A DNA stretch of 64,000 nt from NCBI GenBank assembly GCA_030430025.1, contig JAUIGR010000008.1, forward strand, positions 1 through 64,000. The letters run 5' to 3'. The translations under genes were made by a program, and so were the position numbers. Shown here piece by piece: positions 1 to 64,000 of this stretch. How positions within the stretch are numbered: position 1 is the first letter of the stretch; every line of letters starts with the position of its first letter. A model generated the notes under the pieces. The model worked only from the letters and a program-made list of their open reading frames with translations, ran no database searches and was not told the origin of the DNA. Origin of the DNA: Gammaproteobacteria bacterium (GTDB lineage Bacteria; Pseudomonadota; Gammaproteobacteria; Xanthomonadales; Marinicellaceae).

Positions 1-222
1 TTTAAGATTTTATCTCTTTTTCTCAATGATTCAAAATGATACGGTGGTCTCAGCTAATATTTAAACCATCTTAGGCATTCACTGCAAAGTGCGCTTGCAT
101 TTGACGCCTTGTCATCTTGCAGAAGAAATAACTCATTAATAGAGGTACCCTTAAATCAATACCTCGCTTTCAGATCATATTTTTTATTTTGGCGTAGCTT
201 AATTGATAAAAAATCAGTCGAA

Positions 223-1011
223 CTACCATTTAACCTTTTCTTTATTCAGAAATGCATTCAGACCCTTTTGTCCTTCGGCAGAAACCCTAACAGCAGCTAT
301 AACCTGGGTTGTATATTGATCTAATTTTTTTTGTTGAGGAAGTGTTCGACCAACTACACTCATGACTAATTTCTTTCCAATTTCTTTGGCATAAGGTCCT
401 GTTGAGTGTAATAACGTAATTTGTCTGGATACCTGTTCATCTAATTCGTCGGCTTGACACAATTCAGATACCACACCCAAACGATAGGCTGTCGCTGCAT
501 CAAATATTTCGGCTGTTTGAAAATAACGTCTGGCTTGTCGTGTACCGATCGCATCAACTACATAAGGTGAAATCACAGCTGGAACCAAGCCTAATTTAGC
601 CTCAGTTAATCCAAATTTGGCTTCCTGCGTCGCCACAACAATATCACAACAGCAAACCAAACCGACACCTCCTCCTAACGCCAAACCATGGACTTTAGCT
701 ACAGTGGCCTTACTGCTGAAATTAATGGTGCGTAACAATTGAGCAAGTTTTTCTGAATCTGCTTTATTCTCTTCCTGCGTCGCATTGACCATAGACCTCA
801 TCCAATTGACATCCGCTCCAGCTGAAAAAGACGCTCCTGATGACTGCAAGACGATGACAGTGACATTTTTGTCTTTGTTTAACTGCGTATAACAATCAGT
901 TAATTCGGCAATCATCACTTCATTAAAAGCATTATGAACTTCTGGACGATTCATGGTAACCGTCACCACTCCATTATTTTTTTCCAATTCCAGGGTTGAA
1001 TAAGTACTCAT
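223..1011 (-). CDS. liuC: Enoyl-CoA hydratase/isomerase family, probable methylglutaconyl-CoA hydratase; ORF trimmed to internal ATG (MSTYSTLELEK)
   Basis: Crotonase motifs (SAGADVNWM, HGLALGGGVGLVCCCDIVVAT); located next to the acyl-CoA carboxylase beta subunit and isovaleryl-CoA dehydrogenase. Confidence 0.85.
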   Translation of the reverse strand: MSTYSTLELEKNNGVVTVTMNRPEVHNAFNEVMIAELTDCYTQLNKDKNVTVIVLQSSGASFSAGADVNWMRSMVNATQEENKADSEKLAQLLRTINFSSKATVAKVHGLALGGGVGLVCCCDIVVATQEAKFGLTEAKLGLVPAVISPYVVDAIGTRQARRYFQTAEIFDAATAYRLGVVSELCQADELDEQVSRQITLLHSTGPYAKEIGKKLVMSVVGRTLPQQKKLDQYTTQVIAAVRVSAEGQKGLNAFLNKEKVKW

Positions 1012-1030
1012 ATTTATATTTCTTCTGACC

Positions 1031-2638
1031 TTACATTCTAAATACGCCATAGCGGACATCATCAACATCAGCCCATGTACTGGCTTCAATAGCCAATGCC
1101 AATACTCTTCTGGTATCAACAGGATCAATCACACCATCATCCCACAATCGAGCAGTTGAGTAATATGGATGCCCCTGATTCTCATACTGATCTTTAATTT
1201 CATCGTAAAACTGTTGTTTTTCAGCGATATCCCACTGAGCACCCATCTTATCGATGCCATCTTGCTTTATGGTGGTTAATACCGATGCAGCCTGATCACC
1301 ACCCATTACAGAAATACGGGCATTAGGCCACATCCACATAAAACGCCCTTGATAAGCACGACCATTCATAGCATAGTTACCGGCACCAAAAGAACCACCA
1401 ATAACAACTGTGAATTTGGGCACTTGGGCACAAGCTACTGCTGTCACCATCTTGGCACCATCTTTAGCAATACCCGCATTTTCGTATTTCTGCCCAACCA
1501 TGAAACCAGTGATATTTTGTAAAAACAACAATGGAATTTTTCGCTGATTGCACAGTTCCACAAAATGCGCACCTTTTAAAGCTGACTCTGAAAACAAAAT
1601 CCCATTATTAGCAACAATACCAATAGGATATCCATGGATATGAGCAAAGCCACAAATCAAGGTAACGCCATACTTGGCCTTGAATTCCTGAAACTCAGAA
1701 CCATCCACCAACCTGGCAATGATTTCCTTAACATCATATGGAATCCGAGTCGACTGTGGAATGATACCGTATAAATCAGATTGCGGGTACAGTGGCTCTT
1801 TTGGTGGCTGTTGTACCAACCAACGGGTATTAGTGCGATTCAGAAACCGCAAGATATTACGTGCCATTTGCAACGCGTGCTCATCATTTTCAGCAAAATG
1901 GTCAGTGACACCAGACTGACTGGAGTGCACTTCAGCACCTCCCAATGACTCAGCATCCACTTCTTCTCCAGTTGCTGCTTTGACCAAAGGGGGACCACCC
2001 AAAAAAATGGTGCCCTGTTCCTTAACTATGATAGCTTCATCACACATGGCAGGGACATAAGCACCACCGGCTGTACAAGAACCCATCACCACTGCAATTT
2101 GTGGAATGTTTTTCGATGACAACTGTGCTTGGTTATAAAAAATTCGACCAAAGTGTTCACGATCAGGAAAAACTTCATCCTGCAGAGGTAAAAATGCACC
2201 TCCTGAATCCACCAAATACACACAGGGCAGGCAATTCTCCAGAGCAATTTCCTGAGCACGAAGATGCTTTTTGACTGTCATAGGGAAATAGGTGCCACCC
2301 TTGACTGTGGCATCATTGGCTACCACCATAACAGGTTGGTTATTAATCGTACCTATCCCAGTTACTACTCCAGCTGCTGGCGCAGCATCCTGATACATGC
2401 CATGAGCGGCCATCGGCGCCACCTCCAGGAATGGACTACCCACATCAAGCAGTAGTTTAATTCGTTCCCGAACCAGTAACTTACCACGAGCAGTGTGCTT
2501 TTCTCTTGATCGCTCTGAACCACCTAGTGCGGCTAGACGCAACTGTCGCTTTAAGTCATCGACTAAACCACGCATAAATACATGGTTTTCGGAAAACTCC
2601 GGAGAAGTCGCATCAATGTTGCTCTTGATGATTTTCAT
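1031..2638 (-). CDS. liuB: Acyl-CoA carboxylase carboxyltransferase (beta) subunit, probable methylcrotonyl-CoA carboxylase
   Basis: 535 aa; carboxyltransferase motifs ([46 protein letters not shown]). Confidence 0.92.
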
Positions 2639-2743
2639 CTTTAATCAGTTCCGTATCCTGTATCTAATTGCTGCATAAACAAAATCTTTGTCATGTAATC
2701 GAACACATTGAATGAAGCCATACCAATATCAGCAGCTCATCCA

Positions 2744-3925
2744 TCATACCAGTTCAATAGCGATGGCAGTGGCTTCACCACCACCAATACACAAAGAAGC
2801 CACACCTTTTTTCAGCCCCCGTTGCTTTAAAGCATAAATCAAAGTCACCAAAATGCGGTTACCCGAAGCGCCTATAGGATGTCCCAATGCAGTGGCACCG
2901 CCATGTATGTTAACTTTATCATGATCAATATTCATCTCTGTCATAGCTGCCATTGTGACAACAGCAAATGCCTCATTGATTTCCCACAAATCAACATCTT
3001 CAACACTCCAGCCAATTTTTTTCAACAGTTGGGTCATTGCACCTACTGGTGCAGTTGTAAACCATTCGGGTGCATGCGCATACTGATGGTGACCAATAAT
3101 TTTAGCTAGTGGCTCCAAACCCTTTTCATCTACAAATGACTGAGATGCCAATAAAGTCATCGAAGCACCATCAGAGATTTTCGAAGCATTGGCTGCAGTG
3201 ACCGTACCGCCATCCCTTCTGAACGCTGGGCGCAAGGTAGGGATTTTATCCAGTTGACATGTAGGTGGTTCCTGATCTGTATCTACCTGTACTGTCTGAT
3301 AACGCTGACTGACTTCCACAGCGGTAATTTCTTCATCAAAAGCCCCTGATTCCATGGCCGCCATGGCACGCTTAACCGAAGTCGCTGAAAAGGTATCCTG
3401 AGCTTCTCTACTGAAACTATATTTATCAGCACAATTTTCAGCAAAATGGCCCATCATGTTTCCATCATAAGGATTTTGTAGGCCATCAAAAAACATATGA
3501 TCTAACATTTCTGCATGACCCATTCGATAGCCGCCACGGGCCTTAGGCAGTAAATAAGGCGCCATGGTCATAGACTCCATACCACCAGCCAATACCACAC
3601 GGGCACTGCCTGCTTTGATGTTGTCATAAGCCAACATGACAGCTTTCATTCCCGAGCCACAAACCTTATTAACCGTTGTACAACATACTGATTGAGGTAA
3701 ACCCGCGCCTAACACTGCCTGTCGAGCTGGCGCTTGACCCAATCCAGCTGGTAATACACACCCAATCAATGCTTCGTCAACAAACTCACCATTGATATCA
3801 ACCTGAGCCATCGTTGCTTTGATCGCTGTAGCACCCAATTTTGTTGATGGCGTGTTGACAAACTGACCTTGAAATGAACCAATGGCCGTCCGCTTAGCGG
3901 CAACGACATAGATATTCTCTGACAT
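2744..3925 (-). CDS. Acetyl-CoA C-acetyltransferase (thiolase)
   Basis: Thiolase motifs NKVCGSGMKAVMLA, GGMESMT, INEAFAVV, GGATALGHPIGASGNRI. Confidence 0.95.
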   Translation of the reverse strand: MSENIYVVAAKRTAIGSFQGQFVNTPSTKLGATAIKATMAQVDINGEFVDEALIGCVLPAGLGQAPARQAVLGAGLPQSVCCTTVNKVCGSGMKAVMLAYDNIKAGSARVVLAGGMESMTMAPYLLPKARGGYRMGHAEMLDHMFFDGLQNPYDGNMMGHFAENCADKYSFSREAQDTFSATSVKRAMAAMESGAFDEEITAVEVSQRYQTVQVDTDQEPPTCQLDKIPTLRPAFRRDGGTVTAANASKISDGASMTLLASQSFVDEKGLEPLAKIIGHHQYAHAPEWFTTAPVGAMTQLLKKIGWSVEDVDLWEINEAFAVVTMAAMTEMNIDHDKVNIHGGATALGHPIGASGNRILVTLIYALKQRGLKKGVASLCIGGGEATAIAIELV

Positions 3926-3990
3926 ATTACCTCTCTGTTAAAAACACGTAATGACCTTCTGAAATAGTCAAAAAATCATCATATTTTGAT

Positions 3991-5154
3991 TTAAACTTTT
4001 GATTGACGGTATAACTCTCGGCCAATCAACATCAAACGTATCTCATTCGTTCCTGCACCGATATCGTATAATTTTGCATCGCGCAACAACCGACCAGTTG
4101 GATATTCATTGATATAACCATTGCCACCCAATGCTTGAATAGCTTCCAAAGCAACATCGACAGCAGCTGTTGATGCAAAATATAAACAAGCAGCAGGGTC
4201 TAATCTGGATTCAATACCCTGATCATAATCTCTGGCAATACCATAAGCAAAATATTTAGCTGCTTGTGTTTTTGTATACATTTCACCAATCTTTGCTTGC
4301 ATCAAACCGAATGATCCCAAGTCCTGTCCAAACTGTTTTCTCGCTGCTACGTATGGCACCGCTTGATCCATCGCAGCCTGCATAATACCGATAGGACCTC
4401 CAGATAACACCAACCGTTCCGTGTTCAATCCTGACATCAGTATCTTAACACCTTCATTGACCTCACCTAGAATGTTCTCCTTGGGAATTTGACAGTCATC
4501 AAAAACCAATTCGCAGGTATTCGAACCACGCATGCCCAGTTTATCGAGTTTTTGTGCCGTAGAAAATCCTGACATCCCTTTTTCAATAATAAACGCAGTC
4601 ATGCATTTTGAGCCTGCTTCTGTACCAGCAGTTCGCATATAAACAACCAAAACATCTGCATCTGGGCCATTGGTAATCCACATTTTATTGCCATTGGCAA
4701 TCCAATAATCACCTTTGTTAACCGCAGTACAGGACATCGAGCCAACCACATCAGAACCAGCCCCTGGTTCACTCATAGCCAAGGCCCCAACATACTCTCC
4801 AGAACAAAGCTTGGGCAAATATTTCTTTCGCTGTTCTTCAGTAGCATGTTTGTACAAATTGTTAATGCATAAATTTGAATGCGCCCCATATGACAAACCA
4901 ACTGATGCCGAACCACGGGAAATTTCTTCCATAGCGACTAAATGAGCTAAATAACCCATCTCACAACCACCATAAATCCCAGGGATAGTCATCCCAAGCA
5001 ACCCAAGGTCTCCCATTTTTAACCACAAATCAGAAGGAAAAAGATTATCATCATCAATTTGCTCTGCTCTGGGACTAATTTCTTCCTCAGTAAATTTACG
5101 AACCGTATCCCTCAACAACTCCAAATCTTCAGAAAGTTTGATATCGTAACTCAT
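3991..5154 (-). CDS. liuA: Isovaleryl-CoA dehydrogenase (acyl-CoA dehydrogenase family)
   Basis: 387 aa; ACAD motifs (ALAMSEPGAGSDVVG, WITNGPDADVLVVY, LGGNGYINEYPTGRLLRDAKLYDIGAGTNEI). Confidence 0.92.
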   Translation of the reverse strand: MSYDIKLSEDLELLRDTVRKFTEEEISPRAEQIDDDNLFPSDLWLKMGDLGLLGMTIPGIYGGCEMGYLAHLVAMEEISRGSASVGLSYGAHSNLCINNLYKHATEEQRKKYLPKLCSGEYVGALAMSEPGAGSDVVGSMSCTAVNKGDYWIANGNKMWITNGPDADVLVVYMRTAGTEAGSKCMTAFIIEKGMSGFSTAQKLDKLGMRGSNTCELVFDDCQIPKENILGEVNEGVKILMSGLNTERLVLSGGPIGIMQAAMDQAVPYVAARKQFGQDLGSFGLMQAKIGEMYTKTQAAKYFAYGIARDYDQGIESRLDPAACLYFASTAAVDVALEAIQALGGNGYINEYPTGRLLRDAKLYDIGAGTNEIRLMLIGRELYRQSKV

Positions 5155-6272
5155 CAGTGACTACTACTTTTAGTACGTCCTGAGAACTTGACATTTCTTT
5201 GGCACATGAACGGCAATTTGACACGACCCATCTTCTCAATACGCTCCTCTCCCATACGATCTGCTGCCTCCCAAGAAGCAATGCCATCCCTTTCAGCAAT
5301 ATCAAAAATTCGTTTAATATTATAATAAATATTACGTGTCATTCGCATGGCACGCTCACGGTTATACCCTTCCAACTCAATTGACACATTCATCAAACCG
5401 CCAGCATTAACTGCATAATCTGGCGCATAAACAATATCTCGAGCCTCTAGCTCATTACCATGGCGATTTTCAGCCAGCTGATTATTAGCAGAACCACAAA
5501 CAATACTCGATTTTAATCGATCGATTGTTTCATCGTTAATCGTAGCGCCTAAAGCACAAGGTGCATATACTTCTGCATCGACATCATAAATATCATCCAA
5601 TCCAACTGCTTCACAACCATACTCATTGACACAAACATCGATCGCTTCCTGATTAATATCTGTAACAAAAACTTTAGCACCATCAGCCCGTAACAACTTG
5701 ACTAACTCGAAACCAACATGACCTACACCCTGAACAGCATATGAGTACTTACCTACCTCTTGATTTCCAAATTTCTTTTCTAAGCTTGCCTTGATGCCTT
5801 GATAGGTACCGAAAGCAGTAAATGGAGAAGGATCGCCTGAGCCACCATGAACTTGGTGAACGCCAACCACATTTTCAGTCTCCTGAAATACGTACTCCAT
5901 GTCATTGACATCAATCCCCACATCCTCGGCAGTAATATAACGACCTCCCAAAGAATCCATAAAACGACCAAAGGCGCGAAACAATTCTTCAGACTTATCT
6001 CTCTTCGGATCACCGATAATGATCGATTTTCCTCCACCCAGATTCAGTCCAGAAACCGCCGCTTTATAAGTCATACCACGGGATAAACGCAACACATCAT
6101 TCAAAGCTTCTTGCTCGGTCTTGTATGGCCACATACGCAATCCGCCCAATGCAGGGCCCAAAACAGTATTATGAATGGCAATGATGGCTTTCAACCCAAC
6201 GTCTTTGTTATGACAAAACACCACCTCTTCGTGTTCAGTTTTGTCAATAGTTTCAAAAATGTTCATGTTCAA
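5154..6272 (-). CDS. Glu/Leu/Phe/Val dehydrogenase (leucine dehydrogenase-like)
   Basis: 372 aa; GPALGGLRMWPY, KAAVSGLNLGGGKSIIIGDP, APCALGATINDETI motifs; stop overlaps the downstream start (TGATG). Confidence 0.9.
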   Translation of the reverse strand: MNMNIFETIDKTEHEEVVFCHNKDVGLKAIIAIHNTVLGPALGGLRMWPYKTEQEALNDVLRLSRGMTYKAAVSGLNLGGGKSIIIGDPKRDKSEELFRAFGRFMDSLGGRYITAEDVGIDVNDMEYVFQETENVVGVHQVHGGSGDPSPFTAFGTYQGIKASLEKKFGNQEVGKYSYAVQGVGHVGFELVKLLRADGAKVFVTDINQEAIDVCVNEYGCEAVGLDDIYDVDAEVYAPCALGATINDETIDRLKSSIVCGSANNQLAENRHGNELEARDIVYAPDYAVNAGGLMNVSIELEGYNRERAMRMTRNIYYNIKRIFDIAERDGIASWEAADRMGEERIEKMGRVKLPFMCQRNVKFSGRTKSSSH

Positions 6273-6599
6273 TCCTCACCAGTACAACTGACCATGCGCT
6301 CAGCTGCCTGCTCAATGATAAAAAATAATTCTCAAAATCGCACCAATTACTCAAGATAAAAACACTCGATTTGTCTGACAGACTACCATCAAACCAACAA
6401 CGACAGATCGAAGCAAACCAAAGATGATCTTTTTGTTTGATTCTCGAGCTATTGAACGGATCTCAGGAATCGATGTGCCTTCTCAAAACTGACGTGAATC
6501 TTGATTTTATAGGCATAAAATGTAGGCAGGTTGGCCTACCAATCGCGCGTCGCATTATACATCAACGACCCATTGTTTGCACTTCTTTCAGCTCACATT

Positions 6600-7688
6600 T
6601 CAAACCGATTTTGGGTAAGAACCCAACACTTTCAAATGTTCAGTAAAACGTTTCATGTGCCTGATCGCCGTAGCGATATTGTCATCTTCGACATGCCCTT
6701 CTAGATCAATAAAAAAAACATACTCCCAACGACCCTGTTTTGATGGTCTGGACTCAATCCGGGTCATGCTAACACCCTGATCATTTAATGGTTTGAGAAT
6801 ATGAAATAACACACCTGCTTCATCTTTAGCAGAAACCATAATGGATGTTTTATCAAAACCACTTTTCGCCAATAGCTGTTGACCTATTATCAAAAACCGA
6901 GTGGCATTATCAGGCCGATCTTCTATATCAGAGTACAATAATTCCAAACCATACATCGCTGCAGCGGACTCTCCTGCGATCGCTGCAGCATGTTCCGTAT
7001 AAGAGGCCTTTCTTGCAGCTTCTGCATTACTGCTAACAGCCACCGTTTCAGCATGAGGTATGTTATTTTTCAGCCACATCCGACACTGAGCCAAAGACTG
7101 TCGATGAGAAAAAATAACTTTCAAATCATTTAAAGACTCACATTTTGACATCAGGTGATGATGGATCGGCAAGTCCAATTCACCGCATATCTTCAAAGGA
7201 GATGACAAAAACATATCGAGCGTATTATTAACCGCACCTTCCGTTGAGTTCTCGACCGGCACCACACCAAAATCCGCCACACCAGCCTCAACTTCAGCAA
7301 AAACCTGGTCAATTGAAGTTTCTGGCAACGCTTTAATGGCATGTCCAAAGAAACGATAGGTTGCCATTTCGGAAAAAGTACCTTCAGGACCCAGATAAGC
7401 AACATTCAAAGGTTTTTGCTGAGCTAAACAAGCTGACATAATTTCCTTAAACAAGCTGACCAGAGTCTCATCAGATAATGGCCCTTTATTCCTTTCTTTA
7501 ACTGCTCGCAGCACCTGTGCTTCACGTTCTGGGCGGTAAAAAACACCACCTGCTTTATTCCTGACTTTACTATTAGCTACTTCGTTGGCAATTTTTGCTC
7601 GCTGGGTAATCAATAATTGAATATCTAAATCAATTTGATCAATTTGAGTCCTGAGTGTAGTAAGCCACTCTTGGTTGTCTCCCGACAT
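6600..7688 (-). CDS. pheA: Bifunctional chorismate mutase/prephenate dehydratase (P-protein)
   Basis: N-terminal chorismate mutase helix; AYLGPEGTFSE, PVENSTEGAVNNT, ESRPSKQGRWEYVFFIDLEGH. Confidence 0.95.
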   Translation of the reverse strand: MSGDNQEWLTTLRTQIDQIDLDIQLLITQRAKIANEVANSKVRNKAGGVFYRPEREAQVLRAVKERNKGPLSDETLVSLFKEIMSACLAQQKPLNVAYLGPEGTFSEMATYRFFGHAIKALPETSIDQVFAEVEAGVADFGVVPVENSTEGAVNNTLDMFLSSPLKICGELDLPIHHHLMSKCESLNDLKVIFSHRQSLAQCRMWLKNNIPHAETVAVSSNAEAARKASYTEHAAAIAGESAAAMYGLELLYSDIEDRPDNATRFLIIGQQLLAKSGFDKTSIMVSAKDEAGVLFHILKPLNDQGVSMTRIESRPSKQGRWEYVFFIDLEGHVEDDNIATAIRHMKRFTEHLKVLGSYPKSV

Positions 7689-7765
7689 GTTTTTTTACCT
7701 GACTAAAGGTTTGCATTGTAAATCAGTACACTACTCAAAAGGAACAAAGCTATAGATAAAATCAA

Positions 7766-9418
7766 TCACTCAAAACCATTCTCAAAAATGACATCACTCA
7801 ATTCATAAGCACCTAAATCATAAGGACCATATTGATCATCAATGGAAGTATAATCATATCCCCTTTGTATACCCTCTTTATCAGTAGCGCCATAAGCAAT
7901 AAAATCACAAAAATCGACAGCGGGAGAGTCAATAGTTAAATGATAGTTACCTATAGCAGCATCTGCAAAAGCTGGATCACCAACCATGATTTTGCTAGCC
8001 GCCGGCAGATTATTGTCATTTTCTAGAAGTAAGCACTCAGCATAAAATGTCGAGCCAGGAGTACCGTAGAATAATTCATTAGGCTCATCGATAATACTAA
8101 CCAGTACGGATGTTCCCACACCGGTATTACCATTATTAGCTAAAATCAAATTCCCCTCCACATGATTATCAGCTATCGTACTGTATGTCACACTCAAATT
8201 CGATCGTGTGGATAGATAAAACAAATAATTATCCAAATACTCAACACCATTAGCACCGTTTTTAACCATAGTGGAATTCTCAACCGTGACATAATGAGCA
8301 TCATAATCTTGATTATCACTACCAATAACAGCCCCCACTAGACCAATATCGGCTCTATTACCTTCAAAATGGCTGGCATCAATGGTCACAAAGCCGCCTA
8401 TATTGTTAGAACCAATAAAGAAAGCACCACCTATCGAAGCGCTATTATTTTTAAACTCAACATGATGAATGTTTAAATAATTTCGCAAATGTGTAACATA
8501 AACACCACCACCATTTCCTGTTGCCGTGTTGTCAGTAACACGGATAGGTTGGCTATTCGATCCAAAGCAATACCCCTGTTCACACATGCGTTGACCGTAC
8601 AAATCAGATCTGTCATTGAGCAGCAATCCACCGCCATCACCATCTTTTTGATTATTTGAAATAGTAACAGGTGAAAATATTGTTAATCTACCATAGAGCG
8701 TGCTACTGACTCCCCGACCGATATTACTACTTATCACTGTCTCACCATCGATCAATATCGTCCGTTCATAGCCCCCGGTGATGGCCACATCACCAGTATT
8801 ACTGTCAATCACACTGTCTTTGAGATATAGGTGAGCAAGATACTGATCTCCAGGCGTGGATGTCACATATATAGCTGAACCCTGTGATTGAGCAGTATTA
8901 AATTGAACTTGCACATCGTCGAGGCTAACAAAAAGCGTTGATTGGCTTTCTACATACATACCACCACCATGGAAAGACTGACCATTTTGAATAACTAAGT
9001 GGCTAATGGAGTTATACTGCATATCCAAGCTTTCGCTTTCGACCCAAAGAACTGAACCACTCTGACCACCATCAATTACCGCTTTGACATCACTTTCAAT
9101 GTCATTACTGGCATCATCGCAATTAGCATAATTCCCTTTAAGAGCGACTGTACGGTCAGTAATGACTAAATTTTCATAGTATGGACTACCTTTCTCTGCG
9201 ATTCTGACCTGATCAGCCCCTGAGTTAATGGCCTCTTGAATGACACTATAGTCACATGATGGCTCATTACCTACAGTAACTGGATTGTTAATCCCTGCTT
9301 CTTCAATAGCCTTCAGAAAAGGTACAACCAATTGTAAATGTTGACGCACTTCAACTTTACCTGCTTGACATAAACTTGCTAACGTCAAAACAGACATCAC
9401 CAATGTTATTTTTTTCAT
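7766..9418 (-). CDS. Secreted parallel beta-helix/Pmp-like repeat protein ending in DVIFENGFE
   Basis: Signal peptide; GGGLLLNDRS, GNGGGVYVTHL, IGGAFFIGSNN beta-helix-type repeats; YDLGAYE followed by the C-terminal motif. Confidence 0.75.
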   Translation of the reverse strand: MKKITLVMSVLTLASLCQAGKVEVRQHLQLVVPFLKAIEEAGINNPVTVGNEPSCDYSVIQEAINSGADQVRIAEKGSPYYENLVITDRTVALKGNYANCDDASNDIESDVKAVIDGGQSGSVLWVESESLDMQYNSISHLVIQNGQSFHGGGMYVESQSTLFVSLDDVQVQFNTAQSQGSAIYVTSTPGDQYLAHLYLKDSVIDSNTGDVAITGGYERTILIDGETVISSNIGRGVSSTLYGRLTIFSPVTISNNQKDGDGGGLLLNDRSDLYGQRMCEQGYCFGSNSQPIRVTDNTATGNGGGVYVTHLRNYLNIHHVEFKNNSASIGGAFFIGSNNIGGFVTIDASHFEGNRADIGLVGAVIGSDNQDYDAHYVTVENSTMVKNGANGVEYLDNYLFYLSTRSNLSVTYSTIADNHVEGNLILANNGNTGVGTSVLVSIIDEPNELFYGTPGSTFYAECLLLENDNNLPAASKIMVGDPAFADAAIGNYHLTIDSPAVDFCDFIAYGATDKEGIQRGYDYTSIDDQYGPYDLGAYELSDVIFENGFE

Positions 9419-9551
9419 ACTAATCTCTATTTAATGTTTTCATGTGTTGTATTTATAAATACGAAACAACACTCAAAAGAGACCATTTTTCACTCGAAAA
9501 AACCAACCAACATAATTAGTCGAACCTGAAGAATCCATTTTATAGAGTAAC

Positions 9552-10280
9552 TCATTGTATTTTTTTGAAGCAAGATGAATCATATTTCATCAGTTCAATG
9601 CTGATTTTTTCAAAGGCACAATAAAACCACCTCAACAACTTGGCAAAGTTGAATGCAGCAGCTGCCAACACGGCATTATTTTGATTACCATCTTTACCTT
9701 TGAGGTAGTTTCTATCCATCCTGTGATCTGATTTGATGTGACCAATGATTGGTTCCACTGCAGCACGCCGCTTCATCCATCTACGCATTGATCGGGTGGC
9801 TTTTTTTGGGATTTTTCCAACCAAATGAACCTTTGTGCTGCCTTTAACATCATGCCCCTTATAACCACCGTCACAGTAGGCATGTTTGGGTTCTTTGCCT
9901 GTATGCTTCTTACAGTTACCAAGCGCATCATCCAGGGTATGTCCATCAAATGGATTATCAAAGCTTAAAGCCGATAATATCCAATTGTTCTTTGATGATG
10001 AAACAATGGATACCTTGTTACCAAACTCATACTTTTTATGAGTTTTGCCTTTGGCAATACAGAATACCGCCTCCTCATGTACCGAATATACTTTATTCTT
10101 GTCATGGCGCTGTTGATTGAAGATAAGGGTTGCCCGTTCCAGTAAAGCAGTTAACTGTTCATTGGGTTCATGACATTTACGTGATATGTCTCGGATAACT
10201 CGACCCAAAAAGGTTTTGAGTTTTCTGGTTTGTTTTGCAGCTCGCTTCATTTGTCTGGCATGAGAATAGCGTCCTTGCAT
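9552..10280 (-). pseudogene. IS5-family transposase, C-terminal part
   Basis: QGRYSHARQMKRAAKQ, CDGGYKGHD, RRAAVEPIIGHIKSDHRMDRNYLKG. Confidence 0.85.
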
Positions 10281-10282
10281 GA

Positions 10283-10945
10283 TTAAAGCTTTCTTACCAA
10301 CGCGTTGGTGCTTTGGCGTAGCTTGATGCCATGCTCTACAGCCATCTTTACCAATGCCACTCGTGCTTTTTGATACAGCTTGGCATCAGTTGGGAAAGTG
10401 ATGTTCTTCTCCTGTACTGTTGTATCAACATTAACATGGTGTGTCTCTGAGGCTGTGATCAAATCGGTAGCTTGAGCTACCTTGATGGTTTCGGCTAACA
10501 GGGTTTCAAGCTTATCTCCAACACGGTTTCTCCATTTGATTAAAGTGGTTGGGTGTAAAGGCATTTGATGTTGTAGAAATTCAAAACCACAGAAATATTG
10601 CCAATAAGGATTCTCAACCCACCGTTCCACAACACTTTCATCACTTTCGTTGAACGTGTATTTCAGGTAATGCAAGCCTGCAAGCAGGCGTGTTGGTAGT
10701 GGGGGCTGGCCTGCGCCTGCTTTATAAACCACGTCAATTTCACTTTCCAGTCGTTGCCAGTTTATCTGTTTGGCCAGTTTAACAAGCGGGTGCTTTAAAT
10801 TAATAATTTGGGACAGTTGTGACCTGAAAAGATCAGGGTGGTTATTAGGTTTTTTGGGTTTCATATTGCAAGGTTTTGAGTGATAACAAATGCTTTTCTT
10901 GCAATTTATTTTACCATATATTGATATTATAATGTTTAATATCAA
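10283..10945 (-). pseudogene. IS5-family transposase, N-terminal part; likely start at internal MKPKKPNNHPDLF
   Basis: LPTRLLAGLHYLKYTFNESDESVVERWVENPYWQYFCG, HVNVDTTVQEKNITFPTDAKLY; frame lost in LRQS|TNALVRKL. Confidence 0.85.
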
Positions 10946-11069
10946 TAGGTTATTGATTTTTCAGGTTCGACTAATTAGTCAGTCCTGAAAAAGTCCTTCC
11001 TGGCCTTTTTCAGCATTGGTAAAGAAACATCCACTACCGTAATTCATTGGCCTTGTAGTAGCTTAAGCC

Positions 11070-11172
11070 ATGTCCGCTGGTTCAGGTTGTTACCGAGCGC
11101 TTGCGCGACAGGGCAACCTGAAGGCATTCAGCGGGGCTCGTTACAGGAGGCGCGCAAGCGTCTCCTGTAATG
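11070..11172 (-). repeat. Second, distally truncated copy of the ORF-less attC mini-cassette (see 12384-12548)
   Basis: About 103 bp nearly identical to about 12446-12548 by eye. Confidence 0.8.
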
Positions 11173-11175
11173 GCG

Positions 11176-11263
11176 GCGTTCAGGGGCGTTTGAGGCGATG
11201 GCCGTTTTTGCAACAGCAAAAATGGGCAGCGGGTTAAACGCCCCTTGCAACGTGTTGTTCGGC
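11176..11263 (-). other. attC-like site of the DUF6265 cassette (R' side apparently altered)
   Basis: Minus strand: GCCGAAC...GCAAGGGGCGTTTAA ... CAAACGCCCCTG arms. Confidence 0.6.
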
Positions 11264-11272
11264 GTCAGCATG

Positions 11273-11785
11273 CTATCGCTGGACATGCTGAGTTGGACCA
11301 TCACATTTCCTGTTTCTTAAGGGGAATTCAATCGTCTTGATCTTTCCGAGAGACGTTTCACCCTCGATGAAGCCGAGTAGCTTTTCCTGCGATAGTCTTC
11401 TGTACCCGACGCGCTGCGGAAAATCATGGGCTGCATTTTCAAACGTCACGTGTCTCGGCCCTATAGAGATCATTCCAAAAGTGGTTGAAGCCTGCCCTGA
11501 CGGGTACGCGACAAATATTACACCTGCCCCATCAGCGCGGATCTCCATAAACTCATATGCAACCGTCTCACCATTTCGAACTGTCCTAGAAATACCGAAA
11601 AGTGAGCCACCTGCCGCTGTGGTCCAAATTTCATCAGGCCCGCCTTGGCTATTCGATGACTCCCAGCATCCCGTAAGCCAGCCAAGTTGGTTGACCGTCT
11701 CAACAGTGCTCGAAGCGAATAGTTTAGGCACGACAGTCACCGATGCTACCAATGCGAGACAACAAATACCTCGCGAGGTTTTCAT
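11273..11785 (-). CDS. Cassette ORF: DUF6265-like secreted protein
   Basis: 170 aa; LGWLTGCWES...DEIWTTAAGGSLFGISRTVRNGETVAYEFMEI...HDFPQRVGYRR; signal peptide. Confidence 0.75.
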   Translation of the reverse strand: MKTSRGICCLALVASVTVVPKLFASSTVETVNQLGWLTGCWESSNSQGGPDEIWTTAAGGSLFGISRTVRNGETVAYEFMEIRADGAGVIFVAYPSGQASTTFGMISIGPRHVTFENAAHDFPQRVGYRRLSQEKLLGFIEGETSLGKIKTIEFPLRNRKCDGPTQHVQR

Positions 11786-11829
11786 GATGCTGAATGGCCA
11801 AGTTGAGTTGCAAATTGTACATGAATCAT
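11782..11829 (-). CDS. Short leader ORF MIHVQFATQLGHSAS in repeat copy A, stop overlapping the downstream ATG (ATGA)
   Basis: AAAGGAG Shine-Dalgarno about 8 nt upstream; the same leader recurs in copies B and C. Confidence 0.55.
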   Translation of the reverse strand: MIHVQFATQLGHSAS

Positions 11830-11946
11830 GGTGCTTGCTCCTTTATTTAATGGATAATTTGTCGGCTCGAACGATTTTGTTCTGAAGGCGCTTTGCGCCT
11901 GAAAACGAAATTATGCGAGTCGCCTTGCGACTCAACTCGGCCATTC
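11792..11946 (-). repeat. GAATGGCC-bounded structured repeat, copy A
   Basis: Terminal inverted repeat gaatggccRagttgag...ctcaactcggccattc; about 155 bp similar to 13217-13369. Confidence 0.9.
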
Positions 11947-12010
11947 CAAAGCAGCGGCGCGCGCTAGCGCGTCCAGCCCGTAGGGCGATGCTGCCTTTGC
12001 TTGTTATGTG
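11947..12010 (-). other. attC-like site of the DUF3024 cassette
   Basis: R'' CACATAAC complements cassette start TTATGTG; arms GCAAAGGCAGC / GCTGCTTTG. Confidence 0.7.
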
Positions 12011-12011
12011 T

Positions 12012-12359
12012 TTAGCCCCAAAAACAACAATGCTCATCTTGCTTTACCACTGATAGAAACTCTTCAAGATGCTTTACCTCTGGCACAGGCTCATACCTGT
12101 GCCACTTCATATCACTGCGGTGCCAGTATATTCGCCATTCTTTTTGAGATTTCACGAAAGTGGCCTTTGCGACAGGAGTTTCCATTTTTTCTTTTGGGTT
12201 GTTCCATACTGGCCTTATCTCGAATAGCTCTACGCTTTGATTTGATAAGCGATAACCAATATCCAATTCATTTCGGATGTGTGTAGGCGGTCGGTTGCTC
12301 TCAAGAAATTTCTCTAGTTCTCGCTCACACCGTTTTTCTTCAAATTCACTAATTGCCAC
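12012..12359 (-). CDS. Cassette ORF: DUF3024-like protein (GTG start)
   Basis: 115 aa; VAKATFVKSQKEWRIYWHRSDMKWHRYEP...LEEFLSVVKQDEHCCFWG. Confidence 0.75.
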   Translation of the reverse strand: MAISEFEEKRCERELEKFLESNRPPTHIRNELDIGYRLSNQSVELFEIRPVWNNPKEKMETPVAKATFVKSQKEWRIYWHRSDMKWHRYEPVPEVKHLEEFLSVVKQDEHCCFWG

Positions 12360-12383
12360 GATTATCTCTCAGAGTGTTTTGGC

Positions 12384-12523
12384 ACATAACGAGCCCCGCT
12401 GAACAACAGCGTGGCTTGGGTTAAAATTTTGATTTTAGCACAAGCCATGTCTGTTGGTTCAGGTTGTTACGGAGCGCTTGCGCGACGGGACAACCTGAAG
12501 GCATTCAGCGGGGCTCGTTACAG
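12384..12523 (-). other. attC-like site of an ORF-less mini-cassette
   Basis: Plus strand ACATAACGAGCCCCGCTGAA ... TTCAGCGGGGCTCGTTACAG, long complementary arms with simple-site-like ends. Confidence 0.75.
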
Positions 12524-12582
12524 GAGGCGCGCAAGCGTCTCCTGTAATGGCCGAGTTGAGTTGCAAATTGTACATGAATCAC
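12505..12582 (-). CDS. Leader ORF (GTG start) MIHVQFATQLGHYRRRLRASCNEPR in repeat copy B, reading into an attC
   Basis: Same Shine-Dalgarno and first 12 codons as copies A and C. Confidence 0.35.
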   Translation of the reverse strand: MIHVQFATQLGHYRRRLRASCNEPR

Positions 12583-12666
12583 GGTGCTTGCTCCTTTATT
12601 TATGGATAATTTGTCGGCTCGAACGATTTTGTTCTGAAGGCGCTTTGCGCCTGATGACAAAATTGG
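12546..12666 (-). repeat. GAATGGCC-bounded structured repeat, copy B (truncated at its right end)
   Basis: Near-identical to 13217-13340; joins directly to a truncated attC at about 12662-12667. Confidence 0.88.
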
Positions 12667-12762
12667 GGGCCAAACGTAGTGGAACCAATTTGCGGTAAAG
12701 TGAGCAAAGCGAACCGCAAATTGGCGGAGCGTAGTTTGGTCCCTTGCTTGTGTTTGTTAGGC
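12667..12762 (-). other. attC-like site of the first cassette, R' side truncated
   Basis: R'' GCCTAAC at 12756-12762 complements cassette start TTAGGC; CCAATTTGCGG / CCGCAAATTGG arms. Confidence 0.65.
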
Positions 12763-12791
12763 GCATATTGCACGCTAATTTTGAAACCATG

Positions 12792-13205
12792 CTAAGAATG
12801 ACTGTAGACATAAACACCGTAAACGGCGCGACTACCCAATACAATATTCAATGCTTTTTCTGGCCAAAGTGGATCTGGATCTTGAAGGAGATATGGCCCA
12901 TTGAACCAATCACCTGAGGGAGTCAAAATCGCAAAAGTCATATGGTCAGATGTCATTTTCGAAACAGGATAGACTACATATTGAGATTCAGGTAATTGAT
13001 AGGGAAATTCAGAAACCCCAAATCCATAGTCATTCATTATTTCCTTCTCGTAAAGGCAATAATAATCCCACTTCCAATTTTCGTTATATGGAAGATCGTC
13101 ATCTTCAATCAGCTTAAATGGCTCCATCCGCTGACGAACCATCTCCTCGATATCCGAATCAATAATCTCATTCGCACTAAAGAGTACTAACGTGTAGAAC
13201 TTCAT
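12792..13205 (-). CDS. Cassette ORF: hypothetical protein, 137 aa
   Basis: First cassette position next to intI; no family recognised by eye. Confidence 0.65.
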   Translation of the reverse strand: MKFYTLVLFSANEIIDSDIEEMVRQRMEPFKLIEDDDLPYNENWKWDYYCLYEKEIMNDYGFGVSEFPYQLPESQYVVYPVSKMTSDHMTFAILTPSGDWFNGPYLLQDPDPLWPEKALNIVLGSRAVYGVYVYSHS

Positions 13206-13214
13206 ACGTATCGC

Positions 13215-13253
13215 CTAATGGCCGAGTTGAGTTGCAAATTGTACATGAATCAC
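13215..13253 (-). CDS. Leader ORF (GTG start) MIHVQFATQLGH in repeat copy C, stop 9 nt upstream of the cassette ATG
   Basis: AAAGGAG Shine-Dalgarno; conserved in three copies. Confidence 0.5.
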   Translation of the reverse strand: MIHVQFATQLGH

Positions 13254-13369
13254 GGTGCTTGCTCCTTTATTTATGGATAATTTGTCGGCTCGAACGATTT
13301 TGTTCTGAAGGCGCTTTGCGCCTGATGACAAAATTGGGCGAGTCGCCTTGCGACTCAACTCGGCCATTC
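13217..13369 (-). repeat. GAATGGCC-bounded structured repeat, copy C, in the attI-proximal position
   Basis: Terminal inverted repeat aatggccgagttgagttgcaa / gcgactcaactcggccatt plus internal perfect hairpins. Confidence 0.9.
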
Positions 13370-13578
13370 CAAAGGCGCAAAGCGCCTTTGGAACAATTTA
13401 TTAAACATGCATTTTAGCATTTTTAACTCAGTAAAATTCCTTAACATCACCTATTTTTGAGCTTTTTTCGTTAAAAATCGATGTTTTTTCTTGTATTTTT
13501 GCGTTTTTATTTGACTATTTCGTGTTTAAAACGCTTTAATGCGCTATTATCTAAATATATCGTGGTTATAACGCATTT

Positions 13579-14541
13579 ATGAAGCTATTAGATCAAGTCA
13601 GGATGAAAATAAAGTTTCTGAGATACAGTGATGAAACGGCAAAGATATATGTTTATTGGATTAAACAATTTATTTTGTTTCACCAGAAAAAGCATCCTGC
13701 AGATATGGGTAAAGTTGAAATTGAAAAGTTTTTGACTTTTTTAGCCACACACAGAAAAGTTTCAGCCGCTACGCAAAACCAAGCTTTTAATGCCCTCATT
13801 TTTCTTTATCACAAGGTACTTGATATCTCGCTTGAAAACCAAAATATCAATGCTTTAAGGGCGAAACAGAGAATTCATCTCCCTACTGTTTTAAGTACCA
13901 AAGAAGTCAAACATCTGCTCAATCAATTCAATGACAATATTTACAAACTGATAACCCAAACCATTTATGGTTGTGGATTAAGGATTTCTGAAGCCCTGAA
14001 TTTAAGGGTTAAAGATTTAGATTTTGAGTATAATCGGATTATTATTTGGGACAGTAAATCACTTGGCGACAGGTCATTACCCATGCCTAAACAGCTGATT
14101 GAGCCCTATCAAAAATTAATTTCCAAGAATAAAACAACTTATAAGAAAGACATAGCAGATGGTTACGGCTCTGTTGCGCTTCCCAATGCTTTAAAAAGGA
14201 AATATCCAAATGCAGACAGGGAATTTAAGTGGCAATTTTTATTTCAGATGAATAAAGTGTCAAAAGATCCCAAGTCAGGTGTTACCAAAAGACATCATGT
14301 TTTATCCAGCACCTATAATCGAAACTTGAATAAGGCGGTTAAAAAATCAGAAATAAATAAGAAAATCACCGCGCACACCTTACGACATTCTTATGCCACA
14401 CATTTGTTACAAGCAGGTATCGACATAAGGACGATTCAGGAACTTTTAGGTCATAAAAGCTTAGAAACGACCATGATTTATACGCATGTGGTGAAAGAAC
14501 TCAGTGAGAACAATCGTTTTAGCCCTTTGGATTATCTTTGA
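13579..14541 (+). CDS. intI: Integron integrase (IntI-type tyrosine recombinase)
   Basis: 320 aa; catalytic boxes [22 protein letters not shown] and [39 protein letters not shown]; IntI-specific insert ([33 protein letters not shown]) before [10 protein letters not shown]. Confidence 0.95.
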
Positions 14542-14730
14542 AAAAATAAAGAATTGGCAGAACCACTGCACTTGAAAGGTTCAAATTGATCAGCCACCTT
14601 ATCCGCAAGTTTATAGACATCAGGCTCAAAACTATTTTGGTTACAATTTATCTGTGCAAAACGCATTAATAGTTGACCAAGAACAGTCATGAAATGTACT
14701 CAGGCTAAGGACAAATTTGAGGCTGTTTTA

Positions 14731-15975
14731 TTACTGTGTCTTAATGGTCACACCTAATGTTGTCTGCACTTGCTGAACAGGTGTCACGAATGTATGATCT
14801 GTACCCATGCCGCTAAGTATTCCCCAGGCTGTCGTACTCCATGACCAAGGTCCGCCACTGTCTCCTGGAATTGAGTTAACACCCGTTACCATCAACATAT
14901 TAGTTAGTACCACTCCTGGATAACCAGTCATTGTGGTTGCTATATTGTTAGTAACAACCTGATGGTTACAAGAACGGATATCTGATGAACGCCCATAACC
15001 ACAGACCGTCATCCCGAAGATCATGATAATAGTAGGCCTAATACTTTCCACTGGACGCAAGGAACTGGGACTGGCCCAATATTCGGCTGGCTCAATGTGA
15101 ACCGTGGTGTGGTATTCAGAATCGCCACCTTTCCCAAAATTCTGTTTGCGATGTTTCATTCCATAGATACTCACAGGGGATTCTTCAAATTGATTGAGTG
15201 CTGTACAGTGCCCTGCTGTGACAATACCATCACCATTCGGACCAGAAACTGACCAACCACTGGTGCACCTCCGCAAACCATCTCTACGTAACCAATGACC
15301 TCCTCGACTGTGTAGCAATTCAATAATATCACCTCGACCTACTTCGATTTCATATTCTATCTCAGCCATCGACAAACCATCAAACAAGACACGTTCGTCT
15401 TCATCCAGTCCATCCTCACTGGCAATAATGCGATCCAGTGCCTCCCTTGACAACGCCTCTTTGTGATCCTCAACTTTCATTTGCAGTTTAATTAAATTGG
15501 TTTTGTGATTAAAGTAGCTTATGAAATTGGTCAGATCGTTCGCTACTAACACTTGAGCCAAATACTCGGCTCTTTGTTCTTGTTCCTGAAAACTGTAAAC
15601 ACCTCCGCCTGTGAAATCAACATTCAAGGTTGTTCGCACCTCAGGCATATCGCCAACAAACTCAACATACCCTTGACTCGCCGGGACTGGATCAAGCCAA
15701 ACCCGTGAAATCTGATTAGGGTAATCACGCAATAACGTTTCAAAAAAGGCGGTGAATTGATCTTGAAACTGTAGTGATCTCCTGATTTCTTCAGTCCCAG
15801 CACCTATTTCTTTTGACAATATATTGATGTCTTCACTCAGGGCTTGCTCTTTTGTTTGTATGCGTTCAGTATTTACGAGCTCATTTTTTGCAACATGACT
15901 CTCATCGGCCATGGTTGTTCCCAATGCACATAACAGAATCATAAAAGTTAGGCTTTTAAGTTTTGTTTTATTCAT
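14731..15975 (-). CDS. Secreted chymotrypsin-like serine protease (S1, streptogrisin/alpha-lytic-like)
   Basis: Signal peptide, pro-region, DGIVTAGHCTAL and SIPGDSGGPWSW catalytic motifs. Confidence 0.8.
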   Translation of the reverse strand: MNKTKLKSLTFMILLCALGTTMADESHVAKNELVNTERIQTKEQALSEDINILSKEIGAGTEEIRRSLQFQDQFTAFFETLLRDYPNQISRVWLDPVPASQGYVEFVGDMPEVRTTLNVDFTGGGVYSFQEQEQRAEYLAQVLVANDLTNFISYFNHKTNLIKLQMKVEDHKEALSREALDRIIASEDGLDEDERVLFDGLSMAEIEYEIEVGRGDIIELLHSRGGHWLRRDGLRRCTSGWSVSGPNGDGIVTAGHCTALNQFEESPVSIYGMKHRKQNFGKGGDSEYHTTVHIEPAEYWASPSSLRPVESIRPTIIMIFGMTVCGYGRSSDIRSCNHQVVTNNIATTMTGYPGVVLTNMLMVTGVNSIPGDSGGPWSWSTTAWGILSGMGTDHTFVTPVQQVQTTLGVTIKTQ

Positions 15976-16148
15976 AAAAAACGCCTCACACTGAGTTTAC
16001 ACACTTGATAAAAAATTCATCGTTTAATCAAAGACGATGATTGATTGATGTAACCATCGAAGTTTTGCTTATGGGAAGATCAAAATTTTTCAATTTTCTT
16101 AATTCTATTCCTTAATGCACAAACTAGCCTTGGAAGATTAATCAATAT

Positions 16149-17063
16149 ACCCCTGGTGCATTTAGCAAACAGTTGAAAAACAAGAGGTTACTCATAGCAA
16201 AATGCGGTATGTTTATAAGTGCCCAAACTTTAAAAATACCAATACTATGAGTAACTTAAGGAGTAGTTATACCAAAATTCTGTCCGTCCTGCAGCAATTA
16301 AATAAACAGTCATATTTGAACATTGATTCGGAAAGAGAGTTGTTTCGTAGGTTGCCCTCGAGCTTATTTGATCAAATTGAACGTTCCGTTTACAACCGAA
16401 GAAAAAGACATTTATTCTTTTATATTGAATCACTTAGACAACAAATGGTAGATCAAATGACTCTTGGAGAAGATCACTTTTTGATCGACACCATGCCTTT
16501 GGAAGTATGTAAAATTTCACGAGCAGGACGTTCAACCATTTGTAAGGGTGATATCGATACATCGCCCAACCACGGTTATTGTGCTTCACAATAACCGTGG
16601 TTCTATGGTTACAAGTTACATGCAGTTTGTTCGAGTACTGGTGTTTTCAAACACTTTGACCTAACCCCCGCATCAGTGCATGACATCCACTACCTCAATG
16701 ATGTAAAAGACCTTATCAAAGACTGTCACCTTATTGGGGATAAAGGTTATTTAAGCCAACCTCTGCAGCTAGATTTATTTCATAACTCGAACATTAACTT
16801 GCACACTCCCATGAGAAAAAACCAGCTGGATTACAAGAAGTTACCTTGGGTTTACAGCAAGGCGAGAAAGCGAATTGAAACCTTGTTCTCTCAACTTTAC
16901 GACCCGTTTATGATTCGAAGAAACTATGCAAAAACGTTTGAAGGGTTCGCTACCAGAATCATGTCAAAAATCACCGCATTGACTGTAATTCAATGGATTA
17001 ATCATTCAGAAAAAAGGAATATCAATAACCTGAAAATTAAGATCGCCTAAATGCACCACGGGT
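16149..17063 (+). mobile_element. IS982-family-like insertion sequence
   Basis: Inverted termini ACCCCTGGTGCATTTAG / CTAAATGCACCACGGGT; 8-bp direct duplication ATCAATAT at 16141-16148 and 17064-17071. Confidence 0.92.
16202..17050 (+). pseudogene. IS982-family transposase interrupted by one in-frame TAA at 16592-16594
   Basis: LIDTMPLEVCKISRAGRSTICK...NHGYCASQ*PWFYGYKLHAVCSSTG...VHDIHYLND...LIGDKGYLS...KARKRIETLFSQL; both halves in the same frame (849 nt). Confidence 0.85.
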
Positions 17064-17077
17064 ATCAATATAATTGT

Positions 17078-17352
17078 TTCAACAAACATTACTTGTGGAT
17101 ATTAAGAATCTTAGGGAGCCTGCTCTCGAAGATGATGACATGGATAACTTAACCAATGAAGGAGGTGATGGTTTTGGACTCGTTGATGTCAAAGCAGCCT
17201 TTCAATGTTTTAGCAGTCCCTTATCAACAGGCTCCAGTTAACAGCTTCAAACCACAGTAGCTGTTGGTGGAATAACTGCTCCAGAACCTCTTGATCCTGT
17301 CATCACCGTTCCACCAGACTTGATTTTCGCTGATGGTTTTAATGAACAATAG
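17078..17352 (+). pseudogene. Remnant of a subtilase-like protein tail with C-terminal DLIFADGFNEQ
   Basis: In-frame ...DDDMDNLTNEGGDGFGLVDVKAAFQCFSSPLSTGSS*QLQTTVAVGGITAPEPLDPVITVPPDLIFADGFNEQ*; adjoins the IS982 right end. Confidence 0.55.
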
Positions 17353-17391
17353 ATAGCATATCAATAAGCTAATCTTTGAAAATAACAGAGG

Positions 17392-18231
17392 TTAGCTTAG
17401 ATTGTTAACTACATCAAGTGTTGCTTTGGCTCGATTCAAGGTATAGAAATGGATACCTGGCACACCTTGATCCAACAATTGCTGACACAATTTGATCGTA
17501 AATTCTGTACCAAACTGTTGAATAGAAGCACGATCATCACCATAGCTTTGCAACTTATATTTCAACCATCTCGGCATATCTGCACCGCAAAAGCCACAAA
17601 AACGATTGATATTAGAGAAATTAGTGATGGGCATGATGCCAGGTGTGATGGGGATGTCCACACCTACTTTTTGACATTGTTCAATAAAGTAAAAATAAGC
17701 GTCCGGATTGAAAAAAAATTGGGTGATTGCCTGATTAACTCCTGCCGACACTTTTTGTTTAAAATATTTGATTTCTGAATCCAAAGTTTCTGTTTCAGGA
17801 TGTACTTCAGGGTAACAACCCACAGTAATGTTGAATGTATTGGGAAATTGCTCATGGATGTATTCGATCAACTCACTGGCATAACGAAAATAACCAACTG
17901 ATCCCATACCTGATGGCACATCCCCTCGCAAAGCCAAAATATCAGTGATACCATTGTCAACATACTGTTGTAACAACGAACTGATTTCTGCTGGCGTGCC
18001 ACCCATGCACGACAAGTGCGGTATCACTTTTGGTGCCGTATACTTCGACAACTCCAGCACTGTCTCAGCAGTGGTATTAATGGTCGAGCCACCTGCACCA
18101 AATGTGACAGAAAAAAAATCAGGTTTTAACTCCCGAAGTTGAGCTTGTGTATCCAATAATACCGTTTTTTGTTCAGCTGTTTTTGGTGGAAAAAACTCAA
18201 AACTTAAATCAGATGACAATTTTTTTTTCAT
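17392..18231 (-). CDS. metF: Methylenetetrahydrofolate reductase
   Basis: SFEFFPPKT, SVTFGAGGST, HLSCMGGTPAEI, ALRGDVP motifs. Confidence 0.95.
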   Translation of the reverse strand: MKKKLSSDLSFEFFPPKTAEQKTVLLDTQAQLRELKPDFFSVTFGAGGSTINTTAETVLELSKYTAPKVIPHLSCMGGTPAEISSLLQQYVDNGITDILALRGDVPSGMGSVGYFRYASELIEYIHEQFPNTFNITVGCYPEVHPETETLDSEIKYFKQKVSAGVNQAITQFFFNPDAYFYFIEQCQKVGVDIPITPGIMPITNFSNINRFCGFCGADMPRWLKYKLQSYGDDRASIQQFGTEFTIKLCQQLLDQGVPGIHFYTLNRAKATLDVVNNLS

Positions 18232-18306
18232 TTGTATATACTCCGAACAAACAAAGCCAACCCAAAAGGCTGGCTTTGTGTATGCATTTTCTGTGTAGTA
18301 ATGGCA

Positions 18307-19740
18307 TCAGTATCTATAATGATCTGGCTTATAAGGACCATCAACAGCAACACCGATATACTGAGCTTGCTCTGGTGTCATCGTGGTTAAATGGGCACCA
18401 ATTCTGGCTAAATGCAGCTGTGCCACTTTTTCATCCAAATGCTTAGGCAAAACGTATACCTCATTATCGTATTTGTCGCCGTCTTTAAATAACTCAATTT
18501 GTGCCAAAACCTGGTTAGTGAAAGAATTAGACATCACGAAACTTGGATGACCGGTAGCGCAACCAAGATTAACTAAGCGGCCTTTAGCTAACAAAATGAT
18601 GCGTTTGCCATCTTCAAAGATGACATGATCAACCTGCGGCTTAATCTCTTCCCACTGACATTGTGCTTCCAACTTAGCCACTTCAATTTCGTTATCAAAA
18701 TGACCGATATTACAAACAATGGCTTGGTCCTTCATCGCTTTCATGTGATCATAAGTGATAACATTGAAGTTACCGGTAGCAGTTACAAAAATATCGGCTT
18801 TGTCTGCGGCTTCTTCCATAGTGACCACTTTAAAGCCTTCCATTGAAGCTTGCAGCGCACAAATAGGATCGACTTCAGTCACCCAAACGATCGCTCCCAA
18901 GCCCTTCAGTGATTGGGCACAACCTTTTCCAACATCACCATAACCACAAACCACAGCAGTTTTACCAGCCACCATCACATCAGTGGCTCGTTTGATACCA
19001 TCAACCAATGACTCTCGGCAACCATATAAGTTATCGAATTTGGACTTAGTTACAGAATCATTAACGTTAATTGCAGGAAACGGTAATTCACCACCTTTGG
19101 CCATGTCATATAAACGCTTCACTCCAGTAGTGGTTTCTTCAGTAACACCCTGAATAGAGGCCAAGGTATTACTGTACCAACCTGGTTGCTCTGCCAAACG
19201 CTTCTTGATGGAATTGAACAAATGAACCTCTTCCTCTGAGCCAGGGTTATCCAAAACCGAAATATCCTTTTCGGCTTTACTACCCAAGATCAACAACATA
19301 GTAGCATCACCACCATCATCCAAAATCATGTTAGGCGCTCCTCCATCTGACCATTCCATGATTTTGTGTGTGTAATCCCAATATTCAGCCAAAGTTTCAC
19401 CCTTGACAGCAAAAACTGGCACATTCTGATCTGCAATGGCTGCTGCTGCATGATCTTGAGTCGAGTATATGTTACATGAAGCCCAACGCACTTCAGCCCC
19501 CAAAGCCCGTAATGACTCAATTAACACAGCTGTTTGAATGGTCATGTGCAAAGAGCCAGCAATACGTGCTCCTTTAAGCGGCTGTTCACTTTTGTATTGT
19601 TCACGGATCTGTACCAAACCTGGCATTTCAGACTCAGCAATACGAATTTCTTTGTGGCCCCAGCCAGCTAAGCCAATATCAGCAATGATGTAATCAGGTT
19701 TTAGTTGTTCTGCAGTATTTGTAATCACGATGTTCTCCAT
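18307..19740 (-). CDS. ahcY: Adenosylhomocysteinase
   Basis: [37 protein letters not shown]-terminal PDHYRY. Confidence 0.97.
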
Positions 19741-19748
19741 AGTCTCAG

Positions 19749-20909
19749 TTATTTCAAACCCGCCGCATCACGCAACAAGTCAGCTTTATCTGTTCGTTCC
19801 CAAGTAAAATCAGCACCCTCTCTCCCCATATGTCCATAAGCAGCTGTTTGCTGGTATATTGGACGAACCAAATCGAGTGATTTGATGATCCCATAAGGTG
19901 TTAAATCAAAATGCTGACGAACTAATTGTTCAATCAAGGTTTCGGCCACCTTGGCTGTACCAAAGGTTGTCACAGAAATCGATGTCGGTTCAGCCACACC
20001 AATCGCGTAAGAAACCTGGATTTCACAACGGTCTGCCAAACCAGCAGCAACAATATTCTTAGCCACATAACGACAGGCATACGCCGCTGAACGATCCACT
20101 TTGGACGGATCTTTTCCTGAAAAAGCGCCACCACCATGACGAGCCATACCGCCATAGGTATCAACAATAATTTTACGGCCTGTCAATCCACAATCCCCGA
20201 CAGGACCACCTACCACAAATTTCCCTGTTGGGTTGATATGATATTTGGTTTTATTATCGAGCCATTCTGCTGGCAACACAGGTTTGATTATTTCCTCCAT
20301 CACACCTTCATGAATATCACTCATGCTGATGTCTTCATCATGCTGTGTTGACAACACAACCGCATCAATAGCCACAGGCCGATCATTTTCATAACGGAAT
20401 GTCAATTGCGATTTAGCATCTGGTCGTAACCAAGGTAAAACACCTGATTTACGTACCTCGGCTTGTTTTTTTACCAGCAAATGTGAATAAGTTATGGGCG
20501 CAGGCATCAATACGTCTGTTTCATTCGAAGCATAACCAAACATCAAGCCCTGATCTCCAGCACCCTGTTCTTCAGGTTTTGCTCGATCCACACCCATATT
20601 GATATCATGAGACTGTTTACCAATCAAGCTCATCACAGCACAAGCATTACCATCAAATCCCACTGCTGAATTATCATACCCAATGCCAATGATGACCTGA
20701 CGCACTAAATCATCTAAATCAATCCATGTGTTGGTAGTTATTTCTCCTGAGACAATGGCAGTACCTGTTTTAACCATGGTTTCACAAGCCACCCTGGCCT
20801 TGGGATCTTCTTTGATGATGGCATCTAAAACGGCGTCAGAAATCTGATCTGCCACCTTGTCAGGATGACCTTCAGAAACCGACTCTGATGTAAATAAATA
20901 ATCGCGCAT
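19749..20909 (-). CDS. metK: S-adenosylmethionine synthetase
   Basis: [58 protein letters not shown]. Confidence 0.97.
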
Positions 20910-21159
20910 AGCTAATATATCTCTATATCCGAATAAAAAGATATATTGTAAACATTTTTATCTTAGTGTCAAAAAAAATCAAACATAAACTCAAACAAAA
21001 CAACCCTTCATGACATTTTTTCACCCTTTCACAGTAAATTTAGCCTCTAATCAGTTACCATAGGCAAGTATGTTATGATATAAAGTTGGCCTAGCCTAAG
21101 ATTCTGGAATGTATCGGGCTAACTAACTTTTAAGAAAATGGGGATACACTACGATAGAT

Positions 21160-21819
21160 ATGACCGAAGATACTTTTAGAGTCGTGTTCAAGGGGAAAGT
21201 GGTCAGGGGATATGAAGCTGATAAAGCCATAGATAACTTTGCTAAACTGTTCAAAATACCCAAGCAAAAAGCCTCACTGATGTTTGATGGCAAGGAGCGC
21301 GTATTAAAAAAATCACTCCTCATGGACAAAGCCGCACAATTTCGAGCCGTGTTAAAAAAAGCAGGGATCCGTGTTTCACTGATAAAAAATGAAATAGAAA
21401 AACCAAGTTTAGGGAGTGATCAATGGGAATTGAACGACCCTGGTACGGTCATTTTACAGCCAATTAGACAACCTGAAGTCCACATAGAAACATCACATAT
21501 GAGAATTTCACTTGATGACTCTACATTGGAAAGCCAACCAGGCACTCAGCCACTGGATGTATCCATTGACCATATTAAAATTGATGACAGTGAAGAGCCA
21601 ATTATTGAGGAAAAAGAAGTTGAAGTACCATATATTGACACAGATAATATCTCTGTTGATGAACCAGGTTCTGTTATTGTCAACGCCAAGAAAGTAGAAA
21701 CTCCTGATATTCCTATCGATGCTTTGTCGATGGATGAAATAGGTATTACTATTATTAAGAAAAAACAAATAGATCCACCCGAAATAGACATCTCCTCGAT
21801 TTCACTAGCTGGAGATTAA
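21160..21819 (+). CDS. Hypothetical protein with N-terminal basic domain and degenerate about 28-aa repeats
   Basis: 219 aa; repeated [I]-x-[DEP]-G-[ST]-x-I-[VI]-x-x-[KR]-x-[VI]-[ED]-x-P-[DE]-I pattern. Confidence 0.7.
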   Translation: MTEDTFRVVFKGKVVRGYEADKAIDNFAKLFKIPKQKASLMFDGKERVLKKSLLMDKAAQFRAVLKKAGIRVSLIKNEIEKPSLGSDQWELNDPGTVILQPIRQPEVHIETSHMRISLDDSTLESQPGTQPLDVSIDHIKIDDSEEPIIEEKEVEVPYIDTDNISVDEPGSVIVNAKKVETPDIPIDALSMDEIGITIIKKKQIDPPEIDISSISLAGD

Positions 21820-21934
21820 CGTACTTATCTCCTAATAAAGATACGCATCTTCGACCTCACTTTCTATAAAAATCACCCCTAAAGATTCATAGACAAATAA
21901 ATGTTAGGTCGTTTATCTCATAAAAATCATATGC

Positions 21935-21963
21935 AAGAAGGCAATTATTAACAAATTGCCTTC
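21935..21963. terminator. Possible bidirectional hairpin terminator
   Basis: GAAGGCAATTATTAACAAATTGCCTTC between convergent genes. Confidence 0.5.
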
Positions 21964-22024
21964 ATCTACATTTGGCTTTGGTAAAAAAATGCGCCTTTCA
22001 CATAAGGGCACTTCTATTAATAAG

Positions 22025-23695
22025 TTATTTTTTTAAAGGTCGATACTTAATCCGTTCCGGCTGTAGCGTTTTGCCATAGCGATTTTTATAGTCCTGTTCA
22101 TATTCACTGTAGTTACCTTCAAAAAATTCAACGTGAGAGTTGTTTTCATAAGCCAATATATGGGTGGCAATGCGATCCAAAAACCAGCGGTCATGTGAAA
22201 TCACCAACACAGAACCAGCAAAGTTTAATAACGCTTCCTCCAGGGCACGCAAAGTTTCTACATCCAGATCATTGGTAGGTTCATCAAGCATTAATACATT
22301 ACCCCCTTTTTTCAACACTTTAGCCAGCTGTAAACGATTACGCTCACCTCCCGACAAATGTTTAACCAATTTCTGCTGATCAGCACCTTTAAAATTAAAA
22401 CGACTCAACCACGCACGTGTTGGTATGGTGTAATTACCCACTTTGATCACCTCTTCACCATCGGCTACTTCTTCATATAATGGCCGATCATGACCCAAGT
22501 CTTCTCGACTTTGAGACACATAGGCCAAATCAACTGTTGGTCCGACTTCGATTTGACCTTCATCAGGCTGTTCGGTCCCCGCAATCATATTAAATAAAGT
22601 GGTTTTACCCGCACCATTAGGACCAATGATACCAACGATGGCCCCTTGAGGTACTTTAAATGTCAAATCATCAATCAGATATTTGTCACCAAAGGCTTTT
22701 GACACATGCTTAAACTCAATCACATTTTCACCTAGACGAGGGCCAGGAGGAATGTAAATTTGCATGGTTTCATTGCGTTTTTGAAATTCCTTAGACTGTA
22801 ACTCTTCAAACTGCTTCAATCTCGCTTTCGATTTAGCACGTCTCCCTTTAGGATTGGAACGCACCCATTCAAGTTCCTGCTTAATGGTTTTCATATGAGA
22901 CTGTTCAGTACGAGCTTCTTGTTCCAAACGCTTTTCTTTTTGCTCTAGCCAGGAAGAATAATTTCCTTTCCAAGGAATACCGTGACCACGATCTAATTCT
23001 AAAATCCACTCAGCTGCATTATCCAAAAAATAACGATCATGGGTCACTGCCACAATGGTACCTTTGAAATCATGCAAGTAACGCTCCAACCAAGCTACAG
23101 TCTCTGCATCCAAATGATTGGTCGGTTCATCAAGCAATAACATGTCCGGAGATGACAGTAGTAATTTACACAAAGCCACCCGCCGCTTCTCACCACCTGA
23201 TAAATTTTTCACCGTTGCATCCCAAGTCGGCAGTCGCAAAGCTCCAGCAGCCATGTTCATAGTGCGATCGAGTTCCCAGCCACCAGTTGCATCAATCTGT
23301 TCTTGTAGTTCAGCCTGCTTGGCCAGCAATTCATTCATTTCGTCGTCGCTCATCGGCTCAGCAAATTTCATGCTCAACTCATCGAACTGGGTCAACAGAT
23401 TCTTAATATCCCCCATACCCAACTCTACATTTTCTCTGACTGACAAATCCTCATCTAATTCTGGCTCTTGAGGTAAATAGCCAATATTAATACCTGGCTG
23501 TGGCCTGGCTTCACCAGAATACTCTTGATCTATTCCAGCCATAATTCGTAAAACAGTAGACTTACCAGCACCATTCAAACCCAAAACACCAATTTTAGCT
23601 CCTGGAAAGAAAGACAGAGAAATGTCTTTGATGATTTCACGATTGGGTGGCACCATCTTGCTCACACCCATCATGGTATAAATATATTCTGCCAT
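22025..23695 (-). CDS. ettA: Energy-dependent translational throttle protein EttA (ABC-F)
   Basis: Two ABC cassettes (GLNGAGKST, LSGGEKRRVALCKLLL, GPNGAGKTTL, LSGGERNRLQLAK), starts MAEYIYTMMGVSKMVPP. Confidence 0.95.
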   Translation of the reverse strand: MAEYIYTMMGVSKMVPPNREIIKDISLSFFPGAKIGVLGLNGAGKSTVLRIMAGIDQEYSGEARPQPGINIGYLPQEPELDEDLSVRENVELGMGDIKNLLTQFDELSMKFAEPMSDDEMNELLAKQAELQEQIDATGGWELDRTMNMAAGALRLPTWDATVKNLSGGEKRRVALCKLLLSSPDMLLLDEPTNHLDAETVAWLERYLHDFKGTIVAVTHDRYFLDNAAEWILELDRGHGIPWKGNYSSWLEQKEKRLEQEARTEQSHMKTIKQELEWVRSNPKGRRAKSKARLKQFEELQSKEFQKRNETMQIYIPPGPRLGENVIEFKHVSKAFGDKYLIDDLTFKVPQGAIVGIIGPNGAGKTTLFNMIAGTEQPDEGQIEVGPTVDLAYVSQSREDLGHDRPLYEEVADGEEVIKVGNYTIPTRAWLSRFNFKGADQQKLVKHLSGGERNRLQLAKVLKKGGNVLMLDEPTNDLDVETLRALEEALLNFAGSVLVISHDRWFLDRIATHILAYENNSHVEFFEGNYSEYEQDYKNRYGKTLQPERIKYRPLKK

Positions 23696-23917
23696 GATTG
23701 TTATTGATTCAAAAAAGCATGCATCTTACTAAAATCCCTCCATGACTGTCTAACATTGATTAAATTTAGGCATTTACTAAACTGTAAAATCACTCAATAA
23801 AATTAACGAAAAATTTCAATTATTGCAAAATCAATTGATCACATTTTGTTATATGATACATACTAAAATCGATAATCAACATCCAAGCAATGAAACATCT
23901 ATTAAGGGTAAAACCAT

Positions 23918-25336
23918 ATGTCATTTTTAAGTGAAGTAAAGAATATTAGTGAAATATTACAGGCTTTTCACGATACAACCTTACAAGGAGATGTACCAGT
24001 AATTAACCAAGCTCCCATGCAAGACATTTTAGATGATTTGAACCCAGTTCAATGGCTAAATCATGGTGGATTGCAAGCAGAAGAGCTCAATGGTTTTGTG
24101 CACCGCTATTTGAAATATGCCACTCGCTTACATCATCCAGGTTACATGGGACACCAATGTGCACCAGTTCACCCAGCAGGGGCTGTAGGTGCATTGATAG
24201 ATGCTTATGCTAATACCGTAATGGGCATATATGAAATGGGTCCAGGAGCTACCACTCTGGAATGGGTTATGGTCAATTGGATGTTGAAACATATTGGATG
24301 GCTGCCACAAAACTTAAACAAAAATTCTGAATCAAACGTCACTGCGGCAGGGGTATTTGTGAATGGGGGTTCAATGGCCAATTTATTGGCACTGATTGTG
24401 ATTAGAAAACAGGCTGTTCCGGATATTTGGAACCATGGTAACCCAGGAAATTTGGCATTGATGGTGCCCGATGAAAGCCATTATTCAATAAGTAAATCTG
24501 CAGGTATCCTGGGTATCGGCCAGCAGGCAATATACACTGTACCCACTGATCAAGATGGCAAAGTCATTCCATCCAAATTGGAAGCAGTATTGCAACAATT
24601 GATAGACGATGGCAAACAGCCCTTGGCACTGACAGCTAACGCCTGCTGCACCTCTGTTGGCACCCATGACCCATTACATAAACTGGCAGATTTTTGTGAA
24701 AAGCATCAATTGTGGCTGCATGTCGACGGCGCACATGGAGCCAGTGCATTAATTTCAGGAAAATACAGAACGCAACTGGCTGGTATTGAGCGAGCCGATT
24801 CTATAATTTGGGATGCACATAAGATGCTAAAAACACCATCATTATGTGCTGCTTTGTTAGTTAAACAAAAGCATCACTTGGAAACCGCCATGCATCACGA
24901 AGCCAGTTATTTGTTCCACGAAAAACAACAACCTGGGATCGACTTTATCCATCGTACCATTGAATGTACAAAATCTGCTCTGGCCAGCAAATTATTCTTT
25001 GTCCTGGCTGCTGAAGGTGAATCAATTATGGCGAAGTATATTGAACATCAATATCAATTAGCCACCAAAGCCTACGATTACATCAACACCCAACCCGACT
25101 TTGTTTGCGCTGTCACACCAGAAAGTAACATCCTCTGTTTCCGACACCTCAGTGATGATGCTACGCAGCTTTCAACCCGAGCAGAATTATTAATGCAAAA
25201 AAAATTCTACATAACTACGGTTCGTTTTAAAGGAAAGCAGTACTTGCGTCTGGTTTTTATGAACGAAAATAGTCATTTGGATGATGTGGTGTGTTTGATT
25301 GAGACTATTCGTAAAATTGTGGGCACATTCCAATGA
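23918..25336 (+). CDS. PLP-dependent group II decarboxylase (aromatic amino acid/diaminobutyrate decarboxylase-like)
   Basis: HHPGYMGHQCAPVHPAGAVGALIDAYANT, HVDGAHGAS, SIIWDAHKMLKTP lysine box. Confidence 0.88.
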   Translation: MSFLSEVKNISEILQAFHDTTLQGDVPVINQAPMQDILDDLNPVQWLNHGGLQAEELNGFVHRYLKYATRLHHPGYMGHQCAPVHPAGAVGALIDAYANTVMGIYEMGPGATTLEWVMVNWMLKHIGWLPQNLNKNSESNVTAAGVFVNGGSMANLLALIVIRKQAVPDIWNHGNPGNLALMVPDESHYSISKSAGILGIGQQAIYTVPTDQDGKVIPSKLEAVLQQLIDDGKQPLALTANACCTSVGTHDPLHKLADFCEKHQLWLHVDGAHGASALISGKYRTQLAGIERADSIIWDAHKMLKTPSLCAALLVKQKHHLETAMHHEASYLFHEKQQPGIDFIHRTIECTKSALASKLFFVLAAEGESIMAKYIEHQYQLATKAYDYINTQPDFVCAVTPESNILCFRHLSDDATQLSTRAELLMQKKFYITTVRFKGKQYLRLVFMNENSHLDDVVCLIETIRKIVGTFQ

Positions 25337-25444
25337 CATCAACACAACAATGAATAACTGCTTAAATCATCTTTAATTAGATCAATTTGACTTTAAATAT
25401 TTGCAGATTCATTTATACTTTCATCACTTTATTTTGAGTGCCCT

Positions 25445-26203
25445 ATGTCAGTTTCAGATAGCAAACAATTAGATATTGACTATCATAAAGTCATTGCAGC
25501 CGAATATCACAAGGTAGTTGTAGAACCACGAGCAGTCGCCAATGACATACTTTTTAACTACTTTGATGATTACCTTAAAGATAAAAATTGTATGTTAGAT
25601 ATAGGATGTGGAACTGGTCATATGCTGTTGAGGTATGCAAATCAGTATCAAAGTTGTATAGGAATTGATCACAGCTATGAAATGCTTGCTGAGGCTAAAA
25701 AGAATAATAAACATCATGGAATAACTAATGTCACACTAATAGAAACTGATTTATTATCCTTCCTCTCTTTAAATAACAAAAAATATGACTTAATAACCAT
25801 GGTTGGTTGTCTACACCATTTACAACCAGAACAATTTGAGAAGACATTGACAACCATACGAGAAGTGCTGACTGATGACGGAAGGTTTTTATTAGCAGAA
25901 CCTATTGAAACCGATTTTGATCCGCCAAAAGATTTAATGGAATGGAATTCACAATCACTTGCTGCAAGTTTAACTTATAGCAAACACGCTGAAGACCCAG
26001 ATGAAGCGCCGATATATTTAAACCGACTATTAGAATTGACACAAAAAGTTGGCTTAAATCTGGTTAAGCATCACCGCACTACAGAAATTTTTCCTCACCG
26101 TAATCCGCCCTCGGAAGAAGACATAACCATGATTCGCTATTTTCATCACAAATACGGTAGCCAAGGGCATGTTTTTGCAGGATTATTTGAGAAAATGGAG
26201 TAA
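25445..26203 (+). CDS. Class I SAM-dependent methyltransferase
   Basis: MLDIGCGTGHMLLRYA motif I. Confidence 0.88.
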   Translation: MSVSDSKQLDIDYHKVIAAEYHKVVVEPRAVANDILFNYFDDYLKDKNCMLDIGCGTGHMLLRYANQYQSCIGIDHSYEMLAEAKKNNKHHGITNVTLIETDLLSFLSLNNKKYDLITMVGCLHHLQPEQFEKTLTTIREVLTDDGRFLLAEPIETDFDPPKDLMEWNSQSLAASLTYSKHAEDPDEAPIYLNRLLELTQKVGLNLVKHHRTTEIFPHRNPPSEEDITMIRYFHHKYGSQGHVFAGLFEKME

Positions 26204-26259
26204 GATAAATCTATGATAGAATTCCCGATCTTTTCTGCTATAAACTAAAAAACACTGAA

Positions 26260-28578
26260 ATGGATCTCAATCAACAACATGTAGCGATCATAGCGCCTGA
26301 AATCAATGCCAAATCACAACAGGTCCAAGCAGCCATCGAATTATTGAATAAGGGTGACACCGTCCCCTTTATTGCTCGTTATCGCAAAGAGGTTACCGGA
26401 GGACTGGATGACAGTCAACTTCGAACTTTGGAAGAAAGGCTAGGTTATTTACGTGAACTTGATGACCGACGAGAAACCATTATCAAAGTCATCAATGAAC
26501 AAGGAAAAATGACTGACGCATTGATGACATCCATTATGTCAGCCGAAACCAAAACCCGTCTTGAAGATTTATACCTACCATACAAAAAGAAGAGACAAAC
26601 CAAAGCACAAAAGGCACGCTTAGCAGGCTTGGAACCTTTGCTGGAAGCCTTGATTTCTCAACCTGCAATAAACCCTAACATTTTGGCTAAAGATTTCATC
26701 AATGCTGAACATGAAGTTAATGACGAAGCCACTGCTTTAGACGGCGCACGTCAGATCGCCCTTGAGAATATCGCCGAAGATGCTGACCTGATTCAGGACT
26801 TGCGCGACTGGTTGTGGTCTGATGGATTGATTATTGCCAAAGTCATCTCTGATAAAGAAAACAGTCCAGAAAGCGAACGATTCAAAGATTATTTTGATTT
26901 CTCAGAAGCAGTCAATAAAATCCCATCACACCGCATGCTGGCCTTATTACGTGGTCGCAATGAAGGCGTGTTGTCACTGAACATTGATCATGCCTCCGTT
27001 TTAGATAAAAATCAGAAAACACATCCCGCTATAGGCCGTTTAATCACACACACTGGCTGGGATGTAAAACAGTCTACCTGGTTGGAAAGAACGTTGGAAC
27101 TGGCATGGAGAGCCAAGTTATTATTGAAACTGAACTTACAATTGATCAGCCAGCTAAAAGAACAATCAGATGATGCTGCGATAGAAGTATTTAAACGCAA
27201 CCTTAAGGATTTACTGCTGGCAGCACCGGCTGGCGATAAAATCACACTGGGTCTAGATCCAGGGTATCGTACGGGAGTAAAAACAGTGGTTATCGACGAT
27301 AATGGTAAACTACTGGAGACAGCCGTCATATATCCACATGCCCCTCAAAAACAATGGGATGCAGCCAAACACATTTTAGCCACACTGTGTCAAAAACATA
27401 ACGTTCAATTGATTGCCATAGGCAACGGCACCGCCTCTCGTGAAACGGATCAATTGGCCAGTGAATTGCTCAAAGAACACAAAGACATCAAAGCACAAAA
27501 AATCATGATTTCAGAAGCAGGTGCTTCTGTTTATTCAGCATCAGAACTGGCCTCTTCAGAATTCCCTGATTTGGATGTTTCTTACCGTGGTGCTGTTTCA
27601 ATAGCACGACGATTACAGGATCCATTGGCTGAATTGGTTAAAATCGATCCCAAAGCGATTGGTGTCGGTCAATACCAACATGATGTTAATCAGATACAGC
27701 TGTCTAAAGCACTAGACAATGCTGTCGAAGATTGTGTGAATGCCGTCGGCGTAGATGTCAACACCGCTTCGGCTCCGTTACTTAAATACGTAGCAGGCAT
27801 CAGCGATTCGGTGGCTAACGAGATTGTCCTGTACCGTAACGAACACGGCAGTTTCAAAAACCGCGATCAACTGCTCAAGGTCAAGAGACTGGGCGAAAAA
27901 ATGTTTCAACAATGCGCTGGCTTCATGCGTATCCGTGGCGGCAGCCAACCCTTAGATCAATCGGCTGTGCATCCAGAGGCCTACCCATTAGTGGAACAAA
28001 TACTAACACGCGTCAACAGCACCATTACTCAAGTTATTGGTAATAATGGTTTACTCAATAACATCAAAGTTTCTGACTTTGCTAATGACCAATTTGGCAC
28101 CATAACCATCAAAGATGTACTAGAAGAATTAAAAAAACCTGGCCGTGACCCACGTGGTGAATTCAAAACAGCCTCGTTTAATGAGGCCGTTCATGAAGTC
28201 AAAGATTTAGTTGAGGGTATGATACTTGAAGGTGTCATCACCAATGTCACCGCCTTTGGCGCCTTTGTCGATATTGGTGTTCACCAGGATGGTTTAATAC
28301 ATATTTCACAACTGGCCGACCATTTCGTTAAAGACCCTGCTGATGTGGTCAAAACGGGACAAGTCGTTAAAGTCAGGGTATTGGAAGTTGATGTAGCCAG
28401 AAAACGTATTGCCTTATCAGCAAAATCAGATCAATCCGGTTCTAGTAAAATGACTACAAACAAAACCAAAAACAGAAAAGAAAAAAAACAACGCCCTCAT
28501 TATAAGACACGACCAACACAAAATAGTGCCTTTGGTAATGCCTTAGCTGACGCATTCAAAAATGTAAAAGATAAATGA
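26260..28578 (+). CDS. tex: Tex family transcription accessory / S1 RNA-binding protein
   Basis: FIARYRKEVTGGLDDSQLR, GLDPGYRTGVK, helix-hairpin-helix, C-terminal S1 domain. Confidence 0.96.
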   Translation: MDLNQQHVAIIAPEINAKSQQVQAAIELLNKGDTVPFIARYRKEVTGGLDDSQLRTLEERLGYLRELDDRRETIIKVINEQGKMTDALMTSIMSAETKTRLEDLYLPYKKKRQTKAQKARLAGLEPLLEALISQPAINPNILAKDFINAEHEVNDEATALDGARQIALENIAEDADLIQDLRDWLWSDGLIIAKVISDKENSPESERFKDYFDFSEAVNKIPSHRMLALLRGRNEGVLSLNIDHASVLDKNQKTHPAIGRLITHTGWDVKQSTWLERTLELAWRAKLLLKLNLQLISQLKEQSDDAAIEVFKRNLKDLLLAAPAGDKITLGLDPGYRTGVKTVVIDDNGKLLETAVIYPHAPQKQWDAAKHILATLCQKHNVQLIAIGNGTASRETDQLASELLKEHKDIKAQKIMISEAGASVYSASELASSEFPDLDVSYRGAVSIARRLQDPLAELVKIDPKAIGVGQYQHDVNQIQLSKALDNAVEDCVNAVGVDVNTASAPLLKYVAGISDSVANEIVLYRNEHGSFKNRDQLLKVKRLGEKMFQQCAGFMRIRGGSQPLDQSAVHPEAYPLVEQILTRVNSTITQVIGNNGLLNNIKVSDFANDQFGTITIKDVLEELKKPGRDPRGEFKTASFNEAVHEVKDLVEGMILEGVITNVTAFGAFVDIGVHQDGLIHISQLADHFVKDPADVVKTGQVVKVRVLEVDVARKRIALSAKSDQSGSSKMTTNKTKNRKEKKQRPHYKTRPTQNSAFGNALADAFKNVKDK

Positions 28579-28784
28579 ATATTATGACATCATATGAAAG
28601 TTAGTAAGCCATAATCTTAGTTGACTGACACAAAGACTAATGGTTTGTTTGACTTTATGCAAAAAGTTGAAGACTTTCATTATCACATCATAAGCTTCCT
28701 GCTTAGATGCTTCATTTTGATAGGTTTGAAAACAAATACCACCTGAACGATAATAAACCAGCAATAAATCAATTAAGTTAAGTC

Positions 28785-29762
28785 ATGCAACATCAAGACA
28801 TTTACGACTGGATCCAAAAAAGATTGATCAAAAAAGAACAGATTAATCTGGCTTTGAATTTAGCTGGCAAACAGCCCAATAAAAATCAATGGCGAGTATT
28901 TTTAAGCACCATATTTCTATTTTTTGGCATTTTGGCATTAGCAACTGCTTTGATCTTCTTCTTTGCTTTCAATTGGGATGCCATGTCCAGATTCATGAAA
29001 TTCAGCCTGGTTCAATTGGGATTAGTATTAAGTTTACTTTTATATTGGCGGCTAGGAGCATGGATACTCATCAGACATGGACTGGTTTTGCTAATCGCTC
29101 TCCTCATTGGCGCATGGTTAGCACTGACAGGACAAACCTACCAAACAGGTGCTGATACTTGGCAGCTATTTTTCAGCTGGGCATTATTAATTACACCGAT
29201 GGTACTGTGGCAAAAGGTCGAATCATTATGGCTTTTCTGGATAATCCTATGGAATCTGACACTGATTCTTTACCAAGAAACCAACTCCCGGTTCTTTGGA
29301 TTCATTTTTTCGACTAACAACTGGCTTTATACTGGTCTGATATTGAATGTATTTTTTGTAATTGTCTTAGAATGGCTAAATACTGAAAGGGCACCTAACT
29401 GGTTAAAACTATCTTCAAGATGGGTTGTACTATGCTGGCTATTATTCACGTTTTCGATATTATTATTGACCGGTTTTCATGCCTTATTTGATAATCAACA
29501 TCAATCGCTCTCCTCATTACTTTTTTTAATAGGTATGGCAATCAGTTGGTGGTATTACCGACAAGTTTCTCTGGATGTCATAGCGATGGTTTTTTGGTGT
29601 TTGACAATGATTATTTTTCTCACTGCATTTCTTGGAAAAATTCTTTTTGAATCAGATATTGAGGCGGGTGGGTTTCTAGTCCTTGGACTGGCCCTCATTG
29701 GTATGGCTGTGGGGGCGAGCAAATGGCTACTCAGTTTACGGCAGGGGGGGCATAAACAATGA
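28785..29762 (+). CDS. DUF2157-domain membrane protein
   Basis: Multi-TM; ALALTGQTYQTGADTWQLFFSWALLITPM-type motif; paired with a GDYXXLXY-type protein. Confidence 0.75.
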   Translation: MQHQDIYDWIQKRLIKKEQINLALNLAGKQPNKNQWRVFLSTIFLFFGILALATALIFFFAFNWDAMSRFMKFSLVQLGLVLSLLLYWRLGAWILIRHGLVLLIALLIGAWLALTGQTYQTGADTWQLFFSWALLITPMVLWQKVESLWLFWIILWNLTLILYQETNSRFFGFIFSTNNWLYTGLILNVFFVIVLEWLNTERAPNWLKLSSRWVVLCWLLFTFSILLLTGFHALFDNQHQSLSSLLFLIGMAISWWYYRQVSLDVIAMVFWCLTMIIFLTAFLGKILFESDIEAGGFLVLGLALIGMAVGASKWLLSLRQGGHKQ

Positions 29763-31321
29763 ATAGTCATTTATTATGGCAAATGCTTAAAGAAAAAGAC
29801 CTTGTGGTATCAGACACCTCACCACTACAAGGTGGCGAAGTTCATGATCAACCATGGTATATTCGTCTGTTACTCGGTTTTTGTGGTTGGTTAGCATCCT
29901 GGTTCATATTGGGATTCCTGGCACTGGGATTTTTTGATATTTTTGATAACGCAATGGCTGCTTTTTTACTGGGGTTAATCATCCATATAGCAGCCTTTCA
30001 TTATTACAAAAAGAGCACAAAGAATGATTTCTTTGATCAAGCCATTTTGGTTTTTTGCTTCGTGGGTCAACTACTGGTTGCTGTTGCTCTTTTTGAAGGG
30101 ATAGGATTCCATAGTCGAACCGCATTCATGCTGCTGGGATGCTATCAATTAGCATTATTGTTTTTAATTGATAACAGTATTCATCGTTATCTTACCGCTT
30201 TTTTTGCTTTATCAGCGATTATCCATGTTTTTTTCAGCAATACCCTATACCCAATAACGGTAGCTCTAGTCAGTGCTATTTTTATTCAAATCTGGTTACA
30301 AAGGAAACACTGGGGTCGATGGAAAACCATATTACATCCGTTAGCTACATCACTGGCCTTGATTATGCTTTTTTTAGCACAAACAAGAAATCATCCAATA
30401 TGGTTGATGGATATTATTTCACCCCATCGATATGATTTAACAACATGGCCTTACTTAAATCTTTCGGCCAATATATTACTGGCAATTTCGGCAGTCTATC
30501 TGAGCTGGCAACTAACACGTGAAAGCGGTATACCTTGGCACAAATATAGCATATTAGCTCTATTGATTGTTTTAGCAGTGGGTGTCATGGCAGTCTATGT
30601 TCCCAATATGCTGCCAGCAGTGATCGTTTTACTGATAGGCAAAGGTCGAGGAGAAAATTGGTTACAAGCACTTGGAGTTTTGGCAATACTGTTTTTCTTC
30701 TGCTGGTATTATTATTGGTTAGATATAACATTATTGAACAAGTCAATCATTTTGCTTATTCTGGGCTTATTACTGACATCAGCTTACTACCTAATTCACA
30801 ACAAATCATCGGTTGCTGTTAGAACCAAAGTTCAATGGAATAGGAAACACCTGGCAACACTATTAACTGTGGTTTTCACACTGTTGTCACTGAATGGTTT
30901 TATCTACAACAAAGAACACACTATCAAAAACGGAGAGCGTATCTTATTGCGATTAGCCCCTGTTGACCCTCGTTCATTGATGCAAGGTGATTTTATGCGC
31001 ATTCGCTATCAACTTAACAATCAGCTTAATCAACAACAAGATGGCCAAGCCATCATAGAGCTCGATGAAAATAACGTGGCATCTTATGTCAGCCTATTTG
31101 AAGACCAGTCGTTAAATCAAAATCAAAGACTACTCAATTTTAAAGTCAGACAAAACGTTCCCCGAATTGGCAGTCAGGCTTTTTTCTTTCAAGAAGGACA
31201 AGCCCAGTTGTTTGACAAAGCTGCTTATGGAGAATTAGTGCTAACTGATACTGGCCAGGTTTTATTGGTCGCATTACGTGATGCAAAGTTACAATCGATC
31301 GGGGAAAATCGTTTGGACTGA
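29759..31321 (+). CDS. DUF4401 / GDYXXLXY-domain membrane protein fusion
   Basis: Multi-TM N-terminus; C-terminal ILLRLAPVDPRSLMQGDFMRIRYQLN; overlaps the previous ORF by 4 nt. Confidence 0.75.
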   Translation: MNSHLLWQMLKEKDLVVSDTSPLQGGEVHDQPWYIRLLLGFCGWLASWFILGFLALGFFDIFDNAMAAFLLGLIIHIAAFHYYKKSTKNDFFDQAILVFCFVGQLLVAVALFEGIGFHSRTAFMLLGCYQLALLFLIDNSIHRYLTAFFALSAIIHVFFSNTLYPITVALVSAIFIQIWLQRKHWGRWKTILHPLATSLALIMLFLAQTRNHPIWLMDIISPHRYDLTTWPYLNLSANILLAISAVYLSWQLTRESGIPWHKYSILALLIVLAVGVMAVYVPNMLPAVIVLLIGKGRGENWLQALGVLAILFFFCWYYYWLDITLLNKSIILLILGLLLTSAYYLIHNKSSVAVRTKVQWNRKHLATLLTVVFTLLSLNGFIYNKEHTIKNGERILLRLAPVDPRSLMQGDFMRIRYQLNNQLNQQQDGQAIIELDENNVASYVSLFEDQSLNQNQRLLNFKVRQNVPRIGSQAFFFQEGQAQLFDKAAYGELVLTDTGQVLLVALRDAKLQSIGENRLD

Positions 31322-31348
31322 CTTTCCCCTTTCAAATCTAAAGTTTAA

Positions 31349-33025
31349 TTAAGGATTGTTATACTCATCAGCCCCTAAATCATAAGTGCCATGCAAATTA
31401 GGATGGTTTGGGTCATCTACTCCGTGAGCTTCAAATTCCATATCTTCCATAACATCAAAACTGATCTCGTAGCAATAATCAATCGCAGGCGATGTCGCTT
31501 GCAGACGATAATCATTCGCGCCTAGATTAACAAATTGCGGATCACCAACCATAACTGTACCTCCTGCACTGAATGAGTCACTCTCATGACTGAGCACACA
31601 TTCAAAGTGTGAATTTGATCCTTCAGCTTCTGAATAGACATCAACTGACTCATCAACGATAATGCTGGATAACACATTAACATCACCTCTGTGGTTGTCG
31701 ATCAATTCTTCAACGACACGATTATCGGCAATCGTTACTGACTCTAAGCGCAAATTGGCAGTTACATCAGGATTAAGATCAAACTCATCGACAAAAAACA
31801 ACTCTTGGTCAATGTAATCCCCATCACTTCCCCAATCGCCATTTTCAACCAACATACTGTTGTTGAATGTCATCTCAGCATTGTCAACAAGATAACCCAA
31901 AACACCCATATTGGCACGATGACCCTGGATCCAACTGCGGTACAAACGGACTACCGCTCCTCCATTCACATATCCTAACCCACCTCTTCTAGCCTTGTTA
32001 TTGACAAATCGACTACATTGCTCCACTGACCAACAACCAGCACCTTGATTTTCATAGGACAATGCCATGAATTCAACTGAACTCGTAACATAAAACGCAC
32101 CTCCATGAACAGCGAGATTGTCATCGAACACCGTATTTACCGCGAATACTTTTGTTCCATTGCCTGTAGCAAAGAAACCGCCTCCTACTCCGCTGTAGGG
32201 CCCATCTTGATATGCTCTGGCTGTATTGTCCCTGATCATCACAGGTTGGTTATTGTCACCATAACAAATGCCATTTTCACAATGAGAAAAACCACCAAAT
32301 AGCCAGAGTCGAGCACCACGCTCTAGAGAGATTCCACCACCTATTCCACCAGTAGTATTTTTTTGGATAACAACGGGTGAATAAACATAAGCATTACAGC
32401 CATAAATACGCATTCCACCGCCAAATTTGGACGCTTTGTTATGTTCGATTAATGTATCTCCAACCAAAGAAATACTGGTATTATTGTCCTCAGCAAAGCA
32501 GGTAACACCAGTATCACCATTATAAGAAATGGTGCTGTCATTGATGACTATATCAGCGTTGCCTTTAAACACAACCATACCCCTCAAATTATTATTATAA
32601 ATAAGCACATCATCAATAACGAGGTTTACCTTAGCTTCATTTACATCAATTCCTTGGTCGCCATTACCGATATATAAATGGCGCAGCTCAACCTTATTAC
32701 CAGTGCCTTTTCCGGAAATGCTCAACACAATACCAGAGTTTGCACCATCAATCACAGGATGTGAAAGATCAGTAATATTAGCAGCAGCAGCAGAACAATC
32801 AGCATAACCTCCTTTAAGAGTTCTGCTGACATCATGCATTGATAAGTGTTCAAAATAAGGGGAACCACTGCTAGCGATTCGAATTTCACCACTCAATCCG
32901 CTATCTATCGCAGATTGTATGGAGCTAAAATGACAATTATTATCAGCCCCTACGGTTATAAAATCTTGATCAGCCATCGAATTCAGGCTAATCAAAACAA
33001 AACATGTAAACAAACAAGTCTTCAT
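31349..33025 (-). CDS. Secreted parallel beta-helix/Pmp-like repeat protein, paralog of the 7766-9418 product
   Basis: DxCxFSSIQSAIDSG...IRIASSGSPYFEHLSM...LKGGYADC; ends TYDLGADEYNNP. Confidence 0.75.
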   Translation of the reverse strand: MKTCLFTCFVLISLNSMADQDFITVGADNNCHFSSIQSAIDSGLSGEIRIASSGSPYFEHLSMHDVSRTLKGGYADCSAAAANITDLSHPVIDGANSGIVLSISGKGTGNKVELRHLYIGNGDQGIDVNEAKVNLVIDDVLIYNNNLRGMVVFKGNADIVINDSTISYNGDTGVTCFAEDNNTSISLVGDTLIEHNKASKFGGGMRIYGCNAYVYSPVVIQKNTTGGIGGGISLERGARLWLFGGFSHCENGICYGDNNQPVMIRDNTARAYQDGPYSGVGGGFFATGNGTKVFAVNTVFDDNLAVHGGAFYVTSSVEFMALSYENQGAGCWSVEQCSRFVNNKARRGGLGYVNGGAVVRLYRSWIQGHRANMGVLGYLVDNAEMTFNNSMLVENGDWGSDGDYIDQELFFVDEFDLNPDVTANLRLESVTIADNRVVEELIDNHRGDVNVLSSIIVDESVDVYSEAEGSNSHFECVLSHESDSFSAGGTVMVGDPQFVNLGANDYRLQATSPAIDYCYEISFDVMEDMEFEAHGVDDPNHPNLHGTYDLGADEYNNP

Positions 33026-33735
33026 TAATTTTCTCCACTAATGGCTAACATACCTTCTTAATTACAGTATTCGGGAGCAAATAATAGTAAAGGGCTTTAA
33101 TGTCTTTTCTATACCTCCGAAGAATAACAACACAAATTTTAAGTACACAATTTCCTATCTTAGATGTCATTAATCTACATTGCTCAGCTCAGTTAAATGA
33201 TATGTTAACTATACTTTCTCACACAGGTCCTTTATTCTAAAAAAAGACCACACCTATGAGACCTTTACTTGATTCTACGACTGCATTAAATCGGCTAAAA
33301 ATCAGCAAGATAAGGTTTCAACCGTAGCTTAAAAACAAGTATCAGCAAGACTAATAAAGCCAATATGGCGCCTTTTAAACATGTTTGACTATTGAACGAA
33401 TCAAGCATAAGGTCTCTATTAACAAAATAAACCCCAGCTAATCTTGTGGGTTCCAATGACCATCGTAATTTACGAAAGGAAAAGGTCATTTTTTTAACAT
33501 TTTTTTAAATTGTTATGATTAGCACAATTAATTCATGAGTAAATGGATTTTTAACAAGATCGGTTATATTTCTGGTAATGCTAAATTCAGCGATTGATAA
33601 CGCAGTTGTAAGGAAAAAGCAATCACAACAACATCTAACTAAATAATGTTAGCAGACCCTAAATTTTCATGTCCAAACAAACAGTCTTGTTATTACGTTA
33701 CATGATATAATACAAGCTTTAAACATTAGGGATGT

Positions 33736-34482
33736 TTGATGACCAAACTGGTATTACTTCGACATGGTGAAAGTGAATGGAATTTGGCTAATCGTTTCAC
33801 TGGCTGGAAAGATGTTGATTTAACAGAAACTGGACGAGCACAAGCTAAAAATGCTGGTCAGTTGCTTAAGGAAGCTGGTTTTGAATTTGATCAAGCATAT
33901 ACCTCTGTATTAAAACGAGCGATCCGCACACTGTGGATAGCTACCGATGAAATGGAACGGTTATGGCTACCCACAGAACGCTCTTGGCGGCTGAATGAAC
34001 GTCATTATGGTGCCCTTCAGGGGTTGAATAAATCAGAAACAGCGGCCAAATATGGTGATCAACAAGTATTGATTTGGCGACGCTCTTACAACACACCACC
34101 ACCTAAACTAGAGTGGAATGATGAGCGAAATGCCGCATCTGATATTCGATACAAATCTTTAGACAAGGATCAAATCCCTTTAGGAGAATGCTTAGCTGAT
34201 TGTGTACAACGTGTCATGCCTTACTGGCATGAAAGAATCGCACCTGATGTAAAGGCAGGCAAACAAATTATCATAACCGCTCACGGCAACTCATTGCGGG
34301 CTCTGGTAAAATATCTAGATGATATTTCAGAAGACGATATTTTGAAGTTAAACATACCAACTGGTATACCTCTGATCTATGAGCTTGATGATGCACTTAA
34401 ACCAATCAAAAGTTATTATTTAGGCGACCAAGAAATGGTTGCAAAAGCACAAGCATCGGTTGCTCATCAAGGCAAAGCATAA
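33736..34482 (+). CDS. gpmA: 2,3-bisphosphoglycerate-dependent phosphoglycerate mutase
   Basis: [41 protein letters not shown]. Confidence 0.97.
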
Positions 34483-34488
34483 AGTAAT

Positions 34489-36378
34489 ATGAATAAAATA
34501 TACCCTATTCTGGACCAAATCAATGACCCCACTGACCTCAGGCGACTGACTGCTGACCAGTTACCTCAAGCTGCGGATGACGTGCGTCAATATCTGATCG
34601 ATAATATTTCACAATGTGGCGGCCATTTTGGCTCAGGGCTAGGTACCGTCGAACTAACCGTCGCTTTACATTACGTATTTGACACACCTAAGGATCGTAT
34701 TGTTTGGGATGTAGGTCATCAGGCTTATCCACACAAGATCCTCACAGGACGCAAAAACCTCCTTCAAACCATCAAACAAAAAAATGGACTGGCACCATTT
34801 CCCAAACGAAGTGAAAGTCAATACGACACCTTTGGAGTCGGGCATTCATCCACTTCAATTGGTGCGGCTTTAGGTATGTCCTTGGGAGCCCAAATTATCG
34901 GTGAAGAACGAGAAGTTGTGGCTGTCATTGGTGATGGTGCAATGACTGCTGGTATGGCTTATGAAGCCCTAAACCATGGTGGGGAATTAGATACCAATAT
35001 ATTGGTAGTCCTCAATGAAAATGAAATGTCTATTTCACCGAATGTCGGTGCATTGACCAGAATGTTAATCAAAATAGTCTCCGGTCGCACCTATAACCGA
35101 ATGCGCGAAAAATCAAAACGATGGATGCGTCGTGGTTCATGGCTATGGAAATTTCTCTCTCGCTGGGAGGAACACACCAAAGGTATGTTTGTTCCCAATA
35201 CCCTTTTTGAGGAACTCGGTTTCCACCATCTCGGGCCTATTGATGGACACGATATGCCTACATTGATCAATACACTTCAAACAGCCAAAGAAATTCAAGG
35301 ACCAAAGCTGTTACACATCATCACAAAAAAAGGGAAAGGGTATAAACCAGCAGAAGAAAACCCCATTAAATATCATGCAGTCAGCAAATTCGATCCAAAA
35401 ATAGGAATGAAACCCAGTGTTTCACCAACCAGACCGAGTTATACCAGCATTTTTAGTAACTGGATTTGTGATATGGCACGCATTGATCAATCACTAGTAG
35501 CGATTACTCCAGCTATGCGTGAAGGCTCTGGTCTAGTCGAATTTTCCAAGTTATTTCCACGTCGTTACTTTGATGTAGGTATTGCCGAACAACATGCAGT
35601 AACGTTAGCAGCTGGCATGGCTTGTGAAGGTATTAAGCCGGTGGTTGCTATTTACTCAACATTTTTACAACGAGCTTATGACCAGTTGATACATGATGTG
35701 GCCATCCAAAACCTTGATGTGCTTTTTGCTATTGATCGGGGCGGTGTTGTGGGGCCTGATGGCGCCACCCATGCTGGCAACCTCGACCTCAGCTACTTAC
35801 GATGTATTCCCAACCTAGTAATCATGGCACCAGCCGATGAGAATGAATGTCGACAAATGCTATATACAGGTCATATCCATAAAGGTCCCGCAGCTGTTCG
35901 TTATCCACGAGGTACTGGCCCAGGCACATCGATCCAACCTAAAATGAAAGCACTTAAGATTGGACAGGCCCATACTTTGAGGAGAGGAACAAAAGAAATA
36001 GCTATCTTGTCTTTTGGAGTGATGCTTGAATCTGCAATGAAAGTGGCGGAATCTCTAGATACCTCGCTGGTTGACATGCGTTTTATCAAACCATTGGATG
36101 AAGAGATAATTATCAAGATGGCCAATCAACACAACTGTCTGGTTACCATCGAAGATAATGTTATTGCTGGAGGTGCTGGCAGTGCAGTGAACGAAGTCGT
36201 ACAACGTTTAAAACTAGATGTGATTGTTTTGAACTTAGGACTCCCTGACTATTTTCAAGATCATGGTAGCCGTGAAGAATTATTAGAAGAAGCTGGATTA
36301 GATGAGGCAAACATTCAACGACGAATCCAAGCTTTTATTAAAGGCAACAATCATAATGTTATTTCTATCAAGCAATGA
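34489..36378 (+). CDS. dxs: 1-deoxy-D-xylulose-5-phosphate synthase
   Basis: [56 protein letters not shown]. Confidence 0.97.
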
Positions 36379-36509
36379 ACCAAATTTCTGTCTAGCAGAA
36401 TAATCAAAAATTCATTAGTAAAAGATGATATATGTATCTGGTTTTCAAATGAAAAATTCACTTACGTATATGTACAAAGTCAACTTAAGTTAATGACTTC
36501 TTCTGAAAC

Positions 36510-37052
36510 TCAGGCGCGTTTACTCAGCAGATACTCTGTCATTTCATGCGTAGTGAAGTGTCGTTTTAAATAGTTGACATAATTTTTGGCTTTTTTCTGA
36601 TCCTGCTTTTCATCCAGATAATTGATGATCGCCACCAAAGCATCTACCATTAAAGGATTGGTGCTTTTCTTACGCATCATCTGATTAATAATGTAGGCTG
36701 CATTATTTTCAAATCCATGAGAAGCAAACACTATTGCTAATTTAATCAATGTGTCATCATTCAATTTGATACGACCTTGTGTAGTGGTCATGTATTTGAC
36801 AAAATCAGCATGGATCTTTTCACCCGACACATCAAACTGAATTTGCAAATTAAAATAGTCAATAGCTGCCTGATGATGGGTATCATCAAAAGGGATGTAT
36901 TTACCGTATTCAAATCGCAATCGTGCTAAATCGAGACTATTCGGATATTTTCGAAACGTTTTATGCAACAACTTCATGGCTTTCAAATACTTGCCCTTGT
37001 TGATGTATTTTTCAGCCCGAGCAACGGGATTCAGTCTGGATCCAAACAGCAC
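36510..37052 (-). CDS. TPR-like hypothetical protein
   Basis: KYINKGKYLKAMKLLHKTFRKYPNSLDLARLRFEYGKY helical repeat pattern. Confidence 0.6.
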   Translation of the reverse strand: MLFGSRLNPVARAEKYINKGKYLKAMKLLHKTFRKYPNSLDLARLRFEYGKYIPFDDTHHQAAIDYFNLQIQFDVSGEKIHADFVKYMTTTQGRIKLNDDTLIKLAIVFASHGFENNAAYIINQMMRKKSTNPLMVDALVAIINYLDEKQDQKKAKNYVNYLKRHFTTHEMTEYLLSKRA

Positions 37053-37087
37053 TTCTTTTAATCACTTGTTTCACTTGAAACATGTCA

Positions 37088-37732
37088 TTATAGCATTTGA
37101 AGTTCTGCCATTGATAAACATTTATCATTACCTAGAACAAAATGATCTAATACCTTAACATCAACTAATGCTAAAGTTTTAATTAACCGTTGTGTTAATG
37201 TCCGATCAGATTGGCTTGGCGTGGCATCACCTGAAGGATGATTATGAGCAAAAATAACAGCAGCCGCATTATGTTTAAGGCATAATTGCGCAACTGTTCT
37301 TGGATATATTTGAGCTTGATCGATGCTGCCGTTGAAAAGAAAATCAAAATGAATCAGTCTATTTTTACTGTCTAAAAATAAACAAGCAAATCGCTCATAA
37401 TCAGTTTGTTCGAAATGAAAAAGTAAATAACGTCGAACCAGACCAGGGTCAGTAAAACTAGGTGTCCCTCTTAGTTCACTCGCAATAGACCGAGAAAACA
37501 TTTCTGATATAGCGATAAATTGAATGCTTTTTGCCTGTCCAAGACCCTTAATTGCTGACAATTCATCTGGAGATGCTGACAACAATACATGGATAGAACC
37601 AAAATGGTCTAATAACTGTCCAGCTAAATTAAGAACTGAAATACCTTTTATACCTGTACGCAAAAAAATAGCCAGTAACTCTTCATCGCTTAATGAACCA
37701 ACACCATATTTCAGAAGCTTCTCACGAGGCAT
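37088..37732 (-). CDS. radC: RadC family JAB-domain protein; start chosen at MPREKLL
   Basis: PREKLLKYGVGSLSDEELLAIFLRTGIKG, AAVIFAHNHPSGDATPSQSD, LDHFVLG. Confidence 0.95.
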   Translation of the reverse strand: MPREKLLKYGVGSLSDEELLAIFLRTGIKGISVLNLAGQLLDHFGSIHVLLSASPDELSAIKGLGQAKSIQFIAISEMFSRSIASELRGTPSFTDPGLVRRYLLFHFEQTDYERFACLFLDSKNRLIHFDFLFNGSIDQAQIYPRTVAQLCLKHNAAAVIFAHNHPSGDATPSQSDRTLTQRLIKTLALVDVKVLDHFVLGNDKCLSMAELQML

Positions 37733-37923
37733 TAAAACAATATTTGACCCTGACAACATTTGGCACCCTAATAATATAAATAAAGCATATAGTGACAAAA
37801 CCACAAATAGATTGCTGTCTATATTTACTGACGAGCATGTAGTGATTCATAATCATTGATGTTCTTAAGTGCTTTCTATTACAATTATTGACATACCTAA
37901 ACCTGCTTACTCAAACTAAAATA

Positions 37924-38379
37924 ATGAAACACATTGATGTTAAAATATTGGATCATCGACTCAAATCAGAATTTGGAATGCCTCAATACACAACGCCAGG
38001 TTCGGCTGGTTTAGACCTGAGAGCATGTCTAGAAAAGCCCCTCCTTATTGAACCAAACGAAACTCACTTGCTACCTACTGGAATAGCCATTCACATCAAA
38101 GATCCTAATCTAGCAGCTGTCATTTTGCCAAGATCTGGCATGGGTCACAAACATGGCATCGTATTGGGTAATTTAGTGGGCTTGATAGATTCAGACTATC
38201 AGGGTCAACTGTTTGTTTCATGCTGGAATCGATCAAACAGTGTTTACACAATCTCCCCCGGAAACCGTATTGCACAACTGGTATTCATACCAATCGTACA
38301 AGCCAAACTTAACGTAGTCGATGAATTCGATCAAAGCGAACGGGGTATAGGCGGTTTTGGACATACTGGAGTGGAGTGA
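37924..38379 (+). CDS. dut: dUTP diphosphatase
   Basis: [44 protein letters not shown]. Confidence 0.97.
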
Positions 38380-38383
38380 TTTG

Positions 38384-40807
38384 ATGGTTTTTAAAAGAAA
38401 GCAAAAAGAAGAGGATAGCATCATCACAGAAAATCAAACGACAAAACAAAACAGTGAAATCAATGAAAGCCACACTAACAAGGAAACAAAATCCCAACTT
38501 AATATAAAGTTGATCCCTGCAGGTGTGGACTTCAATACCGGTGCTTTATGGAATACAGCCATGGCCGTTACTCTTACTTTATCTGCACTTTTTGCTTTCA
38601 CTGTTTACCAAAACATCAAAAATACTGCCACTTTAGCTACCTTATCATCAGCCAGCGATGAACTTTTAGAAGAGGTTGAAAACAATCTGAAAGCAATAGA
38701 CAAAGCCGCTCGTGAAATCATCAAAAACAATCCTGACGCTGATAATATTGTTACTCTAATAGAACAAGCCATACCTAATACCCTGCGCGTTTTATCAGTG
38801 AAAGAACCTGTGAATGACATTGAACCCAATCCTGAGTTTCCTAACATTAATTTTGCCACACTTGATATTATTAAAACCACCAGTGAAACACAGCAGGAAC
38901 AATTTCCAGAAATTCATTTATATGGGCAAAAAAACCAGTACCTCAACTACGTTTACATACAAAAACCTAAAACCAGTTATGTGGTCATCAGTTATCCTGT
39001 TGAAACACTCATTAATGTCAATAAAAAAATTGAAGCCGGAAATGGTATTTTGTCACTCATACAAAAATCCGGAACATGGAGCACCATCACACTCCAGCAT
39101 TGGGGTGTTCAAGATGATGGTATTTCATTTTCATCATCAGAAAAGAACATACCTAACTCATCATTTTATGTTAAGTACGGAATCAAAGAGTCACAATTAC
39201 AATTTATGCATATGGGGCTAACCAGTGCATCAATCAGTTTATTTGCAGCTCTTCTGATCACATTCCTTGTTTACAAAAAAAGAAAATTAGTTTTTAGTGA
39301 AGCAATCAGTAAAGTTAAAACAGCTAAAAAACAAACCCATTATGTCCCTAAATCTGTTCAGGACGCTGCAACTAAATCATTACCCAAAGAAACACAAATG
39401 CAACTTAAACAAAAAGAATTAAAGAAACAGGCTGCGCTACCTGATCAGTCGATTTTTAAAGCCTATGACATCAGAGGCATCGTTGACAAAACATTGACTA
39501 CTGGCGCAGTTGAACAAATTGGTCAAGCCATAGGTACAGAAAATATCAATAGAGGTTGTCACAAGATCGTTGTAGCCAGAGATGGCCGCTTATCAGGCCC
39601 CCTACTTCTCGACTCCCTGATCATCGGATTAAAAAAATCAGGGTGTGATGTAATCAACATTGGCGCTGTGCCAACCGGAGTGCTGTATTTTGCCACCCAT
39701 CACTTAGAAACAGGTTCAGGTGTTATGCTCACTGGAAGCCATAACCCAGCTGATTATAATGGTCTAAAAATCATGTTGAATGGCGAGACCCTGGCTGGGA
39801 AGTTGATACAAAACTTATATCAAGCCATTGTTGCTGGAGAACTCAAAGAAGGTGAAGGCAGTTATCAAGAAATAGACATCATCGATGATTATATAGATCA
39901 AATCAGCTCTGACATTCAGCTTGAAAATCAGCCCACTATTGTTGTCGATTGCGGTAACGGGATTCCTGGCGAAATCGCACCAGAACTGCTAGAAGAAATT
40001 GGCTGTGAAGTCATTCCACTGCATTGTGAAGTTGATGGCAACTTCCCCAATCACCATCCAGATCCCAGTGTACCTGAAAACCTTGATGACTTAAGAACCA
40101 TGATGAAAGAGACAAATGCTGATCTGGGTATTGCTTTTGACGGAGATGGTGACCGACTAGGTGTAGTAACAAAAACAGGTGAAATCATCTATCCAGACCG
40201 TCTAATGATGCTATTTGCCAAGGATGTTTTAATCCGTCAACCAGGTTCTAGCATCATTTTTGATGTCAAATGCACAGGCCATTTACCTCAATACATTGTC
40301 AAAAATGGCGGTATGCCAATCATGTGGAAAACAGGTCATTCGTTCATGAAGGCTAAATTAAAAGAAACTAATGCGGCAATGGCTGGTGAAATGAGTGGCC
40401 ACTTCTTCTTTAATGAGCGCTGGTTTGGGTTTGATGACGGACTATATGCTGCTGCCCGACTATTAGAAATTTTGGACCAAGAAGACGGTGATTGGCAAGA
40501 AGTCTTCGATGAGTTACCGAAAGGCGTGAGTACACCTGAACTGAAAGTTCATATGAAAGAAGGAGAGCATTACGAATTCATTAAAGAATTCATTGAAAAA
40601 GCTCAATTTTCAGAGGCTAAAATCACTACCATTGATGGCATTCGTGCTGATTTTGCTGACGGCTGGGGTTTGGTACGTTGCTCCAATACCACGCCATGTC
40701 TGGTAATTCGCTTTGATGCTGATAATCAAACTGCTTTGGAACGGATACAACAAGAGTTCAAAACCAAACTCTTAGCAATCAATGATCAATTAAAACTCCC
40801 TTTCTAA
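38384..40807 (+). CDS. algC: Phosphomannomutase/phosphoglucomutase with N-terminal membrane-anchored domain
   Basis: TGSHNPADYNGLK, AFDGDGDRLGV, GEMSGHFFF; about 340-aa N-terminal extension with two TM segments. Confidence 0.88.
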   Translation: MVFKRKQKEEDSIITENQTTKQNSEINESHTNKETKSQLNIKLIPAGVDFNTGALWNTAMAVTLTLSALFAFTVYQNIKNTATLATLSSASDELLEEVENNLKAIDKAAREIIKNNPDADNIVTLIEQAIPNTLRVLSVKEPVNDIEPNPEFPNINFATLDIIKTTSETQQEQFPEIHLYGQKNQYLNYVYIQKPKTSYVVISYPVETLINVNKKIEAGNGILSLIQKSGTWSTITLQHWGVQDDGISFSSSEKNIPNSSFYVKYGIKESQLQFMHMGLTSASISLFAALLITFLVYKKRKLVFSEAISKVKTAKKQTHYVPKSVQDAATKSLPKETQMQLKQKELKKQAALPDQSIFKAYDIRGIVDKTLTTGAVEQIGQAIGTENINRGCHKIVVARDGRLSGPLLLDSLIIGLKKSGCDVINIGAVPTGVLYFATHHLETGSGVMLTGSHNPADYNGLKIMLNGETLAGKLIQNLYQAIVAGELKEGEGSYQEIDIIDDYIDQISSDIQLENQPTIVVDCGNGIPGEIAPELLEEIGCEVIPLHCEVDGNFPNHHPDPSVPENLDDLRTMMKETNADLGIAFDGDGDRLGVVTKTGEIIYPDRLMMLFAKDVLIRQPGSSIIFDVKCTGHLPQYIVKNGGMPIMWKTGHSFMKAKLKETNAAMAGEMSGHFFFNERWFGFDDGLYAAARLLEILDQEDGDWQEVFDELPKGVSTPELKVHMKEGEHYEFIKEFIEKAQFSEAKITTIDGIRADFADGWGLVRCSNTTPCLVIRFDADNQTALERIQQEFKTKLLAINDQLKLPF

Positions 40808-41002
40808 ATTGATTACAACATTTTGCTGTTGATAGCTGAGTCTGGGTTATTGCTAGCTCCTAAATATGAGTAAACACCAACCAATTCTGATTGATCAACG
40901 CGCTCATTGGCTCAAATCATCAACCGCATAAGACATTTGCATGTTTTTTTCACAATCTGCAGTTAACATAGTATAGTAATTGAGCAATGTATAAATTTTT
41001 TC

Positions 41003-42070
41003 ATGAAAATCATCAACCTCTTTACTGTTTTATTATTGGGACAACTCCCCACAAGTATTCTGGCACAAAACCTCACACCTGTAATCGTCGCTGAAGTTCA
41101 TTCACAGCCATTACAAACACAGCTGGAATCACTGGCTACAGTGCAAGCCAATGAGAGTGTTACCATCACATCCCCAGTAACCGAGCATATAAAAAACATT
41201 CATTTTAAAGATAGTCAAGAAGTCATGCAGGGACAGCTGCTGTTCACTTTAGATGACAGTGACGAACAAGCCTTGCTAATTGAAGAACAAGCCAGGTTAG
41301 CAGAAGCACAAAGACAGGTCAAACGATTGAACCAACTGGCAATCAATAACATCACATCACAAAGTGCTCTTGACAACCAAATAAGTCAAGTGACCATCAG
41401 TCAAGCTAAAATTAAAGGCATCGAAGTGGCACTGGCCAAAAGACAAATCGAAGCCCCTTTTAATGGTGTATTGGGCCTACGAAAAATCAGTATTGGTGCA
41501 CTGGCACAAGTCGGAACTCAATTAATCACTATTGATGAACTCAGTGCTGTCAAGCTGGATGCTTATATTCCAGAAAAATACCTCTCACATATTGCCATTA
41601 ATCAAACCATTCAAGCAAAAGCAACCGCCTATCCAAATAAGATATTTGAAGGTCGTGTGGCTTCGATTGACAGCCGAGCAAATACATCAACACGATCAAT
41701 TGCTGTAAGAATTATTTTGGATAACACTCAAAAACAACTAAAACCAGGCATGTCCATGACTGTGACCATCAATAGCAATAATGATGAACAACTGACCATT
41801 CCAGAAACTGCTGTACTGTCCTCAGGGGCACAAAATTATGTTTACCTGGTTGACCACCAAGCCTCACCATTAACGGTCAAAAAACAAGCCATCACCATCG
41901 GTCAAAGGAGTCAAGGACTGGTCACCATAGAAAGCGGTTTAAGGGCTGGTCAACAGGTTGTCATTCATGGTGTCAATCGCATCCAGAACGGCACTACTGT
42001 AACAATCACAGCTATTCAAAAGGGAAATGAAAGTCTCTCTGAACTATTGAATCAAAACAAGGATTCATAA
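41003..42070 (+). CDS. RND efflux periplasmic adaptor (membrane fusion protein)
   Basis: Barrel-sandwich/coiled-coil pattern, IEAPFNGVLGLRKISIGALAQVGTQL. Confidence 0.92.
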   Translation: MKIINLFTVLLLGQLPTSILAQNLTPVIVAEVHSQPLQTQLESLATVQANESVTITSPVTEHIKNIHFKDSQEVMQGQLLFTLDDSDEQALLIEEQARLAEAQRQVKRLNQLAINNITSQSALDNQISQVTISQAKIKGIEVALAKRQIEAPFNGVLGLRKISIGALAQVGTQLITIDELSAVKLDAYIPEKYLSHIAINQTIQAKATAYPNKIFEGRVASIDSRANTSTRSIAVRIILDNTQKQLKPGMSMTVTINSNNDEQLTIPETAVLSSGAQNYVYLVDHQASPLTVKKQAITIGQRSQGLVTIESGLRAGQQVVIHGVNRIQNGTTVTITAIQKGNESLSELLNQNKDS

Positions 42071-42071
42071 G

Positions 42072-45000
42072 ATGCTCATTTCAGACACCTCTGTTAAACG
42101 ACCGGTTTTTGCCTCAGTCATTTCTTTGTTGCTTGTGGCTTTTGGTCTAGTATCCTTTGAACGCTTATCATTACGTGAATATCCTGATATTGACCCACCT
42201 GTTGTCACCGTTGAAGTTAAATACCCTGGCGCCCCTTCTAATGTGGTCGAAACCCGAGTGACAGAAATTATTGAAGACCGCATTTCAGGTGTAGAAGGTA
42301 TAGAGTTTATCGAGTCCTCATCACAAGATGGTGAATCCAGAGTGACCATTCAGTTCTCCATTAACCGAAATATTGATGCCGCAGCCAATGATATCAGAGA
42401 TCGCATTTCAGGAGTCAGAGATAACTTACCTGAAGAAGCCGACCCACCGGAAGTTCAGAAAGTGGACAGCAGTGATGATGTCATTATATGGCAAAACCTT
42501 GCCAGTTCCGAGATGACGGTTCCAGAATTAACCGACTACGCCCGTCGCTATGTGGTGGACCAATATGCCACCCTCGATGGTGTTGCTAGAGTTCGTGTTG
42601 GAGGCGGTTTACAATACGCCATGCGCATATGGATTGACCGCTTGGCACTGGTCTCACATGGCATCACTGTCAATGACATTGAAAACGCTTTGCGAGCAGA
42701 AAATGTCGAATTACCAGCAGGCAACTTTGAATCTGATCAACGTTTATTCAAAGCACGATTGAGCCGGCAGTTCAAAGAACCAGATGATTTTGCGAACTTA
42801 GTTCTCAAAAAAGGTGATGGCGGACATTTGGTCCGTCTGGGTGATGTCGCCCGGGTAGAATTGGGTTTAGAAGAAGACCGAACCATGTTCAGAGGTAATG
42901 GCATTGCTATGGTTGGTATCGGCACCATCAAACAGTCAAATGCGAATACCATAGCAGTGGCTCGGGCAGTAAAGAAACTCTCAGCACAGTTAAATAAAAA
43001 TTTACCCAAAGGTACTTCGATTGAACCCAGTTATGATGCCTCGGTATTTATTGAAGCGTCAATTAAAGAGGTCTACCTGACTTTATTGATTGCGATTGTC
43101 TGTGTGGTGTTAGTCATCTATCTATTTCTTGGCAATGTCAAAGCAATGTTGATACCAGCCATCACTGTACCCGTATCTATCATTGCTACTTTTTCTTTGG
43201 TCTATATTTTAGGATTTTCCATTAATTTACTGACTTTATTGGCGTTGGTTCTGGCCATTGGAATGGTAGTCGATGATGCCATTGTTATGTTGGAAAACAT
43301 TGTCAGGAGAATACAAGAAAAAAATGAAACTCCTTTGGTCGCCTCTTTTAGGGGTGCAAGGCAAGTGGGGTTTGCAGTAATCGCAACCACTTTGGTGTTA
43401 ATTGCTGTTTTTGTTCCAATCACTTTTTTGGAGGGTGACATTGGCCGTTTATTTACTGAATTTGCTCTGACTATTGCAGTAGCAGTGTCCTTTTCTTCAT
43501 TGGTTGCCCTCACCCTTTCTCCGATGTTGGCTTCCAAACTTTTACAGAAAAACCAAAAACATAACCACTTCCTGGCATTAATGGAACGCATCATCAATAG
43601 CAGTAGAAACTACTACATCAAAGGTTTAACACAAACCATACGTCATCCGATCATCGGTTTGTTAGTGTTTATAATGATCGTTGGTGCGGGCTTCGCTTTA
43701 TTCCCAAGAATCAATCAAGAATTCACACCCAAAGAAGACCGTGGTGCTTTCTTTGTTCGTATTGATGGACCAGAAGGCGCAGGTTATTCATACATGAGTC
43801 AATATATGGATGAAATCGAACGTCGGCTGATGAAATATGTTGAGACTGGTGAGTTAAAACGTTTGCTGGTGCGTTCACCTAGATCATTTGGTTCTATTGA
43901 ATCATTCAATAGTGGCATCGTGATCGCCTTGATGGATGATTGGGCTGCACGTCGACCCGCAGCCGAACTAATGGATGAGGTCCGCAAGGATCTCAGTACA
44001 TTACCAGGAGTTAAAGCGTTCCCAATCATGCGCCGGGGACTCGGCGGAGGGACTGGGAAGCCTTTGCAAATAATCATTGGTGGTAACAATTATGAAGAAC
44101 TAGAAACTTGGCGTAACCTGCTGATCGAGCTCGCTAATGAGCAGTTACCTGGGTTAATTGGCCTAGACAGCGATTACAAAGAGACCCGACCACAAATTGA
44201 CATTGACGTAGATTACAATGCTGCTGCTGACATGGGTGTCAGTATCAATCAAATTGGCCGAACCTTACAAACCATCATGTCAGGTCGTAACATCACCACT
44301 TATATCAAAGACGGTGAAGAATACGACGTCATTGTTGAAGGCGAACGCGCATTACAAAAAACCTTTGCTGACATTGAAAATATATACGTGAGATCAGACC
44401 ACAGTGGTCAATTATTACCCTTAACCCACTTTATCGATATCAAAGAATATGCTGCTGCCAATGACTTAAAACGATATAACCGCATTCGAGCCATTACCCT
44501 AGAGGCTGATTTAGTCAAAGGTTATTCCTTAGGGCAAGCAATAACGGACATGGAAAACCTAGTCAGAACCCATCTACCAGAACACGCCATCATCGATTAC
44601 AAAGGACAAAGCAGGGATTTCGTCAACTCTGGTAGCTCTATTGTTTTTGTTTTTATACTTGGCTTGGTCGTAGTATTTTTAGTCCTGGCTGCACAATTTG
44701 AAAGTTATGTTCATCCGATAGTAATCATGTTAACTGTCCCTTTAGCAATCACCGGCGGGCTTTTTGGTCTCTGGATCACGCAAGGTTCACTCAACATTTA
44801 CTCTGAAATTGGCCTGATCATGTTAGTAGGTTTAGCCACTAAGAACGGTATTCTGATTGTCGAATTCACTAATCAGTTACGGGATCAAGGCCACCATTTT
44901 TTACGAGCCATACTGACTGCTGCCAAAGTACGTTACCGTCCGATCGTGATGACGGCTTTGACAACCATCGCTGGTGCCCTACCGCTGGTTCTAGCCACAG

Positions 45001-45164
45001 GCGCGGGAGCTGAAACACGTATTGTTATTGGCACAGTGATTCTTGCAGGTGTATTAGCTGCCACTATATTCACCTTGTTTATTTTACCCTTAGCTTATAA
45101 CTTATTAGCACGCAACACCGGATCACCTAATGATGTCGCCAAACGGCTGAGTGAAGAGCTTTAG
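42072..45164 (+). CDS. RND efflux permease (AcrB/MexF-type)
   Basis: 1030 aa; PVFASVISLLLVAFGLVSFERLSLREYPDIDPP, LALVLAIGMVVDDAIVMLENIVRRIQE. Confidence 0.95.
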   Translation: MLISDTSVKRPVFASVISLLLVAFGLVSFERLSLREYPDIDPPVVTVEVKYPGAPSNVVETRVTEIIEDRISGVEGIEFIESSSQDGESRVTIQFSINRNIDAAANDIRDRISGVRDNLPEEADPPEVQKVDSSDDVIIWQNLASSEMTVPELTDYARRYVVDQYATLDGVARVRVGGGLQYAMRIWIDRLALVSHGITVNDIENALRAENVELPAGNFESDQRLFKARLSRQFKEPDDFANLVLKKGDGGHLVRLGDVARVELGLEEDRTMFRGNGIAMVGIGTIKQSNANTIAVARAVKKLSAQLNKNLPKGTSIEPSYDASVFIEASIKEVYLTLLIAIVCVVLVIYLFLGNVKAMLIPAITVPVSIIATFSLVYILGFSINLLTLLALVLAIGMVVDDAIVMLENIVRRIQEKNETPLVASFRGARQVGFAVIATTLVLIAVFVPITFLEGDIGRLFTEFALTIAVAVSFSSLVALTLSPMLASKLLQKNQKHNHFLALMERIINSSRNYYIKGLTQTIRHPIIGLLVFIMIVGAGFALFPRINQEFTPKEDRGAFFVRIDGPEGAGYSYMSQYMDEIERRLMKYVETGELKRLLVRSPRSFGSIESFNSGIVIALMDDWAARRPAAELMDEVRKDLSTLPGVKAFPIMRRGLGGGTGKPLQIIIGGNNYEELETWRNLLIELANEQLPGLIGLDSDYKETRPQIDIDVDYNAAADMGVSINQIGRTLQTIMSGRNITTYIKDGEEYDVIVEGERALQKTFADIENIYVRSDHSGQLLPLTHFIDIKEYAAANDLKRYNRIRAITLEADLVKGYSLGQAITDMENLVRTHLPEHAIIDYKGQSRDFVNSGSSIVFVFILGLVVVFLVLAAQFESYVHPIVIMLTVPLAITGGLFGLWITQGSLNIYSEIGLIMLVGLATKNGILIVEFTNQLRDQGHHFLRAILTAAKVRYRPIVMTALTTIAGALPLVLATGAGAETRIVIGTVILAGVLAATIFTLFILPLAYNLLARNTGSPNDVAKRLSEEL

Positions 45165-45230
45165 GGGGTTTTACCTAGACACTGATGCTCAGTTTGAGGG
45201 AAGATCAGTACTGACCTTCCCCACAAAACT

Positions 45231-48134
45231 CTATTCACAACCATGACCCTTAATTTCCGTTAAGCGTGTCATTTCCAAATTACCAGCCTGAAAGTGGTCA
45301 AGATCATTGGGTTGATAATTGAAGAACATGTTATGCTGATCAGTAAAACTGAGCCTTAACACCCCCCACTCTGCTGCCATGATATCATCCGAATTGAATG
45401 ACCATCCCTGATTGGCGTTGACGTCGAAGAAGCTAGCACCTGAAGCTTGAGTCAGTGTAATGGTGGATATTCCATCCTTTTTGAACACACCAGAGCCCAC
45501 TAACCATAATTGTTCACCATCCTGAAAAGCAAACCATGCCACATTGATTTGTTTTTGCTCATTGGCCATGTCGGTAATATGAATGAATAAACCATGACCA
45601 GGTTCATCCAAGCTATAAAATGAGCCACTGTAACACCCATCTGCTGATTCAGAAATCGCCGAAAGCTGAGTCAAGTCAACCGAGCCCGATCCGAATTCTG
45701 AAAACAGGCTATCCCATGACATCTTAATATCATGCGACGTATCAAAGTTAAATGTTACCTGCCCCCATTCATTGGAGATAACATTACCAGCATCAAAATC
45801 AGGCGGAAAATCTGCACCTTCTGCAATGTGTAAATCAATAGTCAGTGGTTGATTATCAATAATTTCTGAAGCTCCTACCATCCAAACGGGTTGGTCATTA
45901 TGATGAGTAAACCAATACATGTTTACCCTACCATTGTCACCGCCGTCAAGGTTTTCTAGGAATACACCATGTCCTGGGTTTTCTGGATCAAACCAAGAAC
46001 CGGAAAGGTTTTTTGATATAAACACTTCAATCTTGTCTTGATTATTTTGAATATAGATGTCATCTTCAGAAATGTTGAGGTCAATTTTTGCCTCAGCAAC
46101 TAAGCTATCTTCTAAACTATTAATTTCATAGTAAAACGTAAAAATTAACTCATCAGCAACACTTAAATCAACCAGCTCATTCAATTCGCCAGTGCCGTTG
46201 CTCTCAGGACAAGTTGCCAGGCCTACAGCAACTTCACAAACCCAGCTGAGGTTGTCAAAACCATCTGCAAATGCTGTAGTTACCAAGATATCTGTTTCAT
46301 TTTGATATCCTGTATTTTTTACATGTATTTGAGCTTGGCTTTGTTGGCCTATTTCAATATGCTGTTCAAAAGACCCAAATTCTATTGAAACATCTGCACC
46401 ACAATTCAATCCGCCATCCGTAATTTCCCAGTTATGATCATTGATGATTTTATTTTTGGCTGCTTCAGCCTCGCAGTAATATGAGTTTCCTCCACTAAAA
46501 GAAACATCATCTTGTAATTGCTGGTCGCTAAAACTTATGAGTATTTTGTCGTAAAGTCGAGGGGGAAGTGAAACCCCGCTGAACATATCATGCATATTGT
46601 TAACATTACTGATTTGCCAGCTTGAAATGTCAGGAATTGCTGATTCTGCATTGGCGAACATGCCACTCATACTCTGGACAAAAGAAACATCCCAATTGCT
46701 CACATCTGGATTTGCTTTTTTACTTCCTGCAAACATTCCAGACATACTGACAACCGAGGAAACATCCCAGTTACTAACATCTGGATTTATATCAGTATTT
46801 CCATGATCAACAAACATTCCATCACTCGCAAACATGTCTCTCATGTTTGTCACAGAGGATACATCCCAATTGCTCACATCTGGGTTAGCTTTTTTACTTC
46901 CTGCAAACATTCCAGACATATTGACAACCGAGGACACATCCCAGCTACTAACATCTGGATAAGCTGCAACTGTTGATTGAAACATAGCACTCATGTCTGT
47001 CACAGCAGAAACATCCCAGTTGCTGACATCTGGATCAGCCTTTTCACTGTTGGCAAACATATCTTTCATATTTGTTACAGAAGAAACGTCCCATTTGTGC
47101 ACATCTGGATTAGCATTTTTACTGACGGCAAACATGCCTCTCATATTTGTCACAGAGGTGACGTCCCAATTACTGACATCTGGATCAATTTTTTCACTTC
47201 TCGCAAACATGTCTCTCATGTTTGTCACAGAGGACACATCCCAATTGCTCACATCCGGATTAGCCTTTTCAGTGTATTCAAACATACCCTCCATGTTTTT
47301 CACGGCAGAGACATCCCAATTACTGACATCCGGGTCCGCTGCATCAGCTGCTTGAAACATGCCGCTCATGTCTGTCACAACAGAGACGTCCCAATCACTA
47401 ACATCTGGATTAGCTAAACCTGTAAATGAAAACATATGTGACATATTCGTCACAGAAGAAACATCCCAATCACTGACGTCAGGGTCAGCTATATTAGCTC
47501 CGTTAAACATCGCAACCATGCTTTCAACATTAGAAACATTCCAATTAGAAACATCTGGTGAGAAGTAGTTAATACCTCCAAACATTCCAGTCATATCAGT
47601 TACAGATGAAACATCCCAACTTGAGGTATCAGGCCCTACCATGTTGGAATTTAAGTTACCTGCTCTAAAAAACATCCTTGTCATGTCTGTCACTTGTGAA
47701 AAATCAGGAGAGTCACTGGCGTTAAAAGTGACATAAAAAGCCCTGTAAAATGTATTTGACATATTTTGCCACTTCATATTTCCCCATTGTTCAACAGATC
47801 TGATGGTTTGAAACGATGACTCTTCATCAATATATGTAATAATTCTTGGAAATCCTGTTCCATCTCCTTCATTGTCTTTAATCCTGATGGTATAAACACT
47901 TCCCCCCGGGTAGCTACAGGTGAAGCTTCCTGTCAAAGCAATGCCTTCATTTATTCCATCATCATTACAATCTACATTGTAATTATAACCAGTCCCTTCC
48001 GTCCAAATTGTAAATTCATGCGGCTCAAAAATATTTCTAATAGTCATTACAAAGTCATCTTCTGGTGCTGCCATGACCATCATGGGTTTAAGTATTAAAA
48101 GAATCAATAATTTTGTTGTTATTAATTTAGGCAC
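45231..48134 (-). CDS. BspA-like (DUF285) surface protein with 14 tandem about 25-aa repeats and a C-terminal beta-rich region
   Basis: Repeated NPDVSNWDVSSVTNMxxMFAxSxxA units; signal peptide. Confidence 0.88.
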   Translation of the reverse strand: MPKLITTKLLILLILKPMMVMAAPEDDFVMTIRNIFEPHEFTIWTEGTGYNYNVDCNDDGINEGIALTGSFTCSYPGGSVYTIRIKDNEGDGTGFPRIITYIDEESSFQTIRSVEQWGNMKWQNMSNTFYRAFYVTFNASDSPDFSQVTDMTRMFFRAGNLNSNMVGPDTSSWDVSSVTDMTGMFGGINYFSPDVSNWNVSNVESMVAMFNGANIADPDVSDWDVSSVTNMSHMFSFTGLANPDVSDWDVSVVTDMSGMFQAADAADPDVSNWDVSAVKNMEGMFEYTEKANPDVSNWDVSSVTNMRDMFARSEKIDPDVSNWDVTSVTNMRGMFAVSKNANPDVHKWDVSSVTNMKDMFANSEKADPDVSNWDVSAVTDMSAMFQSTVAAYPDVSSWDVSSVVNMSGMFAGSKKANPDVSNWDVSSVTNMRDMFASDGMFVDHGNTDINPDVSNWDVSSVVSMSGMFAGSKKANPDVSNWDVSFVQSMSGMFANAESAIPDISSWQISNVNNMHDMFSGVSLPPRLYDKILISFSDQQLQDDVSFSGGNSYYCEAEAAKNKIINDHNWEITDGGLNCGADVSIEFGSFEQHIEIGQQSQAQIHVKNTGYQNETDILVTTAFADGFDNLSWVCEVAVGLATCPESNGTGELNELVDLSVADELIFTFYYEINSLEDSLVAEAKIDLNISEDDIYIQNNQDKIEVFISKNLSGSWFDPENPGHGVFLENLDGGDNGRVNMYWFTHHNDQPVWMVGASEIIDNQPLTIDLHIAEGADFPPDFDAGNVISNEWGQVTFNFDTSHDIKMSWDSLFSEFGSGSVDLTQLSAISESADGCYSGSFYSLDEPGHGLFIHITDMANEQKQINVAWFAFQDGEQLWLVGSGVFKKDGISTITLTQASGASFFDVNANQGWSFNSDDIMAAEWGVLRLSFTDQHNMFFNYQPNDLDHFQAGNLEMTRLTEIKGHGCE
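46570..47700 (-). repeat. Tandem about 75-bp coding repeats in the DUF285 protein
   Basis: Recurring tcccaRttRctNacatctgg / aacatNcctctcatgtttgtcacagaggaNac blocks. Confidence 0.88.
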
Positions 48135-48300
48135 AGTTTTTCTCCTTATTCTTTATCGTTTGTGAGAATGATTTTTGGATTAGTTGATAAGTGTGTTAAT
48201 CGACTGTCTCGAAAATCTATAACTGACTTCATGTATATGTTTTACATGAAGTGAAGTGAAATTAAATAAATTCGAGACAGCCTCTGATCTTTTAACTCAA

Positions 48301-50709
48301 TCAATCCACTGATGATTCAAAACTGTTTAGATAAATCAAATCAAAATTGAAAATATAAGCTGAACCTGAGTTCTGCCCATGTTCATCATCTGATGGTGCA
48401 CCTATCAGGGCACGATTCCCCGATAAACTGACAGACGTTCCAAAACCAATGGACTCTAAACTTTCATTATCTATGAATGTTATTTGACTACTATCATTCC
48501 ATAGACTATCGGTATATTCATAAGTGTAAACCTTTTCATTCTTAGTACCGATTAAAGAGCGGGTGCCAGATAAGCTGACAGAATAACCAAATTTTTCATC
48601 TGTTGCAGTATCTGATGCAATCAACTTTGTTGATTCAACCCAGTCATTGCCATTGAAATTGAAAATGTAAGCAGCTCCTGCAAAATAATGATCATTAATC
48701 ATTGTTCCAGGTGCACCAATGATGACATGATCACCATCAAGGCTGGCTGAATAGCCAAAAGCATTCATTTCTTGACTATCAGAGGCTGTTAACATAGCCA
48801 CATCTAGCCAATCATCACCGTTAAATTCGAAGATATAGACAAATCCTTCCTTAAATAATAGAGGCGGACACAAAATCTGACAATCTTGTGTATAAGGATA
48901 CTCACCACTAATAAGAAGTCTGTCGCCTGATAAACTGATCGTTCTCGCAAATGAATTTTCTTCATTTCCTTCAGGTTTGACTAGTTTAGCTGTTTGTTCA
49001 AACTGTAGTAAATTGTTATTGAAGTCAAAAATATAAACAGCCTCTTCCTGTGGTGCACTCACAGCCGCTCTAGAGTTGTTAATATCAACAACGGTACCAA
49101 AATTACTGCCTTCAACAAGCTCTTCAGCAACCAGTTTACCGACTTCATTCCATTCGATGCCATTATGATAATAAAAATAAACAGCACCTGAATCATTAAT
49201 GCCGGTATTTTCATCGGGAGCACCAACCAGCGCCGAATTACCCGATAAGCTCACTGATCTACCAAATCTACCACCATTACCTGTGAATTTGCCGACATTA
49301 ATCCAACTATCACCATCATATTCAAAAAAATAGACCGATCCTGAGTTACCATCGTCACCCTCATTATCACCATATGCGCCAACCAAGGCCCTATTACCTG
49401 AGAGGCTAACTTCATAGCCAAATCGATCAAAGGCTGCGCTATCAGAGGCAACGATGTCAGCACTTTTAAGCCAATCCATTCCCAGTTTTTTATAGACATG
49501 AACAACACCTGTTCCTGAGGTACCGTTGTGGCTATAATCAGGTGAGCCTATAAACAATTCACCATTATGAAATTCTAAAGACTTGCCAAAATAATAAAAA
49601 TCAGACTCTAACGTCAAGGTTTGTGTCCACTGATCATTGTTTTGTTCGAATACGTGGACATATGATGGTTTACCAAGACTAGAAGTGGTTGTTATTGATA
49701 TTTGATCACCATTTAATGCCACTGAACTACCAAAAAAAAGACTTTCTATGCCATAAGTATCAACCAGTTTAGTCTTTTGTATCCAATTATCATTGATATA
49801 CTGAAATAGGTAAGCTGCTGTGCCTCCAGGGGATCCAATAAGCGCCAGATCAGCCTCTAGACTGATTGAAGAGCCGAACTTATCCCACTTATTAGTGTCA
49901 AATCCGGTGAGTTCGGCTGTTTCTATCCAGGTGTTCTCTTTAAATTCAAATACATAGACAGCACCAGAATACTCTTGATCTAGAGCGTCTTTATCAATGC
50001 TCCCCACTAACACTCTATCACCATCAAGAACAACTGTATACCCAAAATTATCAAGTCTATAGCCATTGGAGGGCACTAATTTTGCTGTTTCAATCCAATT
50101 ATTACCGTCAAACTCAAAAATGTAGGCGACTCCAACTAATTCTTCATTATATGATTCACCTATATTAGCAATGGGAGCGCTGACCACCATTCGATCACCT
50201 GATAAACTAACAGAATAACCAAACTTATCATTAGTTACACCCTCTGGTGATGTTAATTCAACTGTTTCTACCCAATTCTCTCCATCAAACTCAAAAATAT
50301 AAACAGCTCCAGCATGGGTATGACTGTAGGCATTTACTACAGCACGATTCCCAGAAAGGTTGACGGAAGTTGCAAATTCAAAGTTATATGAAGGATAGTC
50401 AGGTTTGCTCATGATCTTTTGTGTTTCTATCCAATTCTCTCCGTCATATTCAAACATAATGGCATTAACGCCTGTTCCTACTAACATTCGATCATTATCA
50501 ATTGAGAAACTTCCGCCAAGATGGGCGCTTTGTCCACCAAGCCCATTTGGTGTGGGCAGTAATTTTTGCTCCAATGTCGCTTGTTCCAAACTGAGCCATT
50601 GGGCTTTGCTAACACCGTTAGGCGGCTGTTCGTCAAAAATATTTGCAAAGGTTTGAAAACTCGATACCGACAGGATCGTCAGTAATATCATATTGATTTT
50701 GTTTTTCAT
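48301..50709 (-). CDS. FG-GAP/integrin-alpha-like beta-propeller repeat secreted protein, copy 1
   Basis: Repeats FGxSVSLSGDRALVGAPxDxxxGxxSGSAYIFxFDGxxW; ends DLIYLNSFESSVD. Confidence 0.88.
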   Translation of the reverse strand: MKNKINMILLTILSVSSFQTFANIFDEQPPNGVSKAQWLSLEQATLEQKLLPTPNGLGGQSAHLGGSFSIDNDRMLVGTGVNAIMFEYDGENWIETQKIMSKPDYPSYNFEFATSVNLSGNRAVVNAYSHTHAGAVYIFEFDGENWVETVELTSPEGVTNDKFGYSVSLSGDRMVVSAPIANIGESYNEELVGVAYIFEFDGNNWIETAKLVPSNGYRLDNFGYTVVLDGDRVLVGSIDKDALDQEYSGAVYVFEFKENTWIETAELTGFDTNKWDKFGSSISLEADLALIGSPGGTAAYLFQYINDNWIQKTKLVDTYGIESLFFGSSVALNGDQISITTTSSLGKPSYVHVFEQNNDQWTQTLTLESDFYYFGKSLEFHNGELFIGSPDYSHNGTSGTGVVHVYKKLGMDWLKSADIVASDSAAFDRFGYEVSLSGNRALVGAYGDNEGDDGNSGSVYFFEYDGDSWINVGKFTGNGGRFGRSVSLSGNSALVGAPDENTGINDSGAVYFYYHNGIEWNEVGKLVAEELVEGSNFGTVVDINNSRAAVSAPQEEAVYIFDFNNNLLQFEQTAKLVKPEGNEENSFARTISLSGDRLLISGEYPYTQDCQILCPPLLFKEGFVYIFEFNGDDWLDVAMLTASDSQEMNAFGYSASLDGDHVIIGAPGTMINDHYFAGAAYIFNFNGNDWVESTKLIASDTATDEKFGYSVSLSGTRSLIGTKNEKVYTYEYTDSLWNDSSQITFIDNESLESIGFGTSVSLSGNRALIGAPSDDEHGQNSGSAYIFNFDLIYLNSFESSVD

Positions 50710-51002
50710 AATATCGTCTCATAAAGTTATAGTTATAGTTATTTTAGGTAAAGGCAGCAGTGAACAACACTAAGACTCATACCAATCAGCAATGCGTCAA
50801 ATAATTGATATTTGACAGTTTTTAATGAACAAGGCACCTGTTCTTATTTATTTTTTATCGTTTGTAGCAATAATTTCTGGATTAAGTAGATAGATTAGGT
50901 GTGTTAATCGGCTGCCTCGAAAATCTATGCTGACTTCATGTATATACTTTGCATGAAGTCAGTTCAAATAAATTCGAGACAGCCTCTGATCTTTTAACTC
51001 AA

Positions 51003-53414
51003 TCAATCCACTGATGATTCAAAACTGTTTCGATAAATCAAATCGAAATTGAAAATATAAGCTGAACCTGAGTTCTGCCCATGTTCATCATCTGATGGTG
51101 CACCTATCAGGGCACGACCTCCGGATAAACTGACAGAAGTTCCAAATTCCATAGGATATTGACCCTCATTATCTGTGGCCATGATTTGCCCTCTTTCACT
51201 CCAAGTATTATCAATTTTTTCAAACGTATATACCTTGTTATCTTCTCCTGGCATAGAGGTAGGAATGGCTGTACTTATTAGGGCTTGATCGCCAGACAGG
51301 CTTATGGCAGCACCAAATGTTTCATGTACAACCGGATCTGATGCGGTTAATTTTGCTGATTCGATCCAGTCATTACCATCAAATTCAAAAACATACACAG
51401 CACCTGCACTATTTGCTTGTTCATCATCATGTGGCGCACCAATCATGGCACGATCGCCATCGAGACTAACTGAAGTGCCGAAATAATTACCCTCAAATCC
51501 ATCAGAGGCAGTCAATTGCGCCATTTCTAACCAAGTATTGCCATCGTATTCAAAAATATAAGCATACCCCTCAATTTCTGGATATGGTGGACAAAGAATC
51601 ATACAAACTGGGAAAGGAAACGGGTGACCACTTATGAGAATTCGATCACCTGATAAACTCAGGGTTCGCCCAAACAAGATGTTTTCATTGCCTTCAGGCT
51701 TCATCAATTTAGCTGTTTGTTCAAACTGCAATAAATTATCATTGAAGTCAAAAACATAAACCGCTTCTTCTTGTGAAGCACCAACAATAGCTCTCCAATT
51801 TTCAATGTCAACAGCAATACCAAAATCACTGCCTTCAACAAGATTATCAGCAACCAGTTTACCGACTTCATTCCATTGGACGCCATTATGATAGTAAAAA
51901 TAGACAGCCCCTGAATCATTAACGTCGGTATTTTCATCTGGAGCACCTATCAGGGCCAAATTTCCTGATAAGCTGACTGATTTGCCAAAACTACCACCAT
52001 TGCCTGTAAATTTACCGACATTGATCCAGCTACCATCAATATAATCAAAAAAGTAAGCTGATCCTGAATAGTCCTCACCATCTTCATTATCTCCATAAGC
52101 GCCAACCAAGGCTCGATTACCTGACAAACTGACTTGATAACCAAATTGATCATAAGCCGCGCTGTCAGAGGCAACGATGTCTGTCGTTTTTACCCATTCT
52201 GTAAAAGGTTTTCTATAAACCTCAATCCCTCCTGATTCATCAGAATCATTATATTCATAGTATGAACTTATAAATAGCTGGTCATTATAAGCAGCTAACG
52301 CTGTTCCAAAAGTATAACTACTTAATTGAGCATCAGATGTTATTGTGGAAGTTTGTGTCCACTGGTTATTGTTTTGTTCAAAAACATGGGCATATGCAGG
52401 GCTAATAGAACCACTGCGGGAAATGACAATTATTTGACCATCACCTAGAGCAACCGATTTGCCAAAGTCCTTAACATCGACACCATCGGTGTTAAACAGC
52501 TTAACTTTTTGTATCCAATCATCACCACTGTGCTCGAAAAGATAAGCTGCTCCTGAGCCAATATCACTTCCATTGTTTCCATCAGCTCCAATAAGCAGCT
52601 GATTGGCTTTTAAACTCATTGCCAAGCCGAATTTACCTCCTACTTTCGGATCAGATGACGTGATAATAGCCGTTTCTTTCCAAATATTTCCATCAAATTC
52701 AAATGAGTAAACAGCTCCCCCGTCAGGGGTTCTAGGAGCTCCTACTAAAATCATGTCTCCATCTATAACAACAGAATGCCCAAAATTATCAGACCCATAA
52801 CCATTTGAAGCGGTCAGTTTCGCAGTTTCATTCCAGCTGTTTCCATCAAACTCAAAAACATAAGCAGCACCAACCTGCCCATCGGCTAGTGGGGCGCCAA
52901 CTACCATCCGATCACCTGATATATTGAGAGAATGTCCAAACTCATCACCGTTAACACCATCAGAAGACTTTATTTGAGTTGATTCAATCCATTGATTATT
53001 CTTAAATTCAAAAGTATTAACGACACCTGGAGTCGCATAAGAGTAGCTCCTGAAGCTACTAACTGCAGCATGATTTTCTGACAGGGCAACAGCAGTAATG
53101 CCAGATGTATCTGCTATTTTCTGTGTTTCAACCCAATTGTCTCCGTCAAACTCAAACATGATGGCTTTAGAAGAAGCAGTCACGAGCATTCGATCATTAT
53201 CAATTGAGAAACTTCTGCCAAGATGGGTTTCTTGTCCACCAAGACCGTTGGGTGTAGGCAGTAATTTTTGCTCCAATGTCGCTTGTTCCAAACTGAGCCA
53301 TTGGGCTTTGCTAACACCGTTAGGCGGCTGTTCGTCAAAAATATTTTTAGCAAAGGTTTGGAAACTCGATACCGACAGGATCGTCAGTAGTATCATATTG
53401 ATTTTGTATCTCAT
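51003..53414 (-). CDS. FG-GAP/integrin-alpha-like beta-propeller repeat secreted protein, copy 2 (tandem paralog)
   Basis: Same architecture; near-identical signal region and C-terminus (DLIYRNSFESSVD). Confidence 0.88.
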   Translation of the reverse strand: MRYKINMILLTILSVSSFQTFAKNIFDEQPPNGVSKAQWLSLEQATLEQKLLPTPNGLGGQETHLGRSFSIDNDRMLVTASSKAIMFEFDGDNWVETQKIADTSGITAVALSENHAAVSSFRSYSYATPGVVNTFEFKNNQWIESTQIKSSDGVNGDEFGHSLNISGDRMVVGAPLADGQVGAAYVFEFDGNSWNETAKLTASNGYGSDNFGHSVVIDGDMILVGAPRTPDGGAVYSFEFDGNIWKETAIITSSDPKVGGKFGLAMSLKANQLLIGADGNNGSDIGSGAAYLFEHSGDDWIQKVKLFNTDGVDVKDFGKSVALGDGQIIVISRSGSISPAYAHVFEQNNNQWTQTSTITSDAQLSSYTFGTALAAYNDQLFISSYYEYNDSDESGGIEVYRKPFTEWVKTTDIVASDSAAYDQFGYQVSLSGNRALVGAYGDNEDGEDYSGSAYFFDYIDGSWINVGKFTGNGGSFGKSVSLSGNLALIGAPDENTDVNDSGAVYFYYHNGVQWNEVGKLVADNLVEGSDFGIAVDIENWRAIVGASQEEAVYVFDFNDNLLQFEQTAKLMKPEGNENILFGRTLSLSGDRILISGHPFPFPVCMILCPPYPEIEGYAYIFEYDGNTWLEMAQLTASDGFEGNYFGTSVSLDGDRAMIGAPHDDEQANSAGAVYVFEFDGNDWIESAKLTASDPVVHETFGAAISLSGDQALISTAIPTSMPGEDNKVYTFEKIDNTWSERGQIMATDNEGQYPMEFGTSVSLSGGRALIGAPSDDEHGQNSGSAYIFNFDLIYRNSFESSVD

Positions 53415-53944
53415 AATATCGTCTCATAAAATTATAGTTATAGTTATTAAGGTAAAGGCAGCAGTGGACAACACTAAGACCCATACCGATTAGCAATGCG
53501 TCAAATAATTGATATTCGACAGTTTTTAATGAACAAGGCACCTGTTCTTATTTATTTTCTTACCGTGCATCAGATTTTAGGTACATGATCCAATAAAACC
53601 ACATGTACCAATGGTACAATGATTCATATTAAAATAATGTTAAAAAGGGATCGAGTAAAAGCCCTTGAAATAATTTTCATTTAATGACTTCATCAACATT
53701 AATACCATTAACCGAGCAAGATAACATGACTCAATATTAGTTTGAGACAGATTAAAAATAAGTTAACATATTGATTATTAACTAGAATATAACATTTTCT
53801 GGTTTGCTTGATCGTTTCGGCCAAGTATTATCCGTCAGTGACAAACAGATCTGGATCTTTGGATGGTTTACTGAGTTTGTTGCTGTGGACCTTCTTTTAT
53901 CACATTGGCGTCCCCAGCTTGGCATTTTTGGTTTTTGAATAAGT

Positions 53945-53990
53945 AGTCGAACCTGAAAAAGTCCATCCTGACATTTTTCAGGTTCGGCTA
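53945..53990. repeat. Compact palindrome made of two abutting IS5/MITE-type termini
   Basis: AGTCGAACCTGAAAAAGTCcatcctGACATTTTTCAGGTTCGGCT. Confidence 0.8.
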
Positions 53991-54098
53991 AGTTAATGAC
54001 TGAACACTGTCACTCTAAAAGCAATGTTCAACGATCAAAACACGATCTTGCTAATCATAAAAATCATATTGACTCTTATACAAACAAGGGCATCTCTG

Positions 54099-54803
54099 TT
54101 AATAAGGTGTCCTTAATATCGACTGTCTTTTTCGCCAGTCAGGTAAATATTGTGCCATTAGTGCATAAAAACGTCGATTATGTAGTCGCTCATGTAAATG
54201 AGTCATTTCATGTACCACGATATATTCCAGACATTCAGGCGGGTATTGTGCCAGTAACAAATTCAACCAAATTCTCGCTTTGGTAATATGGCAAGTACCC
54301 CACCGAGTTTTCATATTTTTGATCCGACATTCTGACACGCGTTTACCGATGATTGGTTGCCATCGTTCAATTATATCTTCAGCCCTATTTAATAATTGTG
54401 ATCGATACCAACGATCCAAAAGTTTTTGCTTACTGGCTTTAGTGGTATTTGAACGGACAAACATGTGTAGATGTTTTTCGTCTATCTTAATGTGGCATTT
54501 GCCGGTTGTGCTGATCAACATCAACGAATAAAACTGACCAAAAAACAAATGTTGTTCACCTGTTATGTATTGAAACTGAGGTTTAATCACCCTGTCAGCG
54601 AGCTGTTGTTGTGCTGCTTTGATCCACTCCATTCGCTCTGATACAAATCGATTGATCTGGGCATTAGTCACCTGGTAAGGGGCTGAAACACGGACTTGAC
54701 CATCAGGTTTCAATACACGCAAGTGTAGGTTTTTGATCTTTTTTCGCCAAACCAAGACACTCTGATCTTGAATCGTTAGGTAACTGTTTGTTGATTTTTT
54801 CAC
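54099..54803 (-). CDS. YgjP-like metallohydrolase (M48/DUF45)
   Basis: EYIVVHEMTHLHERLHNRRFYALMAQYLPDWR. Confidence 0.9.
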   Translation of the reverse strand: MKKSTNSYLTIQDQSVLVWRKKIKNLHLRVLKPDGQVRVSAPYQVTNAQINRFVSERMEWIKAAQQQLADRVIKPQFQYITGEQHLFFGQFYSLMLISTTGKCHIKIDEKHLHMFVRSNTTKASKQKLLDRWYRSQLLNRAEDIIERWQPIIGKRVSECRIKNMKTRWGTCHITKARIWLNLLLAQYPPECLEYIVVHEMTHLHERLHNRRFYALMAQYLPDWRKRQSILRTPY

Positions 54804-55816
54804 AGGATCAACATCGCATCACCGTAGCTAAAAAAACGGTATTTTTGCTCAATGGCGTGTTGATAAGCATTCATAATGGCAGTCTGACCGGCGAGAGCGG
54901 AAACCAACATCACCAAAGTGGACTCTGGTAAATGAAAGTTGGTAATCAAACCATCAATGATTTTGAACTCATATCCTGGATAGATAAAAATTTGTGTATC
55001 ACCCTGGAACGGCTCAATACAACCTGACCGTGCTGAGGTCTCCAAACAACGTACTGCTGTAGTACCAACCGCAATCACACGACCACCTTGTGCTTGTGTT
55101 CGCCTGACCAAATCACACACTTCAGGCGTCACTTCTAACCATTCTTTATGCATTTTGTGATCGCTGACATTTTCTGATTTGACTGGCTGAAAAGTACCTG
55201 CGCCTACATGCAGAGTGACAAAAGCCATTTGAACACCTTGCTGCTTTAGCTCAGTCAATAAAGTTTCATCAAAATGCAAACCCGCCGTGGGAGCTGCTAC
55301 CGCACCTGTTCGTTCAGCATAAACTGTTTGGTAACGCTCATCATCAGCAGCATCTACGGGACGAGTAATGTATGGTGGTAAAGGCATGTCACCATGACAG
55401 TCCATCAGATCAGATAGGTTTTCAGCCAATGTTTCACACAAAAAGAACATGCCCGAGCGTGCTGTAACTTTGAGCTTAGCATCACCATCAAAATAGATTA
55501 TAGAACCCAACCTGATTGATTTATTGGCTTTGAGCATGGTTTTAGCTTGCCTGTCATTGAGAATGCGCTCAATGAACACCTCGACCTGACCACCGGTGGC
55601 TTTTTGTCCCTTCAGCCTAGCAGGAATCACTTTGGTATTATTAAATACCAGTAAATCACCCGCCTGAAACCATTGGCCAATGCTTTTGAATGTGGCGTCG
55701 GTCAGCTGTCCTGTTTGTCGATTTAAATGCAATAAGCGACTATCAGAACGATTATCAAGAGGGTATTGAGCAATCAGCCCTTCAGGCAAATCAAAGGCAA
55801 ACTCTGATTTATTCAT
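54800..55816 (-). CDS. queA: tRNA preQ1(34) S-adenosylmethionine ribosyltransferase-isomerase
   Basis: FAFDLPEGLIAQYPLDNRSDSRLL, VFNNTKVIPARLKG, AAPTAGLHFDE. Confidence 0.97.
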   Translation of the reverse strand: MNKSEFAFDLPEGLIAQYPLDNRSDSRLLHLNRQTGQLTDATFKSIGQWFQAGDLLVFNNTKVIPARLKGQKATGGQVEVFIERILNDRQAKTMLKANKSIRLGSIIYFDGDAKLKVTARSGMFFLCETLAENLSDLMDCHGDMPLPPYITRPVDAADDERYQTVYAERTGAVAAPTAGLHFDETLLTELKQQGVQMAFVTLHVGAGTFQPVKSENVSDHKMHKEWLEVTPEVCDLVRRTQAQGGRVIAVGTTAVRCLETSARSGCIEPFQGDTQIFIYPGYEFKIIDGLITNFHLPESTLVMLVSALAGQTAIMNAYQHAIEQKYRFFSYGDAMLIL

Positions 55817-55817
55817 A

Positions 55818-56252
55818 TCAGTCGCTGGTTTTGACAGGAAAGTCTAAATGTTGAACTTGTTCATTACCCACTGTATCTTCATAAATCAAACAAATACGCA
55901 CCACGTCACCAATCTTAAATGTTTCTTTAGGCATCATCAACATGATGTGGAGACCTCCTGGCTCAAAACTCAACATATCCCCAGGGTTAAGTAATAATGA
56001 CTTTTGCTCTTCCATACGATATTGACCATTTTCTTCAATACTGCGATGAACTTCTGTCATTCCGAAAGCAGGACTATAGGCACCCACCAACTTTATTTTC
56101 TCTGTAGTTTGATTCTCTATTGTTAAATACGCTGCCATCATTTTGACACCGGGAGGTGCAGCACGCAACCACGGCATTTTGACATCAGGAAAATCATATG
56201 CAGATAGTTGAAAGCTCAACCATAAACCCAAAATAACCGATGTAATCTTCAT
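55818..56252 (-). CDS. Periplasmic copper chaperone PCu(A)C family
   Basis: PWLRAAPPGVKMMAAYLTIEN, GMTEVHRS, FEPGGLHIMLM (H/M ligands). Confidence 0.9.
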   Translation of the reverse strand: MKITSVILGLWLSFQLSAYDFPDVKMPWLRAAPPGVKMMAAYLTIENQTTEKIKLVGAYSPAFGMTEVHRSIEENGQYRMEEQKSLLLNPGDMLSFEPGGLHIMLMMPKETFKIGDVVRICLIYEDTVGNEQVQHLDFPVKTSD

Positions 56253-57580
56253 AATTGCTCCGCAAATTGTGCTATTTTTGTTGCTTCTTTTCTTGCCACT
56301 TCTGGATCTGTGGCTTCCACCATAATTCGTAATTTCGGTTCTGTGCCCGATGGTCGAATTAACACCCGACCTTGATCTCCTAATTCAGCATCAACAGCTG
56401 CTGCCAATTGCTTCAACTCAGGATGCTGGGCCAGCTGTTGGGGTCGCTCATTAACAATATTGATCATCGTTTGTGGGTATAAACTCATTTCATTAGCCAG
56501 TGAAAATAATTTTTGACCTGTTTCCAACATCACACCCAACACCATCAACGCACTGACAATCCCATCGCCAGTACCTGTCAACGCTAAATTCAATATATGA
56601 CCAGATGATTCACCTCCCAGTATCCAGCCATTTTGCTGTAGCTTCTGATGAACATAACGGTCACCAACAGCAGCACGTTCAAAAGAAATTCCCAATGCTT
56701 TTAAGCCAGCTTCCATGCCCTGATTAGACATCAATGTACCGACTACACCACCATGTAATAAGCCGTGTTGATGCCAATGCTTCGCCACTAAAAAAATTAA
56801 CTGGTCACCATTAACCTCCTCTCCTTTGTGGTCAATCATTACCACACGATCACCATCACCATCAAGCGCAATACCCAAATCAGCACCTATTTCGAGTACC
56901 TTCTCCTGTAAAACGGCCACAGCGGTAGAACCACAGTCTTTGTTGATATTAAAACCATCTGGCTTGTTACCAATCACAGTCACTTCCGCTCCCAACTCTT
57001 TGAAAACTTGTGGCGCAACATGATAGCTTGCTCCATTGGCACAATCTAATACCAAACGAATGCCATCTAAGGATCTGCGATGACAGCTTTGTTTACAAAA
57101 TTCGATGTACCGTCCTGCCACATCACTTAAACGCTTGGCTTTGCCAATGTCTTTCGACTCAACCATTTGCATCGGTTGATCAAGATATTGCTCGATTGCT
57201 AGCTCTTGTTCATCTGTCAGTTTTTGACCTCTTTCATTAAAGAACTTAATGCCGTTATCATCAAAAGGATTGTGTGAAGCACTGATGACAATACCAGCAC
57301 TGGCATGCAAAGTTTTCGTCAACCAAGCCACCGCAGGTGTAGGCATTGGACCAAATAAAATGGTATTAATACCTACCGACGACAAACCTGCTTCCAAAGC
57401 CGATTCCAACATATAGCCGGATACCCTTGTATCTTTACCAATAACGATGGTGTGATTGGGTTTATTCTGTCCCAATACTTTCCCTGCCGCATAACCTAGT
57501 CTAAGCGCAAATTCAGCCGTCATGACTTGACCACCGACTTTACCACGAATCCCATCTGTTCCAAAATAACGCTTATTCAT
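56249..57580 (-). CDS. glmM: Phosphoglucosamine mutase
   Basis: KRYFGTDGIRGKVG, ISASHNPFDDNGIKFF, ALDGDGDRVVMID. Confidence 0.97.
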   Translation of the reverse strand: MNKRYFGTDGIRGKVGGQVMTAEFALRLGYAAGKVLGQNKPNHTIVIGKDTRVSGYMLESALEAGLSSVGINTILFGPMPTPAVAWLTKTLHASAGIVISASHNPFDDNGIKFFNERGQKLTDEQELAIEQYLDQPMQMVESKDIGKAKRLSDVAGRYIEFCKQSCHRRSLDGIRLVLDCANGASYHVAPQVFKELGAEVTVIGNKPDGFNINKDCGSTAVAVLQEKVLEIGADLGIALDGDGDRVVMIDHKGEEVNGDQLIFLVAKHWHQHGLLHGGVVGTLMSNQGMEAGLKALGISFERAAVGDRYVHQKLQQNGWILGGESSGHILNLALTGTGDGIVSALMVLGVMLETGQKLFSLANEMSLYPQTMINIVNERPQQLAQHPELKQLAAAVDAELGDQGRVLIRPSGTEPKLRIMVEATDPEVARKEATKIAQFAEQL

Positions 57581-57584
57581 GGAT

Positions 57585-58382
57585 TTACCCTATTAAATGC
57601 CGTGATGTATACAAAACATCACGTGTTGGTGCCACATCATGAACACGAAAAATATCCGCACCTTGTAAATAACAAAATTGAGCCACAGCTAGAGAACCGG
57701 GTAACCGTTGATCAACAGAGCGATTAAGTAATTGGCCAAACAGAGACTTACGAGAAACACCTATCAATACAGGAAAACCCATTTGTTTTATAGTTGAAGT
57801 GTGTCGCAACAACTGTAAGTTATGCGCCAGCGTTTTACCAAAACCAATACCAGGATCCAAAATGATTCGATCGGCACTCATACCATAAGACAAACAAGAC
57901 TCTACACGCTCATCAAAATAATCGAGCACGGTTTGTACGACATCATGATACTCTGGACTCTCCTGCATGTTCTTAGGCTGTCCCTTTTTATGCATCAAGC
58001 ACACATTGGCATCATATTTGACAGCAATTTCAATCGCACCTTCCGCCTCCAGTGCGTTGACATCATTGATAAAATCAGCACCAGCGATTATCGCTGCTTC
58101 CATCACTTCTGGTTTACTTGTATCAATTGAGATTGTCAACTCAGGGTATAAGGCCCGCAGCTTCTTAATAACAGGGACCGTTCTTTCCACTTCTTCATCA
58201 ACAGAAATACTTTGCGCACCCGGCCTTGTCGACTCACCACCTACATCAATGATATCGACATCTTCGTCAATCATTCGTTGGGCCTGAGCAAGCGCTAAGT
58301 CAATTTGATTGAACTGACCGCCATCTGAAAATGAATCGGGGGTGACATTCAGCACCCCCATGATTTTAAAATCATTGTCCAT
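57585..58382 (-). CDS. folP: Dihydropteroate synthase
   Basis: IMGVLNVTPDSFSDGG, DVGGESTRPGA, ILDPGIGFGKTLAHN. Confidence 0.97.
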   Translation of the reverse strand: MDNDFKIMGVLNVTPDSFSDGGQFNQIDLALAQAQRMIDEDVDIIDVGGESTRPGAQSISVDEEVERTVPVIKKLRALYPELTISIDTSKPEVMEAAIIAGADFINDVNALEAEGAIEIAVKYDANVCLMHKKGQPKNMQESPEYHDVVQTVLDYFDERVESCLSYGMSADRIILDPGIGFGKTLAHNLQLLRHTSTIKQMGFPVLIGVSRKSLFGQLLNRSVDQRLPGSLAVAQFCYLQGADIFRVHDVAPTRDVLYTSRHLIG

Positions 58383-58390
58383 TAATGAAG

Positions 58391-60331
58391 TTAATTTTGT
58401 TCAGCTGGATCCCCAAATGAACTGGGTCGCTGATCCTTAGTTTTGTCTTTAACCGACTGACCACCTTCACCTGAATCATCTTTATCTATATCTTCCCACC
58501 CTTCAGGTGGCGATGGTTCTTTACCTTGCATGATTTCCTCAATTTGCTTGGCATCAATGGTCTCATATTTCATCAGTGCTCCAGCCATTACATGCAACTT
58601 ATCTAGATTATCATTCAATATTTTCTGAGCACGCTGATAATTTTTATCAATCAACTCACGAACAGCCTTATCAATTTGGTCAGCAGTGGTATCTGACATG
58701 TGTTTATGCTGTGTGACTTGACGCCCCAAAAATACTTCACCTTCGTCTTCCGAATAAGACAAGGGGCCCAATGCATCAGAAAGTCCCCATTTAGTGACCA
58801 TATTCTTGGCAATGCTGGTGGCTCTTTCAATATCATTAGATGCACCTGTTGTCACTGCATCAGGACCTCCAATGATTTCTTCAGCGATACGTCCACCATA
58901 GAGGCTGGAAATCTGACTTTCCAATGCAGTCTTGCTGTAAGAATACCGATCATCCTCAGGTAAATACATGGTCACACCCAACGCCCTTCCCCGAGGAATG
59001 ATCGTTACCTTATAAACAGGATCATGTTCTGGCACCACATAACCTACGATAGCATGACCCGCTTCATGATAAGCTGTGTTCCGTTTTTCCTCCTCCTTCA
59101 TCACCATGGACTTTCTTTCTGTACCCATCATGATTTTGTCACGGGCTTTATCGAACAGCTCCATATTGATTTCTGTTCTGTCTTCCCGAGCAGCAAACAA
59201 AGCCGCTTCATTGACTAAATTAGCCAAATCTGCGCCTGAAAAACCTGGTGTTCCACGAGCTATGACCATGGCATTAACATCATTAGCCAATGGCACTTTT
59301 CTCATATGAACCTTTAAAATAGCTTCACGTCCTTTGATGTCTGGTAAAGGAACGACAACTTGACGATCAAAACGCCCTGGTCTCAACAAGGCAGGATCTA
59401 GCACATCAGGTCGATTGGTTGCGGCAATAACAATGACCCCTTCATTCCCTTCAAAACCATCCATTTCAACTAACAACTGGTTCAGTGTTTGTTCTCTCTC
59501 GTCATGTCCACCACCAAGACCAGCACCTCGTTGACGTCCAACTGCATCTATTTCATCAATAAAAATAATACATGGTGCATTTTTCTTCGCTTGCTCAAAC
59601 ATATCACGAACACGAGAAGCGCCCACGCCCACAAACATTTCGACGAAATCAGAGCCCGAAATAGTAAAAAATGGCACCCTGGCTTCACCAGCAATGGCTT
59701 TAGCTAAAAGCGTTTTTCCTGTTCCAGGAGGACCTACCATCAGAATACCTCGCGGAATGTGTCCACCTAGTTTTTGAAATTTAGACGGGTCACGTAAAAA
59801 ATCCACTACCTCACCGACCTCTTCTTTGGCTTCTTCAGCTCCCGCCATATCAGCAAAGGTGACTTTATTTTGCTCTTCATTCAATAGCTTGGCTTTTGAA
59901 CGGCCAAAGCTCATGGCACCACCCTTACCACCGCCACCTTGCATTTGACGCATGATCAGAAACCATAAACCCAAAAATAATAAAATGGGTGCTACGATTT
60001 CTACTATTCGCCAAAAAACACTACCACCCTCTGGTTTTTTGACTGCATACTTGACATTATTTAAAATCAGGTCATCTTCCAAATGTGGGTCATTACCTGC
60101 CTGCACTTCAATTTGATCACCATTCACCGTTTTGGCTATGATTTTTCGATGTACTGAAGTTTCAGGATCAATCAGTGCTTCTGTGATTTGACCATTTTGT
60201 ACCATATGTATGAAATCAGAATAAACGACCTGACCCTGTTGTTGTGGCTGTTGTATCATACTGCTGAACACACTCATCAACACCATCAAAACAACCACCC
60301 ATAATAAAATATTTTTTGCTACGTTATTCAA
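58391..60331 (-). CDS. ftsH: ATP-dependent zinc metalloprotease FtsH
   Basis: [48 protein letters not shown]. Confidence 0.98.
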
Positions 60332-60342
60332 AATACTATTCT

Positions 60343-60960
60343 CTATTTTTTACCCTGAGCCACTGCATAAACTTCTCGTGAACGCGCTCGTGACGACTTG
60401 GGTTTGTAAATTGTTACTTGATTAAAAACCTGCTTCATGTTTTTTATATGTCCATCAAAACCTTCCCCCTGGAACAATTTAATCACATGATGCCCATTAG
60501 GATTCAATGTTTGTTGACAAAAATCCAGTGCCAGCTCAGCCAAATACATGGCCCGAGGTTGATCAGTAGCGTTCACTCCACTTAAGTTTGGGGCCATATC
60601 AGATAAAACAAGGTCTATTTTATGACCATTCAGAAGCGTCATTAACTGTATATAAGTTTCATCACTTGTAAAGTCGCCTTCAATAAACTCAACACCTTCG
60701 ATCGGTTCTATTGGCAACAAATCAAGGCCGATAATCAAAGCATTATCATCAACCTGATTTTTCACAACCTGACACCACCCACCTGGAGCAGCGCCTAAAT
60801 CAACTACAGCATCAACTTGATCAAACACTTTGAACTTAGCCTGTATCTCCTCTAGTTTAAATGCAGACCGTGCTCGATATCCTCGTTGTTGTGATCTTTT
60901 GACAAACTCATCATCAAAATGTTCTTTTAACCATTGATTTGAACTCTTGCTGCGACTCAT
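60343..60960 (-). CDS. rlmE: 23S rRNA (uridine2552-2'-O)-methyltransferase
   Basis: [38 protein letters not shown]. Confidence 0.96.
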
Positions 60961-61008
60961 CTGTTAAAATACGACCATAAATTTGTGAAAGAGTTAGATT
61001 TTACACCA

Positions 61009-61329
61009 ATGTCAAAAAAAACTAAAAAACAAGCGCTGTCTTTAAGCAAAAATGCTAAAAAATACATACGAGGCATAGCCCATCATATCAATCCATTAGT
61101 TACCGTTGCAGATAAAGGTATTACTGAAAATATTTTGAATGAATTAGATATCTGCTTGGATCACCACGAATTAGTCAAAATCAAAATTCGCGCTGACCGC
61201 CAGGCACGTGATGCAATTGTTGAAAACTTGATTCAAGCTTCTCAGGCAGAAAAAGTACAAAGCATAGGCGGAACCCTCACTTTATTCCGACCTAACCTTA
61301 AAAAACCAGTCTATGAATTACCACAATAA
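61009..61329 (+). CDS. yhbY: YhbY-family CRM-domain RNA-binding protein; start at MSKKTKK
   Basis: ALSLSKNAKKYIRGIAHHINPLVTVADKGITENILNEL. Confidence 0.93.
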   Translation: MSKKTKKQALSLSKNAKKYIRGIAHHINPLVTVADKGITENILNELDICLDHHELVKIKIRADRQARDAIVENLIQASQAEKVQSIGGTLTLFRPNLKKPVYELPQ

Positions 61330-61331
61330 TC

Positions 61332-61700
61332 ATGGAACTATCGGAACAAACATTCAACCACCCAAATTTAATCAAAGAAGCTAATCATAAAAAATGCCAT
61401 GTTGGCAGTCGGATCTACACTGAATCTCTCATCATACCCTGGCAAGGTGAAATTCAAACTTTTAAAGCACAGTCAGTTACTGACTTGGATGAACCTTTAT
61501 TTAACTTGATTTGTTCAAAAGAGCCTGAAGTGATCGTTTTAGCTACTGGTGCCAAGATTGAGTACCCAGATGCTCAAATTTTAGCTCCCCTCGTTAATAA
61601 ACAAATTGGATTGGAAGTGATGACAAACACGGCCGCTGCCAGAACAGTTAATGTTTTGATGGCTGAAAATCGACGAGTTGTTGCTGTATTGATTATTTAG
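61332..61700 (+). CDS. Mth938/DUF498-domain protein
   Basis: VIVLATGAKIEYPDAQILAPLVNKQIGLEVMTNTAAARTVNVLMAENRRVVAVLI. Confidence 0.85.
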   Translation: MELSEQTFNHPNLIKEANHKKCHVGSRIYTESLIIPWQGEIQTFKAQSVTDLDEPLFNLICSKEPEVIVLATGAKIEYPDAQILAPLVNKQIGLEVMTNTAAARTVNVLMAENRRVVAVLII

Positions 61701-62007
61701 TCGAACCTGAAAAATGCATAAGTTATTGTTGGATATGATAAATTTATTACAATCTCCATATTTTTTCGACCAGAAAACAAGTGTTTCAATGCTTTTTTAT
61801 TCGCCGCTTCCATGCGGCTCTCAGGCTAACGTGAAAAAGTTTTCCAGAAACTTTTTTCTGGTCGACGGTGTGGCACAAGGACGTGCCACCTTGAGCCGTT
61901 AGGCTCAAGTAAGGTCAAAAAATATCAGCAAAATCACACTTTTGCGCTTAAGTGTTTTTTGACCGATGCTGGAAAAGGCCAGGAAGGACTTTTTCAGGAC
62001 TGACTAT
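61699..62007. mobile_element. Non-coding MITE-like element with IS5-type termini
   Basis: GTCGAACCTGAAAAA ... TTTTTCAGGACTGAC termini flanked by TATTTA on both sides; several internal inverted repeats; no ORF. Confidence 0.65.
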
Positions 62008-62040
62008 TTAATATGAGTAAAACCAAATATGCTGATCAAA

Positions 62041-62070
62041 AAAAAGCCCTTAAGTATTTAAGGGCTTTTT
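62041..62070. terminator. Intrinsic terminator downstream of rpmJ
   Basis: AAAAAGCCCTTAAGTATTTAAGGGCTTTTT. Confidence 0.85.
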
Positions 62071-62091
62071 AAGATTCAGCTTGAAAGCGGA

Positions 62092-62217
62092 TTATCTTTG
62101 ACGTGCTTTTAACTTTGGATTTGTTTTACAAATCACAAAAACCTTTCCACGGCGACGAACCACTTTACAGTCTCTTGAGCGAGTTTTCGCTGATTTCAAA
62201 GATGATAAAACTTTCAT
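62092..62217 (-). CDS. rpmJ: 50S ribosomal protein L36 (bL36), 41 aa, absent from the ORF track
   Basis: [41 protein letters not shown]. Confidence 0.95.
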
Positions 62218-62312
62218 AATTTACCGCTTATTCCGAGAGAGCAGGAATTATACTCGCCTCAGAAAAAACTGCAACTTCTTTATCTAGAAAATACATACTA
62301 CACTCAGTTCAA

Positions 62313-63017
62313 TCACACCACGGGATTACCATATAACGACTCTGATCGGTTGAACAGCACCCATGATGTCAATATATATTTATCTACAGAAACGGGTTTA
62401 TTCCCCCTATGTGTATGGGTAAAACCTGCTGGAGCGATGACCAAAGTACCACGTCTCGGGCTGATCGAAGCATTTTGAAAATAAAACTCAGTTTCCCCTC
62501 CTTCATCGACATCATTTAAATAGAACATCCATAACAATGTACGGTGAAGAACGTCATTTTTGGGGTCATTAGGATGAGGATAAACCTCTGAATGCCAATA
62601 AAAGTAACCACCCTCGTTTTGTTTATATTGCTGCATATTGACTGAACCAAGACGGTATACTCTCATGATCAACCGGGCAATCGATTGATCACTAAGGTTA
62701 GGAATATCAACATAAGCAACCTGCTCGATACCCTGATCAGTCTGGACCTGCAAGGCCACGGCACCTGCCAGTAAAAACGGATATTCCCTGACATATCGAA
62801 TCATACCATTCAACACGGCTTGTTTAACCACGGTCAATTCATCCTTCCATTCAGAATATAACGAAATATTGATATCTGTACTGTTCTTTTTAACTATATC
62901 AACTCCGTGTCCTGTCATTCCTGGTCCCAAATGCGGACTTTTATTGAACTTTTCTATCAAATCCTGACAAAAATTAAAATCAAGCGCGTTTTCATATACG
63001 CCAATAAAATTTTTCAA
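62313..63017 (-). CDS. 2-oxoglutarate/Fe(II)-dependent dioxygenase (prolyl 4-hydroxylase-like)
   Basis: YWHSEVYPHP...GGETEFYFQNASISPRRGTLVIAPAGFTHTHRG. Confidence 0.83.
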   Translation of the reverse strand: MKNFIGVYENALDFNFCQDLIEKFNKSPHLGPGMTGHGVDIVKKNSTDINISLYSEWKDELTVVKQAVLNGMIRYVREYPFLLAGAVALQVQTDQGIEQVAYVDIPNLSDQSIARLIMRVYRLGSVNMQQYKQNEGGYFYWHSEVYPHPNDPKNDVLHRTLLWMFYLNDVDEGGETEFYFQNASISPRRGTLVIAPAGFTHTHRGNKPVSVDKYILTSWVLFNRSESLYGNPVV

Positions 63018-63212
63018 CTGAACCTCTCTTATGAGAAAGCATTACTCAATTAGCTGATAGATTGAGCAATAATCTCTATGAATTAGTAAAGCGGTTATAA
63101 AGCAGTCAAACAGTTTTTTCCAGCTTTTTTGCTTGCTGTTGGATATTACCGACCCTAATTCGGCATTTCTCATAAGAGTGAAAATAATCCAGCAGATTAA
63201 CATGAGTGAGCA

Positions 63213-63330
63213 TAAAAAAAGGGCCTCATGTACTGAGGCCCAAAGCTTTAAGCTGAGGAAGAGGGAGGAAAACCTCAGCAATTGGTCATGTGATTTGACT
63301 CACATGGATGAAGCCTTGCGGCTTCTAAGG
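63213..63330 (-). ncRNA. Candidate structured small RNA ending in an intrinsic terminator
   Basis: Four consecutive perfect stems on the minus strand, the last (GGGCCTCA-GTACA-TGAGGCCC) followed by T7; no minus-strand gene upstream that needs this terminator. Confidence 0.5.
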
Positions 63331-63743
63331 AACAATGAATAGAATCCATTTCCTTCATCCTGCATTATCAGTATCGAAGATGAATGGGTGATGAATAAAT
63401 GGCTCTGATAAATTTGAAAACAAACAATATATATTACTGGTCATACACTCATTATGCTATGCACAAATCAATCACCATATGACAACAAACAACTCAAATC
63501 GTTTAATCGAAGTATTATTACAGTCGGTTTAGTTTTTAAGGGGAAAGTCCAACAAATATTGTGTTTCGAGCAAAGATCTCTAACAGAAAGATTTCATTCT
63601 TGCTATATTTGACTAGACATCCCACTAATAACCTTTTATAGTGTGCTCAAGCGTTAATTTAAAGTTCAATATTTATAGTCTCCAATCGCAGTATTTCAAA
63701 ACACTCCGCATGTAGCCTCGAAATTTTCAAGTTAAGCAGTGTA

Positions 63744-63768
63744 TGCCCTTTTAGGGCTCTTTTTTTTA
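63744..63768 (+). promoter_or_regulatory. Terminator-like hairpin in the cold-shock gene leader
   Basis: GCCCTTTTAGGGC followed by CTCTTTTTTTT, about 22 nt before the ATG. Confidence 0.45.
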
Positions 63769-63789
63769 TTATTTAGCAGGATATGATTT

Positions 63790-63999
63790 ATGTCTAAAAA
63801 AGTTACAGGAATCGTTAAATGGTTCGATGAATCAAAAGGATTCGGTTTTATTTCACAAGCTTCAGGTAGTGATGTATTTGCTCATTTCAGCCAAATTATT
63901 GGTGATGGTTTCAAATCTCTTATTGAAGGTCAATCAGTAGAGTTCACTATAACTAAAGGTCAAAAAGGCCCCCAAGCAGAAAACATCGTTACAATCTAA
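63790..63999 (+). CDS. CspA-family cold shock protein
   Basis: [30 protein letters not shown]. Confidence 0.95.
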
Positions 64000-64000
64000 A

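Follow-up and report, generated by a model that had tools for sequence, protein, structure and literature searches.

An ORF-less, cassette-like unit with an ORF-11-like leader in the integron arrays of a Marinicella-related bacterium

Described systems and the present locus

The closest described counterpart of the leader considered here is ORF-11, a reading frame in the attI1 site of class 1 integrons. GGAG is located 8 bp ahead of its start codon, and its stop, which is usually TAG, falls at core positions 3-5 (PMC8876359). Translational coupling of ORF-11 to cassettes without start signals of their own has been proposed (PMC8876359). A second related group consists of ORF-less cassettes (PMC6557892, PMC11014356). 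These are short, gene-free and bounded by crossover points, and an influence on the expression of their neighbours has been proposed; the published examples supply promoters and are reported to end in a classical attC (PMC8876359). Unusual cassettes of the Delta-attI type end in a recombination site other than attC and are still IntI substrates (PMC12901181).

The unit presented here, called E, joins two of these known ideas, gene-free cassettes affecting expression and the ORF-11 leader, a combination not described in the literature that was found. It occurs in the window, which is the whole stretch of 64,000 nucleotides that was analysed. The genome is that of a Marinicella species or of one of its close relatives, with an integrase 82% identical to the M. 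gelatinilytica integrase, and its assembly consists of 3.08 Mb in 114 contigs. The cassette array of the window leads away from intI on the minus strand and contains the following features.

13579..14541, plus strand: intI, the integron integrase (TIGR02249 match, 391 bits, cut-off 265)
13394..13450 (outer limit approximate), minus strand: attI, ending ...TGCATGTTTAATAAATTG^, conserved among congeners
13219..13393, minus strand: E copy 3, full length (175 bp), the first unit after attI, with the crossover G at 13394 and TT at 13393
12792..13205, minus strand: cassette ORF after E copy 3, 137 aa, start codon 13 nt past the junction
12548..12667, minus strand: E copy 2, left-truncated, with remains of the preceding attC on its left and the D cassette on its right
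12390..12547, minus strand: D, a palindromic cassette without an ORF, immediately after E copy 2
12012..12359, minus strand: cassette ORF behind D, DUF3024
11795..11951, minus strand: E copy 1, left-truncated by 19 nt, with the break at CTTTG, a microhomology shared with the attC before it
11273..11785, minus strand: cassette ORF after E copy 1, DUF6265, start codon 9 nt past the junction, no SD of its own
11059-11170, minus strand: a further copy of D

A family match was sought for the 137-residue product and none was found, and an Rfam search of the whole window also gave no match. The array of the window ends at a truncated D, which adjoins an IS5/IS1182-like insertion sequence (9552-10945, minus strand) whose transposase is represented by two neighbouring ORFs in different frames, 10283-10945 and 9552-10280. 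Three more attI sites are found in the genome, at L028:3290-3560 (contig C59), L179:3350-3580 (C11) and L185:540-730 (C7), where only the start of intI is present or the gene is absent. These are relic integron platforms beside arrays or cassettes.

Boundaries, copies and distribution of E

The comparison of copies and junctions shows that E consists of 175 bp, G^TTCCAAAGGCGC...CTCGGCCA^TT, where the caret marks the crossover point. Both edges are located exactly on integron crossover points, and the junctions take the form G^TTCC...GGCCA^TT. The left edge is intact in four copies at four different sites, each of which opens TTCCAAAGGCGCTTTGCGCCTTTGGAATGGCC..., while the sequence ahead of it is AAATTG in the attI of C45 and C80, and GGCAGCG or GGCTCG at two attC ends in C59. 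This edge corresponds to the crossover because attI in the congeners has the end TTAATAARTTG^TT, apart from minor variants, with various ORF cassettes behind it. The initial annotation had opened the repeat 24-25 bp too late; the true start, G^TTCCAAAGGCGCTTTGCGCCTTTGG, is seen at all four sites.

The right end is retained in seven copies, and in each of them CTCGGCCA, or a variant differing by one base, stands before the TT of the next unit. The edge GGCCA^TT precedes four ORF cassettes, D twice and one array end. The final ATT once assigned to the repeat has to be divided, as D starts with TTACAGG behind E and behind other cassettes alike, so that TT belongs to the next cassette. The split between E and D at A^TT is placed here because D begins with TTACAGG or TTACAGC after its other neighbours also. 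Such junctions are not unique to E, since the junction of the DUF6265 cassette with D is likewise of the A^TT form (GCCGCCA^TTACAGG, window 11160-11180, minus strand).

The three repeats reported earlier at 11792-11946, 12546-12664 and 13217-13369 on the minus strand are present, and so are the terminal inverted repeat, the internal hairpins and the SD-RTG-MIHVQFATQLGH frame. Copy 2 is truncated and copy 3 is full length, as had been noted, but copy 1, taken to be intact, lacks about 19 nt at its left. The left truncation of copy 2 amounts to about 55 nt, and among the window copies only copy 3 is complete. No gene-sized ORF is found in E; only a 12-codon leader is open to the edge.

Three left-truncated copies run directly into the 3' portion of the attC ahead of them (window 11946-11960 and 12667-12700; L181:10240-10300). 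Short homology is visible at one of these fusions, and D copies have lost left ends in a similar way, a pattern that suggests slippage between neighbouring hairpins as the cause of the deletions. Reading selection from the retained right ends of E was considered and dropped, as D is left-truncated too and one E remnant consists of the left end only.

The genome contains eight full or partial copies of E and one remnant of 24 bp. Three copies are on C45, three and the remnant on C59, and one each at the contig ends of C80 and C12; both contigs break off within E and are probably joined through one E. All are located within integron arrays and none outside them, which bears out the earlier link of the repeat to cassette junctions. 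All copies face along the array (sign test, 7 events, P = 0.016). Behind each of the two intact intI genes of the genome (C45, C80), E comes first in the array, and it is absent from equivalent sites, namely the two relic attI of C11 and C7 and 17 attI sites in congeners or family members.

The position behind both intact intI genes could also mean that E is a part of the attI of this strain which spread into the arrays by homologous recombination, and the relic attI of C59 does retain the first 24 bp of E. However, the attI of congeners and two other attI of the same genome do not have E, and the left edge of the copies inside C59 is precisely G^TTCC, preceded by unrelated attCs and not by any attI sequence. 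We consider this origin very improbable.

The BLAST comparison proposed in the initial annotation placed E in this genome alone: 33 family, 398 order and 369 class genomes gave only one match of 27 nt at chance level, in genome sets that may omit the records closest to the genome of the window. The leader pattern was not found in GTDB contigs or viral contigs, the arm pattern was not found in viral contigs, and E itself was not found in plasmids and phages. The arrays of M. gelatinilytica, M. litoralis and one MAG contained no E-like repeats in two loci. The other searched loci of these three genomes show a few stretches of 96-300 nt in two or three copies, and in M. litoralis an array with such stretches is located at L104:5255-7676, 4828-4979 and 9800-9951.

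MITEs are likewise small, non-coding, multicopy elements with inverted repeats, and the initial annotation had offered such an element as one reading. E would then be mobilised by a transposase through terminal inverted repeats of 21 bp, with a preference for attC or attI hairpins like that of IS1111-attC elements or group IIC-attC introns. The small size, inverted-repeat ends and near-identical copies of E agree with this. However, at four sites E reaches 24-25 bp past the inverted repeat, its flanks have no target-site duplication, and both of its ends are located on the crossover base of the integrase. A search of the genome for further copies of the inverted repeat gave nothing above the two-mismatch chance level, so that neither related terminal repeats nor a parent element with its transposase is found elsewhere in it. 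A MITE origin of E is therefore improbable.

Fold of the E arm and comparison with attC and D

The elements of the arm in the full-length copy are as follows.

13367..13393, minus strand: left hairpin of E copy 3, TTCCAAAGGCGC-TTT-GCGCCTTTGGAA; its 5' half is the cassette start of E itself and its 3' half enters the left arm
13348..13368, minus strand: left arm of E copy 3, AATGGCCGAGTTGAGTCGCAA
13217..13237, minus strand: right arm of E copy 3, TTGCAACTCAACTCGGCCA and TT, the final TT being that of the next cassette

The folding check suggested earlier gave -52.6 kcal/mol for the bottom strand (z = -9.1 against shuffles), in agreement with a structured repeat. In the excised circle the end ...GGCCA meets the start TTCCAAAGG..., and the arms are predicted to pair over about 27 bp with no bulge. 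The bottom strand is more stable than the top strand, at -57.4 versus -51.1 kcal/mol.

The arm of E and attC are both inverted repeats with the crossover at the outer end, and in both the bottom strand gives the more stable fold. However, the outer boxes of E are AAT/ATT instead of AAC/GTT, its stem is fully paired with neither extrahelical bases nor an unpaired central spacer, and it spans about 153 bp, while attC sites range from 57 to 141 bp (PMC3053210). Among five neighbouring attCs folded in the same way, four have a spacer bulge and/or extrahelical bases and one folded poorly. A classical attC is absent from the 3' end of E, and the fully paired AAT/ATT arm is the sole inverted repeat present at that edge; for this reason E is termed cassette-like and not a standard cassette. 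The earlier statement that the repeat is not an ordinary attC holds by its core and its pairing. The argument from arm orientation does not, having been judged from the internal motifs GTTGAGT/ACTCAAC while the crossover is at the outer AAT/ATT ends. The end of E also differs from that of the Delta-attI type, which it resembles in lacking attC, as it has no origin in the resident attI and forms a palindrome with the start of E.

These features have consequences for the mechanism. With IntI1, removal of the extrahelical bases and pairing of the central spacer drastically cut recombination, and polarity was lost (PMC2727003). Since E lacks these structural features of attC, its movement by IntI would need unusual tolerance. 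As all copies lie along the array, either something else preserves the choice of strand or insertions are retained in the forward orientation only. The fully paired arm raises the question of whether some integrases ignore structural rules derived for the most part from IntI1.

Directly behind E copy 2 is the companion cassette D, of 158 bp, G^TTACAGGAG...GGGGCTCG^TT. It is more numerous than E, with at least 21 copies in this genome, all facing along the array (loci L179, L180, L181, L183 and L184). Relatives are found in seven congeners, in one of which D is once located directly at attI. D shares the fully paired design of E, but with AAC/GTT. It could be a promoter cassette. D also contains TGCTAAAAT, which is found in some Marinicella attI too.

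The design common to E and D and the attI position of D in a congener make movement of fully paired units by IntI the simplest account of the junctions. For E this movement is well supported by its junctions, G^TT on the left and A^TT on the right, with IntI as the putative catalyst. The recombination structure would be one long, fully paired hairpin with an AAT/ATT core, formed in the excised circle by pairing of the left arm with the right arm and the cassette start. The circle would then insert at attI and between cassettes in a single orientation. More tentatively, E and D may form a class of gene-free units, parasites or helpers, that depend on IntI, are fully palindromic and recombine without extrahelical bases and a central spacer, to which E would add a portable, independently evolved ORF-11.

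The leader of E and the translation of the next cassette

The end of E reads AAAGGAG-CAAGCACC-RTG-12 codons-^TT. When the next cassette begins with TTAG, the leader is closed by a TAG stop at core positions 3-5. The three leaders in the window are as follows.

13215..13253, minus strand: leader ORF of E copy 3, VIHVQFATQLGH*, with the TAG stop formed by the junction and SD AAAGGAG at 13262-13268
12505..12582, minus strand: leader ORF of E copy 2, 25 codons, continuing into D, SD at 12591-12597
11782..11829, minus strand: leader ORF of E copy 1, MIHVQFATQLGHSAS*, whose stop shares ATGA with the start codon of the ORF that follows, SD at 11838-11844

The resemblance to ORF-11 is closer than was first claimed, as spacing, codon number and stop position are identical. 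In both, GGAG is separated by 8 nt from the start, 12 codons including the start lead up to the crossover, the distance from GGAG to the crossover is 47 nt, and the TAG stop is at positions 3-5 of the incoming GTTRRRY core. The attI1 stretch used here was confirmed in at least 5000 plasmid records. The two differ in that ORF-11 is fixed in attI1 and serves the first cassette only, while the E leader is found at several array positions. Homology with attI1 was considered and rejected, as only 16 of the 47 positions are identical, which is not convincing. On the sequences compared, the likeness is one of layout without evident common descent, and such a match in geometry suggests convergent selection.

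Each of the seven copies with a right end has an intact SD and an intact frame. Variation among the leaders is limited to the start codon (GTG or ATG) and two positions, one silent and one changing Leu to Ile. In the predicted RNA of E the SD and the leader start are about 50-60% unpaired. D contains no leader; D and four of eight sampled attI from the Marinicella family cannot carry one of this kind, and these attI have an in-frame stop 8 codons ahead of the crossover.

Of the four ORF cassettes that follow E, three have their start codons 9, 13 and 13 nt past the junction. In these three, the leader stop overlaps the start codon (ATGA) or is located 3 or 9 nt upstream of it. The fourth has a strong SD of its own, at 119 nt, and two further copies of E lead into D and not into an ORF. 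A weak SD is found in three of the four ORF cassettes behind E and in about 14 of 29 controls (about 10 of 16 behind attI and about 4 of 13 behind D), with no significant excess. The use of E as a marker of SD-less cassettes was thus set aside, as this is a trend only and about half of the controls have a weak SD.

The leader might also be fortuitous, its 3' codons being dictated by the palindromic arm of an ORF-less cassette. Such a cassette would persist in the manner of D, as a neutral or selfish unit, or act as a structured RNA, promoter or insulator. D, built in the same way without a leader and more numerous, fits this explanation, as do the lack of significance in the SD deficit behind E and a terminator-like hairpin at the attI-E joint, which faces intI. 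However, a comparable leader was found in only 1.0% of random sequences of the composition of E and the exact ORF-11 layout in 0.01%, and the SD and frame are intact in every copy with a right end. A promoter scan gave nothing above shuffles and no site inside E, which sets E apart from the published ORF-less cassettes, as do its translation start and its non-canonical arm. A fortuitous leader seems unlikely, though it carries more weight with us than the MITE origin.

We regard it as rather probable that E, an ORF-less and cassette-like unit, is non-autonomous and owes its movement to IntI, and that its ORF-11-like leader serves translation of the next cassette. The right end of E carries a ribosome-binding site and a leader of 12 codons with its stop at, or shortly past, the core of the next cassette. 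By analogy with ORF-11, ribosomes on the leader may terminate beside the start codon of that cassette and re-initiate there. Cassettes with poor translation signals would then be expressible at any array position. If this is correct, a mobile leader borne on a cassette is a way to express such cassettes anywhere in an environmental array.

The ORF cassettes behind E include one after the C59a copy (L181:6378-6938, contig C59), which encodes an HNH-type protein with a weak match to the HNH region of IscB and Cas9d.
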